From the NCBI GenBank assembly GCA_020051175.1, contig JAGVJJ010000014.1:1-64000 (forward strand): 64,000 bases of DNA, given 5' to 3'. The notes beneath the pieces are model-generated. The model was not told the origin of the DNA. It did not search any database and saw nothing but the letters and a program-made list of their open reading frames with translations. Shown in pieces: positions 1-64,000 of this stretch. This DNA comes from Bacteroidia bacterium. Its GTDB lineage: Bacteria > Bacteroidota > Bacteroidia > 2-12-FULL-35-15. Positions within the stretch are counted from its first letter, which is position 1; every line of letters begins with the position of its first letter. The position numbers were made by a program, and so were the translations under genes.

Positions 1-1897
1 AACGGTTTTCAGAAAGCTTCTGATTAAACTCTGCCGAGCCTTTCGAATCCGTGAATCCGGATATCTCGATTTTTAAAGATGGTACATCATTCAGAAGCTT
101 TATCAATCGCTGCAGCTCGTTGGTAGACTCCGATCGCAAGGTAGCTTTGCCGTAGTCAAAGAAAATATTTTTCAAAATAATCTTGCTTCCAACAGACACA
201 TTCTTCAAGGCAACGTCTTTCTCCACCTGCTGGAAAGCAGAGGTCATAGGAATATCAAAGTTTTCGGAGTGGAACAGGTAATTCTCCTTTTTTACAGCAA
301 TACCATAGTTCTTACCAGCTGGCAACGATACAAGATAACTACCGGAAGAACTGTTGGATGTAAAGCTTGCAATTACCTCGTTCTTCTGGTTGTCGATAAT
401 CTCAATAGTTGCCTCAAGAGGCTTTTGTGTAAGAGCATCGGTAATTACACCTTTCAGGATGGTCAGCTGCGCCTGCTTGATAACAATAGTAGGGGCGATT
501 ACAGTTTCCTTAACAGGAGCAGTAAGGCTTGCAAGGAGGTTATCTTCATTGTTCAATATCATTGGCTTTTCCGGCCCCAAAAAAGTTACCTGGTATATAT
601 CCTTTTCACCCAACCCTTTTTCATTAGATGACGCATAATACCCGTGTTTCCCACTTGCAGAAATTACAAAAAATACATCATCGTCCGTTGTATTTACCGG
701 GTAGCCAATATTTTCAGGAGTACTCCACTGGCCATTTTCATAAACCGATTTAAAAATATCGTGTGCCCCCATTGTTTTATGTCCATTAGAGCTGAAATAC
801 AGGGTTTTTCCATCCGGGTGAATAAACACGCCTTCCTCGCTCCCTTTGGTGTTGATAACCGGACCAAGGTTCACGGCTTTGCCCCACTTGCCTTTTTCAT
901 CTTTGGTAGAAACGTATATATCCCTGTCACCATACCCTTCTTCGGGCTTATCTGTTACAAAATAAACCGATTTTCCATCCGCAGAATAACAAGCCGATGA
1001 TTCATGATAATCGGTATTGATATTTTTATTCATACGTTCAGGCTTGCTCCAGACCGTGCCCTTTAACTCTGCTTCATAAAGGTCACCATTGTTTTTACCG
1101 ATATAAATTAAAAATTTTTGTCCGTCAGCAGACAGTCCAGAGTTAGCATCATGGTCCTCGGTATTAATCGGAGCACCCATATTTACTGCAGTTGTCCATT
1201 TATCCCCGCTTTTGGTGGACATGTATATATCTTCGAAATATTCATTGATATCCGGGTCCATTTTTCCCCCGGTTGTAGTAGGCCTGCGTGAAGTGAACAA
1301 CATTACCGATTCATCAGCAGAAATAACCGGTGCGTAATCCGAATACTGGGTGTTTATTTCCGGGCCAACATTATCAATAAATACACGTACAGGCTTTTTT
1401 ACCAACTCTTTCCCGGTCATGCACTCTTCAATGTATTTGTCTGCCTTGGCAATAAGCGCAGTTTCAGAGGCATCCCCATGGTTCAGTGATTTCTGAAAAG
1501 CCTTAAACTCTGCTATAGCTTTGTCCCATTGCATTCCAAGATGATATGCCTTTCCAAGCAGGTAACGTATTTCCGGGTCTATTTCAGGGTTTAGCTTATA
1601 TGCTTTTTCCAGGAATGTTATCGATTTCAGCTTATTGCTCGTTGACAGATAGCATTTGCCCATCCTGAAATTAAGCAGCGCATTGTTGGGATTAAACTGG
1701 TTTGCAGCAAAATAATGGTACAAGGCCATTTTATAGAACATAGGACCTTTTTCAAACTGTTTGTCACCGGCATCCAATCGGCCTTTGGCCTCTTTAAAAC
1801 CTTCTTTTCCGGGGAAATTTTCTTCTGTAAAGTCTACGTTCTGTGCGAAAACAGCAGATGATAACAGGAGGCAATAATAGAATATTATTTTTTTCAT
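1..1897 (-). CDS. OmpA family protein with TPR and PD40 (WD40-like) repeats and carboxypeptidase-regulatory-like segment; 3' end runs off the window
   Basis: Reverse-strand frame from ATG at 1895-1897: MKKIIFYYCLLLSSAVFAQNVDF..., TPR-like N-terminus, repeated 'ADGKSVYFVTDKPEEGYGDRDIYVS' PD40 units, then 'IFFDYGKATLRSES..ELQRLIKLLNDVPSLKIEISGFTDSKGS' OmpA-like motif. No stop before position 1. Confidence 0.88.
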   Translation of the reverse strand, partial: MKKIIFYYCLLLSSAVFAQNVDFTEENFPGKEGFKEAKGRLDAGDKQFEKGPMFYKMALYHYFAANQFNPNNALLNFRMGKCYLSTSNKLKSITFLEKAYKLNPEIDPEIRYLLGKAYHLGMQWDKAIAEFKAFQKSLNHGDASETALIAKADKYIEECMTGKELVKKPVRVFIDNVGPEINTQYSDYAPVISADESVMLFTSRRPTTTGGKMDPDINEYFEDIYMSTKSGDKWTTAVNMGAPINTEDHDANSGLSADGQKFLIYIGKNNGDLYEAELKGTVWSKPERMNKNINTDYHESSACYSADGKSVYFVTDKPEEGYGDRDIYVSTKDEKGKWGKAVNLGPVINTKGSEEGVFIHPDGKTLYFSSNGHKTMGAHDIFKSVYENGQWSTPENIGYPVNTTDDDVFFVISASGKHGYYASSNEKGLGEKDIYQVTFLGPEKPMILNNEDNLLASLTAPVKETVIAPTIVIKQAQLTILKGVITDALTQKPLEATIEIIDNQKNEVIASFTSNSSSGSYLVSLPAGKNYGIAVKKENYLFHSENFDIPMTSAFQQVEKDVALKNVSVGSKIILKNIFFDYGKATLRSESTNELQRLIKLLNDVPSLKIEISGFTDSKGSAEFNQKLSENR

Positions 1898-1950
1898 AAA
1901 CATTATGTTATTCGTTTATCCCGATAGCTATCGGGAGGTTATTCGCAGTA

Positions 1951-3006
1951 TTACTTGCAATCTCCAATATAATTTTTAGCCGACTCCACTCCCAGCTCCA
2001 GTGCCTTTTTCCAATCGGCACAAGCCCCGGCATTATCACGAAGCATTTCTTTAGCAATTCCACGGTTGAGATAAGCATAACCATACTCGGCATTCAGCTG
2101 AATGGCTTTGCTGCAATCCTCTGCCGACCCCTTATAATCTTTTGTTTTAAATTTTGCAGTGGCCCTGTTATTGTAAGCAAAAGCATAATCCGGTTTTAAT
2201 TCAATGGCTTTGGTAAAATCCTGGATAGCGCCTTCATAATCACCGGCATCGTATTTGGCACTGCCACGGTTGTTGTAGGCAACATAATAATCTTCTTTCC
2301 TGTTAATGGCTTCGGAGTATTCACTTATTGCACCAGTAAAATCACCCTTTTTACGTTTTGCACTGCCAAGGTTGTTATAAGCAAATTCCATTTTAGGGTT
2401 GAGCGACAGTGCTTTATTATAATCAGCAATAGCGCCATCAATATCATCCATCTGACGTTTGGCGCTTCCTCGGTCGTTGTAAGCATAAGCATAATCCGGC
2501 TTTATCTTTACAGCCTGGGAAAAATCTTCAATAGCACCTTTATAATCTTTATTTTCAAATTTTATTTCACCACGGTAATAATATGCCTGGGCATGGTCTT
2601 CCCTTACTTCAATGGCCTTGGTGTAATCACCGGCAGCACCCGCTTTATCCCCCATCGCATACAGCGCCTGAGCACGGCTGAAAAACGTTTCACAGCTTGG
2701 AACCAATGCAAGTGCCTTGTCATAGTCTGCGATGGCCTCTTTGTATTGTTTCAGCTCAAAACGGGTTGTCCCCCTGTTGTAGTATGCCTTTTCAAAATCG
2801 GGCTTCAGACTGATGGCCTGATCAAACTCTTTTAATGCCTCTGTATAATTTTTCCCGGCAAAATTGGCGATGCCATTGTTGTAAAACTTCTCAGCATCCT
2901 GTGAGCCATCGTCCAGTATTTTGGCCTTTACCGTATCCGTCTGCGCATTTATTGTGAATACCGCAAATAAGGAGAATGAAATAAGAGTAATTTTTTTGCT
3001 TCTCAT
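1951..3006 (-). CDS. tetratricopeptide repeat protein with signal peptide
   Basis: 351-aa ORF with many 34-residue TPR units (e.g. AYNNRGSAKYDAGDYEGAIQDFTKAIELKPDY). Confidence 0.93.
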   Translation of the reverse strand: MRSKKITLISFSLFAVFTINAQTDTVKAKILDDGSQDAEKFYNNGIANFAGKNYTEALKEFDQAISLKPDFEKAYYNRGTTRFELKQYKEAIADYDKALALVPSCETFFSRAQALYAMGDKAGAAGDYTKAIEVREDHAQAYYYRGEIKFENKDYKGAIEDFSQAVKIKPDYAYAYNDRGSAKRQMDDIDGAIADYNKALSLNPKMEFAYNNLGSAKRKKGDFTGAISEYSEAINRKEDYYVAYNNRGSAKYDAGDYEGAIQDFTKAIELKPDYAFAYNNRATAKFKTKDYKGSAEDCSKAIQLNAEYGYAYLNRGIAKEMLRDNAGACADWKKALELGVESAKNYIGDCK

Positions 3007-3122
3007 ATAGGTTAATTTAACAGACTAAATATAAAAAGATTTTAATTAAAAGTAAACCTCAAAGCAAATGAGTTTATCAAATGAGCTTTGTGCAAACTAC
3101 CGATAAGTGTTTACAAACAGGA

Positions 3123-4094
3123 TTATTCAATATGAACCAGGGCCCAATACGCCCCCTTGATAACCTCTGCCATTCTTTTATAATCCAATGATTCCGGCAC
3201 GTCCGAACTTTCATGATAATTCTTGTTGCGGTAAAAGGCTGTATTATTAATCATCAGGGCATTATAGCCAAAATTCCAGTAGTTCAAATGATCCGAAAAA
3301 TCGATGCCCTGAACAAATGCAGGGGCATTAATTGATCTTACATCTATGTCAGAGCCTTTTCGCATGTTTTTTTTGAATGTCCGCGTAATCCCACCCTGCC
3401 CCATTTTGCTCACTACAGCAATAAAATTACCTTTATCAGGGTAAAATAATTTCAACAGGCCCACAGGATATTCTTGCGACTTCTTCTTATCAGAAAAATA
3501 ACCAATCATTTCAAGGCAAATCATTGCTTTTACTTTTACAGCATTATCTTTCAAAGATTTTGCATGAATGTAACTTCCCATAAACTCTGTCCTGAAAAAA
3601 GGAGGTTCTTCCAAAGTGTATGCAACCAGATCAATCCTGTATTTTAAAACAGGTTTTAATTGTGTTAAAAGTCTGGCAACCTCAATAAGTCCAACAACCC
3701 CACTCGCATTATCATCTGCACCTGCCTGTTCCCCGCACACATCATAATGAGCCCCTACAATAATGCGTTCACCTTCTTTTGGGCCAAAAGAGCAAATCAG
3801 GTTTTTATACTCGTTGCCCTCCACTTCATACTTTTGTTCTTCAACCGTCAGATTTAGCTTTTTAAACTCATTGCTTATATAGTCTGCTGCCTGGTTCAAT
3901 GATTTAATATTACGATAGTTCCTTGGGTTATCAGTGGATATAAGCTTATGGATGTGTTCCTTGATTTTATTTGTATCCACCTGTACATTTGTTGTTTCTT
4001 TTGATACAAAAAGAACAGGTTGGGAAATTATAATTATTGGTACCGCAATAATTACAACTATTGCCAGTAATATATAAATCATCTTACGCTTCAT
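3123..4094 (-). CDS. M28 family zinc peptidase (start taken at MKRKMIYILLAIVV, internal to the ORF 3123..4247)
   Basis: Motifs 'IIVGAHYDVCGEQAGADDNASGVVGLIEVARLL', 'YTLEEPPFF', 'FSDHLNYW' typical of M28. Confidence 0.88.
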   Translation of the reverse strand: MKRKMIYILLAIVVIIAVPIIIISQPVLFVSKETTNVQVDTNKIKEHIHKLISTDNPRNYRNIKSLNQAADYISNEFKKLNLTVEEQKYEVEGNEYKNLICSFGPKEGERIIVGAHYDVCGEQAGADDNASGVVGLIEVARLLTQLKPVLKYRIDLVAYTLEEPPFFRTEFMGSYIHAKSLKDNAVKVKAMICLEMIGYFSDKKKSQEYPVGLLKLFYPDKGNFIAVVSKMGQGGITRTFKKNMRKGSDIDVRSINAPAFVQGIDFSDHLNYWNFGYNALMINNTAFYRNKNYHESSDVPESLDYKRMAEVIKGAYWALVHIE

Positions 4095-4267
4095 TTTTTT
4101 TCGCTTATTCTGTATAGTAAATCTCCTTCCAAAACTAAGGATTAATAATACACAATAAAAATTCCTATGTTTGTGTTTGTTGTGGTTGCAACATATTTGA
4201 TATATCAAATTTATTCCGTAATATCGTTTCCTGTAAATTAAATGCAATTGAATTAAAAGCGCTTATA

Positions 4268-6106
4268 ATGAAGAAAACAATTTTATCCATTGCTGTTATT
4301 GCAGCAATTACACTTGGTTCCTGTGGCGACACAAAAGAACATGGCAAAAAGACCTATACCCCGGAAGAAATACAAGCAGAAAGCAAGAAGACAAATGCTT
4401 TTCTTGACAGGGTATTCGATGCACGCATCGATCGCGATCCTTACAACCAGACCAGACTGGGCATAAAAAAAGATTATGGCAAATGGACAGATATTAATGA
4501 TGCCCATGCGCAACAGGAAATAGCGATTACAAAAGCTGCACTGGATACACTTCATACAATTGACATCAATGCCTTGGATGAGCAGACGAAAATGAGCTAC
4601 AGGCTCTTTGAAATAGAATGCAACAATGCGATCAACAATTTCAAATGGCGTTTTCATGATTACCCTGTGAACCAGATGGGTGGAATGCATTCTGAAATTC
4701 CGGCATTTTTAATCAATATGCATACCATAAGCAATAAGGCTGAGGCGGAAGCCTATATATCCAGACTTACCGGTATTGGGCCTTTATTTGATCAGCTCCT
4801 TGAGAACCTTAAGGTGCGTGAAGAAAAAAACGTTATTCCGCCAAAATTTGTTTTTCCTTATGTAATAGCCGATTGCAAAAATATAATTGCAGGTGCTCCG
4901 TTTGAAAAAAGCAAAGTGCAAAACCCTTTGTTTGCAGACTTCAGCACCAAAATATCTGAATTAAAAGACTTGAGTGAGGAAGAAAAGAAAACACTGCGGG
5001 ATAAAGCATCTGAAGCATTGCTCAACGCTGTTAAACCTGCATACGAAAAACTGATGGCATATTGGAATGAGCTGGAAAAAAAAGCAACGACAGACGATGG
5101 TGCCTGGAAACTTAAAGATGGTGATGCTTTTTATGACGATGCTTTGAAGCTAACCACCACAACAGATTTGACTGCCGATCAAATACATGAAATAGGTTTA
5201 AAAGAAGTGGCCCGCATCCACAATGAAATGAGGGCAATCATGAAAAAAGTAAATTTCAAAAGTGAGAACCTCCAGGAATTCTTCGATTTTATGCGTAAGG
5301 ACAAACAGTTTTACTATCCGAATACAGCCGAAGGAAAAGAAGCATATCGTGTAAAAGCAGTGAAGCTGATTGATGATATGAAAGTTGAACTAGACAAATT
5401 GTTTGTAACAAAACCAAAGGCAGATATTGTAGTAAAAGCAGTAGAACCTTTCCGCGAACAATCTGCCGGAGGCGCATTTTATGAAGAGCCTGCATTGGAT
5501 GGTTCACGTCCGGGCCGTTATTACATCAACCTTTACAATATGGCTGACCAGGCCACCTACCAGATGGAAGCATTGGCTTACCACGAAGGCATACCAGGCC
5601 ACCACATGCAGATAGCCATTGCACAGGAGTTGCAAAACATTCCAAAATTCAGGATGCATGGCGGCAATACCGCTTATGTTGAAGGCTGGGCACTTTATTC
5701 AGAGCTTGTTCCGAAAGAAATCGGCTTTTACCAGGACCCGTACTCTGATTTTGGCCGTTTAGCAATGGAACTATTCCGGGCAGCGCGTTTGGTGGTTGAT
5801 ACAGGCATACACCGCAAAAAATGGACGCGCCAGCAGGCACTCGATTATTTTAAAGAAAATACGCCTAACCCTGAGGGCGACAATAAAAAAGAAATTGAAC
5901 GCTACATCGTTTGGCCATCGCAGGCTACCGGCTATAAAATTGGCATGAACAAAATACTTGAGCTGCGTGAAATTGCAAAAAACAAGCTTGGTGATAAATT
6001 TGATATCCGTGAGTTTCACGATGTAGTGCTTACTTCAGGGCCAGTACCAATGAATTTATTGACCGAAATGGTGGATGCATGGGTTGAGAAAAAGTTGAAA
6101 AAATAG
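4268..6106 (+). CDS. DUF885 family protein (lipoprotein, putative metallopeptidase)
   Basis: Lipobox 'ITLGSCGD'; 'YHEGIPGHHMQIAIAQE' and 'EGWALYSE' motifs of DUF885. Confidence 0.9.
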   Translation: MKKTILSIAVIAAITLGSCGDTKEHGKKTYTPEEIQAESKKTNAFLDRVFDARIDRDPYNQTRLGIKKDYGKWTDINDAHAQQEIAITKAALDTLHTIDINALDEQTKMSYRLFEIECNNAINNFKWRFHDYPVNQMGGMHSEIPAFLINMHTISNKAEAEAYISRLTGIGPLFDQLLENLKVREEKNVIPPKFVFPYVIADCKNIIAGAPFEKSKVQNPLFADFSTKISELKDLSEEEKKTLRDKASEALLNAVKPAYEKLMAYWNELEKKATTDDGAWKLKDGDAFYDDALKLTTTTDLTADQIHEIGLKEVARIHNEMRAIMKKVNFKSENLQEFFDFMRKDKQFYYPNTAEGKEAYRVKAVKLIDDMKVELDKLFVTKPKADIVVKAVEPFREQSAGGAFYEEPALDGSRPGRYYINLYNMADQATYQMEALAYHEGIPGHHMQIAIAQELQNIPKFRMHGGNTAYVEGWALYSELVPKEIGFYQDPYSDFGRLAMELFRAARLVVDTGIHRKKWTRQQALDYFKENTPNPEGDNKKEIERYIVWPSQATGYKIGMNKILELREIAKNKLGDKFDIREFHDVVLTSGPVPMNLLTEMVDAWVEKKLKK

Positions 6107-6207
6107 ATTTGATATCTGACATCTGAGATGTGAGATAAGTTATATTTGTTTCAGGTTTCGTTTATTCGTCTCAAATCTCATATCTAACATCTCATATCTT
6201 AATAAGT

Positions 6208-7329
6208 ATGGCAAAGAAAAAGGAAAATAAAAAAGAAAAGAAAGCTAAGAGCATTCTTACCACACAGTCGCATGAATTTATGCGCAATTACCTGAACAAT
6301 GCATCTCCAACGGGTTTTGAAAGTGAAGGGCAAAAACTGTGGCTGAATTACATCAAGCCCTATATTGATGATTATTTTGTTGACAATTACGGAACTGCTG
6401 TAGGTGTTATTAATCCACAGGCAGAATTTAAAGTGGTAATAGAAGCCCATGCCGATGAAATATCATGGTTTGTACATTACATTACCAATGATGGTTTTAT
6501 TTATGTACGCAGAAATGGCGGCAGCGACCATATGATTGCACCGTCCAAACGCGTCAATATCCATACGGATAAAGGGATTGTTAAAGCAGTTTTTGGCTGG
6601 CCGGCCATACACGTCCGCGATGCGGCAAAAGAAGAATCTCCTTCACTGAAAAACATATTCCTGGATTGTGGTTGTTCATCAAAAAAAGAAGTAGAAGATC
6701 TGGGAATTCACGTAGGCTGTGTTATTACTTATGAAGATGAATTCATGACCCTGAACGACCGCTATTATGTGGGTCGTGCACTGGATAACCGAATTGGAGG
6801 ATTTATGATTGCTGAAGTGGCACGCCTTGTTAAAGAGAATAAAAACAAGCTTCCATTTGGTTTATACATTGTAAACGCTGTTCAGGAGGAAGTTGGTTTG
6901 CATGGCGCTGAAATGATTTCCCAAACCATTCGCCCGAATGTTGCTATTATTACCGATGTGTGCCATGATACTCAATCACCTATGATGAGTAAGGTATCCA
7001 GCGGAGACCTGTCATGTGGCAAAGGCCCTGTGCTTACCTACGGACCAGCAGTTCAGAACAATTTATTAAAGCTTATCATTGATGCGGCCAACGATAACAA
7101 GATACCGTTCCAGCGTGCAGCAGCATCAAGGGCAACAGGCACAGATACCGATGCATTTGCCTATTCCGTAGGCGGTGTGCCTTCGGCCTTGATTTCATTA
7201 CCATTGCGTTATATGCATACAACAGTGGAAAGTGTTCACAAAGAAGATGTGGAAAATGTAATTAAATTGATTTACCAGTCGTTGAAAGGAATTAAGAATA
7301 ACCACGACTTTAAATACATCAAAAAATAA
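6208..7329 (+). CDS. M42 family metallopeptidase (glutamyl aminopeptidase/FrvX-like)
   Basis: 'IEAHADEISWFVHYI', 'RALDNRIGGF', 'VQEEVGLHGAEM', 'ITDVCHDTQSP' motifs. Confidence 0.9.
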   Translation: MAKKKENKKEKKAKSILTTQSHEFMRNYLNNASPTGFESEGQKLWLNYIKPYIDDYFVDNYGTAVGVINPQAEFKVVIEAHADEISWFVHYITNDGFIYVRRNGGSDHMIAPSKRVNIHTDKGIVKAVFGWPAIHVRDAAKEESPSLKNIFLDCGCSSKKEVEDLGIHVGCVITYEDEFMTLNDRYYVGRALDNRIGGFMIAEVARLVKENKNKLPFGLYIVNAVQEEVGLHGAEMISQTIRPNVAIITDVCHDTQSPMMSKVSSGDLSCGKGPVLTYGPAVQNNLLKLIIDAANDNKIPFQRAAASRATGTDTDAFAYSVGGVPSALISLPLRYMHTTVESVHKEDVENVIKLIYQSLKGIKNNHDFKYIKK

Positions 7330-7356
7330 ATTGGCTTGAAAGCCATTACTGAATGG

Positions 7357-7383
7357 ACCTGGCAGATTTATAACCTGCCAGGT
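7357..7383 (+). terminator. intrinsic terminator after M42 peptidase
   Basis: acctggcag / ctgccaggt 9-bp stem followed by a T run. Confidence 0.75.
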
Positions 7384-7508
7384 TTTTTCTTTTATTTCTT
7401 CTTACTTTCCTCTTAAACAGCATCTTACTCAAAATACGAGCATTTGACTAAAAAATTCAGTATTTTTAGTCAAAATTTATCCTATATCACAATAAGGAAT
7501 TTGAACGT

Positions 7509-9047
7509 ATGGCAATTTTAGGATCAATACTTAAACGCACGTTTGAGCTTTCGGAGAAAATACCAAAATTCCGCAAGGTTGATGGCTATAAGCAACAAAA
7601 CAAAGTACTTAGGAAATTGCTTACAAAGGCTGAATTTACAGCTTTTGGCACGCATTACAATTTTTCGAAATTACTTAGCGAAGCTGATGTTATTCCAGCG
7701 TTCCGCAATACTGTGCATACGCACGACTACAATTCCATTTTTAAAAAGTGGTGGCACCGTGCTGTTGAGGGCGAAGCCCACGTTACCTGGCCGGGAAAGG
7801 TTAAATATTTTGCTCTTAGTTCCGGCACATCCGAAGCCTCCAGCAAATACATCCCCATCACCAATGATATGCTCAGGGCCATCAAAAAAAACAGTATCCG
7901 GCAGATTGTTTCGCAGGGGCGTTATAACTTACCCAAGGAACACTTTGAAAAAGGCGTATTAATGTTAGGCGGCAGCACTCATCTGAACTATAATGGCAGT
8001 TATTTTGAAGGCGATTTAAGTGGGATACAGGCCAAAAATATTCCATTCTATTTTCAGTATTTTTATAAGCCGGGCAGGCGCATTTCTAAGGAGCGCGACT
8101 GGGAGACCAAGCTGGAAGAGATTACTAAGAATGCCAAAAACTGGGATATTGGTATTGTGGTTGGCGTTCCGGCCTGGGTACAGATATTATTTGAAAAAAT
8201 TATCAAAGAATACAAAGTCAACACCATTCACGATATATGGCCTAACCTGGCCATTTACGTTCATGGCGGGGTTGCAATGGCACCCTACCGCAAAGGCTTT
8301 GATAAACTGATGGGAAAACCCATTATGTATTTCAATACCTACCTTGCTTCGGAAGGGTTTATTGCCTACCAGGACAGGCAAGGCACTGATGCATGCCGTA
8401 TGGTGCTTGACAACGGAATATTTTATGAATTTGTTCCCTTTAATGAGCATAATTTTGATCAGGATGGTACCATAATAGAAAATCCTGAAACCTTACATAT
8501 CGGTCAGGTAAAGGAAGATGTGGAATATGCCCTGTTGCTTACCACCTGCTCCGGTGCATGGCGCTACCTGATTGGCGATACAATTAAGTTTACTTCCCTG
8601 GAACGTTACGAAATTGTGATTACCGGCCGTACCAAACTTTTCCTGAGCCTTTGCGGGGAACACCTGTCGCAGGACAACATGAACAAAGCGATTGAAATTG
8701 TTTCGCAGGAACTGAATATCAACATTAAGGAATTTACTGTTGCCGGTATTAATTACGACACCTTGTTTGCGCACCATTGGTACATTGGTACGGACGATGC
8801 GGTAGACAAAGCCGTTCTCCGCAAGCGCATCGATGAAGTACTGAAAGAACTTAATGACGATTACCGTGTAGAACGAATAGCAGCCCTCAAAGAGGTGATT
8901 GTGGATGTGCTGCCCAGCCACGTTTTTTACGATTATATGCATTCCATTGGTAAGATAGGTGCTGCTTTTAAATTTCCACGTGTATTAAAAAGCAAAAAGC
9001 TCACAGACTGGGAAAACTTTTTGAAAAATGTAAAGCAGGATAAATGA
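7509..9047 (+). CDS. GH3 auxin-responsive-promoter family protein (acyl-acid amido synthetase-like adenylating enzyme)
   Basis: 512 aa; 'YFALSSGTSEASSKYIPIT' motif and conserved GH3 architecture. Confidence 0.9.
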   Translation: MAILGSILKRTFELSEKIPKFRKVDGYKQQNKVLRKLLTKAEFTAFGTHYNFSKLLSEADVIPAFRNTVHTHDYNSIFKKWWHRAVEGEAHVTWPGKVKYFALSSGTSEASSKYIPITNDMLRAIKKNSIRQIVSQGRYNLPKEHFEKGVLMLGGSTHLNYNGSYFEGDLSGIQAKNIPFYFQYFYKPGRRISKERDWETKLEEITKNAKNWDIGIVVGVPAWVQILFEKIIKEYKVNTIHDIWPNLAIYVHGGVAMAPYRKGFDKLMGKPIMYFNTYLASEGFIAYQDRQGTDACRMVLDNGIFYEFVPFNEHNFDQDGTIIENPETLHIGQVKEDVEYALLLTTCSGAWRYLIGDTIKFTSLERYEIVITGRTKLFLSLCGEHLSQDNMNKAIEIVSQELNINIKEFTVAGINYDTLFAHHWYIGTDDAVDKAVLRKRIDEVLKELNDDYRVERIAALKEVIVDVLPSHVFYDYMHSIGKIGAAFKFPRVLKSKKLTDWENFLKNVKQDK

Positions 9048-9670
9048 TTCTAAAGGCGATCTTCCAGGGATTTATGCTTGGCTTTGTTTTAGCAATTCAG
9101 CCAGGCCCTTCCTTTTTCACGCTGCTCCAGACAAGCAGCAAAAAAGGCTTTAAATCCGGATTGGCCTTGTCCGTAGGTATTTTTTTAAGCGACCTTGTTT
9201 GCGTAATCCTCGCCTATCTAGGAGTAGCACAACTATTTGATAAACCGGAAAGTAAAATTATTGTCGGCCTTGTTGGTGGATGCCTGTTGATTGTTTTTGG
9301 CCTCTTCAGCATTTTTCACAAAAAAACAGTAGAAGAAGAAAAGGGAATTGAAATTAAGGAAGCGGTAAATGTTCCTTTATTTATTACAAAAGGCTTCTTT
9401 CTTAACCTTCTGAACCCTTCCGTTATTTTTCTATGGATTTTGTGGGTGGGTGCTGTAAGCACCAATAAAGAATTTACGAAGGTTGACATCATGATGTTCT
9501 TTATCACCACACTTTCCACCATCCTTATCACCGATATATTGAAAGCTTACTTTGCTGTTAAAATAAGCAAACGGCTTAGCCATGTGGTGCTAAGGAAAAT
9601 AAGCATGCTGCTGGGTGTTATATTGGTTGCTACAGGTGTTGTGTTTATTTACCGCGGACTGTTTGTGTAA
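9044..9670 (+). CDS. LysE family translocator
   Basis: 'GFMLGFVLAIQPGPSFFTLLQTSSKKGFKSGLALSVGIFLSDL' LysE/RhtB N-terminal signature; 4-nt ATGA overlap with upstream gene. Confidence 0.9.
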   Translation: MILKAIFQGFMLGFVLAIQPGPSFFTLLQTSSKKGFKSGLALSVGIFLSDLVCVILAYLGVAQLFDKPESKIIVGLVGGCLLIVFGLFSIFHKKTVEEEKGIEIKEAVNVPLFITKGFFLNLLNPSVIFLWILWVGAVSTNKEFTKVDIMMFFITTLSTILITDILKAYFAVKISKRLSHVVLRKISMLLGVILVATGVVFIYRGLFV

Positions 9671-9677
9671 CAATTAC

Positions 9678-10226
9678 TTAATTGAAAATAAGGATGGAGC
9701 GCAAGGGTTCTGCTTCAAGGTACTTGACAATATAGCGTTTACCAACTTCTACTACAGCGCTATCGGGCAGTTTCTGAAACCTTTCAAACCGCTGCTGTCC
9801 GACAGAATAAGAATAATAACAAACATTCCTGTCGCTTATTTTCTCCACTTTACCTGAAACGGAGTAGGTTATTTCATCATCAAAAAAAATCGGGTTATCA
9901 AACATCACATAGGCCTCCGCTGGCCTCAAAGAATCAAATTTTAAAAGATATTTTTCACCTACGGGGATGAATTCAAAAGCAGAAAAATAGGTATTCTCCC
10001 TTTTAATAAACTCCTTCCCCTTAACGTAGTAAACCACATCTACATAACTGCCTTTCATATACCCTTGTTTAATCACTTCGCAAGAAACTACTTTCCCATT
10101 CCGATCTATACTCTCATATTCTTTGTCAGACAAATAGCCTGCAAACAGGTACAAACAATAGAGAATACCGAAAGTAATTACGAATTGGAAAATAAAACTT
10201 AAAGCTTTTTTCACCTTTGCCTTCAC
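9678..10226 (-). CDS. hypothetical membrane-anchored protein
   Basis: 182-aa ORF with N-terminal TM helix; no family confidently recognised. Confidence 0.65.
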   Translation of the reverse strand: MKAKVKKALSFIFQFVITFGILYCLYLFAGYLSDKEYESIDRNGKVVSCEVIKQGYMKGSYVDVVYYVKGKEFIKRENTYFSAFEFIPVGEKYLLKFDSLRPAEAYVMFDNPIFFDDEITYSVSGKVEKISDRNVCYYSYSVGQQRFERFQKLPDSAVVEVGKRYIVKYLEAEPLRSILIFN

Positions 10227-10253
10227 AAAATAATTTTTTGAGGGTTCTGTGGA

Positions 10254-10940
10254 TTAATTGAAATAATGAAAGATTTCAGAAGCTATTCGTTGAACATTTA
10301 CCTTCTCAAACGGGTGCTGAGTATTCGGCAATACAAGCAATTGCCCATTTTTAAGCGAACGGTAAACGGCAATGGTTTCTTCAAGGCACACCATATTGTC
10401 CCTATCACCAACAGAAACAAGCACTGAATGGTTGATCTCCCTTAGTTGGTCATGAGTTAAAGCTGGCTGCTTGCCCAGAGCCAGCATCATGTCTGCTGTT
10501 TTGGGCAAAACGTTTTTCCAGTTCTCAGTCCCATGCCTTAGTTCCAGTGCTTTTGCAAATGCGGGGACTTTTTCTTCAATTTTATCAGCATTCAGCATTG
10601 CTGCCTCTTTAACCGCACCATCCGGAGTCCAGTTGAATTTGGTTGCAAAGGTAAATATCTTCCCTACCCTTTCCGGGTAATGCTTTGCAAGGTACAATGC
10701 CACATAGCCACCCATACTGTAACCAAAGATGTCAATGGTCTGAATTTTATTTTGATCCAGCCACTTGAGAACATCATTGGCGAATAACTCAATGCTGAAT
10801 TCGTTTGTTGGTACGGGCATTCCACCATGTCCGCAAAAATCCAATGCAGTTATTTTAAATTGCTCTTTTAACAAAGGAGCAAGTGCATCAAATTGAGTAG
10901 ATGAGCCTATTGCACCGTGAAGCAGGAGGAGATGTTGCAT
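10254..10940 (-). CDS. alpha/beta fold hydrolase
   Basis: 'LLLHGAIGSS', 'DIFGYSMGGYVALYLA' nucleophile elbow, C-terminal 'NTQHPFEK' histidine. Confidence 0.92.
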   Translation of the reverse strand: MQHLLLLHGAIGSSTQFDALAPLLKEQFKITALDFCGHGGMPVPTNEFSIELFANDVLKWLDQNKIQTIDIFGYSMGGYVALYLAKHYPERVGKIFTFATKFNWTPDGAVKEAAMLNADKIEEKVPAFAKALELRHGTENWKNVLPKTADMMLALGKQPALTHDQLREINHSVLVSVGDRDNMVCLEETIAVYRSLKNGQLLVLPNTQHPFEKVNVQRIASEIFHYFN

Positions 10941-11006
10941 AAAATTTGTAATTTTTTTAAGTCATATTTTTGATCCTATTGATTTAGAGAGGAGATAGAA
11001 AACAAG

Positions 11007-13655
11007 CTAGTAGGTCCACTCATTCCTAACCCTGTCATACACATCAATAGAAATCCTGAAACCGGAGCTAAAAGGGTAATTGTTTGTCTTCCCTTCTACA
11101 AAGAAAACCCCGATACGTATCATTTCCTTAAAAATACGTATACTCTTTTCCAATCCTACATAAGCCTCAAAATAAAACAGGTTATTTTCCTTCGATTCCA
11201 AAAAGCCTCCACCAGCAGATTCTGAAATTTTCAGGTATTTCATGTAGGGTATTTTATTTATCAAAGCTCCATTAAAGCGGTGAAAATAATGTCCGGCATA
11301 AAAACGGCCCAATGTAACATAACTCTTTTCAAGCGACTGGAACGAAGAAAGCGGATTAGCAAAAAACGGAAAGCCAACACGTGGCTGGTACTTATAATCT
11401 ATCGCTTTTACAACTTTTGTATTGTAGAATTTACCCGTATAAAACCGTATTTTTGAAATACCAAAGAAACGGAAATCAATATCCTTGGAAACAGAGTACT
11501 CAAGATAATCGAAATTAACCGCACTTCTGAATACATCGGGTAGGCCCTTTCTATAACTTACCGTAAAGGTTGGATATTTTGAGCCTAAAACAATTTTTTC
11601 ATAGGGCTCACGAATGTATTTCTGTTCGGGTGTGTAGCTTATGTCATTAGTAATGTAAAAAGCATTGTAATAATCAAAGCTGAGCGGTTTTGCCGTTCCG
11701 TTATCGAAGAAAAGGTTGGTAAGCGTATCATTTTTTATATGACTAATGGATTTACGTGTAGAATACTCCAGCCTTGCGCCCCAGTAAAAACCATTAAACA
11801 ACTCAGTACGGTGATTTGCAGCAAGGTGCTCATTCAGATAATAATTGGAAGTTCTGAAAAATGCAGTCCATGTATCGCTGGCATTTACAATGTCATAATT
11901 TCTGCCCACATCTACGCCCCAAAAAGAACGCTTAAACGGGTTATATAATCCCGACAAAGAAACCGTTCCGTTCATATCCCTATTTAATATCCCGTAACTT
12001 GGATTTACGGAAGCAAAAACAGTTCTTTTATTCTTGAATTTTTTTTCTGCACCAAAGCCATAGTTTATCCTGGCACCGCCAACACCAATAGGCTGGTAAC
12101 AGGTCCAGAGCGGGTTAAAGAAAAAACGCAGCTCTTTTTCACGGTTATAATGGGTTTGCCCTAAAAGCGCGATCTTGAACAGTGTCACTTTATTTTCTTC
12201 TTTATCAATAGAATCGAGGTAAATCTTGGATTCGTGTGCGATCTTAATACTATCCTCAATACGAATAAACTTCAGCTCTTTGTCTGTCAACGGTTCTTTT
12301 CTCACCTGCTTCCAGAACGTGGAATCTTTTGTATATGCTTCCTCCAGGGTGCTGCTTACTTCATTTTTAAAGTGCTTTTTATCGAATCCTTTTTCATACT
12401 TAAAATTTTCGTAATACACACTTGTCCGGCCGTGCGACCCCTTCTTTCCCCCCATATTATAATCGAATGTCATTTTGTTCAGCCTGTACAATGAATCATC
12501 CTGCGGCACAAATTCACCCTCCATTACAAATGAAGTATATTCCGCAAGCTGATATTTTGGGAAGCTGAATTTAAAGCTGCGCAGGCAAAACAGAGAATCA
12601 ATAATTTCCATTTCCCCTGTAACCAATGAATTACCAAACATATTGGGCTCAACTTTAATGCGGTATATCTTCTGTCCGTTATCCATAAATACACTAATTA
12701 GCTTGTATTTATACATCAGGAGCCCGGGAGTACTCAATGGCGACTGAATAGGCATCTCTGAGACCGAGGGACAATAGACGGCATTCTGGTAAAAGTTGAA
12801 TTCTCCTTCAGTAGCGCTCAGATAAAAAAGGCCGGAAATATCGCCACGTGTTTCATAACCAATACGCTCTTCCTTCAGCTTATTAGGATGTTCAAAGCTT
12901 TTTTTGATAACAATTTCGGCCATATTGAACCGGTCATAAACAGGGAGTTTGTTCCTGGCTGCAATGATACTATCTGTCTGAGCTTTTTTTGTCTTTTCGG
13001 CAAGCTTAACGGAGTCTTTGTAGCTCAGATGTTTTTTCGCCAGCTTAACACTGTCGCGTGCAAAAATTTTATGTCTTTTGGCAACCTTTAAAGAGTCGGA
13101 GTATTTGGTTTCTTTATCGGCCAGACTATCGCTTTTTATTTTTTCTTCGGCTTTTGCAATGGAATCATTGTATCGCTCAATTCGTTTCAGGCTGTCTTTT
13201 TTCGAAACATACTTATTATCGGTTTCTACAGCCTTGATGTATAAATCACACTGGTAGCTGGTTTGAAGGTATTTGGCCTTGTGCCTGATTACCTGCTGCA
13301 CCACCCGCCTTGAGGGGTCTGTGTATTTAGCGTTGATTTCTACTTCATTTAGAAGGTATTGGTTCTCTACGAGGATAACGTTCAACGTAACATTCTCATT
13401 CTTTACAATCACATCCTGCTTATAGGTTTCATAGCCCATGCAGGTGAATATAAAAGTATACTTACCATTCGGCAGCTGCAGCTTAAACTCCCCGGCCTCA
13501 TTCGTAACGGCTTTATTTACCTGGTCCTGCACATTTACCGCAACAAACGGAACGGGCTCAATTGAAAGTCCGGTTACTTTACCTTTTACAGTAAACAACT
13601 GGGCCTTCAGTTGAAAGCTGGTTAGGACAACAAATAAAAAGAAGAGTTGTTTCAT
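11007..13655 (-). CDS. DUF5686 / carboxypeptidase-like regulatory domain outer-membrane protein
   Basis: Signal peptide, N-terminal CarboxypepD_reg-like domain, 'VQQVIRHKAKY' and long beta-rich C-terminus ending in aromatic residue. Confidence 0.85.
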   Translation of the reverse strand: MKQLFFLFVVLTSFQLKAQLFTVKGKVTGLSIEPVPFVAVNVQDQVNKAVTNEAGEFKLQLPNGKYTFIFTCMGYETYKQDVIVKNENVTLNVILVENQYLLNEVEINAKYTDPSRRVVQQVIRHKAKYLQTSYQCDLYIKAVETDNKYVSKKDSLKRIERYNDSIAKAEEKIKSDSLADKETKYSDSLKVAKRHKIFARDSVKLAKKHLSYKDSVKLAEKTKKAQTDSIIAARNKLPVYDRFNMAEIVIKKSFEHPNKLKEERIGYETRGDISGLFYLSATEGEFNFYQNAVYCPSVSEMPIQSPLSTPGLLMYKYKLISVFMDNGQKIYRIKVEPNMFGNSLVTGEMEIIDSLFCLRSFKFSFPKYQLAEYTSFVMEGEFVPQDDSLYRLNKMTFDYNMGGKKGSHGRTSVYYENFKYEKGFDKKHFKNEVSSTLEEAYTKDSTFWKQVRKEPLTDKELKFIRIEDSIKIAHESKIYLDSIDKEENKVTLFKIALLGQTHYNREKELRFFFNPLWTCYQPIGVGGARINYGFGAEKKFKNKRTVFASVNPSYGILNRDMNGTVSLSGLYNPFKRSFWGVDVGRNYDIVNASDTWTAFFRTSNYYLNEHLAANHRTELFNGFYWGARLEYSTRKSISHIKNDTLTNLFFDNGTAKPLSFDYYNAFYITNDISYTPEQKYIREPYEKIVLGSKYPTFTVSYRKGLPDVFRSAVNFDYLEYSVSKDIDFRFFGISKIRFYTGKFYNTKVVKAIDYKYQPRVGFPFFANPLSSFQSLEKSYVTLGRFYAGHYFHRFNGALINKIPYMKYLKISESAGGGFLESKENNLFYFEAYVGLEKSIRIFKEMIRIGVFFVEGKTNNYPFSSGFRISIDVYDRVRNEWTY

Positions 13656-13735
13656 GAATTACCAGGGCTGCCAATGACAGTTTTGCAGTTCACAAGATAC
13701 TAAATAACCCGCCAAATGCCTTACTAAAACCCTAT

Positions 13736-14338
13736 CTAATTCTTCAGGTTAGAGCTTAAGTAGTCCAGCGGATCGAAATAATACTTTTTTAAATCATTCA
13801 GAGTATAGCAAACCAGGGAGTATGAATTATAATAGTGTCCGGGATTCTTTTCAGTGGGTTTAACCTTTTGCGGCTTTACTTTTATCACTTCAAAATGAAA
13901 ATGGTCGAATTGCCAGCCATATTTATCCAACTCTGATTTGTTCATAAAACGTGCGATTGCCTTTTCCGGTTGCACTTCATCACCAATCTGCACCTCAATT
14001 CCAGCAATATGTTCATACAATGACCATAATTTAACTCCGTTTATTTCATGTGCCAGGATTAGGTTCGCATAAGGCCCGTCAGTTCTTTTACTTATTACTA
14101 CACCTTTGGATATAGGATAAATATTCTCCGATTCGTAATTACTTCCGGGCCGCCTGATGTCAATACCTGTATGATAATGGGCCTGAACCTTTGGCCGTGC
14201 TTTCCGCATCAAACCAAACTGTCCTATTTTAGTGAGCTGAACTTTTGAAATGTCTTTGCGGTCACCAGAATGTATGGGAAGCAGCACCTGATTTTGAGCA
14301 ATAAAACAAATAAAAAAAACACTTAAAAAACGGACCAT
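13736..14338 (-). CDS. M23-like (LytM) peptidase-domain protein
   Basis: 'HYHTGIDIRRPG...IYPISKGVVISKR...LILAHEINGVKLWSLYEHI...FDHFHFEV' M23 layout. Confidence 0.75.
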   Translation of the reverse strand: MVRFLSVFFICFIAQNQVLLPIHSGDRKDISKVQLTKIGQFGLMRKARPKVQAHYHTGIDIRRPGSNYESENIYPISKGVVISKRTDGPYANLILAHEINGVKLWSLYEHIAGIEVQIGDEVQPEKAIARFMNKSELDKYGWQFDHFHFEVIKVKPQKVKPTEKNPGHYYNSYSLVCYTLNDLKKYYFDPLDYLSSNLKN

Positions 14339-14427
14339 TTTTTTGTATTAACTCCTTTATTAACCGTTACACAATTCCCAATGGCAGCAATCTTCAATAC
14401 TTAATATTTATAAAACGTTTAACTGCC

Positions 14428-14958
14428 TCAATTCGTATAATTACTGAACAAATCGCTTTGGGCTTTTCCCTTATTGATTTCACTTATCACCGTTACATGC
14501 TCTTTCAGCTCTCCCTTTTCATCAATGTGCTTCAACAAAAAACCTTCATTGCAAACCACTTCACCTATCAGCCTGGTTCTGTGGCAGTCGCAGGGGTTAC
14601 GCTCGCTGCACATGACTGCAACTTTCAGTCCCTTTTCACAGGCAACCTTCAGCCGCTCAATCCCGCGTTTAAAAAAGTCCTTTGTTCGAATAGCCCTGTA
14701 ATCAACCTTTCCGTATTCATCGTAACAGGATGTGTCTTTAGGACGACCACCAAGGCTATCCCCCATAAAGATGTACTGAATGCCATGTAATGGCAAAATG
14801 CGCTGCAGATTTTTCTGATTAAATTGAGGATGAAAGCGGGAAAAGGGTTGCGAACGGACATCAACAAGGTATTCAATATCAAAACCTTTTAGGAGAGACA
14901 GAAAATCATCTATTTTTCTGCTACCATGTCCAATTGTATATAAGGCACTTTTTTGCAC
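14428..14958 (-). CDS. DUF488 family protein
   Basis: 'YTIGHGSRKIDDFLSLL...LVDVRSQPFSRFHPQFN' and 'VAVMCSERNPCDCHRTRLIGE'. Confidence 0.93.
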   Translation of the reverse strand: MQKSALYTIGHGSRKIDDFLSLLKGFDIEYLVDVRSQPFSRFHPQFNQKNLQRILPLHGIQYIFMGDSLGGRPKDTSCYDEYGKVDYRAIRTKDFFKRGIERLKVACEKGLKVAVMCSERNPCDCHRTRLIGEVVCNEGFLLKHIDEKGELKEHVTVISEINKGKAQSDLFSNYTN

Positions 14959-15046
14959 ACTCTAAGTTACCAGTTTTATTATGCTTTTACAAGTAGTTAT
15001 GCAAAATAGAGTCATGTAAAAAACTGGTAAGTAATTTCATATTTAC

Positions 15047-15820
15047 TCATAAAATTCCAGCCCCCAGCAAAACAGCAAATATGCAAAGGCAAACAGCTAC
15101 ACTTAGCTGCAATGTTTTGATAGTAACTTTCTTTAGCAGTCTGCTGCCAATAAAAGCGCCCACAAAAGCCGATAATGTTGCCGACCAGAGCAATATATAG
15201 TCAACCTGAAATGGCACACGAAACATCTCCGCCCCATACACCACCAACCGTGATACGTCTATCATACAGGCAATTACAACTCCGGTAGCAATAAAGGCCT
15301 CTTTTGAAAGATTGGCATTTATCAGGAAAGCACTCCGCAATGCTCCCTGAGTGCCCGAAAGCCCGCCAAAAAAACCGCTAAGTGCACCTCCCAGGATTAT
15401 AAACCTATTGCTGAATTTGAGGTTGGCCAGACTTGGAATGATTTCAAACAGGGCAAAAAAGAAAAGCACCGCTGCAATGATAAGATTGATGGGCATTACA
15501 TAAAAAATTCGTCCTGCAAATGCATAGTCAAAAAGCGGTGGAATATTGCCAAGGTAAAACAAAAAGTAGGCGCCTACAAAAGCGAAAAGAAGAGCAGGAA
15601 TACCAAAATCTTTTGCAACCCTCCTATCAGCATGTCTTCCTACAAGCAGTAACTTAAAAAGATTGTTCAGGAAATGAACTACAGCCGTGAGCATGATCGC
15701 TATTTCCAGTGGAAAGAAAAGCGCAAACACCGGTGTAAGCAATGTTCCCAGCCCGAAACCTGAAAAAAAGGTAAGCCCGGATCCAATAAGAGCAGCGGAG
15801 CATATCAGCACATATTCCAT
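15047..15820 (-). CDS. sulfite exporter TauE/SafE (TSUP) family protein
   Basis: Polytopic membrane protein with 'GFGLGTLLTPVFALFFP' and 'GALSGFFGGLSGTQGALRSAFL' repeats. Confidence 0.9.
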   Translation of the reverse strand: MEYVLICSAALIGSGLTFFSGFGLGTLLTPVFALFFPLEIAIMLTAVVHFLNNLFKLLLVGRHADRRVAKDFGIPALLFAFVGAYFLFYLGNIPPLFDYAFAGRIFYVMPINLIIAAVLFFFALFEIIPSLANLKFSNRFIILGGALSGFFGGLSGTQGALRSAFLINANLSKEAFIATGVVIACMIDVSRLVVYGAEMFRVPFQVDYILLWSATLSAFVGAFIGSRLLKKVTIKTLQLSVAVCLCIFAVLLGAGIL

Positions 15821-15910
15821 GTTCTTTTCAGCATTTATCCATGTATAAAAAAAGGTTACACAAAATTTGATTCGTATAACCTTTTAAAATTTTCAATGTT
15901 TCAGTAATAT

Positions 15911-16702
15911 TTAAATGAGTCGTTTCAATAATCTAAGCCGGTGCGAATAATCTTTTTTATCATTATTAAAAATCCCCTGGTGATCAAAACCATCAATACG
16001 CACCTTACCAGAGGCATGAATAATTTTATTATTATCCAACACAATTCCTACATGAATAATACGCCCCTCCTCGTTATCAAAAAAAGCCAAATCACCCGCT
16101 TCCGCTTCTTCAACAAAACTAAGCGTTTCACCCTGCTCTGCCTGCTGGTATGCATCACGTTTTAATTTGATGCCGTTGAGCTTATAAACAGTTTGCGTAA
16201 AACCCGAACAATCAATCCCGAACGGAGTTTTGCCCCCCCACAAATACGGGGCATTCAGATACATCATTGCCGTTTCAATTATTCCCTGCTTGCTATTGGG
16301 TAAAATGCCCCGTGTGTACTCTCCCTCATAAGTATAGCTTTGGTTCTCAACGGCACATTCCTTATTGTCATAATTTGGAAGCGCGCTACCCATTACTATC
16401 GGAAAAAACAAAGATGTTTTATCATCCTTTATCAATTGTATCAGCTCATTACTAAAATAAGACTCTGTAGAATTAATTATATCGAATGTATGCTGCTCAA
16501 TAGGCAAAAACTGCTTTTTATCAATCCAGCCTTCGTAATCATCATAAGCAGTTTTGATATGTAGCCAGTTGCCTTCCCTACCAAAAATTTGAAAATGATC
16601 CCCAAACAACAGCTGATTTACCATCTCGCTCCTGTCCGAAGGCTCCTTTCTGCAAGGTACAACACTTAAATTACAAATTCCGTACATTATTTTTTGTTGC
16701 AA
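15911..16702 (-). CDS. C40 (NlpC/P60) family peptidase with N-terminal SH3 region
   Basis: 'APYLWGGKTPFGIDCSGFTQTVYKLNGIKLKRDAYQQ' and 'GDLAFFDNEEGRIIHVGIVLDNNKIIHASG'. Confidence 0.95.
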   Translation of the reverse strand: MQQKIMYGICNLSVVPCRKEPSDRSEMVNQLLFGDHFQIFGREGNWLHIKTAYDDYEGWIDKKQFLPIEQHTFDIINSTESYFSNELIQLIKDDKTSLFFPIVMGSALPNYDNKECAVENQSYTYEGEYTRGILPNSKQGIIETAMMYLNAPYLWGGKTPFGIDCSGFTQTVYKLNGIKLKRDAYQQAEQGETLSFVEEAEAGDLAFFDNEEGRIIHVGIVLDNNKIIHASGKVRIDGFDHQGIFNNDKKDYSHRLRLLKRLI

Positions 16703-16737
16703 GTTTCACGTTAAAAGTTTCACGTTCCAATAACGAG

Positions 16738-17127
16738 TTATTTAAACTTTGTTCCTTTTATTTCGGAGGTATTCAGATATTTAATAAAATTATTAATCTG
16801 TTTACTAATATCTTCGGCTTGCACTTTTAACTTTTCAAACTGTTCCTGTGTAATATGATTTCTGTCAAGTGCCCTATATAATTGAGAACGCACTTCGCCA
16901 CAAGAACCTTTCGCGATACTTAAAAATTGTCTAAACTCATTTTTACCATCCCGCTCAAACCCTTCAGCAATGTTGTCCATTACCGAACCACTTGAGCCAT
17001 TTATCTGATCTCTTAGTTTAAAATCCTTTTCAAAGCTTCCATTCAACGTTAAAGGATAAATATCATTGCAAAGTGTTCTACCTTTTTGCCAAATCTCTAA
17101 ATCTTCAAACCTATGAATTGTTGCCAT
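16738..17127 (-). CDS. four helix bundle protein (23S rRNA intervening-sequence protein family)
   Basis: 'FEDLEIWQKGRTLCNDIYPLT...DQINGSSGSVMDNIAEGFERDGKNEFRQFLSIAKGSCGEVRSQLYRALD'. Confidence 0.93.
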   Translation of the reverse strand: MATIHRFEDLEIWQKGRTLCNDIYPLTLNGSFEKDFKLRDQINGSSGSVMDNIAEGFERDGKNEFRQFLSIAKGSCGEVRSQLYRALDRNHITQEQFEKLKVQAEDISKQINNFIKYLNTSEIKGTKFK

Positions 17128-17175
17128 AGCATAACCTGATTTAACTTGAAACCTGAAACCTGAAACAAAGAAAAA

Positions 17176-18354
17176 CTAAACCAACTCAATCACAACGGCC
17201 GATCCACCGCCACCACCATTGCAAATACCGGCAGCACCCAGCTTAGCATTATTTTGTTTTAATACATTTATCAGTGTAACAATGATTCTTGCACCCGAAC
17301 AGCCCAATGGATGGCCTAAAGACACTGCACCACCGTTTACATTTACCTTTTCAGGATTGATGTCAAGTAGTTTAGTATTTACAAGGCCCACCACAGAAAA
17401 TGCCTCGTTTAACTCATAATAATCGATATCACTTGCTTTCAGCTTCGCTTTATCCAGTGCTTTTTTTACAGCCGCTGCCGTAGCAGTGGTGAACCATTCC
17501 GGGGCTTGCTCTGCATCGGCATACGAGCGAAGGATTGCAATAGGTTTAAGGCCGAGCTTCTCAGCCTTTTCCTTGCTCATCAGCACCAGCGCTGCAGCGC
17601 CATCGTTCATGGTAGATGCATTGGCAGCAGTTACGGTACCATCTTTGATAAAAGCAGGCTTTAACTCCGGTATTTTATCAAATTTCACATTTTTGTATTC
17701 TTCATCTTCTTTAACAATGGTGGTGTCACCTTTACGGCCAGGCACTTCAACCGGAACAATTTCGTCATTGAATTTACCTGCAGCCCATGCAGCCTGCGAA
17801 CGTTTGTAGGATTGAATAGCAAATGTATCCTGATCTTCACGTGAAAATTTATACTCTTTAGCACACAACTCCGCTGCATTTCCCATTGGGTAATTGTGGT
17901 AACAATCGGTCAAGCCGTCTTTTGCCAGGCCATCAATCATGGCTACGTTGCCATATTTATTTCCCCAGCGCATATTTTCAGAGTAAAACGGCACCTGGCT
18001 CATGTTTTCCATACCACCTGCAACAACAACATCCGCATCGCCACACATAATACTTTGAGCTGCAATTGAAACAGATTTCATTCCGGATGCACAGACTTTG
18101 TTAACTGTAGTACACTGCACGTTATCCGGTAATCCCGCATATTTAGATGCCTGACGGGCAGGTGCCTGCCCCAGGTTTGCCTGTAATACACTTCCCATAT
18201 ACACTTCCTGCACTTCTTTTCCATCAAGGCCGGCCTTAGCCAAAGCCCCTTTAATAGCTGTTGCCCCTAACTTTGTTGCAGATATACCTGCAAGCGCTCC
18301 GCCAAAACTACCCATCGGTGTACGCACCGCAGATATGATATATACTTCTTTCAT
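17176..18354 (-). CDS. acetyl-CoA C-acetyltransferase (thiolase)
   Basis: 'VNKVCASGMKSVSIAAQSI', 'NVNGGAVSLGHPLGCSGARI', 'GICNGGGGGSAVVIE' thiolase signatures. Confidence 0.96.
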   Translation of the reverse strand: MKEVYIISAVRTPMGSFGGALAGISATKLGATAIKGALAKAGLDGKEVQEVYMGSVLQANLGQAPARQASKYAGLPDNVQCTTVNKVCASGMKSVSIAAQSIMCGDADVVVAGGMENMSQVPFYSENMRWGNKYGNVAMIDGLAKDGLTDCYHNYPMGNAAELCAKEYKFSREDQDTFAIQSYKRSQAAWAAGKFNDEIVPVEVPGRKGDTTIVKEDEEYKNVKFDKIPELKPAFIKDGTVTAANASTMNDGAAALVLMSKEKAEKLGLKPIAILRSYADAEQAPEWFTTATAAAVKKALDKAKLKASDIDYYELNEAFSVVGLVNTKLLDINPEKVNVNGGAVSLGHPLGCSGARIIVTLINVLKQNNAKLGAAGICNGGGGGSAVVIELV

Positions 18355-18670
18355 TATTTTTCTTTCTTATTTTCTTGATTAATTAAAATTGCCCTCAAAT
18401 TTAACCTTTATTCCGCGATTTTACCAGTGATTTATTTGCGATTTTTCGCCAATAAAATATTCGAAATAACTTGAAAAACAGAACTTTTATTCCGATCTTG
18501 TATTTTGCGCATCTTTTCATGGGAAAATGTATTTTGCTGCCGTAAAAACAATAGTTAGCACGCACATTTTCGTCAGATAATTTGTGAATAAAACTGTGTA
18601 CAAATGCCTTTGCAGCTTCCGCCATGCATACAAATTATTTTTAATTTCGTAACGTTCCAAAATCTATCTT

Positions 18671-20737
18671 GTGAAAAAGCTTATTTCCTATATACGTCAT
18701 GGACATCCTGAAGTGTATAAAGCACTCCTTCTTGTACTTGCAATTGCAACCATCGTATATATTTTTCCGAAACAAGGAAAATTTAAATACGAGTTCCAGA
18801 ATCTGAAAGGAAAGCCCTGGTATCATGAAGATTTGATTGCTCCCTTTGACTTTGCAATTAAAAAATCACAGGAGGAGCTGGCTGCTGAGCGCGCAGATAT
18901 TATTAAAAATTCAAAGCCCTATTTCCGGTACAATTTCAATGTGGTGAATGAGAAAAAATCCCAGCTTTTCAGGGAGTTTAAAGACAAATGGGACGATAAA
19001 AAAAATAAAAAAATGAAGGACCGGACAATGGCTTTTGCTAAAAGGCTCATTGACTCTATATACAGTAAAGGCATTATTGAACAAACTGATATTCTTGACA
19101 ACAAACCTCCGGACTTCTCTATTTATGTGCTATACAACAATGTAGCCGAAGAGCATGAAATTAAAGACTTTTATACCATTACCTCAGCCTATGAATATGT
19201 TCAGGAGCAGCTGAAACGCAATGATGCCGCAGCGGACATTAACTTTGTGCTGCCGCTGCTTGAAAATGCCATAGCCCATTCCCTATCATACGATAAAGTC
19301 ACTACCGATAAAGTACTTAAACAGTCGCTGGACGATATTTCTCCTTCCCGCGACATTATTTTAAAAGACCAAAGCATTATATCCAAAGGGGAAATTATAG
19401 ATGCAGAAAAGTTTCAGCTGCTCCAATCCCTTAAATGGGAATACGAGCAACAGGCCGGTGGTGCTGGCAGTTATCTGTTTATATTGATTGGACAAATACT
19501 GATAGTCACCCTGTGCTTAAGCATCTTAATTATATTCCTGGCTGTTTTCAGAAATGATATTTTTTTGGATAATGCAAAGATCACGTTTATCCTTATCCTT
19601 ATTATTCTTCAGGTATTGATGACCCGCCTGGCTGTCGACAGTCAGACATTCAGCATTTACCTGATGCCATTTTGTGTACTTCCTATTATTATCAGGGTAT
19701 TTTATGATACACGCATCGCCTTGTTTGTTCACCTTGTTACTGTACTGATTATTGCCTTTATGGCACCCAACCGTTTTGAATTTGCTTTTATGGAGCTGGT
19801 AAGCGGTATGATTGCCATTTTCAGCTTTGTAAATATGCACAACCGCTCACAGATTTTTATCTCGGCTGCGTTGATATTTTTAACCTATAGCATCGCATAT
19901 ACCGGAATTACCATCATACAGGAAGGTGGTACCGATGTGCTTACCTGGCAGGATTTTGCATGGTTTGGCGTAAGTGCATTGCTGACATTGTTCTCTTATC
20001 CGCTTATCTTTTTGTTTGAAAAAATATTCGGCTTTATTTCCGATGTTTCACTTCTCGAATTATCCGACACCAATGGCAAGCTGTTGCGTGAACTGGCATC
20101 CCGTGCTCCGGGCACTTTTCAGCATTCACTGCAGGTGGCTAACCTTGCCGAAGAAGCCATATATTCAATTGGTGGCAATGCCTTGCTTGTAAGGACCGGG
20201 GCATTATACCACGATATTGGTAAAATGGAAATGCCCATGTACTTTATAGAAAATCAGGCAAATGGCGTTAATCCCCATGAGGATATGAATTATGACGAAA
20301 GTGCGGCTATCATTATCGGACATGTAATTAAAGGGGTGGAAATTGCAAAAAAACATAACCTGCCGGAACAGATCATTGATTTCATCCGTACACATCACGG
20401 AACTACCATCACTACTTATTTCTACCGTTCCTTTCAAAAAGAATTCCCGGAAGAGCAAATAGATATTGAGAAATTCCGTTATCCCGGCCCTATACCGTTT
20501 TCGAAAGAAACTGCTGTATTAATGATGGCCGACTCGGTAGAAGCGGCCTCACGAAGCCTGAAAAAATACGATGCTGAAAGTATTGATAACCTGGTGGAAA
20601 TGATTATCAATAAACAGATTGAGCTCAACCAGTTTATCAATGCGGATATTACATTTAAGGATATTAATAAACTGAAAAAAATATTCAAGAAAAAGCTGAT
20701 GAATATTTACCATTTAAGGGTGGAGTATCCGAGATAA
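18671..20737 (+). CDS. HDIG domain-containing 7TM protein (PgpH-like phosphohydrolase), GTG start
   Basis: N-terminal extracellular region, seven-TM segment, 'LVRTGALYHDIGKMEMPMYFIENQ' HD motif and 'IIDFIRTHHGTT'. Confidence 0.93.
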   Translation: MKKLISYIRHGHPEVYKALLLVLAIATIVYIFPKQGKFKYEFQNLKGKPWYHEDLIAPFDFAIKKSQEELAAERADIIKNSKPYFRYNFNVVNEKKSQLFREFKDKWDDKKNKKMKDRTMAFAKRLIDSIYSKGIIEQTDILDNKPPDFSIYVLYNNVAEEHEIKDFYTITSAYEYVQEQLKRNDAAADINFVLPLLENAIAHSLSYDKVTTDKVLKQSLDDISPSRDIILKDQSIISKGEIIDAEKFQLLQSLKWEYEQQAGGAGSYLFILIGQILIVTLCLSILIIFLAVFRNDIFLDNAKITFILILIILQVLMTRLAVDSQTFSIYLMPFCVLPIIIRVFYDTRIALFVHLVTVLIIAFMAPNRFEFAFMELVSGMIAIFSFVNMHNRSQIFISAALIFLTYSIAYTGITIIQEGGTDVLTWQDFAWFGVSALLTLFSYPLIFLFEKIFGFISDVSLLELSDTNGKLLRELASRAPGTFQHSLQVANLAEEAIYSIGGNALLVRTGALYHDIGKMEMPMYFIENQANGVNPHEDMNYDESAAIIIGHVIKGVEIAKKHNLPEQIIDFIRTHHGTTITTYFYRSFQKEFPEEQIDIEKFRYPGPIPFSKETAVLMMADSVEAASRSLKKYDAESIDNLVEMIINKQIELNQFINADITFKDINKLKKIFKKKLMNIYHLRVEYPR

Positions 20738-20766
20738 TGCCGTATTAACAATAATAGTCTGCCCCG

Positions 20767-20791
20767 GGTCTTCGACAAGCTCAGACTGACC
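20767..20791. repeat. inverted partial copy of dispersed repeat (ggtcttcgacaagctcagactgacc)
   Basis: Reverse complement is ggtcagtctgagcttgtcgaagacc, matching the 5' part of the 70-nt units downstream. Confidence 0.85.
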
Positions 20792-20818
20792 TACACACAA
20801 ATCTATTAACAAACGGGC

Positions 20819-20888
20819 TGTCAGTCTGAGCCTGTAGAAAACCTTGCGGTGACTTTTGTGAATCCAATCACGGAGTATTCAACGACAC
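20819..20888 (+). repeat. 70-nt dispersed repeat, copy 1 (diverged)
   Basis: tgtcagtctgagcctgtagaaaaccttgcggtgacttttgtgaatccaatcacggagtattcaacgacac. Confidence 0.9.
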
Positions 20889-20896
20889 ACGCGGAC

Positions 20897-20966
20897 TGTC
20901 AGTCTGAGCCTGTCGAAGACCTTGCGGTAGCTTTCGTGAACCCAATCACGGAGTACTCAACGACAC
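20897..20966 (+). repeat. 70-nt dispersed repeat, copy 2
   Basis: tgtcagtctgagcctgtcgaagaccttgcggtagctttcgtgaacccaatcacggagtactcaacgacac. Confidence 0.95.
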
Positions 20967-20997
20967 ACAGAAATTATTTTTCGCTGCCAAAGCGGGG

Positions 20998-21067
20998 TGT
21001 CAGTCTGAGCCTGTCGAAGACCTTGCGGTAGCTTTCGTGAACCCAATCACGGAGTACTCAACGACAC
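20998..21067 (+). repeat. 70-nt dispersed repeat, copy 3 (identical to copy 2), overlapping the 3' end of the SDR gene
   Basis: Same 70 nt as copy 2, overlaps CDS 21047..21757. Confidence 0.95.
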
Positions 21068-21757
21068 TGGAATTATTTTACCATTCATATACTGGTGCGC
21101 CTTTAATGCAAAATCCGCAATATAAGCAGCCATTTTGTCGGCAGTGAGCGGTGCCTTATATCCCGGAAAAGCTTCTTCCAGCATCTCGGTTTGTGTAGCG
21201 CCAATAGCGAGACAATTAAACGCAATATTACTTTCCTTGTATTCTTCTGCAAGGCACTCTGTTAAACAGGCTACTGCAGCTTTGCTTGAGCTGTATGCCG
21301 ATAATCCGGCAAACTTGGCGCTGCCCTGGAATCCGCCCATGCTGCTGATTGTTACCACATGGGCATTCTGCTTACTCTTCATTAATGGTGCAACAGCTTG
21401 TACCAACCATACAACAGAAAACACATTTACCTTGTATACATATTCCAGGTCATTACCGGTAATTGTTTCAAACGGTTTGTTTACAATGGCTCCGGCATTG
21501 TTTATCAATATATCTACATTCTGAATATGTGATGCAACCTTATTTCTAAGTGCCTGAACCTCCTGCTCATGGCTTAAATCACAAGGAATTGCAATTACTT
21601 TTGCGGGATTGTTCGATGCCGCACACTCTTGTTTCAGCTGGTCTAATTTTTGTACGTTTCTTGCTATGGCAATAATGGTATTGTTTGAGTCGCTGCTGAA
21701 CTGCTTTACCAGCTCATACCCGATTCCACGGCTTGCCCCTGTTACAATAATATTCAT
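21047..21757 (-). CDS. SDR family NAD(P)-dependent oxidoreductase
   Basis: 'IIVTGASRGIGYELVKQFS', 'NNAGAIVNKPF', 'YSSSKAAVACLTECLAEEY'. Confidence 0.95.
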   Translation of the reverse strand: MNIIVTGASRGIGYELVKQFSSDSNNTIIAIARNVQKLDQLKQECAASNNPAKVIAIPCDLSHEQEVQALRNKVASHIQNVDILINNAGAIVNKPFETITGNDLEYVYKVNVFSVVWLVQAVAPLMKSKQNAHVVTISSMGGFQGSAKFAGLSAYSSSKAAVACLTECLAEEYKESNIAFNCLAIGATQTEMLEEAFPGYKAPLTADKMAAYIADFALKAHQYMNGKIIPVSLSTP

Positions 21758-21906
21758 GATTTACACGTTTTTATGCTTTCAAAGAAACGCAAATTTTATT
21801 AACTTTACCAAATAGAGAGGTAAATGGATGATGAAGATGGAAGAGGTAGGATTCCTATTATAAAATAAAAAATGATTTTTTCATTTATCAGTGTTCACTG
21901 AAATCT

Positions 21907-22455
21907 ATGAATTTACAACTAAAAATAAAACTTCTTTCTGCTTGTCTGCTGATTTCGGCCCTGTGTTTTGCACAGGATAGCGCCATGATCCGTAAAAATA
22001 AGCCACAGGAACGTTTTTGGGACAAAGTGTTTGTTGGCGGTAATTTCGGTGTTCAGCTTGGAACATCCACCTTTATTGATGTTTCACCATTGATTGGATA
22101 CCGCATTACACCTAAATTTTCAGCCGGGATCGGGGCGACTTACCAGTATTTTCATTACAAAGACAGGTATTACGATCTAGAAACAAATGTATTTGGAGGC
22201 CGTGTATTTGGCCGCTACCTGTTTGCAGATTATTTGTTTGGACATGCCGAATACGAATACCTGAACCTTGAAGCATTCGATTTTATGCCGCGCAGGCGTG
22301 TGGATGTGGTAAGTATCCTGGGTGGTGGAGGTTATATTCAGCGTTTTGGCCGCAATTCAGCTATAGTAGCCATGATCCTATACAACTTTACAGAATCACT
22401 ATATACACCTTACAATAATCCTGTTATACGGATTGGGGTTAATTTGGGGTTGTAA
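21907..22455 (+). CDS. hypothetical outer-membrane beta-barrel-like protein
   Basis: Signal peptide ending 'ALCFAQD'; short alternating-residue strands ('GRVFGRYLFADYLFGHAEYEYLNLEAF'). Confidence 0.75.
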   Translation: MNLQLKIKLLSACLLISALCFAQDSAMIRKNKPQERFWDKVFVGGNFGVQLGTSTFIDVSPLIGYRITPKFSAGIGATYQYFHYKDRYYDLETNVFGGRVFGRYLFADYLFGHAEYEYLNLEAFDFMPRRRVDVVSILGGGGYIQRFGRNSAIVAMILYNFTESLYTPYNNPVIRIGVNLGL

Positions 22456-22496
22456 GCAGTGAATTTAGTTTTATATGTATTCCTTATGGATATTCA

Positions 22497-23348
22497 CTAT
22501 TTCTGGTTGGGTAATTTTGCAGCTGTTACTGTTCGTGTAAAAAACGCTCCATTATAAATGTTGGCCTGCTTTACCGGAAATAAGTATAGATAATTATCGT
22601 AGCCTGAAAATTTTGAGAAATTGGAATTTAGATTTTCTACTTCCCTTAATTCTAATCCTTTTCCAATATTATTAAGCATTGTTCCGCTTTGATAATAATG
22701 ATTTAAAGAACAAAATTTGTCGGAAATATTTAAGACCGTATCATTGGATAAATATACACCTGCAGTATGTTTTTGTTTGTAAAAAGATCGCATATTGTGG
22801 ATATTCCCTCCTAATGTAATGGTGGTCCATGTTGGATGTTGAATAATTTGTTTCTTTATTTTGATATATATTAAGCTGTCTCTGTTATCGCTTGTTTTAC
22901 TTTCGTCAGAATTTATGTCATAAAAGAAAATTGAAACTTTTGGATCCCTGTTCAATAATAAAATTGCGGAAGCCCAGCCAGTTGATGCTCGGCCATCAGC
23001 CGAAGCTACCGAAAAAAACTCGGATTGATAAACACTACTATCTGTCCTATTTTTTAAGAATGATAACATTAGCTCAGAAGGAATCTCAAAGCCAACTTGC
23101 AAACTATCACCATTTGCACTAAAAAGGCTTGTCAGACCGGTTACAAAACCCGCTGGTTCATTTGTACCATGCATTTCACCAACCATAATCAGTTTGTTGC
23201 TGTGTAACAAATCATAAACTGCATTATCTAAACTATCCAGCCTGTCGATTTTAATTGCATCCGTTTTTAAGAGTGTTCCGGAATCTTGCCCATTTGCACT
23301 TAGATAAGTAAGTGCGGTGGTAAATAGAATAAATACAAACCTCAACAT
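22497..23348 (-). CDS. erythromycin-esterase/ChaN-like superfamily secreted protein (start taken at MLRFVFILF)
   Basis: 'KLIMVGEMHGTNEPAGFVTGL' and 'VGFEIPSEL' motifs. Confidence 0.55.
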   Translation of the reverse strand: MLRFVFILFTTALTYLSANGQDSGTLLKTDAIKIDRLDSLDNAVYDLLHSNKLIMVGEMHGTNEPAGFVTGLTSLFSANGDSLQVGFEIPSELMLSFLKNRTDSSVYQSEFFSVASADGRASTGWASAILLLNRDPKVSIFFYDINSDESKTSDNRDSLIYIKIKKQIIQHPTWTTITLGGNIHNMRSFYKQKHTAGVYLSNDTVLNISDKFCSLNHYYQSGTMLNNIGKGLELREVENLNSNFSKFSGYDNYLYLFPVKQANIYNGAFFTRTVTAAKLPNQK

Positions 23349-23405
23349 ATATTTAATGTTGAAACTTTTGTAAACAGAACTTACTTTAAACAAACAATTC
23401 ATTTC

Positions 23406-24017
23406 CTATTCAACAAACGGTTCCAGCGAAAATATAATCGTTAAAACCCCTGTAGCACTCACTTTCTTTTTTTTCGCTTTTATCACCGTCTGTCCTTTAA
23501 ACTTATCTATTTTCTCAAGTAAAACATAGCCGGGTTCCCAGTCTTCGATTTCCCTCAATGCATTTATACATTTCCAATGTATTCCATCCAGCCTGTAAGC
23601 ATTTATTTTGGCATCAAAGTATGCTGCACGCCCGTTCATTACAAATAGCGGTGTTAAATCTTTAAAATAAGCCTTTCCATTGTCCAATATTTTCACTTGT
23701 ATGCGAACAGTATCGGTGGTTTTATTTTCCAGATCAGCGATTTCAACCTTCACTTTCTTATTAAAGAACCTGTTGTAGTCGAACTTACCTGAACTGTTCG
23801 GAATTGGTGCAACGCACTGCTTAACAGGATATTGACGCCCATTTTTTTTTACCCCTTCCTGAAACTGAAAAAAGGCCATATCGGCCTTTATATAAACGGA
23901 ATCCCGTTTAAACTTAGCGATTTTTATTGTACCAGCCCTTTTTACAGTATCCTCCTGGCCAAAAAAGTGAAAAGAATAAAAAACAAAAAATAAAAAAAAT
24001 GCCAGGTATTTATCCAT
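23406..24017 (-). CDS. hypothetical secreted protein
   Basis: 203-aa ORF with signal peptide, collinear with downstream genes. Confidence 0.65.
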   Translation of the reverse strand: MDKYLAFFLFFVFYSFHFFGQEDTVKRAGTIKIAKFKRDSVYIKADMAFFQFQEGVKKNGRQYPVKQCVAPIPNSSGKFDYNRFFNKKVKVEIADLENKTTDTVRIQVKILDNGKAYFKDLTPLFVMNGRAAYFDAKINAYRLDGIHWKCINALREIEDWEPGYVLLEKIDKFKGQTVIKAKKKKVSATGVLTIIFSLEPFVE

Positions 24018-24048
24018 ATTCCCTCCCTCACACTATTTGGAAAGCCTG

Positions 24049-25758
24049 TTAAAAATTAAAGAACGCCTTCATTTCGTCAGCATTTTTAAACTGCTGTTCC
24101 ACTTTGTTCATTTTAAGATTGTTTGTTTCCGCACCACTTTTAATGGAAGCAAACTGCTCTGGTTTCAGCCAGTAAAGTGTTCCATTTTCAACGGTCCACA
24201 ACAGATTTTTTGAGTTTGGGTTAAATGAAAAACTAAGCACCGGATTTTTGGCGTATGTAAACAATGCATTTTTTTCTTTATCCACCAGGTAAACATTATA
24301 ACACATCAGCCTTTCCTCCGAAGGATTATTCAGTTTAGCCGTGCAGGTAACGCCTTTAGGATAAGAAGCCGGACAATCGCTGTTGTATACACCAAAACCG
24401 CTGATTGCAAACACGCGGTGTACCTTTTCATCCGCACTCATCTGCCTGAACTGGCTATCCTGCTTTTCTTTCCATTTAAGCTCCATTTCCTGCTGCTGCT
24501 TTTTCAGCGCAGCGAGTTTGGCCTGGTACTCCTCCTCCAAACGCTTTTCATCAACTTTGCGTTTATCTAGAGCAGCATTGTATTTAACCAATTTGTCCTG
24601 GTAATCTTTCATTGCTGCTTCATAGTTTTTACCTTCAAATACCGGGTAAACCACAAGGTCGTAATTCCGGGATGCCTTTTTTAAAGTAAGCATATAATTT
24701 TTACCTTTTTCCGGCCCGTCTTTCACAACTGCTTCGTCCCACACGGTGGAGTACATGGAGCTGTTAAAGCCCTTATTTTCACTACCTACCTCGAACAATA
24801 CACCCTTATACACCGCAAGCTCCGGGAACTCTTTTGAATCTACATCCAAATCAAAAGTATACTTATCTTTTTTGGATTGTTCCGGTTTTTTAGGCTCAGA
24901 AACAGCTTTATAGAAGGATGCAATTTTTTCCTCTTTTTCCTTTTTTATCTCTTCTTTTTGAGTTTCAATTTCTTTGTATTCGGGCATCTGTTGAATGTTC
25001 GTTTTTTCAATTACAGGAGCATTAGTATTTTCCGCCTTTCTAACAATTTTCTCCTTTCCCAAACAAGCCCAGTTATTAGCACCCGTATCCAGCTTATACA
25101 AATTATACTGCGTTCCTTCATAATTGGAAGCAAGCTCTACGTTTATTGATTTATCAGGAGCAACAGCAAGAGGTTGTCCATCTTTGTATCCCATAATCTC
25201 CATCATGCCTGCAGATTCAAACTGGTAGCGTGTGCCTGCACTATCATAGGTCATTGGGATTCCGGCAATAAAAAAGTCAAACGCATCGTGAAACTCCCTG
25301 TAATGCAGCTCTACCTCCCCTTTTACCAGCTTACCTTCTCCATCCACAAAGCAATTTTTAGGGACAGTGATTTTCGAGCCGGTTTTAAAATCAAGCGCTG
25401 CACCTTTCTCAGCATTTATCTTATAAACGGTATAAGGAATATCCAATCCGGTAAGCGGGGGCGCAATGCAGGGCTTTGCCTCTTCGGCTTTATAAAAATC
25501 GGCCAGTAATATACTGTCGGCAGCTAAGGGCTGATTTGTTGCTTTAGGCAGGGTTGCTTCAGGATTATTATTTATCTGCAGCACAATTGCTGTTACAGCC
25601 GCTACTATGGCAATGCCACCACCGGATAAAAACCAGGGATTTTTGTAGAAAGGTTTGCTGATTACGGTATGCTGTTTTAAAACTGAATCAAAATTTTTAC
25701 GTTTCAAAATCTCCTCTGAACTGATATCAGGCCGATTTATATTTACTTTCTTTTTCAT
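24049..25758 (-). CDS. hypothetical single-TM protein with Lys/Glu-rich coiled coil; downstream of ECF sigma gene
   Basis: 569-aa ORF; cytoplasmic N-terminus, TM 'NPWFLSGGGIAIVAAVTAIVLQI', then a long extracytoplasmic region. Confidence 0.75.
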   Translation of the reverse strand: MKKKVNINRPDISSEEILKRKNFDSVLKQHTVISKPFYKNPWFLSGGGIAIVAAVTAIVLQINNNPEATLPKATNQPLAADSILLADFYKAEEAKPCIAPPLTGLDIPYTVYKINAEKGAALDFKTGSKITVPKNCFVDGEGKLVKGEVELHYREFHDAFDFFIAGIPMTYDSAGTRYQFESAGMMEIMGYKDGQPLAVAPDKSINVELASNYEGTQYNLYKLDTGANNWACLGKEKIVRKAENTNAPVIEKTNIQQMPEYKEIETQKEEIKKEKEEKIASFYKAVSEPKKPEQSKKDKYTFDLDVDSKEFPELAVYKGVLFEVGSENKGFNSSMYSTVWDEAVVKDGPEKGKNYMLTLKKASRNYDLVVYPVFEGKNYEAAMKDYQDKLVKYNAALDKRKVDEKRLEEEYQAKLAALKKQQQEMELKWKEKQDSQFRQMSADEKVHRVFAISGFGVYNSDCPASYPKGVTCTAKLNNPSEERLMCYNVYLVDKEKNALFTYAKNPVLSFSFNPNSKNLLWTVENGTLYWLKPEQFASIKSGAETNNLKMNKVEQQFKNADEMKAFFNF

Positions 25759-25830
25759 TTTTTGGGTATTCTAACAGCTATAGAAAATAGTTTTTTTCGA
25801 TGCTTTAGAACATGTTTAGTTTACTTAATC

Positions 25831-26397
25831 TTATTTCAGTACCTTTTTTAGTTTCTCCAATATCCTGTAAGTACGCACTTTTGCAGCATTTTCAGTAATT
25901 TCCAATATATCAGCAATTTCTTTAAACGGACGCTTTTCAAAAAAACGCATCTCTATCAGCTGCAGTTCATCCTCTTCCAACTCCTCGGAAATAATTCCCA
26001 CAATTTTATCATGATACTTCTCTATCTTACTTTCCTGTATTTCTTCAATGATAGTATAAACAGCCATTGAATCAATGTTTACCGTTCGCGCATGCTTGTT
26101 CTGACGAAAAACATCATTCACTTCACTGTAAGCAATCCGGTACAGCCAGGAAGCAAAAGGCACCCCACGGTATTCATATTTGTGCAAATTATTCATGGCT
26201 TTTAAAAAAACCTGCTGGGTTGAATCAAATGCCACTTCTTTATCATCTACACGCTGATAGATGTAGCGGAATATCGATTCATAGTATTTATCATACAAAA
26301 TGGCAAAATCCTTCGGATTTTTTTTTGCAGCTTCCACTAAGCTGTGCTCCTGAGCAAGACCGGTCTGGCTAACGTGATATTTTGAGGCTTCAATCAT
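25831..26397 (-). CDS. RNA polymerase sigma factor, sigma-70/ECF family
   Basis: 'FAILYDKYYESIFRYIYQRV', 'FASWLYRIAYSEVNDVFRQ', 'RPFKEIADILEITENAAKVRTYRILEKLKK'. Confidence 0.94.
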   Translation of the reverse strand: MIEASKYHVSQTGLAQEHSLVEAAKKNPKDFAILYDKYYESIFRYIYQRVDDKEVAFDSTQQVFLKAMNNLHKYEYRGVPFASWLYRIAYSEVNDVFRQNKHARTVNIDSMAVYTIIEEIQESKIEKYHDKIVGIISEELEEDELQLIEMRFFEKRPFKEIADILEITENAAKVRTYRILEKLKKVLK

Positions 26398-26887
26398 ATT
26401 ACTTCTTGCTGTACTAATGGAATATTAACGAACTTTTAAGTAAAATCTTATCATATTTAAACTTTTAAACCTTAGCAGAGCAGAAGTTTTTAACTTATAA
26501 CGTTCTTATATTAAAAAGATACTACGATTTTTCTACAATTTCAGCAACTGGCTGAAATACAAGATATTAGATTCGAATTTTAAATGTAAAGGTAAGTGTT
26601 TTTACAGAATAGCTATCCAAAAATCCAGATAACAAAGCATAAAATATTTCAGATGTGAAAAATATACATGAATATATTCGAATAAGGGTACCAGACATTA
26701 TCCAGAGGAATTGAACGATTCGCATATGCGTCCTGATGAGAATGATAGGCTAATCACATGGTACGATAGGGCAACTGGCAGCAATAGCCGTAATATGAAA
26801 ATGCATTGAAGTACCTCATGGAAAACAGGAACTGTGTAAACCCGAATCCACTGCAGGTAAAGTATAACAGCCGTTGTAGATCAGCAA

Positions 26888-27229
26888 TTATGAATGTTGG
26901 CGAAAGTTGAGCTTCTTCAAAAAAGTGTTTATAAGAGGCATTGTAAGTAGCTTTTCACGAAGCAGAACAACCGCTACAGCAAGAAGCATATAAAAGCCGG
27001 CCACAATTAAAAAACCTAAGTAATACTTACCGGTAGCCTGCGAAATAGCAAAAGCAGCAGCAAAGCTGAGGAATATTAAAATAAACAGCACCAGCCTGGC
27101 AACAACCAAACCCACAATTACACCAGAAGCAACGGTCCCTGCTTTTTCAGATGCTTTGAGTTTGATCAAATCAACTTTGTCTTCTATATATTGCTCTATA
27201 TTCCCTTTTAAAGTTTGTGCGGTATCCAT
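26888..27229 (-). CDS. phage-holin-like / DUF1469-like membrane protein
   Basis: 113 aa, two TM helices; 'YIEDKVDLIKLKASEKAGTVASGVI' amphipathic N-terminus. Confidence 0.7.
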   Translation of the reverse strand: MDTAQTLKGNIEQYIEDKVDLIKLKASEKAGTVASGVIVGLVVARLVLFILIFLSFAAAFAISQATGKYYLGFLIVAGFYMLLAVAVVLLREKLLTMPLINTFLKKLNFRQHS

Positions 27230-27387
27230 AATTCATAGTTTTTAGTTCAAATAAAAAAACATACATGCCTGAAGTTTCTGAGAAAAAATTTCCTCCTTTT
27301 CCTTCAGCTACGGCCCTTTACCACAGAAAAAAATCCACTGTTTCCGGGTATGAGTTTTTATTGTGCTATTTGAAAAAACAAAATACT

Positions 27388-28629
27388 ATGAGAGTTAAAT
27401 TAAAAGGAATTGGAACAATTTTAAAAAAAACGTTCAAAGACTGGAATGAAGATGATCCTTTCAGACAAAGCTCTATTATTGCATACTACGCAATATTCTC
27501 ATTACCAGCACTGCTGGTATTAATTATTAATGTAGCCGGCTTCTTTTTTGGTAAAGAAAGAATAGCAGAAGAAATAAGCCGCCAGATAAGTGATGCCATG
27601 GGCGATAGTACTGCCGAACAAGTTGGCAGCATTGTAAATAAAGCCAGTGAAATGGAAGCCGGAGTAATTTCCAGTATAATTGCAGTGATTACAATCATAT
27701 TCGGTTCTACGGGGGTATTTGTGCAACTGCAGGCCAATTTAAACCAGATATGGGACGTTAAACAAAAGCCATCGCAAGGCTTTTTAAAAATGTTGAAAAA
27801 CAGGCTGTTTTCTTTTGGTTTAATTGTTTCCATAGGCTTTTTACTCTTAATGTCCTTAGTTATCAGTTCCATGCTGGCAGCCTTTAGCCACTGGATTGAG
27901 GCCATTTATCCCGATGTTGTGGCTTATCTGTTCTATGCATTGGAATTTGCAGTTTCACTGATAGTAATCTCCGTACTTTTTGCTTTAATGTTTAAGATTT
28001 TGCCGGATGTTAAAATTAAATGGCGCGAGGTTGCTGTAGGTTCAGTTCTTACGGGTTTCCTGTTTATCCTGGGCAAATACGGTCTGAGTTTCTACTTCGG
28101 AAAAGCGGAACCAGCTTCGGTATATGGCGCTGCAGGCTCAGTTATTTTAATATTGCTATGGGCATCCTATTCCTCGATGATTGTCTTTTTTGGAGCGGAA
28201 TTCACCAAACAATATGCAGTATACCATGGAATGAAAATTGAACCTACAAAAGATGCAGAAAAAATCAAAGCCTCCGATGGCGCTGCTACAGTCGAAAAAA
28301 CAGTAAACGCGTCACAAACACAAACAGAGAAACCCAAAAAAGAAAAAGGAATGTATACAATGAAAAACAGAGAAGAAATAAAAACGGAAGTTCAACGTCT
28401 CGAAACCAGGTTGGAAAGTGATAAAGAATACATTAAGGACAATTTAAAGTTAACAAATATTATTATAGACCTGGTATCCAGAATGTTTAGCTCTAAAAAA
28501 CGGGACAAGGAGCTCAATGCCGATCTTTACCTGAAAGGCATGGCACAAAAACACGTTACATTCAAATCAAACAAAGGGTGGCTGGATAAGGTAAAAACAC
28601 TGCTGCATCTCAACCGAGCCCATAGCTGA
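27388..28629 (+). CDS. YihY/virulence factor BrkB family membrane protein (ORF opens at 27265; likely start MRVKLKGIG at 27388)
   Basis: 'DDPFRQSSIIAYYAIFSLPALLVLIIN', 'NQIWDVKQ', 'YGAAGSVILILLWASYSSMIVFFGAEFTKQYA'. Confidence 0.92.
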   Translation: MRVKLKGIGTILKKTFKDWNEDDPFRQSSIIAYYAIFSLPALLVLIINVAGFFFGKERIAEEISRQISDAMGDSTAEQVGSIVNKASEMEAGVISSIIAVITIIFGSTGVFVQLQANLNQIWDVKQKPSQGFLKMLKNRLFSFGLIVSIGFLLLMSLVISSMLAAFSHWIEAIYPDVVAYLFYALEFAVSLIVISVLFALMFKILPDVKIKWREVAVGSVLTGFLFILGKYGLSFYFGKAEPASVYGAAGSVILILLWASYSSMIVFFGAEFTKQYAVYHGMKIEPTKDAEKIKASDGAATVEKTVNASQTQTEKPKKEKGMYTMKNREEIKTEVQRLETRLESDKEYIKDNLKLTNIIIDLVSRMFSSKKRDKELNADLYLKGMAQKHVTFKSNKGWLDKVKTLLHLNRAHS

Positions 28630-28630
28630 T

Positions 28631-28897
28631 ATGATTAAAAGGCTGCTGTTTTCTGGTTTATGCATCTTCCTGCTAAACGGGTGTACATTTACATTTGGTG
28701 GAACTGTGTTTGTAATCACCATCACCGATCTGCTGCTATACATTTTTGTAGCTTTTCTGCTGGCACTCATTGCAAGCGTCTTAAAACCGCACAATAAACT
28801 AACCCGCTTCTGGGTAACGTTTGCAATTGGTCTTGTGTTAACACCGCTGGTATCGTTTATCTACTTATTAGTAACGGTCAGCCGAAAGGTAAAATGA
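28631..28897 (+). CDS. small membrane protein/lipoprotein
   Basis: 88 aa, lipobox-like 'IFLLNGC' and two TM helices, immediately after YihY gene. Confidence 0.6.
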   Translation: MIKRLLFSGLCIFLLNGCTFTFGGTVFVITITDLLLYIFVAFLLALIASVLKPHNKLTRFWVTFAIGLVLTPLVSFIYLLVTVSRKVK

Positions 28898-28921
28898 AAA
28901 CAGCCCTAACAAAAGCAACAA

Positions 28922-29386
28922 TCAGATTTTCTGTGTTGCTTTAAAAGCCCTGAGGGCAAACTCTTCCTCATTGAATACATCTTTAAAATCACCCCGCATT
29001 GCTTTTAAGGCATATTTTTCACGGTCAATTTCCGGCCGGGTTCTGATTTTAAAATACCTGAGAATAGGAATAGGCGGGCACCACCCCTGAAATGCATGCC
29101 ATATAAAGAATAGCAATAACAATATCGGCAGAACAATAGAGTACGGATTAAAAACAAGGGATAAGGTTATACCGCATAGTGCAAGTGCCGACATATTTAA
29201 ATCCAGCACCCTCTCAATATCCCATTCCTTATCCAATTGCTTTATACGCTCTGAAATCTCAGCCGCACTCTTTCCCGCGTAGTTTCTGATATTAAAAAAT
29301 ATCATCTCATCAATCGATTCATTTTGCTTTTGGGATGTTACTTTCCTTACATTTTCACCGGCTGGTTCTTTTGTATTGTGACTCAT
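28922..29386 (-). CDS. hypothetical membrane protein
   Basis: 154 aa, central TM segments and 'HAFQGWCPPIPILRYFKIRTRPEIDREKYALKAMRGDF'. Confidence 0.7.
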   Translation of the reverse strand: MSHNTKEPAGENVRKVTSQKQNESIDEMIFFNIRNYAGKSAAEISERIKQLDKEWDIERVLDLNMSALALCGITLSLVFNPYSIVLPILLLLFFIWHAFQGWCPPIPILRYFKIRTRPEIDREKYALKAMRGDFKDVFNEEEFALRAFKATQKI

Positions 29387-29624
29387 GCTCTTTTGCGCTT
29401 TGTTTCTCTGAAAAGAATAGAAAAAAATAAGCCAATAAAACCGCTAGGTATATGAGTTGGTCAAGTATTGATACACCCATATAACAAGGTTTTAAAAACA
29501 TTAAATTGTGGTTGAGTGTTGTACGATAGATTTAGAATTTTTAACAAAATTGGTTGAAAAGTAGCGCAATTCTATAGGATACATATTCATCAATTATCAT
29601 ATATTTGTTTAAATAAAAAATCAA

Positions 29625-29861
29625 ATGGAATCTGAAAGAAAGAAAAAACAAACTTACAGGTTACGGGGGCTTGAACTAGATGCTGAAGCAGCTGAAGCAA
29701 AATTAAACTATGATATCACTCTATCAGAAGAAGGAGAAAATAAAACAAAAATTGATAATGCCTACCGAAAATGGCAAGCAGCTGAAAGAGTTGTAATACT
29801 GTTCCGAAATCATATTACAAATAATATGATTAATATTGATGCAGAGATACCAACCTTATAA
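29625..29861 (+). CDS. small hypothetical protein (78 aa)
   Basis: ORF followed immediately by a perfect terminator hairpin. Confidence 0.6.
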   Translation: MESERKKKQTYRLRGLELDAEAAEAKLNYDITLSEEGENKTKIDNAYRKWQAAERVVILFRNHITNNMINIDAEIPTL

Positions 29862-29866
29862 ATGTA

Positions 29867-29890
29867 AGCCCAACAATGTTTGTTGGGCTT
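29867..29890 (+). terminator. intrinsic terminator
   Basis: aagcccaaca-atgt-tgttgggctt perfect 10-bp stem, then T run. Confidence 0.9.
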
Positions 29891-29905
29891 TTTTATTAAT
29901 AATAA

Positions 29906-30091
29906 ATCAATACAGATAACAACAAGAAGCCAATCTTTAATAATCCAAAATTGTATTCTTATACTGCATTCGGTTTCTTATATTTAGGTATACTTTTAGC
30001 ATTATGTATTGGTTTAAATTTTGGTCTTAATACCCAAGGCAATACATTACCGTTGTTTCCATTAACTAGTTACGAGCTCTTAAACCTATAG
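29906..30091 (+). pseudogene. open coding-like frame without canonical start codon (single-TM small protein or truncated gene)
   Basis: Frame reads (I)NTDNNKKPIFNNPKLYSYTAFGFLYLGILLALCIGLNFGLNTQGNTLPLFPLTSYELLNL*; preceded in frame by TAA at 29903. Confidence 0.4.
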
Positions 30092-30211
30092 TTCTTAAAT
30101 ATTCATTGCACCAAAACATAAACTGGAATAAAGTTATCCAAACTTAGCTTTTTTACCTTTCCCCCCAACTTTTACGATTGACTCTAAAACGTCCGCGATT
30201 ACGTCTCCAGT

Positions 30212-30260
30212 AAAACACGAAAGCCCTGTAAATTAAATATTTACAGGGCTTTCGTGTTTT
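30212..30260 (-). terminator. bidirectional terminator downstream of tRNA-Ser
   Basis: Perfect 21-bp stem aaaacacgaaagccctgtaaa / tttacagggctttcgtgtttt, 7-nt loop. Confidence 0.9.
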
Positions 30261-30263
30261 ATC

Positions 30264-30351
30264 TGGCGGAGAAAGAGGGATTCGAACCCCCGGTGGTGTT
30301 ACCCACAACAGTTTTCAAGACTGCCGCATTAGACCGCTCTGCCATTTCTCC
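30264..30351 (-). tRNA. tRNA-Ser (anticodon TGA), CCA encoded
   Basis: Reverse complement GGAGAAATGGCAGAGCGGTCTAATGCGGCAGTCTTGAAAACTGTTGTGGGTAACACCACCGGGGGTTCGAATCCCTCTTTCTCCGCCA; anticodon loop CTTGAAA, long variable arm, acceptor GGAGAAA/TTTCTCC. Confidence 0.96.
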
Positions 30352-30459
30352 GGGGTCAAAAGTACTATTTTTTTGATTTCTCAAGCAGAAATCAGGAAAA
30401 AAAATATTTATTCCGTAAATTTGTATAACACGCAATCCATTAATAATACTAATATTTCA

Positions 30460-31962
30460 ATGAAAAAGCACTTTCTGATACCTTGTTTTATGCTGCTGGC
30501 AACATTTAACATCCTCGCAAACAGCAAAATAACAGCGTATTTAACTTATGCAAGCTTTAATGTTCCGGCAAAAACCCCTTATATCGAAACCTATTTATCC
30601 ATCATTGGAAACTCGGTGAATTTTGTAAAAAATGCCAGCGGTAAGTTTCAGGGAGCGGTTGAAATAAGCATTACTTTTCTTCAAAACGGGGATATAAAAA
30701 ACGCTCAAAAATATACATTAAATAGCCCGGAAACGATGGATACGAGTATTGCGTATCCTAATTTCATTGACCAGCAACGGTTTACGCTTGCAAATGGCGT
30801 TTACACAATGGAAGTATCCATTCTTGATAAAAACAGTATTGTGGAAAAGCCTTTTGTCACGCAGGTTCCCATCACTATTAATTACAATGAAAGCACCATC
30901 CTGGTATCTGATTTTCAACTGCTTGAATCCTACTCAAAATCTGTAAATCCAACAATTCTGACTAAAAGTGGGTACGACCTGTTACCTTATGTGTCTACTT
31001 TTTATCCCAACAATATTCAAAAACTGAAATTTTATTCAGAAATCTACAACTCGAAAAAAATTCTGGGCACCGACCAAAAAATGATATTCAGTTATTTTAT
31101 CGAATCCTACGAAAAGAGAATAAAACTAAACGACTACAGTGCTTTTTCGAAACAAACTGCAAACGATGTAAATATTCTGCTTACAGAATTTGACATTAGC
31201 AAGCTGCCAACAGGAAACTACAACCTTGTACTGGAAGTCAGGGACAAGGAAAATAAAATCCAGGCTGAAAAGAAACTGTTTTTTCAACGACAAAATACAA
31301 ATGGCAAGTTCAGCTATGAAGATTTAAAATCTGTTGATGTAAAAAATACGTTTGTGACCAGCTATACCAATATGGATACATTGGTGGATTACATACGCTG
31401 CCTGCGTCCCATATCCAACTTTTCGGAAGTAAAGTATGCCGAGAACCAGCTCAAAGAGCGAAAGCTGGAAATCATGCAGCAGTTTTTTTACAATTTCTGG
31501 AAAAGCCGCAACGAAACAGAGCCTCAGCTTGCCTGGCTGGAATACTATAAGGAAGTAATGAAAGTAAACAAGGAATTTGATACTTACGGTCTTAAAGGCT
31601 ATGATACCGACAGGGGCCGTGTTTACTTGCAATACGGTCCTCCGGACCAGCGTAGCAAGGTGGAAGCCGAGCCGAGCGCTTACCCTTATGAAATATGGGA
31701 ATATTACAGGCTCATTGACAAATCACTGGTTACAACATACTCGGAAAACAAGCAATCCAACAAGAAATTTGTATTCTACAACCCCGATCTGGTAACCAAT
31801 AAATTTACGCTTATCCATTCCACCGCTCAGGGCGAAGTATACAATACACGCTGGGAAATATTGCTTCATAAGCGCGATTCTCAATCTCACGATATGGATG
31901 CGGAGAAGGTACAGCAGCATTTTGGTGGCAATGCAGATGATAATTTCAGAAACCCGAGGTAA
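30460..31962 (+). CDS. GWxTD domain-containing protein (start MKKHFLIPCFMLL)
   Basis: C-terminal 'GLKGYDTDRGRVYLQYGPPDQRSKVEAEPSAYPYEIWEYY'. Confidence 0.88.
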   Translation: MKKHFLIPCFMLLATFNILANSKITAYLTYASFNVPAKTPYIETYLSIIGNSVNFVKNASGKFQGAVEISITFLQNGDIKNAQKYTLNSPETMDTSIAYPNFIDQQRFTLANGVYTMEVSILDKNSIVEKPFVTQVPITINYNESTILVSDFQLLESYSKSVNPTILTKSGYDLLPYVSTFYPNNIQKLKFYSEIYNSKKILGTDQKMIFSYFIESYEKRIKLNDYSAFSKQTANDVNILLTEFDISKLPTGNYNLVLEVRDKENKIQAEKKLFFQRQNTNGKFSYEDLKSVDVKNTFVTSYTNMDTLVDYIRCLRPISNFSEVKYAENQLKERKLEIMQQFFYNFWKSRNETEPQLAWLEYYKEVMKVNKEFDTYGLKGYDTDRGRVYLQYGPPDQRSKVEAEPSAYPYEIWEYYRLIDKSLVTTYSENKQSNKKFVFYNPDLVTNKFTLIHSTAQGEVYNTRWEILLHKRDSQSHDMDAEKVQQHFGGNADDNFRNPR

Positions 31963-31969
31963 CTAGTGA

Positions 31970-32080
31970 ATAGTTATTGGTTATTGGTTATCTGTTATCT
32001 GTTATCCGTTATTAGGTAATTCTGATAGCCAATAACAGGTAATAATAACTGATATACTGATAACTTATTAACTATAACTT
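31970..32080. repeat. degenerate GGTTATT/CTGTTATC heptamer repeat tract
   Basis: ttattggttattggttatctgttatctgttatccgttattagg... Confidence 0.7.
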
Positions 32081-32101
32081 CAAAATACATACCTTTGTCT
32101 T

Positions 32102-33130
32102 ATGAAGGTTGCTGTAGTTATCCTGAACTGGAACGGTAAAAATTTTCTCGAAAAATTTTTACCGTCTGTTGTTGCAAACAATCCTGTTTATTCAGAAATA
32201 ATTGTTGCTGATAATGCTTCAAGTGATAACTCAATTGCTTTTCTTAAGGAACGCTATCCCCCGATTAAGATCATTCAGAATGCTGAAAATGGAGGATTTT
32301 CCAGAGGCTATAATGACGCATTGAAACAGGTAAAAGCAGATTACTATGTTTTGCTGAATTCCGACATTGAAGTAACAGCCAACTGGATTGATCCTGTAAT
32401 TCAACTGATGGACAGCGATGAAACAATTGCTGCATGTCAGCCTAAAATAAGGGATTACAATAAAAAAACACATTTCGAGTATGCTGGTGCAGCTGGTGGT
32501 TATATTGATAAATATGGCTATATGCTATGTCGCGGACGTATTTTTGATACCATAGAAGAAGACAAAGGACAATACGATGATACGCGTGAGATATTCTGGG
32601 CCACAGGTGCATGCCTGTTTATCCGCTCTAAATATTATCACCAGATGGGTGGACTTGATGAAGATTTTTTTGCACACATGGAAGAAATTGATCTGTGCTG
32701 GCGCTTAAAAAATTACGGATATAAAATCATGTACTGCGCTGACTCTACAGTATACCATGTTGGTGGTGGCACACTCAATAAAACCAGTCCACACAAGACA
32801 TTTTTAAATTTTCGTAATAACCTGGTCTTACTTTTTAAGAATCATGCACCGGCTTATTTTATTATAAAAATTATATTGCGCATGCTCTTGGATGGCATTG
32901 CTGGAATTAAATTTTTAATTTCAGGACAGGCTCCTCACTTTATGGCAATACTTAAAGCACACTATGCATTTTACTCTTCACTGAGCAAAACACTGGCAAA
33001 GCGGAGGAAACTGAAGCACGATATAAAACAATATGCAACCAAAGGGATTTATTCAGGCAGTATTGTTGCAGATTATTATTTGAAAGGGATTAAACAATTT
33101 GACCAGATTGATAGCAAAAAATTCTCATGA
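32102..33130 (+). CDS. glycosyltransferase family 2 protein
   Basis: 'VAVVILNWNGKNFLEKFLPSV', 'IIVADNASSDNSIAFL', 'YYVLLNSDIEV', 'FFAHMEEIDLCWRLKNYGYKI'. Confidence 0.96.
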   Translation: MKVAVVILNWNGKNFLEKFLPSVVANNPVYSEIIVADNASSDNSIAFLKERYPPIKIIQNAENGGFSRGYNDALKQVKADYYVLLNSDIEVTANWIDPVIQLMDSDETIAACQPKIRDYNKKTHFEYAGAAGGYIDKYGYMLCRGRIFDTIEEDKGQYDDTREIFWATGACLFIRSKYYHQMGGLDEDFFAHMEEIDLCWRLKNYGYKIMYCADSTVYHVGGGTLNKTSPHKTFLNFRNNLVLLFKNHAPAYFIIKIILRMLLDGIAGIKFLISGQAPHFMAILKAHYAFYSSLSKTLAKRRKLKHDIKQYATKGIYSGSIVADYYLKGIKQFDQIDSKKFS

Positions 33131-33166
33131 AATTTCATTCCTTTATTAATTACAACTTAGAAAAAA

Positions 33167-33526
33167 ATGAATGATAAGAACAATTTAAGGGTCTACAGGA
33201 TGTCTTTTGCAAGTGTGTATCCGCTGTATATACAGAAAGTAGAAAAAAAGGGGCGCACAAAAGATGAATTAGATACCGTTATCTATTGGCTAACAGGGTA
33301 CAATAAGAAGACGCTCCAGGAACAAATTGATAAGAAAACTGATTTCGAAACATTTTTTGCGAAGGCACCAAAGCTAAACCCCAATGTTTCAAAAATCACG
33401 GGTGTGATTTGTGGCTACCGTGTTGAAGATATTGAAGACCCGGTGATACAAAAGGTACGTTATCTGGATAAGTTGGTGGATGAATTGGCCAAGGGCAAAG
33501 TGATGGAGAAGATTTTGAGAAGCTAA
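33167..33526 (+). CDS. DUF2200 family protein
   Basis: '[37 protein letters not shown]...[31 protein letters not shown]'. Confidence 0.9.
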
Positions 33527-33813
33527 GTGTCCTAAACCAAATTTCCATAGCTTTATTCCAATAACGAGAATATTCTCTGTCTGCACACTACACCTAGCAT
33601 CCAGTTTTCGGCAAATTGTTCAGGTTTGCCTCCTCCTCTGATTTCATTTAATTTACAAGCAAATATTAAGTCGGAAATTTTTTGTAACCACGGCACTGTT
33701 TTTTTACAAAACGGTTAATAAAATCGTGAAAGCCTAAATCAAACTAAGTAAGGGGACCTAAAGACCTTTTATAATCATTTTTATTCGGGCCTAAAACACA
33801 AATATTCTTAGCA

Positions 33814-33984
33814 ATGAAAAACAAAATTTTATTAGCATCCATTCTTGCAATGTCCACGGTGGTGCTTCCTGGCTGTGAAACAATTGGAAATATTTTTACT
33901 ACCGGGGTCTGGTTTGGAATAGTAATAGTAATGGTACTCATCATATTTGTACTTTGGCTATTGAATAAGACAAAAAATAAATAG
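33814..33984 (+). CDS. small lipoprotein with C-terminal TM helix (56 aa)
   Basis: MKNKILLASILAMSTVVLPGCETIGNIFTTGVWFGIVIVMVLIIFVLWLLNKTKNK; below the ORF-track length cut-off; lipobox LPGC. Confidence 0.7.
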   Translation: MKNKILLASILAMSTVVLPGCETIGNIFTTGVWFGIVIVMVLIIFVLWLLNKTKNK

Positions 33985-34030
33985 TCATGTTTTGAGTAAG
34001 ATGTTCCACACAAAAAAGCGGGAAAACAAA

Positions 34031-34060
34031 AAGGCCCGAAAGAAAAATCTTCCGGGCCTT
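34031..34060. terminator. terminator between convergent lipoprotein gene and mksE-like gene
   Basis: aaggcccg / cgggcctt stem; T/A-rich flanks. Confidence 0.7.
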
Positions 34061-34081
34061 CAATTAATAAGGTAAAATCAG

Positions 34082-34606
34082 TTACTCCTTCTCCGCATTC
34101 TCATACTTCACAATATCCGCAGCAAAATCCATAAAGAACTTGTGGGCCGAAGTAAACACAAAACGGTTATCACCGGTTTTTTCAATAATATTCCTTCTGT
34201 TCATCGTATTGATAAAGTTCTTGCGCGATTCAGCATCTTTCAGCTGTTTATTGGAAAGAATCAAGTCAATGTATGAAGAGTTGGTAAAATAATTTTCGAT
34301 TTCTTCTATCTCAAACTCGCTGAACTGTATCCGCTCCAGGAAGTTTTTACCATCACGGTCAAGCTCATAGCTCAACAAAGCAATAAAAATACACACATCG
34401 CGTGACAGCATTTCGTTGGACTCGTCTGAAACCAGGTAAGCAAAATCCTGAGTCAGTCTCAATTCATAATTGAAAGATGCCTTGAAAAAGTAGTTATAGG
34501 ATTGCTCATTTTCTTTAAGCACTGCATAAGTACGCTCAGTAGGCAAAACAAATTTACCACTGGTTAAATCCTCTACAATCTGGCGGTGGTGATTAGGAAA
34601 TTCCAT
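34082..34606 (-). CDS. MksE/MukE-like condensin subunit (putative)
   Basis: 174 aa, winged-helix-like, 14-nt overlap with the upstream kleisin-like gene; size and context fit MksE/JetB. Confidence 0.65.
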   Translation of the reverse strand: MEFPNHHRQIVEDLTSGKFVLPTERTYAVLKENEQSYNYFFKASFNYELRLTQDFAYLVSDESNEMLSRDVCIFIALLSYELDRDGKNFLERIQFSEFEIEEIENYFTNSSYIDLILSNKQLKDAESRKNFINTMNRRNIIEKTGDNRFVFTSAHKFFMDFAADIVKYENAEKE

Positions 34607-35789
34607 GTTGTTTATTGATAGTTATTTTAGGATACGTTAATGTTAAATCGTTGATCTTCAATTTTTCAAATTCAGGCTTGGCACCAAAATCGCGCTCAAT
34701 ATCTTCGTCAAATGCCAGTGTAGTCAATGCAAAGAATTTTTCAATCTCTACCTTTTTGTAATCTTCTTTTAATGTTTTATTGCACCATTTAAAGAAATCC
34801 GGCACCGGCAGATTGGACTTTAGTTTTGTGGTATAATACTCTTTGTCAAAAATCCACTTTTCGTCCGAATTTACTTCGTCATCAAAGTATACATCCACAT
34901 CATTTTTAAACTGCTCAAAAATTTCAGCGGCATTAAAAAACGTGCTTCGGGAATAGATACTGTGACGCTTGGTTTCAAGCATACGAGGCACTTTCTGTTT
35001 GTAAGGATTTTTAAGGAAAGTAATCCAGCCGGTAAGAATAATGGACTCAGTACGTATACGCTCAATCAGCGGTAATAATTCAGTGGTTAAGATCTTCGAC
35101 TGACGTAATAAATTATCATTCACCTGTATCAGCTGGAAATACATCTTCTCAAACAATACACGCGTATTTTCCTCGTCAGTAGTTAAGCGGTAGCGGTTGG
35201 TATACTCAGATATGTCATACAGCTTATTGGCAATAGAAGAGCTGTGGTTAATATCGAGGATTTTATTCAATGGAATGATGTACTCATCGATCCAGCGTGA
35301 AGCACGCACAATCTTTTCGCGGTAATCAATCTTTTTCACATTCGCTTTCAGCTCGCGGGTTTCATTCAGCAAGCTGATGGTGTTTTTCTCCACCATTTCA
35401 TAGAAAGTACGAATCTCGTTGGAAAGCTCCGTTAACCGCTGGTTCAGAAGCACCTTATCGCCATTGATGTTTTCCTTGATTTTACGGAACAGCTCGGAAA
35501 TGGAAACATGATACTTTTCAATGGTTTCCGGCAACATCGGCTTGAACTCGCTCTGTATAAACTCAATGAGATTATAATAAACGGTACGTATTTCATAGCT
35601 GTCGTTTACCGGACTTAATATTTTGTAGTCGACCAGCTGCACTTTAATATCAATATTGTGCTTTGACGTAAGTTCACTTAAAATCTCACGTGTAATCACA
35701 CCACCCTTTGATTGTGTTTCATACAAATCAACGATGATATCAAAATACTCTAATAAAAAGCGCAGTATGGTCCTTGGTTCTGCTTTCAT
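34593..35789 (-). CDS. MksF/MukF-like kleisin subunit (putative)
   Basis: 398 aa; N-terminal winged-helix-like region 'RTILRFLLEYFDIIVDLYE...' followed by long helical region; overlaps mksE-like gene; SMC-type ATPase nearby on same strand. Confidence 0.65.
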   Translation of the reverse strand: MKAEPRTILRFLLEYFDIIVDLYETQSKGGVITREILSELTSKHNIDIKVQLVDYKILSPVNDSYEIRTVYYNLIEFIQSEFKPMLPETIEKYHVSISELFRKIKENINGDKVLLNQRLTELSNEIRTFYEMVEKNTISLLNETRELKANVKKIDYREKIVRASRWIDEYIIPLNKILDINHSSSIANKLYDISEYTNRYRLTTDEENTRVLFEKMYFQLIQVNDNLLRQSKILTTELLPLIERIRTESIILTGWITFLKNPYKQKVPRMLETKRHSIYSRSTFFNAAEIFEQFKNDVDVYFDDEVNSDEKWIFDKEYYTTKLKSNLPVPDFFKWCNKTLKEDYKKVEIEKFFALTTLAFDEDIERDFGAKPEFEKLKINDLTLTYPKITINKQHGIS

Positions 35790-35805
35790 TAACCCCTCCC
35801 TAGCA

Positions 35806-35822
35806 CTCCCCCTAATGGGGAG
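35806..35822. repeat. REP-like G/C-rich hairpin (ctcccc-ctaat-ggggag)
   Basis: Within acccctccctagcactccccctaatggggagg just upstream of kleisin-like start codon. Confidence 0.65.
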
Positions 35823-35879
35823 GAACTTGTTTTAGTTATTTAAAATGTTTAAATTTTTTATTCAATAATAACATTATTA

Positions 35880-38800
35880 TTACCGGCTGATGACTAGTTT
35901 ACCCTTTGTCACATTGTTGTTATTTACATTCACTTTATAAATATACATTCCCTCACTTAATGTAGATATAGACGTTTGTTTAACATCATTACCTGCATTG
36001 AATGTATCAGAAAGAATTAATTTTCCAGCAATGTCGTACAATGATAGCGTAGCAGTTTGTTGTTCATTCAAACTAATAAAAATAGTTATTTTATCATTCG
36101 CAGGGTTTGGGAACACTACGATATTACCTGCGGTACTATCTTCTTCTAGCATGTTTTTATGTGTGCCTATGTGCGATGGTACAATTTCACACTCATTTAT
36201 ATAAACAGCGGTATCTAAGGTTGAAAGAAGTGCTCTTGCATTATATACGGCAGGACCGCTTTCGTAAGGGCATAATTTAGCTATTGCTTGTAATGTATTT
36301 ATTTCATTGCTGTTAAGACTATCATTAACCCAGTTTGCAATAGTGATAGTATATACATCTTTCAAATTTTGCTCAATGGTATTTTCAGGATTAAAAACAT
36401 TAATTGAAATGTTGGCAGCTGCAATATCTCCATGGTTAATCAATTCATTAAGACCGTATAATTTACCAATATTATTAGTTAAAATACTGTCAGCAAAAGT
36501 TTGTAAGTCAGAAGTTCCTAACAATAATGCTGTATCTGCAAGCATAGCTGTATCTGTTCGCAGCAAATTGTATAAGGAATAGTTAGCCCACCATTTTGAG
36601 GGAACACTATAAAGGGCGGGATAACTGTGCTCATCATTAGCCAGCTGCTGGAATTGCAGCAGTTTACTATTATCCTCATTTCTTCCTGAAAGTGTACCAC
36701 AAACAGGCGTTGGTACTGCGCTATAACCTGTTGGTGGATCAACTGTACTAACTAAATTATTGGGATACATACAAGGGCCACTGAGAGTATTACAAGGACT
36801 TCCGTATAAATTCATAATTGATTGAGTTCCATCAGAATAATAAGAAAAAATATGACTTCCACTAAAAGTTCCTTCCCAAGTATTTTCTGTTGCTCTACAG
36901 GAGCTTGAACTTCCATTTTGATATCCAATTGTACTGGAATTAAGTACAAACCCATCCATATTATTCTTCATATGATTCTTAGCTGTTTCAGTTCCTAAAT
37001 TTCCACCACTGAAAAACAAACCTCTTCCAATATCTTCAACAGAATTATACAAAACAACAGAAAGGACACACCCAGGTTCTATTCGTATACCATTCATCCA
37101 CCAGGCCGAAGCTCCAATACCTTTAACAAGATTTGTCCGCAAATTCAATGAGGGGCAATTAGCAACCAATATCCCATTGCTTTGTATACTGCTCCCTAAA
37201 TTACTTAATGAGGTAATATTATTACTTTGAATACTAGGTGCTGTATGATTAGTAACCTCTATACCTGTCGAAACACGCTTTATATTATTATAAAAAATAC
37301 TAAGTTGAGGATTGGTATTAAGAGATGTATTTAATATACTTATGGCTTTGCTATTGGGTTTGGAGTTACTTGTTGGAGAGGCAATATTGATATTGTTTGA
37401 AAGCACCCAGAAACCAGAACTCCCTGCACAATCTATTGAGTAAATACCTGTAGAACAATCGTCAATAGTATTATTACTTATATTAAAACCATTTCCTGAA
37501 TAAGAACAGTTATTGATAGAAACTCCTGTTGTTAAGTTATTCATTGTATTTGAAAGCACACTTACATCCATACTTCCTGAGGCATAAATCCCTGTAGTAG
37601 AATTTACAAACGTATTTTTTTGGTATGAATTATTATTTCCCCCAACCACTAAAAGCCTTTCTGTTGTTGTATTAGAATAAGATCCAATACAGCGACCGGA
37701 AAAGCCCGAGCCGGAAATATTTTTAAAATTAGTATTATATACTCTCAAACCAGAACGCAAACAATAAATTCCCATATCCATATTGTCAAAAGTATTTGTT
37801 TGACCCGATTGATCCACTCCAATATTCACTTGTGTAACAGTTTCCATTATATCAACACCTTTACTGGTTCGTAGTCCGGCATAAGGAGCGATTAATGCAT
37901 TGGCAGGAAGGCCAGATGAATTATAGCAAGAAATTGTACTGTTTTTTACTACACCAGGATGTGTTCCAGAATAAGGTCCGATTCTTATTGCGACATAATT
38001 TGCATTGAGTTTTGAACCATTTTGTATAGTAAAAGGAGCGCCTAACCTTGATTCAATTGCAACTTTTGCTTTCTCTATAGTAGAAGCATTATCAACCAAT
38101 AAACTGGTTCCCGAATTTAATATTATCCCAGTCCACATACTGCCAGTCCATGACGTAATCAAGGCTCCATCAGTGATAATTAAGTTTGCTCCAGGATCTA
38201 ATGTAATGGAACCGTTAGTAGCCATTGCCACCTTGCATTTTATTGTGAGTGTGGCACCATTAGTAACTTTTATATTTTGATACATTTGAATATCAAAATC
38301 CCATGTTTCATTTTGATTTACTACCCAGTCATTGCTTGAGGAAATCATGGACTTCACGTATTTTCTAACACTTTTTATTGCTAGCGCTCTATTTGCCTTT
38401 CCCAATTGCAAAGGTGACAAATACTCGTTAGACTGTGTTCCTCCCATTAAATTATTAGTAGAATAATAACTACTATTATAAGGGTCAAATCCCCACCCAC
38501 CTTGATGTACACAAGCATAATTTGCTGGTGGTGTACAATAATTCCACCAACTAGTATTATACACATCACTTAAATAATCCAAATCCAGCATATATTGATT
38601 ATAATCATACGTATGATATAAATCCAACGAATGCCCCAATTCATGCAAAAGGTGGCCCGACCAAGCATAATCTTGTGTAGGATTGTCCGCTGCATTAAAA
38701 GTAACAACATATGAATTTTGACTTAAGTTTGTTTCAGATGGAAACGCAGAAAACCCCAATGCTGGAGGTCCACAATATGCCCCTCCTGTAACATAAATAG

Positions 38801-39329
38801 GAACCGAACCTGAAATCCGTGAAGGATCAATACCATTTACATATGATTCATAGGCATTCGCATTACAAGTGACTAGTGTATTAAGATAATCATTTTGATA
38901 AAAATAAATCCCAGATACTTCATATTGTATTGTACTATTCGGAATATGAGTCACCCCAGTAATTGGGTCAGAAGGAGATGAGAGAGAAGCCATTCTTGGG
39001 TTCATCCATGAATTCACAATAGTATTTAATCTTGATAAATGTGAGGCATCATTTTGCCAATTATTACTTCCATTATTTTTTTGAAAAAAGTGAAAAGAAA
39101 TTCTAACTATTTTGGTAGGAGTAACACTTGGAACAGGCACGTACCCAGAAACCCGACCATACCTATTAGTGTAAGTGCTTGAAACCGGTGTACATGGTAT
39201 AGATTTAGTTCCTGAAGTTGCATTATTTGCACCTCCACAGTCGCTCCAAGTTAATTGAGCCATAGCAGCAGTACAATCTGTTAATATACACGCTATTACT
39301 ACAATAGTCTTATAAATTATTGATTTCAT
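35880..39329 (-). CDS. secreted metzincin-like metalloprotease with right-handed beta-helix repeats and T9SS type A sorting domain
   Basis: 'HLLHELGHSLDLYHTYDY' zinc site, 'NNLMGGTQ' Met-turn, parallel beta-helix-like Asn/Ser-rich repeats, C-terminal 'VVFPNPANDKITIFISLNEQQTATLSLYDIAGKLILSD...EGMYIYKVNVNNNNVTKGKLVISR'. Confidence 0.85.
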   Translation of the reverse strand: MKSIIYKTIVVIACILTDCTAAMAQLTWSDCGGANNATSGTKSIPCTPVSSTYTNRYGRVSGYVPVPSVTPTKIVRISFHFFQKNNGSNNWQNDASHLSRLNTIVNSWMNPRMASLSSPSDPITGVTHIPNSTIQYEVSGIYFYQNDYLNTLVTCNANAYESYVNGIDPSRISGSVPIYVTGGAYCGPPALGFSAFPSETNLSQNSYVVTFNAADNPTQDYAWSGHLLHELGHSLDLYHTYDYNQYMLDLDYLSDVYNTSWWNYCTPPANYACVHQGGWGFDPYNSSYYSTNNLMGGTQSNEYLSPLQLGKANRALAIKSVRKYVKSMISSSNDWVVNQNETWDFDIQMYQNIKVTNGATLTIKCKVAMATNGSITLDPGANLIITDGALITSWTGSMWTGIILNSGTSLLVDNASTIEKAKVAIESRLGAPFTIQNGSKLNANYVAIRIGPYSGTHPGVVKNSTISCYNSSGLPANALIAPYAGLRTSKGVDIMETVTQVNIGVDQSGQTNTFDNMDMGIYCLRSGLRVYNTNFKNISGSGFSGRCIGSYSNTTTERLLVVGGNNNSYQKNTFVNSTTGIYASGSMDVSVLSNTMNNLTTGVSINNCSYSGNGFNISNNTIDDCSTGIYSIDCAGSSGFWVLSNNINIASPTSNSKPNSKAISILNTSLNTNPQLSIFYNNIKRVSTGIEVTNHTAPSIQSNNITSLSNLGSSIQSNGILVANCPSLNLRTNLVKGIGASAWWMNGIRIEPGCVLSVVLYNSVEDIGRGLFFSGGNLGTETAKNHMKNNMDGFVLNSSTIGYQNGSSSSCRATENTWEGTFSGSHIFSYYSDGTQSIMNLYGSPCNTLSGPCMYPNNLVSTVDPPTGYSAVPTPVCGTLSGRNEDNSKLLQFQQLANDEHSYPALYSVPSKWWANYSLYNLLRTDTAMLADTALLLGTSDLQTFADSILTNNIGKLYGLNELINHGDIAAANISINVFNPENTIEQNLKDVYTITIANWVNDSLNSNEINTLQAIAKLCPYESGPAVYNARALLSTLDTAVYINECEIVPSHIGTHKNMLEEDSTAGNIVVFPNPANDKITIFISLNEQQTATLSLYDIAGKLILSDTFNAGNDVKQTSISTLSEGMYIYKVNVNNNNVTKGKLVISR

Positions 39330-39338
39330 TGATTTTTT

Positions 39339-40295
39339 TTAACGAACGACATTTAATGCGCCCGATTTAACAATACGGTTATTACAAATTACTTTATAAA
39401 TGTATACTCCCTTATTTAGATTACCAATTGAAATTTCTGTAATATTATTATTTCTATTAAGTATATGCGAATTTTGAAGTTTACCCACAATATCAGCTAT
39501 TTCTATTATTCCTGTTTCTGATGGCTTCAAATCAACGACTACGTTTAATTTATCGTTCGCAGGATTGGGATATATTTTCACTTCTCTTTTATCTAGTTGT
39601 GATTCATCAATACTAGTAATATAGTCGCACGCACTGGTTATTCCAGTTGAATAAGAACCAAAGGTGGTATCTGAATAACAACGCAACCCTCCATGAACTC
39701 CTTCTGCAGTAGAGCCATAACATGGAGCAAAATCAATATCATCATATCTGTATCCCAATCGCTCTACCATGGTATCAAGAACATAACCAAATGTTTGGTT
39801 ACCGGAATAATCCAAAGGCCCTATTTTTACATACAACCAATTCAAATTAAAACCCTGAATATTTTTTGTACCTGTATTTAATACCTCCACAAAATAAGTC
39901 GAATCAGCACAGGCAGTATCTACTAACGGAAAACGCCATCGGTTCCCTATTTGTGCGTTGGTATTAAATAAAGTATCGAACTTATTGTTACCATATCTGT
40001 TATTATATAAATATACAACTCCATTTTGTTCATAAGTAAAATATGGATTACGATACCCACTAACACTACCAAAAATACCTGTACCGTCATAGTAATGGGA
40101 TATTTTTTTACAAGTAGTTGAGTTTATTACAGTATCATTTATATAAGTTAATTTTGAGTAACCGTACCAATCTGCAGAAGCATCAGTATAATACCATGTT
40201 GCCCCAGCCGGACACCACGTTTGTGAATATAAACTTAGTGACGTAGAAACGCTTAATACAATAATAATTATTCTGCTGAATCGCTTTTTAAACAT
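39339..40295 (-). CDS. T9SS type A sorting domain-containing secreted protein
   Basis: Signal peptide; C-terminal 'VKIYPNPANDKLNVVVDLKPSETGIIEIADIVGKLQNSHILNRNNNITEISIGNLNKGVYIYKVICNNRIVKSGALNVVR'. Confidence 0.88.
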   Translation of the reverse strand: MFKKRFSRIIIIVLSVSTSLSLYSQTWCPAGATWYYTDASADWYGYSKLTYINDTVINSTTCKKISHYYDGTGIFGSVSGYRNPYFTYEQNGVVYLYNNRYGNNKFDTLFNTNAQIGNRWRFPLVDTACADSTYFVEVLNTGTKNIQGFNLNWLYVKIGPLDYSGNQTFGYVLDTMVERLGYRYDDIDFAPCYGSTAEGVHGGLRCYSDTTFGSYSTGITSACDYITSIDESQLDKREVKIYPNPANDKLNVVVDLKPSETGIIEIADIVGKLQNSHILNRNNNITEISIGNLNKGVYIYKVICNNRIVKSGALNVVR

Positions 40296-40306
40296 ACTCT
40301 TAATTT

Positions 40307-42994
40307 TTATTTACCTTTCAATGGCTTAACCGGAGCCTGAACAACCCCATTCTTCTCAACAATAAGCGCATTTTGTTTTTCACTGATATTGATTTTTCCT
40401 TTTGAAGGATAAATGAAATAGTATTTGTTGAATCCTTCAACAGCATCAGGAGCAGCAAAAATCGGGATGAAGAAATGGTCTTTACAGAACTTCACCAGCT
40501 CCGGACGGTTTTGCTTGTCAATAGTCGCAACCTCATCAATAAACAAAGCAATTTTGTTTTGTTCATCGGTTATTGCCAAACGGTTGATAATGGACATGAT
40601 CATTACCAAACGGATCATACGGTCAGTACCATCAGATTCTACCTGGTTGGCCAAATCCACACGTTTATCGGTTCCTTTGATATGTAACAATAACTCAATG
40701 TTGAACAATTCATCAAAACCAACTTTTTTACCGCTGTCGAGATAAGTATTCAATACTTTTAAGTTTTCCGACTGGTCAAACTCAAAGCTCATCTGCCCGT
40801 TGAACTCCTGGATAGAAGCAATCTGCTTCAGCTCACCAATGATACGCTCGTTGTCAATCAAATCCACTTTCATGGACTCAATATTTGAAATACGGGTAGA
40901 AGAAAGTTTCTCATTGAATTTAGTATACACAAATTGTTTGAACTCCTCATAACGCTTTAACAACGTGTATGCAGGATTCGCAAACTGTGTTGAAATACTT
41001 GACAACAAACCATCAATACTGCGCTCTTTGTCCGACAAGCAGGCAATTTCATCTTCCACAAAAGTGATGAATTGATCAATGTCAGCCATATTGCTGCGTA
41101 ACCGATACTTTAAATTATCGAACGTAGCATCTTTCTTTGCTTTCAGTTCGGCCCTGTCCTTCTGATGAATCTGGATTTTTGAATACAAATAATCCAGGTT
41201 ATCATTGGTCTCGTATTCAATTGGCTCCAGGTTAATGGATTCCACTTCCATTTTACGCTCCTTCAGCTCACGCACACGCACTTCGTAATTACGCTTCTCA
41301 TCCTGGAGTTTCTCAAACATAATTTGTTTTTGGGAAATCTCTTTCACCAACGAGCTTAAAAATTCCTCCAGTTCTTTTTTCTCGGTATTCAATCCTCTGA
41401 TTTCATCCGTAATGGCACGTACCTGTTTTTCCAAAGCTGGTTTGCTCTCAATGCGTCTGATTTTTTCTTTGATAAGCTCAATCTCGCTCAGGATAACTTT
41501 CAGCTTGGAATCAATCTTTTCTTTATCAACAACGGTTTTCAATAATTCTTCCGTTTGTTTCTTCTCTGCCTGTAACACTTTCAGCTCGTCTTTCAATTCT
41601 TTTACAGAACGGAATTCTTTCAGCGTAATGCCTTTGGTAATATCAATTTCACCATCAAATACCGATAACAACTTAGCCGAAATCTTTTTGATTGGTTTCT
41701 TGATTTGCTTGCTGGATAAGCTAATTACCTGGTCAGCAAGTACAGAGTTCAACAGCTGCTTCACCTCTTCGTCATCCGAAATTTTGTGAATCAACAGGTT
41801 GTTGTAATTGTCAATCTGGTTTTCTAATGAAGTTATCTGGTAGTTTAGCTTTTCAATACGCAGCTCCAGTTGTTTGCTGGATAACTTCTGGATTTCAATG
41901 GTTGTAAAGCGGTTTTCAATCTCTTTACGTTCCTTATCCAGGTTGCGCCATGATTCCCTTAGGAATTCAATAGTTTCGTATTTCTGAAGCTCGTTTAGCT
42001 CATTTTGCTTCTCAGCAAGAATGTTGGTTTTGTTTTTAATATCTGAATTCTTTTCACCGATATACGAAGCGTAGCTCAACTCTTTCGGTTTCAGAATTTC
42101 ATTGATTTCATTGTGAATAGCAGCAATGTTCCGCCCGCGCTCTACTGATGAAATTTCAAGCTCCGGAATAGCGCTGGTATAAGCATTATTGAAAGCATAG
42201 ATCAACTCACCTACAATACGTGTTTTAGAGTTGTATACTTTCACTAATTCGCGGAACTCAAGGAAATCCGGGCGTACCGCTTTAATGCTCTTAATTTCCT
42301 CATTGATGCGCAACAAGTCGGTAATATCCTTTTTATTTTTCTGAGAAAAGTTAAGGCTTTCATTTTCACGGTTATCCGCAATAATCAACGACTCTTTCAG
42401 CGTTTTGTTGGTAATCAGTTTGGAATTGATCAGGTAACGGTAGATCTTGGAAAAGTTATTACTCAAACCATCTGCTTTTACAGTATCCTCAAGCCATACA
42501 ACAGCATTGTTTTTTGTACCGCGGTGGTATACCTGGTTAAATACATCCGATTTGGTGACAAACTTGCTATGGCTAACCCCGCGTTCATTCAATTTTGCAA
42601 TGGCCTCATCAAAATTCAGAAGTCGCTGGTGCGCTCCTTCGTTTTCAAAGAAATACTCTTCGCTGTATTCACTGTCAATTTTATAATACTCCAATTCCCC
42701 GTCTGTATTACGCTTTACAAGGATACAGTAGTAACCCAGCTTATTCACTTCAAATATCAAAAAGCTCTTGTTATGCGTAGGAAAGTAGTGATGGATGGTT
42801 TCCTTGTCACCTTTACGCTGGCCGCTGAACGACATCTTTTGTCCGTCAACAACGAACAAAAAGTTCAACGCATAAATAAGGGTACTTTTCCCAATATTAT
42901 TCGGCCCCACCAATTGGATAGAATCACAATCGTCCAGTTTCATTTCGGCTTTACCATAGCCCTTTGAGTTAATAAGAGAAATTCGTGTAAGCAT
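40307..42994 (-). CDS. SMC-like ATPase, MksB/MukB/JetC-like (putative condensin ATPase)
   Basis: 895 aa; Walker A 'GPNNIGKSTLIYALNFLF' at N-terminus, two long coiled-coil blocks around a central globular segment, Walker B 'NKIALFIDEVATID' near C-terminus. Confidence 0.75.
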   Translation of the reverse strand: MLTRISLINSKGYGKAEMKLDDCDSIQLVGPNNIGKSTLIYALNFLFVVDGQKMSFSGQRKGDKETIHHYFPTHNKSFLIFEVNKLGYYCILVKRNTDGELEYYKIDSEYSEEYFFENEGAHQRLLNFDEAIAKLNERGVSHSKFVTKSDVFNQVYHRGTKNNAVVWLEDTVKADGLSNNFSKIYRYLINSKLITNKTLKESLIIADNRENESLNFSQKNKKDITDLLRINEEIKSIKAVRPDFLEFRELVKVYNSKTRIVGELIYAFNNAYTSAIPELEISSVERGRNIAAIHNEINEILKPKELSYASYIGEKNSDIKNKTNILAEKQNELNELQKYETIEFLRESWRNLDKERKEIENRFTTIEIQKLSSKQLELRIEKLNYQITSLENQIDNYNNLLIHKISDDEEVKQLLNSVLADQVISLSSKQIKKPIKKISAKLLSVFDGEIDITKGITLKEFRSVKELKDELKVLQAEKKQTEELLKTVVDKEKIDSKLKVILSEIELIKEKIRRIESKPALEKQVRAITDEIRGLNTEKKELEEFLSSLVKEISQKQIMFEKLQDEKRNYEVRVRELKERKMEVESINLEPIEYETNDNLDYLYSKIQIHQKDRAELKAKKDATFDNLKYRLRSNMADIDQFITFVEDEIACLSDKERSIDGLLSSISTQFANPAYTLLKRYEEFKQFVYTKFNEKLSSTRISNIESMKVDLIDNERIIGELKQIASIQEFNGQMSFEFDQSENLKVLNTYLDSGKKVGFDELFNIELLLHIKGTDKRVDLANQVESDGTDRMIRLVMIMSIINRLAITDEQNKIALFIDEVATIDKQNRPELVKFCKDHFFIPIFAAPDAVEGFNKYYFIYPSKGKINISEKQNALIVEKNGVVQAPVKPLKGK

Positions 42995-43285
42995 TGTTAT
43001 CTGAGTTTCGTAATTATTTGAAAATCAAATATAGTAAGATGCCTGATGCCACTGGAGAGCACAAATAGCTGTTAATTCCAACTAACTGAAAAATAAATTG
43101 TTACGGGACTTTTTGTTGAAAAAATTAAAGTTGTTAAACATCCGCCAAAATGCTTGACTCGTATGCTTTAATTCACTATGATTGATAAAATTATAAACTT
43201 GCAACTTAAATATTGTAAAAGCCACAGATTCAGGGATTTAACCGGTGCAAAATCGGTGAATCTATAGCTTATAATCCCAACGTAT

Positions 43286-44041
43286 ATGACAAAAATTACT
43301 TCCCTCATTTTTGCAGCCGCAATCTGTATCGCAATCTCCTCCGGATGTAACAATGGAACTATTTCCACTGGTGACGGCTCTAATAAAGTAACTGGCAATG
43401 GAAAACAACTATCTGAAACAAGGGAAATTACAGGCTTTAGTGAAATCTCTCTCGAAGGAGCATTTAATGTTATCCTCAAACAATCAGATAAAGAGAGTGT
43501 TACAGTTGAGGCAGACGAAAATATAGTTCCCCTTATACACACAGAAGTTGAAAATGGCACCTTAAAAGTGGGTATGAAAGATAACACCACCTTTCAGAAT
43601 ATGGGCAAGCTGGAAGTAACCATATTTCTCAAAACCATTACCGGAATAAAAACTGCAGGTGCAGGTTCCCTTGTCTCTTCCGACACCCTACACGTAACTG
43701 ACCTTAAAATGGATTTAAATGGAGCGGGTGCCACGGATCTTAAAATTATGGCAGATAAGTTAACCGTAAATTCGCAATCAGTAGGTGCATTGCAACTTTC
43801 GGGGAAAGTAAAAGAGGTTGCTATTGACCAAAACGGAGTAGGACTTATTCAGGCTTTTGATTTAAAATCGGAAAAACTGACTCTAAAAGCCAGTGGTGTT
43901 GGTGCAGCTGAAGTATTCGCTTCGCAGGAACTATCAATTGACGCATCCGGTATTGGAAGTGTGCAGTACAAAGGTGGTGCTACCAAAACTGAAATTAAAA
44001 ATGATGGAATTGGCAAAGTAACGTGTATCGACTGTAAATAA
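43286..44041 (+). CDS. head GIN domain-containing protein (DUF2807)
   Basis: Lipobox 'ISSGCNN'; 'ITGFSEISLEGAFNVILKQSDKESVTVEADENIVPLIHTEVENGTLKVG' and GxG repeats. Confidence 0.92.
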   Translation: MTKITSLIFAAAICIAISSGCNNGTISTGDGSNKVTGNGKQLSETREITGFSEISLEGAFNVILKQSDKESVTVEADENIVPLIHTEVENGTLKVGMKDNTTFQNMGKLEVTIFLKTITGIKTAGAGSLVSSDTLHVTDLKMDLNGAGATDLKIMADKLTVNSQSVGALQLSGKVKEVAIDQNGVGLIQAFDLKSEKLTLKASGVGAAEVFASQELSIDASGIGSVQYKGGATKTEIKNDGIGKVTCIDCK

Positions 44042-44066
44042 ATCGGGGGCCACCATTCCAATATTT

Positions 44067-45275
44067 TTAAGAGGGCAATTCATTTTTCAATCCAAACTTA
44101 AATGTGGCTCCCTCATTTACTTTTGCTTCGGCCCAAATACGGCCACCGTGTTTTTTTATAATCCTGTAAACAAGCGACAAACCAACTCCTGTACCCTCAA
44201 ACTCGCTTTGGGTATGAAGCCGCTGAAATACACGAAACAGTTTATTGGCATATTCCATATTAAAGCCAGCTCCGTTGTCTTTCACTGAAAAAATAACATC
44301 TCCGTCCTGTTCATAGGAACTCACTTCTACAACAGGTTTTTCTATTTTAGATGAATATTTAATTGCATTTGAAAGGAGGTTCACCATCACCTGGGTCATA
44401 AGTCCATAATCGGCAAAAACAGGATGTAGTTTTTTCTGAATGATAAATGTTGCCTGACAATTGCCTGCTTTATTAATATCGGCCAACACAGCACTTGTAA
44501 GCTCATTCATATCTATCTGTGTGCGGTTAACATCTTTTCTGCCAAGCTTTGCAAATTCAAGTAAATCATCAATGAGCGTTGACATTTTTACCGTGTTATA
44601 GTTTACATTGTCCAATATCCGTTTTCCTTCCTCATCAAGCTGACCACTATAATCTTCTTTCAGTATTTGCGTAAATCCCTTTATCGCGCGCAGAGGGGCT
44701 CTTAAATCATGTGAAACCGAGTAAGAAAAAGCCTCTAAATCATTATTTGCTGCCTCCAGCTGCTCTGTACGCTGCTTCACCCGTTCTTCCAGCTCATTAT
44801 AAACATATATGTTTTCAATAGATACCGAAGTAATATCGGCCAGGGATTGCAGAAGCAATACTTCCTCTGTTGTAGGTGTATGTTGTTTCGCCCAATAATT
44901 ACCTATGGCTCCTATAGGTTCCAACGTCCTTATCGGAACCATCGCAAGGCTCTTCACAAACGTAGGCCTGTAGGCATCAATAGGAATACGGCTGTCCAAA
45001 TAGATATCCGCGATAACGGCTGGCTGTTTGTTGAGCATGGCCCAGCCACTGATACAGGCACTCATCGGGAAACGTTGTCCTTTCCACAATGGTTCTATGG
45101 CGTCTTCATCTGCATAATAGCACAGGTCACGATCCCTGAGTACAAAGGTTGCTCCATCGGCCCCGGTAAGTTTCCTGGCAGCGGTACGTACCACTTCCAT
45201 TACTTTATTAAGATCACGGGCCAAAGACAATTTTTGAACGGTCTCAACCAATAGTGTTAATTGCTCACTTGTCAT
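44067..45275 (-). CDS. GAF domain-containing sensor histidine kinase
   Basis: N-terminal GAF; 'AFSYSVSHDLRAPLRAIKGFTQIL' HisKA; 'VMVNLLSNAIKYS', 'DNGAGFNMEY', 'GTGVGLSLV' HATPase. Confidence 0.95.
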   Translation of the reverse strand: MTSEQLTLLVETVQKLSLARDLNKVMEVVRTAARKLTGADGATFVLRDRDLCYYADEDAIEPLWKGQRFPMSACISGWAMLNKQPAVIADIYLDSRIPIDAYRPTFVKSLAMVPIRTLEPIGAIGNYWAKQHTPTTEEVLLLQSLADITSVSIENIYVYNELEERVKQRTEQLEAANNDLEAFSYSVSHDLRAPLRAIKGFTQILKEDYSGQLDEEGKRILDNVNYNTVKMSTLIDDLLEFAKLGRKDVNRTQIDMNELTSAVLADINKAGNCQATFIIQKKLHPVFADYGLMTQVMVNLLSNAIKYSSKIEKPVVEVSSYEQDGDVIFSVKDNGAGFNMEYANKLFRVFQRLHTQSEFEGTGVGLSLVYRIIKKHGGRIWAEAKVNEGATFKFGLKNELPS

Positions 45276-45468
45276 TTTTACAGAAGATTATGAATGTAAA
45301 TGAGTAAATAATTTTCAATCTCACACCCCGGGCATGTATTCATTTCAAAAATAGAAGATTCTCCTTATACTTACTTTACCAACCACCGAAAAAAGCAAAA
45401 AAATTTGCATTCACCAATTAGCCAGGATTAATACATTTGCAGACCAGAAATGAATAAAGGGCGTACCT

Positions 45469-46092
45469 ATGCAAACTGAACCGGAAAACACTTCGCTTTT
45501 GAGAAATACAATTGCAATGCTTTTGGTTACATTGGTGCTGTATTCCGGTTATCAATTGAGTAATCGTTTTCATCTTATTGAACCCCGTTACCTTCCTGTA
45601 AGTTGGCTTGACAATACAATCCCGTTTTTGATGTGGACCGTATGGCCTTACTTTTTGTTGATCTTTATGGCTTTTTTACCGATAGGTATCCGGGACAGGC
45701 ACCTTTTTAATCAAACCATGTGGGCCTTTACAATTGCAGTTAGCCTGAACATTTGTTTCTGGCTGCTTTTCCCAACAATATTCCAGCGCCCGCCATTACC
45801 TGCTGACGAAGGCTACAACGCCTTTGCCTACCGCTGGTTATGCAGTATTGATACTCCGGCCAACTGCTTTCCCAGTGGTCATATCACCTCCCCTGCTATC
45901 GGATGTTGGGCACTTTCAAAAGAGGCACCTAAACACAAAACCCTGATATGGATTTGTTTTGCTTTGCTTAGCCTTACAATATTCAGTACCAAACAACATT
46001 ACATCTGGGATCTGCCAGGCGGACTGTTAACAGCCTTCACAGGCATTTACTTTAGTAAAGCTGCGTATAGTAAATTCAAACTGTTCCGATAA
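45469..46092 (+). CDS. PAP2 superfamily phosphatase/membrane protein
   Basis: 'NCFPSGHITSPAIGCWAL' and 'STKQHYIWDLPGG'. Confidence 0.85.
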   Translation: MQTEPENTSLLRNTIAMLLVTLVLYSGYQLSNRFHLIEPRYLPVSWLDNTIPFLMWTVWPYFLLIFMAFLPIGIRDRHLFNQTMWAFTIAVSLNICFWLLFPTIFQRPPLPADEGYNAFAYRWLCSIDTPANCFPSGHITSPAIGCWALSKEAPKHKTLIWICFALLSLTIFSTKQHYIWDLPGGLLTAFTGIYFSKAAYSKFKLFR

Positions 46093-46099
46093 TCTCACA

Positions 46100-46927
46100 A
46101 TGAACAATAAGCAAAGAGCATATCGGGTATGGCAGTGGGGCTTCTACCCTTTAATGATTACGGGAGCTCTTACTATATGCATTTTTTTGCTTGATTACCT
46201 GTCGCCCCAATACTGGCAGTTCATACCACTCTCCATCACCTTGCTGTGCCTTATACCTATTAACCTGCTCGAAAAAACAATGCCTTATCTTAAAACATGG
46301 CAGGGCTATCATTCCGACCTCGCTCTTGACTTATGGCGAACTTTTTTGATTTTTCCTTTAGCTTCACTGATGGCACAATACACCTTAAAGTTTTTTCAGC
46401 CCTATATTTCAATCAATTTGTTTCCTGGCAGTGACTCCATTCATCAAAGTCCTGTTGCACTTGTCATACAGTTCGTGGGTATACTGCTGCTCATCGACCT
46501 TTTTTATTACTGGGTTCACAGGGCATTCCATCATTTTAAAGTTTTGTGGTATTTTCATGCCATACATCACCGCTCCCAAAGAGTGTATTCCAACAACTCT
46601 GGCCGCTTTCACTTTATCGAAGTATTTATTAGCGGAACAATTTATTTTTTACCAATCTACATTTTTAACATTCCGGAAAATATAATCACTGCGATTGTAA
46701 CTACCACAGTTATTACCGGTTTCCTGGAACATGTAAATATTGATTTTAAAGCAGGAAAGCTGAACTACGTGCTGAATACCGCAGAACTGCACCGATGGCA
46801 TCATTCACTTGATGTACACGAGTCGAATCACAATTTCGGGAAAGTTCTAAGTATTTGGGACAGGTGCTTCGGCACCTTCTATTTCCCTAGTGATAAAGAA
46901 ATAAAAAATGTAGGTATTGAAGAATGA
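46100..46927 (+). CDS. sterol desaturase/fatty acid hydroxylase family protein
   Basis: 'YYWVHRAFHHFKVLWYFHAIHHRSQ' and 'ELHRWHHSLDVHESNHNFG' histidine clusters. Confidence 0.95.
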   Translation: MNNKQRAYRVWQWGFYPLMITGALTICIFLLDYLSPQYWQFIPLSITLLCLIPINLLEKTMPYLKTWQGYHSDLALDLWRTFLIFPLASLMAQYTLKFFQPYISINLFPGSDSIHQSPVALVIQFVGILLLIDLFYYWVHRAFHHFKVLWYFHAIHHRSQRVYSNNSGRFHFIEVFISGTIYFLPIYIFNIPENIITAIVTTTVITGFLEHVNIDFKAGKLNYVLNTAELHRWHHSLDVHESNHNFGKVLSIWDRCFGTFYFPSDKEIKNVGIEE

Positions 46928-46928
46928 G

Positions 46929-48263
46929 TTAGACAAGCTCGGGCCGTTCTACAACAAAATCCTCAAGCAATACACTCCCGTCCGCATCCAGGGCTTTTAG
47001 CGTTACAGGCTTCAACTGATTAATAAGAGCTGCATTAAAAGGAGTTTTTACTTTCACATAATTGTCAGTAAAACCATGCATAAAGCCTTCTTTGTTATCC
47101 CCTTCAAACAATACGGTACGTGTTTCTCCCAGGTGCTGCTCATAAAAACTGCGCAGCTTTTTAGCAGATAGAATACGAAGCATTTTGTTGCGCTTTTTAC
47201 GCACCGCAACAGGTACAACATCCGGCAAATGGATCGCATCCGTATTATCGCGCTCGGAGTAGGTAAACACGTGCAGATACGAAACCGGCAGCTCATTCAG
47301 GAAATTATAAGTATCTAAAAAATCTTCATCACTCTCGCCCGGAAATCCAACAATAACGTCCACACCAATACAACAATGCGGCATCAGGGTTTTAATTCGG
47401 GAAACGCGGTCGGCATACAGCTCACGCAAATAACGCCTGCGCATGGCTTTCAGCATTTTATTGCTACCCGACTGCAACGGAATATGGAAATGTGGAACAA
47501 AGCGTTTGGACTGTGCCACAAACTCAATCACCTCATCTTTCAGCAAATTAGGCTCAATCGAAGAAATGCGGAAACGTTCAATTCCATTCACCTCATCCAG
47601 TTCCTTTACCAAATCAAAAAAAGTTTCTGCCTTACGATTGCCGGTTTTAGCGGCATTGTTGCCGAAATCGCCCAGGTTCACACCGGTAAGTACAATCTCT
47701 TTTATATTCTGTTTTGCAATATCATTTGCGTTTTTTACCACATTCTCAATACTGTCGCTGCGGCTTTTACCACGTGCCAGAGGAATAGTACAGAATGAAC
47801 AGCTGTAATCGCAACCATCCTGGGCCTTCAGAAACACACGTGTGCGATCGCCAAGAGAATAAGCATCCACAAAGAAATTTGCTTCTTCTATTTCACAACT
47901 GTATATCTCAGCTTTGGATTTTTTCGTAAGATCATTCAGGTAGTTCAGCAGCTTGAACTTTTCAGAAGCACCCAGCACCAGATCAACACCATCAATATTG
48001 GCTATTTCTTCGGGCTTTAGCTGCGCATAGCACCCCACTACCACCACATATGCCTCAGGTGATACACTCAGGGCAGATTTTACAATCTGTTTGCACTCCT
48101 TATCCGCATTGGCTGTAACCGAACAGGTATTAATAACATACACATCCGAAGGCTCTTTAAAATCAACCTTCTGATAACCCTGCTCCTCAAATAAACGACC
48201 TATAGTGGAAGTCTCAGAGAAATTCAGCTTACAGCCCAGTGTATGAAATGCTACTTTTTTCAT
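46929..48263 (-). CDS. mtaB: tRNA (N6-threonylcarbamoyladenosine(37)-C2)-methylthiotransferase MtaB (start MKKVAFHTLGC)
   Basis: 'AFHTLGCKLNFSET', radical-SAM 'DGCDYSCSFCTIPLARGKSRS', 'VGVDVIVGFPGESDEDF'. Confidence 0.92.
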   Translation of the reverse strand: MKKVAFHTLGCKLNFSETSTIGRLFEEQGYQKVDFKEPSDVYVINTCSVTANADKECKQIVKSALSVSPEAYVVVVGCYAQLKPEEIANIDGVDLVLGASEKFKLLNYLNDLTKKSKAEIYSCEIEEANFFVDAYSLGDRTRVFLKAQDGCDYSCSFCTIPLARGKSRSDSIENVVKNANDIAKQNIKEIVLTGVNLGDFGNNAAKTGNRKAETFFDLVKELDEVNGIERFRISSIEPNLLKDEVIEFVAQSKRFVPHFHIPLQSGSNKMLKAMRRRYLRELYADRVSRIKTLMPHCCIGVDVIVGFPGESDEDFLDTYNFLNELPVSYLHVFTYSERDNTDAIHLPDVVPVAVRKKRNKMLRILSAKKLRSFYEQHLGETRTVLFEGDNKEGFMHGFTDNYVKVKTPFNAALINQLKPVTLKALDADGSVLLEDFVVERPELV

Positions 48264-48377
48264 TTTTTCAGGCTGCAAAGATACGAAAATTGTACAAAAC
48301 AATAGTGCGGGTTAGTAAACAGGCCCATAAAAACCAGAAATTAACATCTTGAGAACTTTTTTCAGACCACAAACTAA

Positions 48378-48414
48378 CCATGAAAATCAAAAGTAATACT
48401 TTTGATTTTCATGG
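48378..48414. repeat. palindrome flanking DUF4143 gene (downstream copy)
   Basis: ccatgaaaatcaaaagt-aat-acttttgattttcatgg; perfect 17-bp arms. Confidence 0.97.
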
Positions 48415-48417
48415 CAA

Positions 48418-49590
48418 CTATAATCTAGCCAAATCCATTGAAATGAATTCTGAAAGACTTAAAATCACGACATTATCAGCAGCATTATAGCTGTCCCCGG
48501 AAGGAATGAGTACGTAATTTTTATTTGTCTTTAAATCTTCAACACACTGGTAAAAACCTTTGCTCACCTGGGGTGCTGTAGACAACTTTATTTCAATACA
48601 AGCTATCGGCTTCGCTCCTTTTACAAGAACTATATCCGCTTCAGCACCCTGGTGTGTTCGGTAAAAATACATATCCAGGTGAGGCGGCTTCAACTGACGT
48701 ATCTGCTCCAGCACGAAACCCTCCCATGATGGACCAATAGCCGGATGCCCGGCAAGTTCGTCCATATCTGCCGTTTTCACCAATGTGTGCAGAATGCCCG
48801 AATCACGAATGTATATCTTAGGCGCCTTTACCAACCGCTTTTTTGAATTAAAAAACCAAGGTTGCAAACGCGTAAGCAAGAAAGCTCCTTCCATATATTC
48901 CAGGTACCTGCCAACCGTAGGAGCTGTTACGCCTAACGATTTTGCATAGTTTTCCTTATTCCACACACTCCCATTATTATGGGCCAGCATACTCCAGAAA
49001 TTACGAATGATTACAGCCGAAAACTCCGTTCCAAAAAGCTCACTCATATCCTTTTCCGTATAGGATTTAATCAGGCTATTGTACCAATCCTGCGAAGCGT
49101 GGTTTTGTTTCAGTTTTAAAGCTACCGGAAAACCACCTTTAAACCATAATACATCCTGTTTTATTCGACTTTTTAGGGCTTCGGCCAGGTTAATACCTCC
49201 CATATCCAAATAAGCTATTCGTCCTGCCAAGGATTCAGATACCCCTTTTATCAGGTGTGGTGACGATGAACCCAGTAATAAAAAGCGGGCTGGCTTGCGG
49301 TCAATATCAATTAAGGCTCTTAACAGAGCAAACAGTTTGGGCATCCGCTGCACCTCATCAATAATGATAAGCTTGTCCTTATTTTTCAGCAAATAGCTCT
49401 CAGCATCATTTTGTAAACGGTTGAAATGGCTTTCCAGTTCCAGATCCAGGTACAATGTCTGCTTTTTCGACTTAGATGCATAAAGTTTTGCAAGTGTAGT
49501 TTTCCCTATTTGCCTTGCCCCAAGCAGGGCTACAGCCGGACTGGTTTTCAACAAGCGGGTCAATTCTGCTATCTCTATTCTTTGTATCAT
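48418..49590 (-). CDS. ATP-binding protein, AAA_14/DUF4143 family (start taken at MIQRIEIAEL)
   Basis: 'AVALLGARQIGKTTLAKLYASKSKKQTLYLDLE', 'LIIIDEVQRMPKLFALLRALID', 'ARFLLLGSSSPHLIKGVSESLAGRIAYLDMGG', C-terminal DUF4143 'TPQGAEADIVL'-type nuclease-like region ('THQGAEADIVLVKGAKPIACIEIKLS'). Confidence 0.95.
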   Translation of the reverse strand: MIQRIEIAELTRLLKTSPAVALLGARQIGKTTLAKLYASKSKKQTLYLDLELESHFNRLQNDAESYLLKNKDKLIIIDEVQRMPKLFALLRALIDIDRKPARFLLLGSSSPHLIKGVSESLAGRIAYLDMGGINLAEALKSRIKQDVLWFKGGFPVALKLKQNHASQDWYNSLIKSYTEKDMSELFGTEFSAVIIRNFWSMLAHNNGSVWNKENYAKSLGVTAPTVGRYLEYMEGAFLLTRLQPWFFNSKKRLVKAPKIYIRDSGILHTLVKTADMDELAGHPAIGPSWEGFVLEQIRQLKPPHLDMYFYRTHQGAEADIVLVKGAKPIACIEIKLSTAPQVSKGFYQCVEDLKTNKNYVLIPSGDSYNAADNVVILSLSEFISMDLARL

Positions 49591-49604
49591 ACTACAAAGA
49601 TACA

Positions 49605-49655
49605 AATTTTACCATGAAAATCAAAAGTTACACTTTTGATTTTCATGGTAAAATT
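49605..49655. repeat. palindrome flanking DUF4143 gene (upstream copy)
   Basis: aattttaccatgaaaatcaaaagt-tac-acttttgattttcatggtaaaatt; perfect 24-bp arms. Confidence 0.97.
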
Positions 49656-49658
49656 AAT

Positions 49659-50234
49659 TTAGAATTTCAGCAATTCTTCATACACTTCCCTTACAGGGAG
49701 TCCCATTACATTGAAATAAGTGCCTTCTATCTTCTCTACAGCTATATAGCCAATCCACTCCTGCGCACCATAGGCACCAGCTTTATCATAAGGATTATAA
49801 TTGGTAATATAATAGTCTATTTCTTCCTGTGACAATACTTTGAAATAAACATCGGTTTGCGCATAGAACGACTTCTCTTTGTGCTTTGACTTTAAGCACA
49901 CTCCCGTATATACCTGATGCTTTTTGCCAGATAACAGTTTCAGCATGCGCACAGCATCCTCGTAATTTTCGGGCTTATTCAATACCTGATCCTCAATCCA
50001 TACAACCGTATCCGCTGTAATAACAATTGTATCGTCCGCTAAGTCTTCTTCAAAAGCATCCGCCTTTTTTTTGCACAGGTATAGTGGTATTTCCTGGGCT
50101 TTTAAGGTCTCTGGAAAACTCTCATCCACATCTTTGGTATGTACTTCAAAGTTCAGTCCCAGCTCCTTCAGTAAATACTGCCTTCTTGGCGATTTTGAAG
50201 CCAGTATGATTTTGTTTTTATTCAGCTCTTTCAT
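49659..50234 (-). CDS. maf: Maf family nucleotide pyrophosphatase (start MKELNKNKIILASKSPRR)
   Basis: 'IILASKSPRRQYLLKELGL', 'VITADTVVWIED', 'YDKAGAYGAQEW'. Confidence 0.94.
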   Translation of the reverse strand: MKELNKNKIILASKSPRRQYLLKELGLNFEVHTKDVDESFPETLKAQEIPLYLCKKKADAFEEDLADDTIVITADTVVWIEDQVLNKPENYEDAVRMLKLLSGKKHQVYTGVCLKSKHKEKSFYAQTDVYFKVLSQEEIDYYITNYNPYDKAGAYGAQEWIGYIAVEKIEGTYFNVMGLPVREVYEELLKF

Positions 50235-50238
50235 TCCC

Positions 50239-51261
50239 TTAATCTGCACCAAATTTAAATTCAATGTCCTTTTTCTGCCGTATGGCCATCAGCTCCTCCA
50301 TTACCATTGGTACAGTTTTCTGTTCATATACAATTTTGTAGGTTGCACTAGTAATTGGCATGTCAATCCCCAGTTGCTCGGCCTTTTCTTTTACTGATTT
50401 CAATGTATAAACGCCTTCCGCAACCTGGCCAATGCTCTTTATAGCTTCTTCCAAAGTAGCCCCTTCGGCTATTTTCTGTCCAATCCTGAAATTACGGCTA
50501 AGCTCCGAATTACATGTAGCTATAAGGTCTCCGACACCTGCTAAACCAAGAAATGTGGAAGGATTGGCCATAAAATGGTATGCAAAACGGCTCATTTCAC
50601 TCAACGCCCTGGCAATCATGAGGCTTTTAGCATTTTCTCCGTACCCTCCCGCCTGTATAATACCCGAACAAATTGCATAGATATTTTTCAATGCACCCGC
50701 AAGCTCTATGCCGCACACATCCTCGTTCCCATATATACGAATGGTTTTCCCGCTAAGCGCTTTCTGAACTTTTTCAATCACTTCATTGAACCGGCTCGCA
50801 ATAACACTTCCAACAGGTTTTCCCATTAATATTTCTGCAGCAAAATTAGGTCCGCTCAATGCCCCAATCTTCAGGCATGGGGTTTCTTCAGCAAGCACTT
50901 CTGTCATTGACTTAAAAGTATTCTGCTCAAACCCTTTGGTAGTAGTAATTAGAATCTGGTCACCGGATACATATTTGCCTACCTCCTTTGCCACACCTCT
51001 GAAAGCCTTGCTGGGAATACTCATAAAAATCAGTGAAGAACCAGCAATTGCCTCTTCCAGTGATGTGGTTGCCTTAATAGCAGCAGGTAGAGTAATACCT
51101 GGCGCATACTTGGTATTCTCATGTCGTGTATTTATTGAATTTACAACTGCTTCATCCCTCAGCCATAGTTTTACTGTTTCATGATTAGCAGCAAGCAAAT
51201 ATGCAATAGTAGTACCAAAAGAACCACCACCAATAACCGTTACAATTTTGTTTGTAGCCAT
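50239..51261 (-). CDS. gpsA: NAD(P)H-dependent glycerol-3-phosphate dehydrogenase
   Basis: 'VIGGGSFGTTIAYLLA', 'GALSGPNFAAEI', 'ELAGALKNIYAICSGI', 'GLAGVGDLIATCNSELSRNFRIG'. Confidence 0.96.
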   Translation of the reverse strand: MATNKIVTVIGGGSFGTTIAYLLAANHETVKLWLRDEAVVNSINTRHENTKYAPGITLPAAIKATTSLEEAIAGSSLIFMSIPSKAFRGVAKEVGKYVSGDQILITTTKGFEQNTFKSMTEVLAEETPCLKIGALSGPNFAAEILMGKPVGSVIASRFNEVIEKVQKALSGKTIRIYGNEDVCGIELAGALKNIYAICSGIIQAGGYGENAKSLMIARALSEMSRFAYHFMANPSTFLGLAGVGDLIATCNSELSRNFRIGQKIAEGATLEEAIKSIGQVAEGVYTLKSVKEKAEQLGIDMPITSATYKIVYEQKTVPMVMEELMAIRQKKDIEFKFGAD

Positions 51262-52847
51262 AAGTTTAAATCTGTTTCAAGTCCGTACGATGTAAGTTTA
51301 TTCTGATAATAATACAGCGTTATCAAATCATTGCTTATGAATGAATTGTTCTGCTCCTGCAATATACTCTCGCCATGATAAGAGGTTAACTGGCGTTTCG
51401 CGTACGCAACAATTTCGTCAACAGGTTTTGTTGAAATGATCCTGCCCAGCTTCAATTCATCATTATCACGCTTCTTAAATAATATATCCTTTATAAAACC
51501 AACGGTTTCATAAAGGAGCTCCTTTTTACATTCAGCCTCATAGCTGGAGACCAGTTTAAATACATTACTGAATGGATATTTCTTCTGAAATATCTTAAAC
51601 AATGCATACGACACCAGGTGCGTATCCATAATTACATTATTTTTTGAAAATGATTTTAAAATTTTACTTCCTAAAATAGAAGTGTACACCCTGTCTCTTT
51701 GGAAAGAAAAATCCGGTACCCCGTCAACAAGAATATATTTGTGAATATCAATAGGCCTTGAATGTGAATCAATACTTTGTCCCTCATCATTCACTTCATT
51801 CCCGAAAATATCCAGCGGTTCACCAAAACAAACCGTGATGCGTGAATCCACGTTCACCGTTTTCTTTGCGAAAGCCAGGATATTTCCTATTTTATTGGAT
51901 GAATCATTTGGTAAAATCACTTGCCTGCTGCCTTCTTCAATCAGGTATTCTTCAATTAAATCACGCGCTTCCAGGCACAACTCATAATTAATGGTGCAGG
52001 GCACCACATAAAAGTTTTTCTTAACACCTTGTCTCGCCTCTTTGATATAGGTGGAAAGTCCGCTTCCAAGCAAACCTAGTTTTAGTTGCTCTTCAATTTT
52101 TCCGCTTCTGCTGCGGGTTCCACCCGGGTAAAAAAGGTTATGGTAACCATATTCAAGGCTTACAGAAGCATAATTCTTCAGCACATCCTTATATAAATCA
52201 TTCTTTTTTTCTCTATCCACTTTATAAGCACCCAGATTGGTCATCATAAAACTAAGTACGGGATTGGTAAACAGGTTTAAACCAGCACCGTATACTAGTG
52301 GTGGCAATCCTGTAAGATAGGTTGCATAGCCTATCACAATGCTATCAAAATTGCTCTGATGTGTGGGGGTAACTATCAGTGTCCCCATTTTACTTAAGCG
52401 CAGGATTTTATCTACCGGGCCTATAATACTGATATTCTCATTGACTTTCTCTTTTCCTTTCTTGGAAAAAAGCTTCCAGAATGGCTCATTTACAAGTATT
52501 GCCTTAAGGAGATAAGGTACCACGCGCTTTGCAAAGCTATACACTTTAGGACTATATCCCCCGGCTATCTCATTCGCATAATTGGCAATAATCTCCCTTA
52601 ATATTTCTTCCTTTTCCAAAGGACCGGCAGAATGGAAGCGCTTTTCAATACGTTGCCAGAATGCAATATCAATCCTTACGTTTTTAGTGCGTTTTTTCGA
52701 TTTCAGCCGCTTTTTCTCAAGATAAATGGTATCATGAATAATATTATCAATCGTAAGTTCATCATTGCGTTTGCAATAAGCCTTCTGATCGTTCAGTGTT
52801 TGTTCAATTACTAATTCTATTGCCTTACTCCTGTCTTCTTTTTTCAT
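51240..52847 (-). CDS. 1-acyl-sn-glycerol-3-phosphate/glycerol-3-phosphate acyltransferase
   Basis: 'VTPTHQSNFDSIVIGY' (HX4D-like acyltransferase motif), 'NLFYPGGTRSRSG'. Confidence 0.88.
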   Translation of the reverse strand: MKKEDRSKAIELVIEQTLNDQKAYCKRNDELTIDNIIHDTIYLEKKRLKSKKRTKNVRIDIAFWQRIEKRFHSAGPLEKEEILREIIANYANEIAGGYSPKVYSFAKRVVPYLLKAILVNEPFWKLFSKKGKEKVNENISIIGPVDKILRLSKMGTLIVTPTHQSNFDSIVIGYATYLTGLPPLVYGAGLNLFTNPVLSFMMTNLGAYKVDREKKNDLYKDVLKNYASVSLEYGYHNLFYPGGTRSRSGKIEEQLKLGLLGSGLSTYIKEARQGVKKNFYVVPCTINYELCLEARDLIEEYLIEEGSRQVILPNDSSNKIGNILAFAKKTVNVDSRITVCFGEPLDIFGNEVNDEGQSIDSHSRPIDIHKYILVDGVPDFSFQRDRVYTSILGSKILKSFSKNNVIMDTHLVSYALFKIFQKKYPFSNVFKLVSSYEAECKKELLYETVGFIKDILFKKRDNDELKLGRIISTKPVDEIVAYAKRQLTSYHGESILQEQNNSFISNDLITLYYYQNKLTSYGLETDLNLWLQTKL

Positions 52848-53016
52848 GAATAAATTGGGTTAGTCAAATTCTACTGTTTGTAATTTTCTAATAGTTATAC
52901 CATTAGCGCAGTTTACAACCGGTATAGAGTTAAATAATTATACTAAAAGTAAATAATTATTCGAAATAATCAAGCATTGTTCTCCGCACAGCATAGCTGA
53001 GTACCTATAAAATAAA

Positions 53017-53048
53017 TTTGCTTTCAAGAATTATATATCGTAGGTTTG
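53017..53048 (+). promoter_or_regulatory. Bacteroidota-type promoter TTTG-N20-TAGGTTTG
   Basis: TTTG at 53017-53020, TAGGTTTG at 53041-53048, about 60 nt upstream of the ATG at 53110. Confidence 0.6.
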
Positions 53049-53109
53049 GTAAAAGGCTTAATGCAGAAGGGATTACCAGCTTTAACAAAACTAACTTAAC
53101 GGTTGTTAC

Positions 53110-55395
53110 ATGAAAAAAAATCTCAGCAGAATACTGTTTGTCTTTGCAACATTTATTTTCACAAATGTAAATGCTCAGCAGGAATATGACTTTAATATAC
53201 CTGCAACTCAGGACACAAATTTTTTTCAGGTTGTGCCTGAACCTGAAAATGCTTCCCGCCAACTCCTTTATCCAAAGCGGGAATTCAGATGTGTATGGAT
53301 TGCTACTGTTTATAACATTGATTACCCGTCCAATACAGGTCTTTCTGTAAACACTCTCAAAAATGAATTTATTTCACTGATGAATAAACTGAAGGCAGCT
53401 GGTATCAATGCTGCTTTTGTTCAGATACGGCCTTCCTGCGATGCTTTTTACAATAGTCCCTACGAGCCTTGGTCAGAGTGGCTTACAGGCACCCAGGGTG
53501 TTGCTCCTTCCGGAGGGTTCGACCCGCTTGTTTTTATGATAGAAGAAGCCCATAAACGTGGAATCGAATTTCATGCCTGGCTAAACCCATACCGGGCTGT
53601 GGTAAGTATCAGCAGCAGTAGTATTGCAAGCACCCACGTATCTGTTGTTCATCCTTCGTGGTGTGTAACCTACAATTCGCTGAAGCTATTAAACCCGGGA
53701 TTACCGGAGGTACGCGACTATGTTAAAATGGTTGTTGCTGATATTGTAACACGTTACAATATAGACGGTATTCACTTCGATGATTATTTCTATCCCTATC
53801 CGGCCAATGGTACCACATTTAATGACAATGCCACTTTTGCTGCTTATCCCAGAGGCATCACCAATCAGAACGATTGGAGAAGGGACAATGTTAACCTTCT
53901 TATCGGAATGATAAACGATACTATAAAAACGATTAAACCATATGTAAAATTTGGTGTTGGACCTTTTGGTATCTGGAAAAGTGGTGTACCTCCTGGTATT
54001 ACAGGATTATCATCGTATAGCGCTATTTATTGCGATCCTATCGCATGGCTCAACAACCAGGATATTGATTATGTTGCACCTCAGCTCTACTGGAAAATAG
54101 GCACCAACCAGGATTTCAATACACTTGTCGACTGGTGGGGCACACAGGCCAGTAACAAAAACCGGCACTGCTACGCAGGTATGGCCTCTTATCTACTTGA
54201 CCCTAATAACAGCAACTGGGCTATCAATGACATACTGAATCAGATCACCAGCGCACGCCAGATCAATTTTAAGGCCCAGGGACAATCCTTTTTTAGCGCC
54301 ACATCTGTAAAAGACAACCTGAAACACCTTGCCGACTCACTTTCCTTATCATTCAACAAATACAAGTGCCTGATACCTGCCATGCCCTGGCTGGATTCTA
54401 TAGCGCCACTTCCACCGGCAAATGTTTCACATACAATAACCTCATTTGGCGTAACATTAAATTGGCAATTACCGGCACCGGCAACAGATGCCGATACCGC
54501 AAAGTATTTTGTAATATACCGCAGCACTGATGGCTCAGCTGTCGACATCACAGACTCCAGACAGATATTGTACATTTCGCCAGAGCCCATTATTACATAC
54601 AATGACACACTTACCCTAAGCTCCTATCCCGGAGTGGCATACGCGATTACCAGCTGTGATAAATTACACAATGAAAGTTCAGTTGAATACATCAATGTAA
54701 CAATAACACCACCCGCCAACGACAACTGCATGGCTTCGCAAAATATAAGTCCAGCCCCTGGTTGCAGCCCCGTTTCGGGAGACTTATTATTTACGTCAGC
54801 AAGCGGAAACCCGGCTGCCGAATGTGATAATTTCAGCAATCCGGCCTTGCAGGACGTTTGGTTCTCTTTTATTGCAACTGACACAATTCACAAAATAAAA
54901 ATAAATCCTGGTGGAGATATGGATGCGGTACTCAGCCTATACTCCGGTTGCGGCTCAACGGAGTTAAGCTGTGCTGACAATTCAGGACCTGGTTCACCGG
55001 ATTCTCTTACAGCAACGGGATTAACCGTAGGAAATACATATCACGTAAGAATCTACGATTATGGCTCCATTGCTCCTTCAACTACTACATTCAACATTTG
55101 TATCACTGGCCCTGATTTGTCTACCAGTATAAAAGAGAGCCAAATTAGAACAGTTGAGCTGTATCCAAATCCATTTGATGGCACAACCTTATATGATAAA
55201 GTCACAAACAGTACAAATGAATTAATAATCTCTGTTCAGAACATACTTGGCCAGGTGGTTCTTACTAAAACGGTTGTACCCGAAAATGGAAGTTTTAGTT
55301 TGAATTTCAGCGAATCTCTTCAATCGGGCGTTTATCTCGTTAGCGTTCATAGCACACACTCCAATATTACTAAAAAAGTAGTTGTAAGAAAATAG
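53110..55395 (+). CDS. family 10 glycosylhydrolase (GHL10/DUF187-like) with T9SS type A sorting domain
   Basis: 'KREFRCVWIATVYNIDYPS', 'IEFHAWLNPYRA', 'YNIDGIHFDDYFYPYP', C-terminal 'ELYPNPFDGTTLYDKVTNSTNELIISVQNILGQVV...SGVYLVSVHSTHSNITKKVVVRK'. Confidence 0.93.
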   Translation: MKKNLSRILFVFATFIFTNVNAQQEYDFNIPATQDTNFFQVVPEPENASRQLLYPKREFRCVWIATVYNIDYPSNTGLSVNTLKNEFISLMNKLKAAGINAAFVQIRPSCDAFYNSPYEPWSEWLTGTQGVAPSGGFDPLVFMIEEAHKRGIEFHAWLNPYRAVVSISSSSIASTHVSVVHPSWCVTYNSLKLLNPGLPEVRDYVKMVVADIVTRYNIDGIHFDDYFYPYPANGTTFNDNATFAAYPRGITNQNDWRRDNVNLLIGMINDTIKTIKPYVKFGVGPFGIWKSGVPPGITGLSSYSAIYCDPIAWLNNQDIDYVAPQLYWKIGTNQDFNTLVDWWGTQASNKNRHCYAGMASYLLDPNNSNWAINDILNQITSARQINFKAQGQSFFSATSVKDNLKHLADSLSLSFNKYKCLIPAMPWLDSIAPLPPANVSHTITSFGVTLNWQLPAPATDADTAKYFVIYRSTDGSAVDITDSRQILYISPEPIITYNDTLTLSSYPGVAYAITSCDKLHNESSVEYINVTITPPANDNCMASQNISPAPGCSPVSGDLLFTSASGNPAAECDNFSNPALQDVWFSFIATDTIHKIKINPGGDMDAVLSLYSGCGSTELSCADNSGPGSPDSLTATGLTVGNTYHVRIYDYGSIAPSTTTFNICITGPDLSTSIKESQIRTVELYPNPFDGTTLYDKVTNSTNELIISVQNILGQVVLTKTVVPENGSFSLNFSESLQSGVYLVSVHSTHSNITKKVVVRK

Positions 55396-55421
55396 CTTAA
55401 GATTATAATTACTCATAAAAA

Positions 55422-55462
55422 AACAAAAACTCCCGGCTCAAAAAGAACCGGGAGTTTTTGTT
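55422..55462. terminator. bidirectional terminator between convergent GHL10 gene and groEL
   Basis: aacaaaaactcccggctc / gaaccgggagtttttgtt stem with one mismatch, followed by T run. Confidence 0.88.
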
Positions 55463-55474
55463 TTTTTTACAATA

Positions 55475-55495
55475 CCCCTCTCCTGTGGAGAGGGG
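55475..55495. repeat. REP-like hairpin cccctctcc-tgt-ggagagggg
   Basis: Perfect 9-bp stem followed by ctggggagagg, between terminator and groEL stop. Confidence 0.7.
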
Positions 55496-55508
55496 CTGGG
55501 GAGAGGTT

Positions 55509-57149
<1,641 letters not shown>

Positions 57150-57241
57150 TTATTGTTTAATTGGTTGTTTAGTTTAATTCGATGAGTTTAATCTTTTAAA
57201 ACCCAGATTCGTAAATTCGTAAAAATTGGTTTATCCGTAAC

Positions 57242-57544
57242 CTAAACGATTGCGAAAATATCTGTTTCACGCATAATCAGGTAGTCTTTGCCTTCCAGCT
57301 GCACTTCGGTTCCAGCCCATTTACCATAAAGAATGGTGTCGCCAACTTTCACAGCAGGTTTGTTACCTTTTTCATCTACTTCACTTACAGCAATCACTTT
57401 TCCTAATACTGGTTTTTCTTTTGCCGTGTCAGGAATATAAATTCCCCCTTTTGTTTTTTCTTCAGCCAGGGAAGCTTCAACAACTACTCTGTTCTGACTT
57501 CCCGCTACCGGCTTAATGTTTACTTTATTGGTTTCTTTTGCCAT
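57242..57544 (-). CDS. groES: co-chaperonin GroES
   Basis: '[36 protein letters not shown]...[15 protein letters not shown]'. Confidence 0.97.
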
Positions 57545-57671
57545 TTTTTTATGATTTTAGAAATTAATGAATATTAAGTTTAATGCGCCCTTTTTATGAC
57601 AGTTTTTGTGCCAATCCCTTATAATTTGCTTTAAAAAGACAATTTTTCAGTTTTTATTTCTTTTAGCAAAA

Positions 57672-57705
57672 AAAATGTCAGAGTATCGTGACACTCTGAC
57701 ATTTT
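57672..57705 (-). terminator. terminator downstream of secG
   Basis: aaaatgtcagagt / actctgacatttt perfect 13-bp stem, A/T flanks. Confidence 0.85.
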
Positions 57706-57726
57706 ATCTTAGGCTAAAAAATCAAC

Positions 57727-58077
57727 TTATTTTTTTGTTGTATCAATAGCAACCGGAGTCGCATTGCCAGCCGGAGTTGTTGGCTGTTCAGCAGGAACAC
57801 TGGTTTCTTCAGCTCTGCTACGTGTTGCAGATTCAGAAGCTTTGGTTCCGGTTCCGGTCGAGGTATAACTTGTAGAAATCAGACTTAATGCAAGTAAAGC
57901 AATTGCCAGTGTCCATGTGGCTTTTTCAAGAAAATCAGCTGTTTTACGTACACCCATTACCTGGTTCGATGAAGCAAAAGAAGATGCCAAACCGCCCCCT
58001 TTAGAGTTTTGTACCAATACTACCAGTATAAGAAGAATACAAACTATGATGATTAAAATTGAAATAACCGTTCCCAT
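57727..58077 (-). CDS. secG: preprotein translocase subunit SecG
   Basis: 'LILVVLVQNSKGGGLASSFASSNQVMGVRKTADFLEKATWTLAIALLALSLIS'. Confidence 0.96.
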   Translation of the reverse strand: MGTVISILIIIVCILLILVVLVQNSKGGGLASSFASSNQVMGVRKTADFLEKATWTLAIALLALSLISTSYTSTGTGTKASESATRSRAEETSVPAEQPTTPAGNATPVAIDTTKK

Positions 58078-58080
58078 TGT

Positions 58081-59565
58081 TTATTGTTTTTGTTGATTAA
58101 TTAGTTTTCGTATATTTTTAATTTGGGCTGCAAAGTAAAGTCTTTTTTCTGGATATTTCAAGCGTAAATTTTCATACGCCTGTAAAGCTTTTGCATAATT
58201 GCCTTGTAATACCAGTATTTTAGCCAAAGTTTCGCTCATAAAAGTAATATCATCTGCAACACTTTGTTTGGCTTTATTTACCGGGTTATAAAATTCGGCC
58301 TTTGGTTTGGATATTCTCGGCTCTTCACGTAAAAACTTGTCAATCAGGTCCATCGGACTTAATTTTTCTGCGTTCGCTTGAGAATCTTTTTGTGAAACTG
58401 CTTTTTCAGCTGGAACGGATGCATGTTTTAACCAGTCGGTAAAAGAGTGGGGTTCACTTGCCTCAAAATCAGACTGTACAATTTCTTTAGCATGTTCCCC
58501 GGTTTGCTCTGATGGCGTATTCAATATAAAGTTTGATGCCCCTGCATTTTCAACTTCTTCCTCAGCAAAATAATCCGCTACCTCATACTCCCGGTTCATT
58601 AATTTTAGCTCGGTGTCTGCAATTGCTGCTTCGGCCAGGTATTCTTTTTCTAAGTCAACCGCAAACACCTCTGTGTTAGTTCCTGCTTTACCATCTTTCT
58701 CTTCTTTTGTACTAACAATATCTTCCTGAACGTTTTCCCCATCACTTTCATTCGTTACAACAATACCTTCAGTCAATCCTTCTTTGATAGTTTCTGCAAC
58801 TTCAATTTCCGTTGTCGGGCTGACAGTAATCGACTCATTTTCAACAACATTCAACACAGTTTCTGCTTCCGTAATTTCAATCTCAGTGGAAACGTTAGAG
58901 TTTTCCTCGATAACAGGGGCAACAGCATTGGCTTCTGTCTCAATTGAAATGGTTGCATCATTAACCACAACAGACTCTAAATCAACATCTTGAGATTCAA
59001 CATTCTCCGAAACGACCTCCTTAACCTCAGAAACCACAATATTTTCAGGTATGTTATTCGCAAAAACTTCCGGATCAACATTATAAACAAATGGTCCAGT
59101 TGTTATCTCGGTCTTTTCTGCAATAATAGTTTCATTATTCTTCTCAGCATCCTCTACCCTGTTTAGTATTTCGGCACTTTTAATTTCTGAAACCGGTTCT
59201 TTCGTTTCTGCAACACTTTCTTTTATAACCGCTGTTTCAACAGGTTTAACTTCTTCCTTTAAAACCGGTGTTGGTATATCCGCTTCCTGAACAATATGTT
59301 CCTGGACTTCCACAAAAACCGGCTCCTGAACAAATTTATTCGTAATGAGATTGTACAGCACCTTTCGGTCAGTGGCATAAGTTGCAGTTACCTTCAGCTG
59401 GTTATTATAGTGAATGCTGTTTTCATTATGCAGGCTTTTCGCATAAAGTAAATGAGCCGTTTGAAAATAAGGAAAGTCCTTTAACAATCCTGCAAGCACA
59501 GCGCTATCAGCCCCTGTTAATTTTTCAGGGTTACTCATAAATGATATAAACTGACTGCGGTTCAT
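58081..59565 (-). CDS. hypothetical acidic protein with low-complexity Glu/Val-rich centre
   Basis: 494-aa ORF; conserved-looking ends ('FPYFQTAHLLYAKSLHNENSIHYNNQLKVTATYATDRKVLYNLI' and 'SETLAKILVLQGNYAKALQAYENLRLKYPEKRLYFAAQIKNI'). Confidence 0.8.
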   Translation of the reverse strand: MNRSQFISFMSNPEKLTGADSAVLAGLLKDFPYFQTAHLLYAKSLHNENSIHYNNQLKVTATYATDRKVLYNLITNKFVQEPVFVEVQEHIVQEADIPTPVLKEEVKPVETAVIKESVAETKEPVSEIKSAEILNRVEDAEKNNETIIAEKTEITTGPFVYNVDPEVFANNIPENIVVSEVKEVVSENVESQDVDLESVVVNDATISIETEANAVAPVIEENSNVSTEIEITEAETVLNVVENESITVSPTTEIEVAETIKEGLTEGIVVTNESDGENVQEDIVSTKEEKDGKAGTNTEVFAVDLEKEYLAEAAIADTELKLMNREYEVADYFAEEEVENAGASNFILNTPSEQTGEHAKEIVQSDFEASEPHSFTDWLKHASVPAEKAVSQKDSQANAEKLSPMDLIDKFLREEPRISKPKAEFYNPVNKAKQSVADDITFMSETLAKILVLQGNYAKALQAYENLRLKYPEKRLYFAAQIKNIRKLINQQKQ

Positions 59566-59586
59566 TGCTTTTTTATAAAATCCCCC

Positions 59587-60126
59587 TTACCAATCGTTCA
59601 GCGACCTGTTAAAAATATCCTGTACCAGCTGGCTGTTGATCTCGTCCATTAACTGGTCCTCAACAGCCGCCAAGCTCTGCGTGCTCGGGTAATCGTAAAA
59701 ACGACTAAATGTCTGCTCGAAATTTTTCTTCTCATCAAAAACACAGGTGTATTTTACGTTCACAGTAATTGTCAAACGGTTTAAAGCTGCCTGGTCCGTG
59801 CTTTGAATAGCTATTGGAGCTGTCGCATAGCCAATAATGCTACCCTCATAATCCAGGTCGCCACCTCGGCTCACAAGACCTAAACGGGTTTGTGTACTCA
59901 GCTTATCACGAAGTGCTTCAGTAAACTTCTGGCTTAATGTAGGCGGTGCAAGCGAAGCATTGTTCTGAAAATATTGCACAGAAACAGTTTTCGCCTCAAC
60001 AGGAATAGAAACCCCGTTAAACGAATAGCTTATCTTACAGCCCTGGAACAAAACAGCAGCTACAAAACAAAGCCCAATAAAAAAAAGCTTCACGCGGTAC
60101 TTTTCTATTTTATAAAATGTTCTCAA
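59587..60126 (-). CDS. lptE: LptE family LPS-assembly lipoprotein
   Basis: Lipobox 'LFQGCKISYSFNGVSIPVEAKTVSVQYFQNNASLAPPTLSQKFTEALRDKLSTQTRLGLV'. Confidence 0.88.
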   Translation of the reverse strand: MRTFYKIEKYRVKLFFIGLCFVAAVLFQGCKISYSFNGVSIPVEAKTVSVQYFQNNASLAPPTLSQKFTEALRDKLSTQTRLGLVSRGGDLDYEGSIIGYATAPIAIQSTDQAALNRLTITVNVKYTCVFDEKKNFEQTFSRFYDYPSTQSLAAVEDQLMDEINSQLVQDIFNRSLNDW

Positions 60127-60144
60127 TTACCCCTTTATTACCCC

Positions 60145-60237
60145 AATAACTAATAACTAATAACCAATAACTAATAACTAATAACTAATAACCAATAACC
60201 AATAACTAATAACTAATAACTAATGAACCAATGAACT
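60145..60237. repeat. tandem heptamer array (AATAACY)n, 11 units plus two 8-nt variants
   Basis: aataact aataact aataacc aataact aataact aataact aataacc aataacc aataact aataact aataact aatgaacc aatgaact. Confidence 0.95.
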
Positions 60238-61489
60238 ACTTAATCCCATATTCATTGATCTTCCGGTACAAAGTACGTTCAGAAATCCCCAGTTCCTTAG
60301 CTGCATTCTTACGTTTTCCTTTATGCTTCGTCAATGCTTTTTTAATCATATCTTCCTCAATCTCATGCAGTGAAAGGTTCTCTTCCGTAACTATCGTATG
60401 AACCGGCAGAGTATCGTCTTTAGGTTTCATGAATGACGGTGTAGTGCTATTGTAGCCCAAATGCAATGTTGTTTCCTGCGTACCCACCTCCTGGTAAAGC
60501 TTCTTTATCAAAGGGGCATTTTCCGGTGCAAAATCCTGGTTCAGCTGGTTATCATTTTCAATCAAATCAACCACAATTTTTTTCAAATCCTGAAGGTCTT
60601 TTTTCATATCGAAAAGCACTTTATACAAAATTTCCCGTTCGCTGAAATCCCCGCCCTGAGAGGCTCCCCCGGAGTTATTACTAACCAGAACAGGCAGCTG
60701 AGGTACAGCTTTCTCCGGCAGGTAATTACGCATAATGTCTGCAGTAATATCACGCTGCTTTTCAATAACCGAAATCTGTTCTGTAATATTTTTCAGCTGG
60801 CGCACATTTCCCTGCCAGTAATAATTTACCAATAATTGTTCCGCTTCTGCATCCAGTTTTATTGTTGGCATTCTGTACTTGGCAGAAAAATCGGCAGCAA
60901 ACTTCCGGAAAAGCAGGAATATGTCCTGCTTCCGCTCACGCAGCGGAGGCACTACAATAGGTACTGTATTCAAGCGGTAGTATAAATCCTCTCTGAATTT
61001 CCCCTTTTCAATGGCCTGTGGAATATTCACATTCGTAGCAGCTACAACACGTACATCGGTTTTCTGCACTTTTGATGAACCAACCTTTATAAATTCTCCG
61101 CTCTCCAGTACACGTAACAGGCGCGCCTGCGTAGCCAGTGGCATTTCAGCTACTTCATCTAAAAATATAGTCCCGCCATTGGCAACTTCAAAATATCCTT
61201 TACGCGATTCATGTGCTCCGGTAAAAGATCCTTTTTCATGTCCGAAAAGCTCTGAATCAATTGTTCCTTCTGGTATCGCACCACAGTTTACAGCAATATA
61301 TTGCCCGTGTTTACGGGCACTCAAATGATGAACAATCTGTGGGAAAACTTCTTTTCCCGTACCGCTCTCCCCGGTTATTAACACGGTTAAATCAGTAGGT
61401 GCAACTTGTTTGGCAATATCTATGGCTCTATCCAGTAAAGGCGAACTTCCAATAATCCCAAAACGGTTTTTTATCTCTTGAACTGTCAT
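60236..61489 (-). CDS. sigma-54-dependent Fis family transcriptional regulator without receiver domain
   Basis: 'VLITGESGTGKEVFPQIVHHLS', 'ELFGHEKGSFTGAHESRKGYFEVANGGTIFLDEVAEMP', C-terminal Fis HTH 'AAKELGISERTLYRKINEYGIK'. Confidence 0.95.
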   Translation of the reverse strand: MTVQEIKNRFGIIGSSPLLDRAIDIAKQVAPTDLTVLITGESGTGKEVFPQIVHHLSARKHGQYIAVNCGAIPEGTIDSELFGHEKGSFTGAHESRKGYFEVANGGTIFLDEVAEMPLATQARLLRVLESGEFIKVGSSKVQKTDVRVVAATNVNIPQAIEKGKFREDLYYRLNTVPIVVPPLRERKQDIFLLFRKFAADFSAKYRMPTIKLDAEAEQLLVNYYWQGNVRQLKNITEQISVIEKQRDITADIMRNYLPEKAVPQLPVLVSNNSGGASQGGDFSEREILYKVLFDMKKDLQDLKKIVVDLIENDNQLNQDFAPENAPLIKKLYQEVGTQETTLHLGYNSTTPSFMKPKDDTLPVHTIVTEENLSLHEIEEDMIKKALTKHKGKRKNAAKELGISERTLYRKINEYGIK

Positions 61490-61492
61490 GTT

Positions 61493-61819
61493 TTAAATTT
61501 TTGTAATTTGAGAAAGCAGCTCGGGAACATCCAGCTTTGCAGTTCTATATACGACCCACAAATCAACATCAATATAATCATGTATCAACTTATCCCGCAT
61601 GCCAGCCATATCCTGCCAGGGAATATGATTATGTTGCTCTCTGTAATCTTTAGAAATTCTTTTAGTAGCCTCCCCGATAACTTCAAATTGCCGGATTACA
61701 GCATCCTGAACCAATGAATTTTTTAAAAAATCATCTTCATTCAAACCTTCTATATAAATGGTAATTTGCCTAAGGGCTTGTATTATATGTTCAATATAGA
61801 TACTATCGTCCTTTTTCAT
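61493..61819 (-). CDS. hepT: HepT-like HEPN ribonuclease toxin (DUF86)
   Basis: 'GMRDKLIHDYIDVDLWVVY' = RX4HXY HEPN motif; adjacent MNT gene with 4-nt overlap. Confidence 0.93.
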   Translation of the reverse strand: MKKDDSIYIEHIIQALRQITIYIEGLNEDDFLKNSLVQDAVIRQFEVIGEATKRISKDYREQHNHIPWQDMAGMRDKLIHDYIDVDLWVVYRTAKLDVPELLSQITKI

Positions 61820-62103
61820 TTATAAATGATTTGCAAATCCTTGTTAATATAATCTCTTAATTTTTGATTCTTTAATGCGCCACTCGTAAGCAAATCCACC
61901 TTTACCCCAATTAATTCAGACAATTCACGTTCCATTCTCACTAATTGAAGCAGGCTTATTTTTGATTGAAGATCTATTAAAATATCAATATCACTATTCG
62001 GACGGTTTTCACCTCTGGCATATGAACCAAAAACTCCTATCATTTTTGGATGAAAAGGCTTTAAATAATCAATAATAACTGAATATGTTTCTGATAGTCC
62101 CAT
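61816..62103 (-). CDS. mntA: MntA-like minimal nucleotidyltransferase antitoxin (start taken at MGLSETYSVIIDYL)
   Basis: 'GVFGSYARGENRPNSDIDILID' = GSX10DXD motif. Confidence 0.93.
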   Translation of the reverse strand: MGLSETYSVIIDYLKPFHPKMIGVFGSYARGENRPNSDIDILIDLQSKISLLQLVRMERELSELIGVKVDLLTSGALKNQKLRDYINKDLQIIYK

Positions 62104-62111
62104 TTCTTCTT

Positions 62112-63545
62112 TTATTTCACCACAACTCCAATCAACGTAGCGCTTGTGCACTCTGTAGCAAGTACATTTACATAATCTCCTGGCTTATAATTTTCTCTCG
62201 GAAAAACCACAGTAAGGTTTTGTGAATTACGCCCCGATAAATGTTTGTCCGATTTTTTTGATACTTTTTCAGCCAGTACACGGTGTACTTTGCCCAATCC
62301 TTCACGCGTACGTTCCCCTGAATGCTTTTGCTGTAAATCCACCACTTCCTGTAATCTCCGTTTTTTCACTTCTTCGGCCACATCATCTTTATATTTACGT
62401 TCAGCAAGTGTTTTCGGACGCTCGCTGTAAGAGAACATATACGCAAAATCATATTTTACCCACTCCATAAGTGATAATGTATCCTTATGCTCTTCCTCTG
62501 TTTCACTGCAAAAACCGGTAATCGTATCTGTTGAAATAGCGCAATCAGGAATTATCCTGCGGATGGCATTAATTCTCTCAATATACCACTCGCGGGAATA
62601 TCCCCTGTTCATCATCTCCAAGATACGGGAATTGCCCGACTGAACAGGCAAATGTATGTACTTACATACATTTTCATATTTAGCAATTACATACAACACA
62701 TCATCCGTCATATCCTTCGGATGTGATGTACTGAAACGTACCCTCAAATCAGGATGTACCAATGCAACTTTTTCAAGCAGTTGTGCAAATGTCGTTGCAT
62801 TTTTAAGCTCTTCTTCTGAAATAACCTCTTTTTTCAGCCCGCCACCTGTCCACAGGTAAGAATCCACATTTTGGCCAAGCAAAGTCACCTCCCTGTATCC
62901 CTGCTCAAACAAATCCTGGGCTTCTTTAACTATTGTTTCCGGGTTCCTGCTGCGCTCACGACCGCGCGTAAAAGGCACCACGCAAAAAGAACACATATTA
63001 TCACACCCTCTTGTAATACTTATGAAAGCCGAAACTCCGTTTGAATCCAGTCTTACGGGTGCTATGTCCGCATACGTTTCTTCTTTGGAAAGCAATACAT
63101 TTACTGCCTTTTGCCCACTTTCTGCTATTTCAATAAGTTGAGGCAGACTGCGGTACGCATCCGGGCCAACAACTATATCCACAAGCTTTTCTTCCTCCAG
63201 GAACTGTGATTTCAAACGCTCCGCCATACAGCCCAAAACACCTACAATTAAATCCGGGTTCGACTTTTTTGCCTTTTTAAAATCGGTTAAACGCTTACGA
63301 ACTCTTTGCTCTGCGCCCTCACGTATGGCACAGGTATTAACAAATATCACATCCGCTTCCGTAAAATCCTGTGTTGTTGTAAACCCTTTGTCTTTTAATA
63401 TGGAAGCCACAATCTCGCTATCCGAAAAATTCATCGCACATCCATAGCTTTCCAGAAAAAGTTTTTTTCCATTCGCATTTTCCGGTGCCGCAATCAGCAA
63501 TACTTCTCCTTGCTTGCTTTCGTCAATTATTTTATTCTCGCTCAT
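62112..63545 (-). CDS. miaB: tRNA (N6-isopentenyl adenosine(37)-C2)-methylthiotransferase MiaB
   Basis: '[21 protein letters not shown]', '[27 protein letters not shown]', C-terminal TRAM domain. Confidence 0.97.
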
Positions 63546-63812
63546 TTTTTATTCTATATTTGCGCCCGTTCAAAATAAAACGGAAAAAAATTAGGATTGC
63601 AAAGGTAAGATAAAATACGCGTATGACAAAATGTCGCACAGCATAATTAAAATAGCCTGTACCGCTTTATTTTATTGACTTTAGCGTATTAATCAACAGT
63701 AGCCCGGTAAAATAAGATTTGGAAATTCCGGTTTTGATTTGTTTTCTTTGCAGTCGCAATTACAAAAATCAAAATTTCGGTGCGGAAGATTTTAACACAT
63801 TATATATAATAT

Positions 63813-64000
63813 ATGAGTAACAATTTAGTGATAGTGGAGTCCCCTGCAAAGGCGAAAACAATCGAGGGGTTTTTAGGGGAAGGCTTTACCGTAAAATCAA
63901 GTTACGGTCACGTAAGGGATTTGGCCAAAAAAGGTTTTGGAGTGGACATTGAAAACAACTTCAGCCCTAATTATGAAATACCGCCTGATAAAGCTAAAGT
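63813..64000 (+). CDS. topA: DNA topoisomerase I (5' part, truncated by window end)
   Basis: [62 protein letters not shown]. Confidence 0.96.

Follow-up and report, generated by a model that had tools for sequence, protein, structure and literature searches.

Replacement of Smc-ScpAB is known for MukBEF in enterobacteria, and the 2023 review that describes this also speculated on an origin of MukBEF and MksBEF in Wadjet, a system of patchy distribution, through loss of JetD (PMC10586767). For the Bacteroidetes, a Hi-C study of two gut species, likewise from 2023, reported alignment of the chromosome arms with no known condensin, and took Bacteroides to depend on SMC complexes yet to be identified (PMC10197239). 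We here describe a locus from a Bacteroidia bacterium, found within a window of 64,000 nucleotides (the whole stretch of DNA analysed), that encodes a complete MksBEF-type complex. We are fairly confident that this complex is the sole condensin of the chromosome in its lineage, with a housekeeping role in place of an absent Smc-ScpAB, and that its operon descended from one carrying a nuclease gene and became split privately in this genome.

Results

Organization of the locus

The three minus-strand open reading frames have exactly the coordinates given in a first-pass annotation made from the sequence, which had proposed an SMC-type ATPase, a kleisin and an MksE-like protein (Table 1). That annotation had also pointed to the 14-nt overlap between the last two genes, and since almost all loci of the core clade share an overlap of exactly this length it is not due to chance. 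The distance of about 4.5 kb between the ATPase gene and the other two was found to be 4,517 nt, taken up by two genes for T9SS-sorted secreted proteins that had gone unmentioned; the larger of these products has a weak M43/metzincin-like motif (HELGHSLDLYH) and NosD-like repeats. Altogether five genes are collinear (mksB, insertion gene 1, insertion gene 2, mksF and mksE), the first four being spaced about 10, 9 and 90 nt apart and the last two overlapping. As the annotation had stated, mksE is followed by a terminator and not by a JetD-like gene, and none was found within the locus either; this terminator had by far the longest stem in a scan of positions 33900-43400, a scan in which the number of matches was no greater than in shuffled sequences. 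A regular-expression scan of the intergenic regions for a Bacteroidota-type promoter gave nothing convincing, and sigma-70-like sites were no commoner in the locus than in shuffles.

Table 1. Coordinates of genes and sequence elements at the mks locus, numbered along the window.
Feature	Position	Strand	Basis
mksB, SMC/MukB-type ATPase (predicted), 895 aa	40307..42994	-	ORF; motifs; AF2 model and Foldseek
Walker A, GPNNIGKS, MksB residues 30-37	42884..42907	-	N32, N33, G35, K36 and S37 invariant in 27 homologues
ABC signature-like motif, VESDGTD, MksB residues 785-791	40622..40642	-	S787, G789 and T790 invariant in 27 homologues
Walker B, ALFIDE, MksB residues 816-821	40532..40549	-	D820 and E821 invariant in 27 homologues
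Insertion gene 1, secreted protein of 318 aa carrying a T9SS sorting domain	39339..40295	-	Por_Secre_tail, E=1.2e-10
Insertion gene 2, secreted protein of 1149 aa carrying a T9SS type A sorting domain	35880..39329	-	Por_Secre_tail, E=8.1e-15; TIGR04183
mksF, MukF-type kleisin (predicted), 398 aa	34593..35789	-	ORF; AF2 model and Foldseek
mksE, KITE subunit MksE, 174 aa	34082..34606	-	ORF; Pfam PF21980
mksF/mksE overlap, 14 nt (translational coupling)	34593..34606	-	ORF coordinates; kept in relatives
Intrinsic terminator 3' of mksE	34030..34061	-	14-bp stem, then T-rich tract
MtaB-like tRNA methylthiotransferase gene, four genes from mksB	46929..48302	-	Named by sequence resemblance
Pair of genes convergent with mksE, one with a GWxTD domain and one glycosyltransferase-like	30373..33130	+	GWxTD by Pfam match; glycosyltransferase by sequence resemblance

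Identity of the three subunits

Both Walker motifs named in the annotation were present in MksB, with their key residues invariant among the homologues. A conservation profile together with an AF2 model gave the order head, coiled coil, mini-hinge (residues ~425-463), coiled coil and head. Using Foldseek, the best matches of this model in the PDB were MukB structures (9gm9_A, E=2.7e-14; 7nyw_B, E=2.6e-13), followed by Rad50 and Wadjet JetC, the latter also significant; the model was of moderate quality (pLDDT 74, below 50 in the Walker A region). The Pfam matches obtained from the sequence were of the generic AAA type. MksB is thus by its predicted fold an SMC ATPase with a MukB-like head, coiled coil and mini-hinge.

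For MksF no sequence family was matched, and it is by fold alone that the protein is linked to MukF. Its model, again moderate (pLDDT 76), has an N-terminal winged helix (~5-67), a helical bundle (69-260), a flexible linker and a C-terminal winged helix (~316-392), and its sole PDB match in Foldseek with E<=0.001 was MukF (9gm7_C, E=5.6e-4, prob 1.00), which points to a MukF-type kleisin with winged-helix domains at both ends. The 174-aa protein matched Pfam family PF21980 (MksE) with E=2.6e-21 and 77 bits (cut-off 27), which identifies it as a KITE subunit of the MksE/MukE family. Because searches of the PDB sequences with phmmer and hmmsearch found no relatives of MksB, MksF or MksE, the first two are tied to solved structures by predicted folds only. 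Neither PADLOC nor NCBIfam gave anything specific for the trio; PADLOC made no Wadjet call, with only a weak JetC match to the P-loop, and in comparison a true Wadjet in another genome (G035) scored up to 1118 bits with the same models. Taken together, the Pfam match and the predicted folds bear out the proposed identities, and the trio is a MukBEF/MksBEF-type SMC complex.

Distribution and constraint

The core trio was found in 31 of the 35 genomes of the genus, with the four lacking it being 64-80% complete. Neither the SMC hinge (PF06470) nor ScpA (PF02616) was detected in any of these 35 genomes, and the same searches found both together in four class-mates and in the expected controls. 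Among 155 genomes of the class, 18 had this kleisin family (A2) and 29 the SMC hinge, with no overlap, an exclusivity that is confounded by relatedness and would occur by chance with a probability of about 0.02 if the genomes were independent. All genomes compared were draft or MAG assemblies, and the source genome (G000) is 82% complete.

The three genes are under strong purifying selection, having pN of 0.04-0.07 with pS of about 0.73-0.77 against the nearest relative, and the distances of MksB, MksF and MksE co-vary (r 0.88-0.94), showing co-inheritance. The setting is chromosomal, with MtaB and a GroEL-type chaperonin as neighbours: of the 19 orthologous loci with enough flank, 15 have an MtaB-like gene upstream of mksB at a distance of no more than 3 kb, the two closest relatives (L032 and L034) share the GWxTD and glycosyltransferase-like genes downstream, and no match was found in 72,556 plasmids.

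The annotation had left two functions side by side, namely a divergent chromosomal condensin of Bacteroidota or a defence system whose effector is missing or lies at a distance. The first is favoured by the Pfam match of MksE, the predicted folds, the co-inheritance, the near-universal presence in the genus and the lack of Smc and ScpA. Considering the purifying selection, the presence in 31 of 35 genomes, the lack of a canonical SMC hinge and of ScpA in all 35, and the lack of a JetD-like nuclease in the source genome, the complex is probably the chromosomal condensin and not a defence system.

The nuclease and the question of defence

Related operons elsewhere have the order SMC-nuclease-kleisin-MksE (B-D-F-E), with a TOPRIM nuclease of JetD or DUF7281 type, which is a circular permutation of the Wadjet order kleisin-MksE-SMC-nuclease (F-E-B-D); the nuclease slot of these operons is the very site of the insertion in the present genome. 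In one clade, MksB subunits are 64-67% identical across the nuclease boundary. Such homologous operons, and the resemblance of the complex to JetABC as well as to MukBEF, would suit an accessory anti-plasmid system resembling Wadjet, with its nuclease encoded elsewhere or unrecognised. We consider this very unlikely. Neither JetD_C nor the DUF7281-type (A6-type) nuclease was found in the 82%-complete source genome, nor in most members of the genus, and in the one relative that could be fully checked (G016) each such nuclease belonged to a separate Mks operon of its own, the core locus being free of it. The near-universal presence, the strong selection and the stable chromosomal setting also contrast with the patchy distribution of Wadjet (PMC10586767), and the silence of PADLOC argues in the same direction.

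A restriction of the nuclease to genomes with another condensin fitted two genomes (G016 and G239) and failed in three Bacteroidales-type genomes, which have solely the nuclease-bearing form and no SMC; the nuclease does therefore not strictly mark an accessory system. In parsimony with equal costs on the tree, nuclease gain was slightly cheaper than loss (3 versus 4 changes); the direction of change that we infer is loss and not gain.

The insertion between mksB and mksF

The annotation had described the locus as split. The split is not a property of the system, as 34 other nuclease-free loci have the order SMC-kleisin-MksE without any intervening gene; the 4.5-kb gap is an insertion of two T9SS secreted-protein genes private to this genome, leaving all three subunit frames undamaged. 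That the two genes form a working part of the complex was rejected, their products being secreted and the genes missing from the operons of all relatives.

With a source assembly of 117 contigs and 82% completeness, the insertion might be suspected to be a MAG mis-assembly of an ordinary contiguous operon, which we find highly unlikely: both flanks are syntenic with relatives, the junctions are precise, a GGGGAG-rich intergenic element just before mksF is kept as in the nearest relative (L031), and the GC content of the insertion (0.33-0.35) is only slightly below that of its neighbours (0.38-0.39). It is extremely unlikely that the locus is decaying, with mksB uncoupled from mksFE and the complex heading for loss, for although the private insertion breaks an otherwise tight operon, it leaves all three frames intact, the two genes beyond it, mksF and mksE, show the same constraint as mksB, the search gave no other condensin that could take over, and the collinearity, the short gaps and the strong terminator only after mksE still allow co-transcription of all five genes.

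Discussion

The complex assembly, loop extrusion and housekeeping role that we propose are modelled on MukBEF and JetABC. Two MksB subunits would be joined at the mini-hinge, with MksF bridging the MksB head and neck via its two winged-helix domains and also holding a dimer of MksE, and this assembly would fold and segregate the chromosome by ATP-driven loop extrusion. The family would have derived, with or close to permuted Wadjet, from an operon that included a gene for a JetD-like nuclease, which is absent here; in this genome the pair of T9SS secreted-protein genes has entered between mksB and mksF with all subunits left undamaged. We see about an even chance that a permuted operon of the Wadjet type, serving plasmid restriction, was domesticated into a sole chromosomal condensin via nuclease loss, probably more than once in the class Bacteroidia (in the lineage to which the window belongs and, as a separate event, in family f4), and independently of the MukBEF replacement in enterobacteria.

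The permuted nuclease-bearing operons support the published suggestion that MksBEF came from Wadjet by nuclease loss, for which we infer the direction as well as all of the function. This Mks family represents another lineage without Smc-ScpAB where a MukBEF-type complex is fixed. Since nuclease-bearing and nuclease-free forms of one permuted operon occur side by side, a transition from defence to housekeeping becomes testable on closely related proteins. As distant relatives carry the nuclease in the same operon, the trio has the look of a plasmid-defence machine that has taken on a housekeeping role. The findings bear on the question of what folds Bacteroidota chromosomes without Smc-ScpAB; the Bacteroides case itself is not solved by them, as 81 of the 155 sampled Bacteroidia genomes lacked both an SMC hinge and a recognised MksE.

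With Smc-ScpAB, the trio shares the presumed cellular role, but it lacks an SMC hinge, ScpA and any sequence match to that complex, which is absent from the genus. Wadjet (JetABCD, MksBEFG) has a homologous SMC-kleisin-KITE core, and the related B-D-F-E operons encode its JetD/DUF7281 type of nuclease, whereas the core locus is nuclease-free, circularly permuted relative to F-E-B-D, fixed in the genus instead of patchy, and not recognised by PADLOC models. MksBEF condensins (Petrushenko et al. 2011; P. aeruginosa MksB) have the same three subunit types, including MksE by Pfam, a short SMC of ~900 aa, no nuclease and a proposed chromosomal role. They differ in gene order (F-E-B, against B-F-E in all clade relatives here), which is a variable and not a mechanistic feature, and in coexisting with SMC, whereas the trio is the sole condensin found, with no described family recognisable in the sequences of its kleisin and SMC. 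MukBEF of E. coli and relatives, finally, is the best fold match of MksB and MksF and also replaces Smc-ScpAB, but in enterobacteria and not Bacteroidia, with an SMC of 1,486 aa instead of ~900 and another gene order, and the replacement of Smc-ScpAB proposed here would be independent of that by MukBEF.

Gene layout and subunit identities

The three minus-strand ORFs of the first-pass annotation were correct in coordinates, strand and the 14-nt overlap between the 398-aa and 174-aa frames. Five collinear genes run in the order SMC, 318-aa, 1149-aa, 398-aa and 174-aa ORF, with gaps of about 10, 9 and 90 nt from SMC to the 398-aa ORF, and a hairpin scan gave a single strong terminator-like hairpin after the 174-aa gene.

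Features of the mks locus in the window and nuclease genes of permuted relatives
Feature	Position	Strand	Remark
mksB, SMC ATPase, 895 aa	40307-42994	-	ORF
Inserted ORF, 318 aa	39339-40295	-	type IX secretion C-terminal sorting domain
Inserted ORF, 1149 aa	35880-39329	-	type IX secretion C-terminal sorting domain
mksF, 398 aa	34593-35789	-	ORF
mksE, 174 aa	34082-34606	-	ORF; Pfam MksE
Nuclease, permuted SMC-nuclease-kleisin-MksE	L065:4392-5201	+	
Nuclease, permuted SMC-nuclease-kleisin-MksE	L066-L068:9171-9980	+	
Nuclease, permuted SMC-nuclease-kleisin-MksE	L115:9503-10294	-	

The 174-aa protein is MksE (Pfam PF21980, E=2.6e-21). Family profile searches placed the 398-aa and 895-aa proteins in no specific family, and sequence search found no PDB relative of either. 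The AlphaFold2 model of the 398-aa protein (29-sequence alignment, pLDDT 76) had a winged helix at each terminus and between them, in N-to-C order, a long helical bundle and a linker of low confidence; its sole match at E<=0.001 among 350,542 PDB chains was MukF in MukBEF (9gm7_C, E=5.6e-4, probability 1.00), with weaker matches to MukF 3rpu_B, MukBEF 9gm9_D and JetABC 9qxx. The 895-aa model (pLDDT 74) was laid out as head, coil, mini-hinge, coil and head, and its top four fold matches were all MukB chains (best E 2.7e-14), followed by Rad50, JetC and Smc5/6. Global TM-scores were low in both searches, as expected because coiled-coil proteins are flexible, and the matches therefore tell fold family, not geometry. 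Among homologues of the 895-aa protein, the Walker A, signature-like and Walker B residues were invariant, with conservation high in both head halves and a smaller rise at the mid-point. The proposed SMC ATPase, kleisin and MksE identities were thus borne out, and we conclude with high confidence that the trio is an MksBEF-type complex.

Distribution of the trio and of canonical Smc

PF21980 was present in 32 of the 35 genomes of the genus; since the match in G008 lay only in a separate Wadjet-like operon, the nuclease-free core trio was counted in 31/35, the four genomes without it being 64-80% complete. Profile searches of the genus found SMC_hinge in 0/35 and ScpA in 0/35; both were found together in four class-mates and in controls. 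Across 155 genomes sampled evenly from the class, the kleisin family (alignment A2) occurred in 18 and SMC_hinge in 29, with zero overlap, and MksE in 50, five of these also having SMC_hinge. Neither SMC_hinge nor Pfam MksE was matched in 81/155 (Bacteroidia, each at least 90% complete), which may have either very divergent condensins or none. At phylum level the hinge was present in 169/197 genomes, and the hinge-less genomes listed all came from the window's class; loss of canonical SMC is therefore a feature of part of that class. All these counts are per genome, with kinship ignored.

Against the nearest relative, L031, pN was 0.04-0.07 and pS 0.73-0.77 (near saturation) for mksB, mksF and mksE, giving a dN/dS of about 0.02 for all three, mksF and mksE on the far side of the insertion among them. 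The three subunits co-varied in pairwise distance (r 0.88-0.94), and no trio homologues were found among 72,556 plasmids searched. Judging from these sequence comparisons, we hold with good confidence that the trio is most likely the sole condensin of its lineage, a claim not extended to Bacteroides itself; the first-pass suggestion of a divergent chromosomal condensin of Bacteroidota is thereby favoured.

The loci L089, L090 and L091, from other Bacteroidia families, are ordered kleisin-MksE-SMC with no recognisable nuclease directly downstream, and may represent additional condensins, of another type, that lack a nuclease. At L052 (190-2804; same as L092), mksB is broken into two overlapping ORFs and the mksF and mksE frames are shifted too, the mksB split being either a frameshift from sequencing error or a decayed gene.

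Insertion between mksB and mksF

Separation of the SMC gene from kleisin and MksE is not a trait of the system: mksB adjoins mksF with zero genes between in the 26 closest loci and eight from other families (spacing -4 to 35 nt in 29, 60-330 nt in 5), and the window alone is interrupted. Given their sorting domains, the two inserted ORFs encode secreted proteins. An MtaB-like gene lies upstream of mksB in 15 of the 19 orthologous loci with enough flank, a GT2/GWxTD gene pair lies downstream in the closest relatives as at the window, and a GGGGAG-rich intergenic element immediately 5' of mksF is common to the window and L031. The window-only occurrence, the syntenic flanks and the common element hence mark the insertion as recent. 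The inserted DNA is slightly higher in AT content than its neighbours.

A short GC-rich imperfect inverted repeat (CTCCCCATTAGGGGGAG...) immediately precedes mksF (window about 35796-35830, L031 about 9960-10000) and stands out from AT-rich intergenic surroundings in both genomes. The 1149-aa protein carries a metzincin-like zinc motif, HELGHSLDLYH, with aspartate replacing the usual glycine, followed by NosD-like repeats; its M43 match was under Pfam's cut-off.

Nucleases in the genus and comparison with Wadjet

Extending the search for a JetD effector beyond the locus, we found no match to JetD_C or to the relatives' nuclease profile in the window's genome, G000. Within the genus, G001, G008, G016 and G020 had such matches; the strong ones of G008, G016 and G020 were all inside separate Mks operons, and the G001 contig was too short for operon context. 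G009 gave a marginal match, within a 578-aa frame, that is probably unrelated. Four Mks systems occur in G016: L081, the core without a nuclease, L080 ordered SMC, nuclease, kleisin, MksE (B-D-F-E), and L079 and L082 ordered F-E-B-D, so that three carry a nuclease gene and the core does not.

The B-D-F-E order was also seen at L065-L068 and L115 (G239). The nuclease of all these B-D-F-E loci, L080 included (263-269 aa), matches DUF7281/JetD_C weakly and has a TOPRIM-type site in which E145, D188 and D190 are invariant. PADLOC models did not recognise the operons at L065, L066-L068 and L115 as Wadjet; they are probably an undescribed Wadjet subtype. L115 falls in the same clade as the window, its proteins being 46-55% identical to those of the window, and L065-L068 form a second clade (about 30%). 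Identity between the clades was 34-37% for the nuclease, 27-30% for B and F and 35-37% for E; the nuclease is thus no more similar than B, F and E predict, which fits a nuclease passed down with the operon and later lost, rather than recently transferred. The nuclease-free family f4 (L060, L123) nests inside the nuclease-bearing loci of the second clade (support 99, midpoint root), suggesting one clear loss. In the window's clade, the nuclease may have been gained by L115 instead of lost elsewhere. With moderate confidence, we read the trio as permuted in gene order and probably descended from a Wadjet-like operon that carried a nuclease.

The trio matters on two counts: which condensin serves Bacteroidota without Smc is an open question (PMC10197239), and the route from Wadjet to condensin is so far speculation (PMC10586767). 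Wadjet and mksFEBG operons are ordered kleisin, MksE, SMC, nuclease (PMC10123090), as are L077-L079 and L082 here; compared with this F-E-B-D order, the B-D-F-E relatives are therefore circularly permuted, with the nuclease directly after the SMC gene in both.
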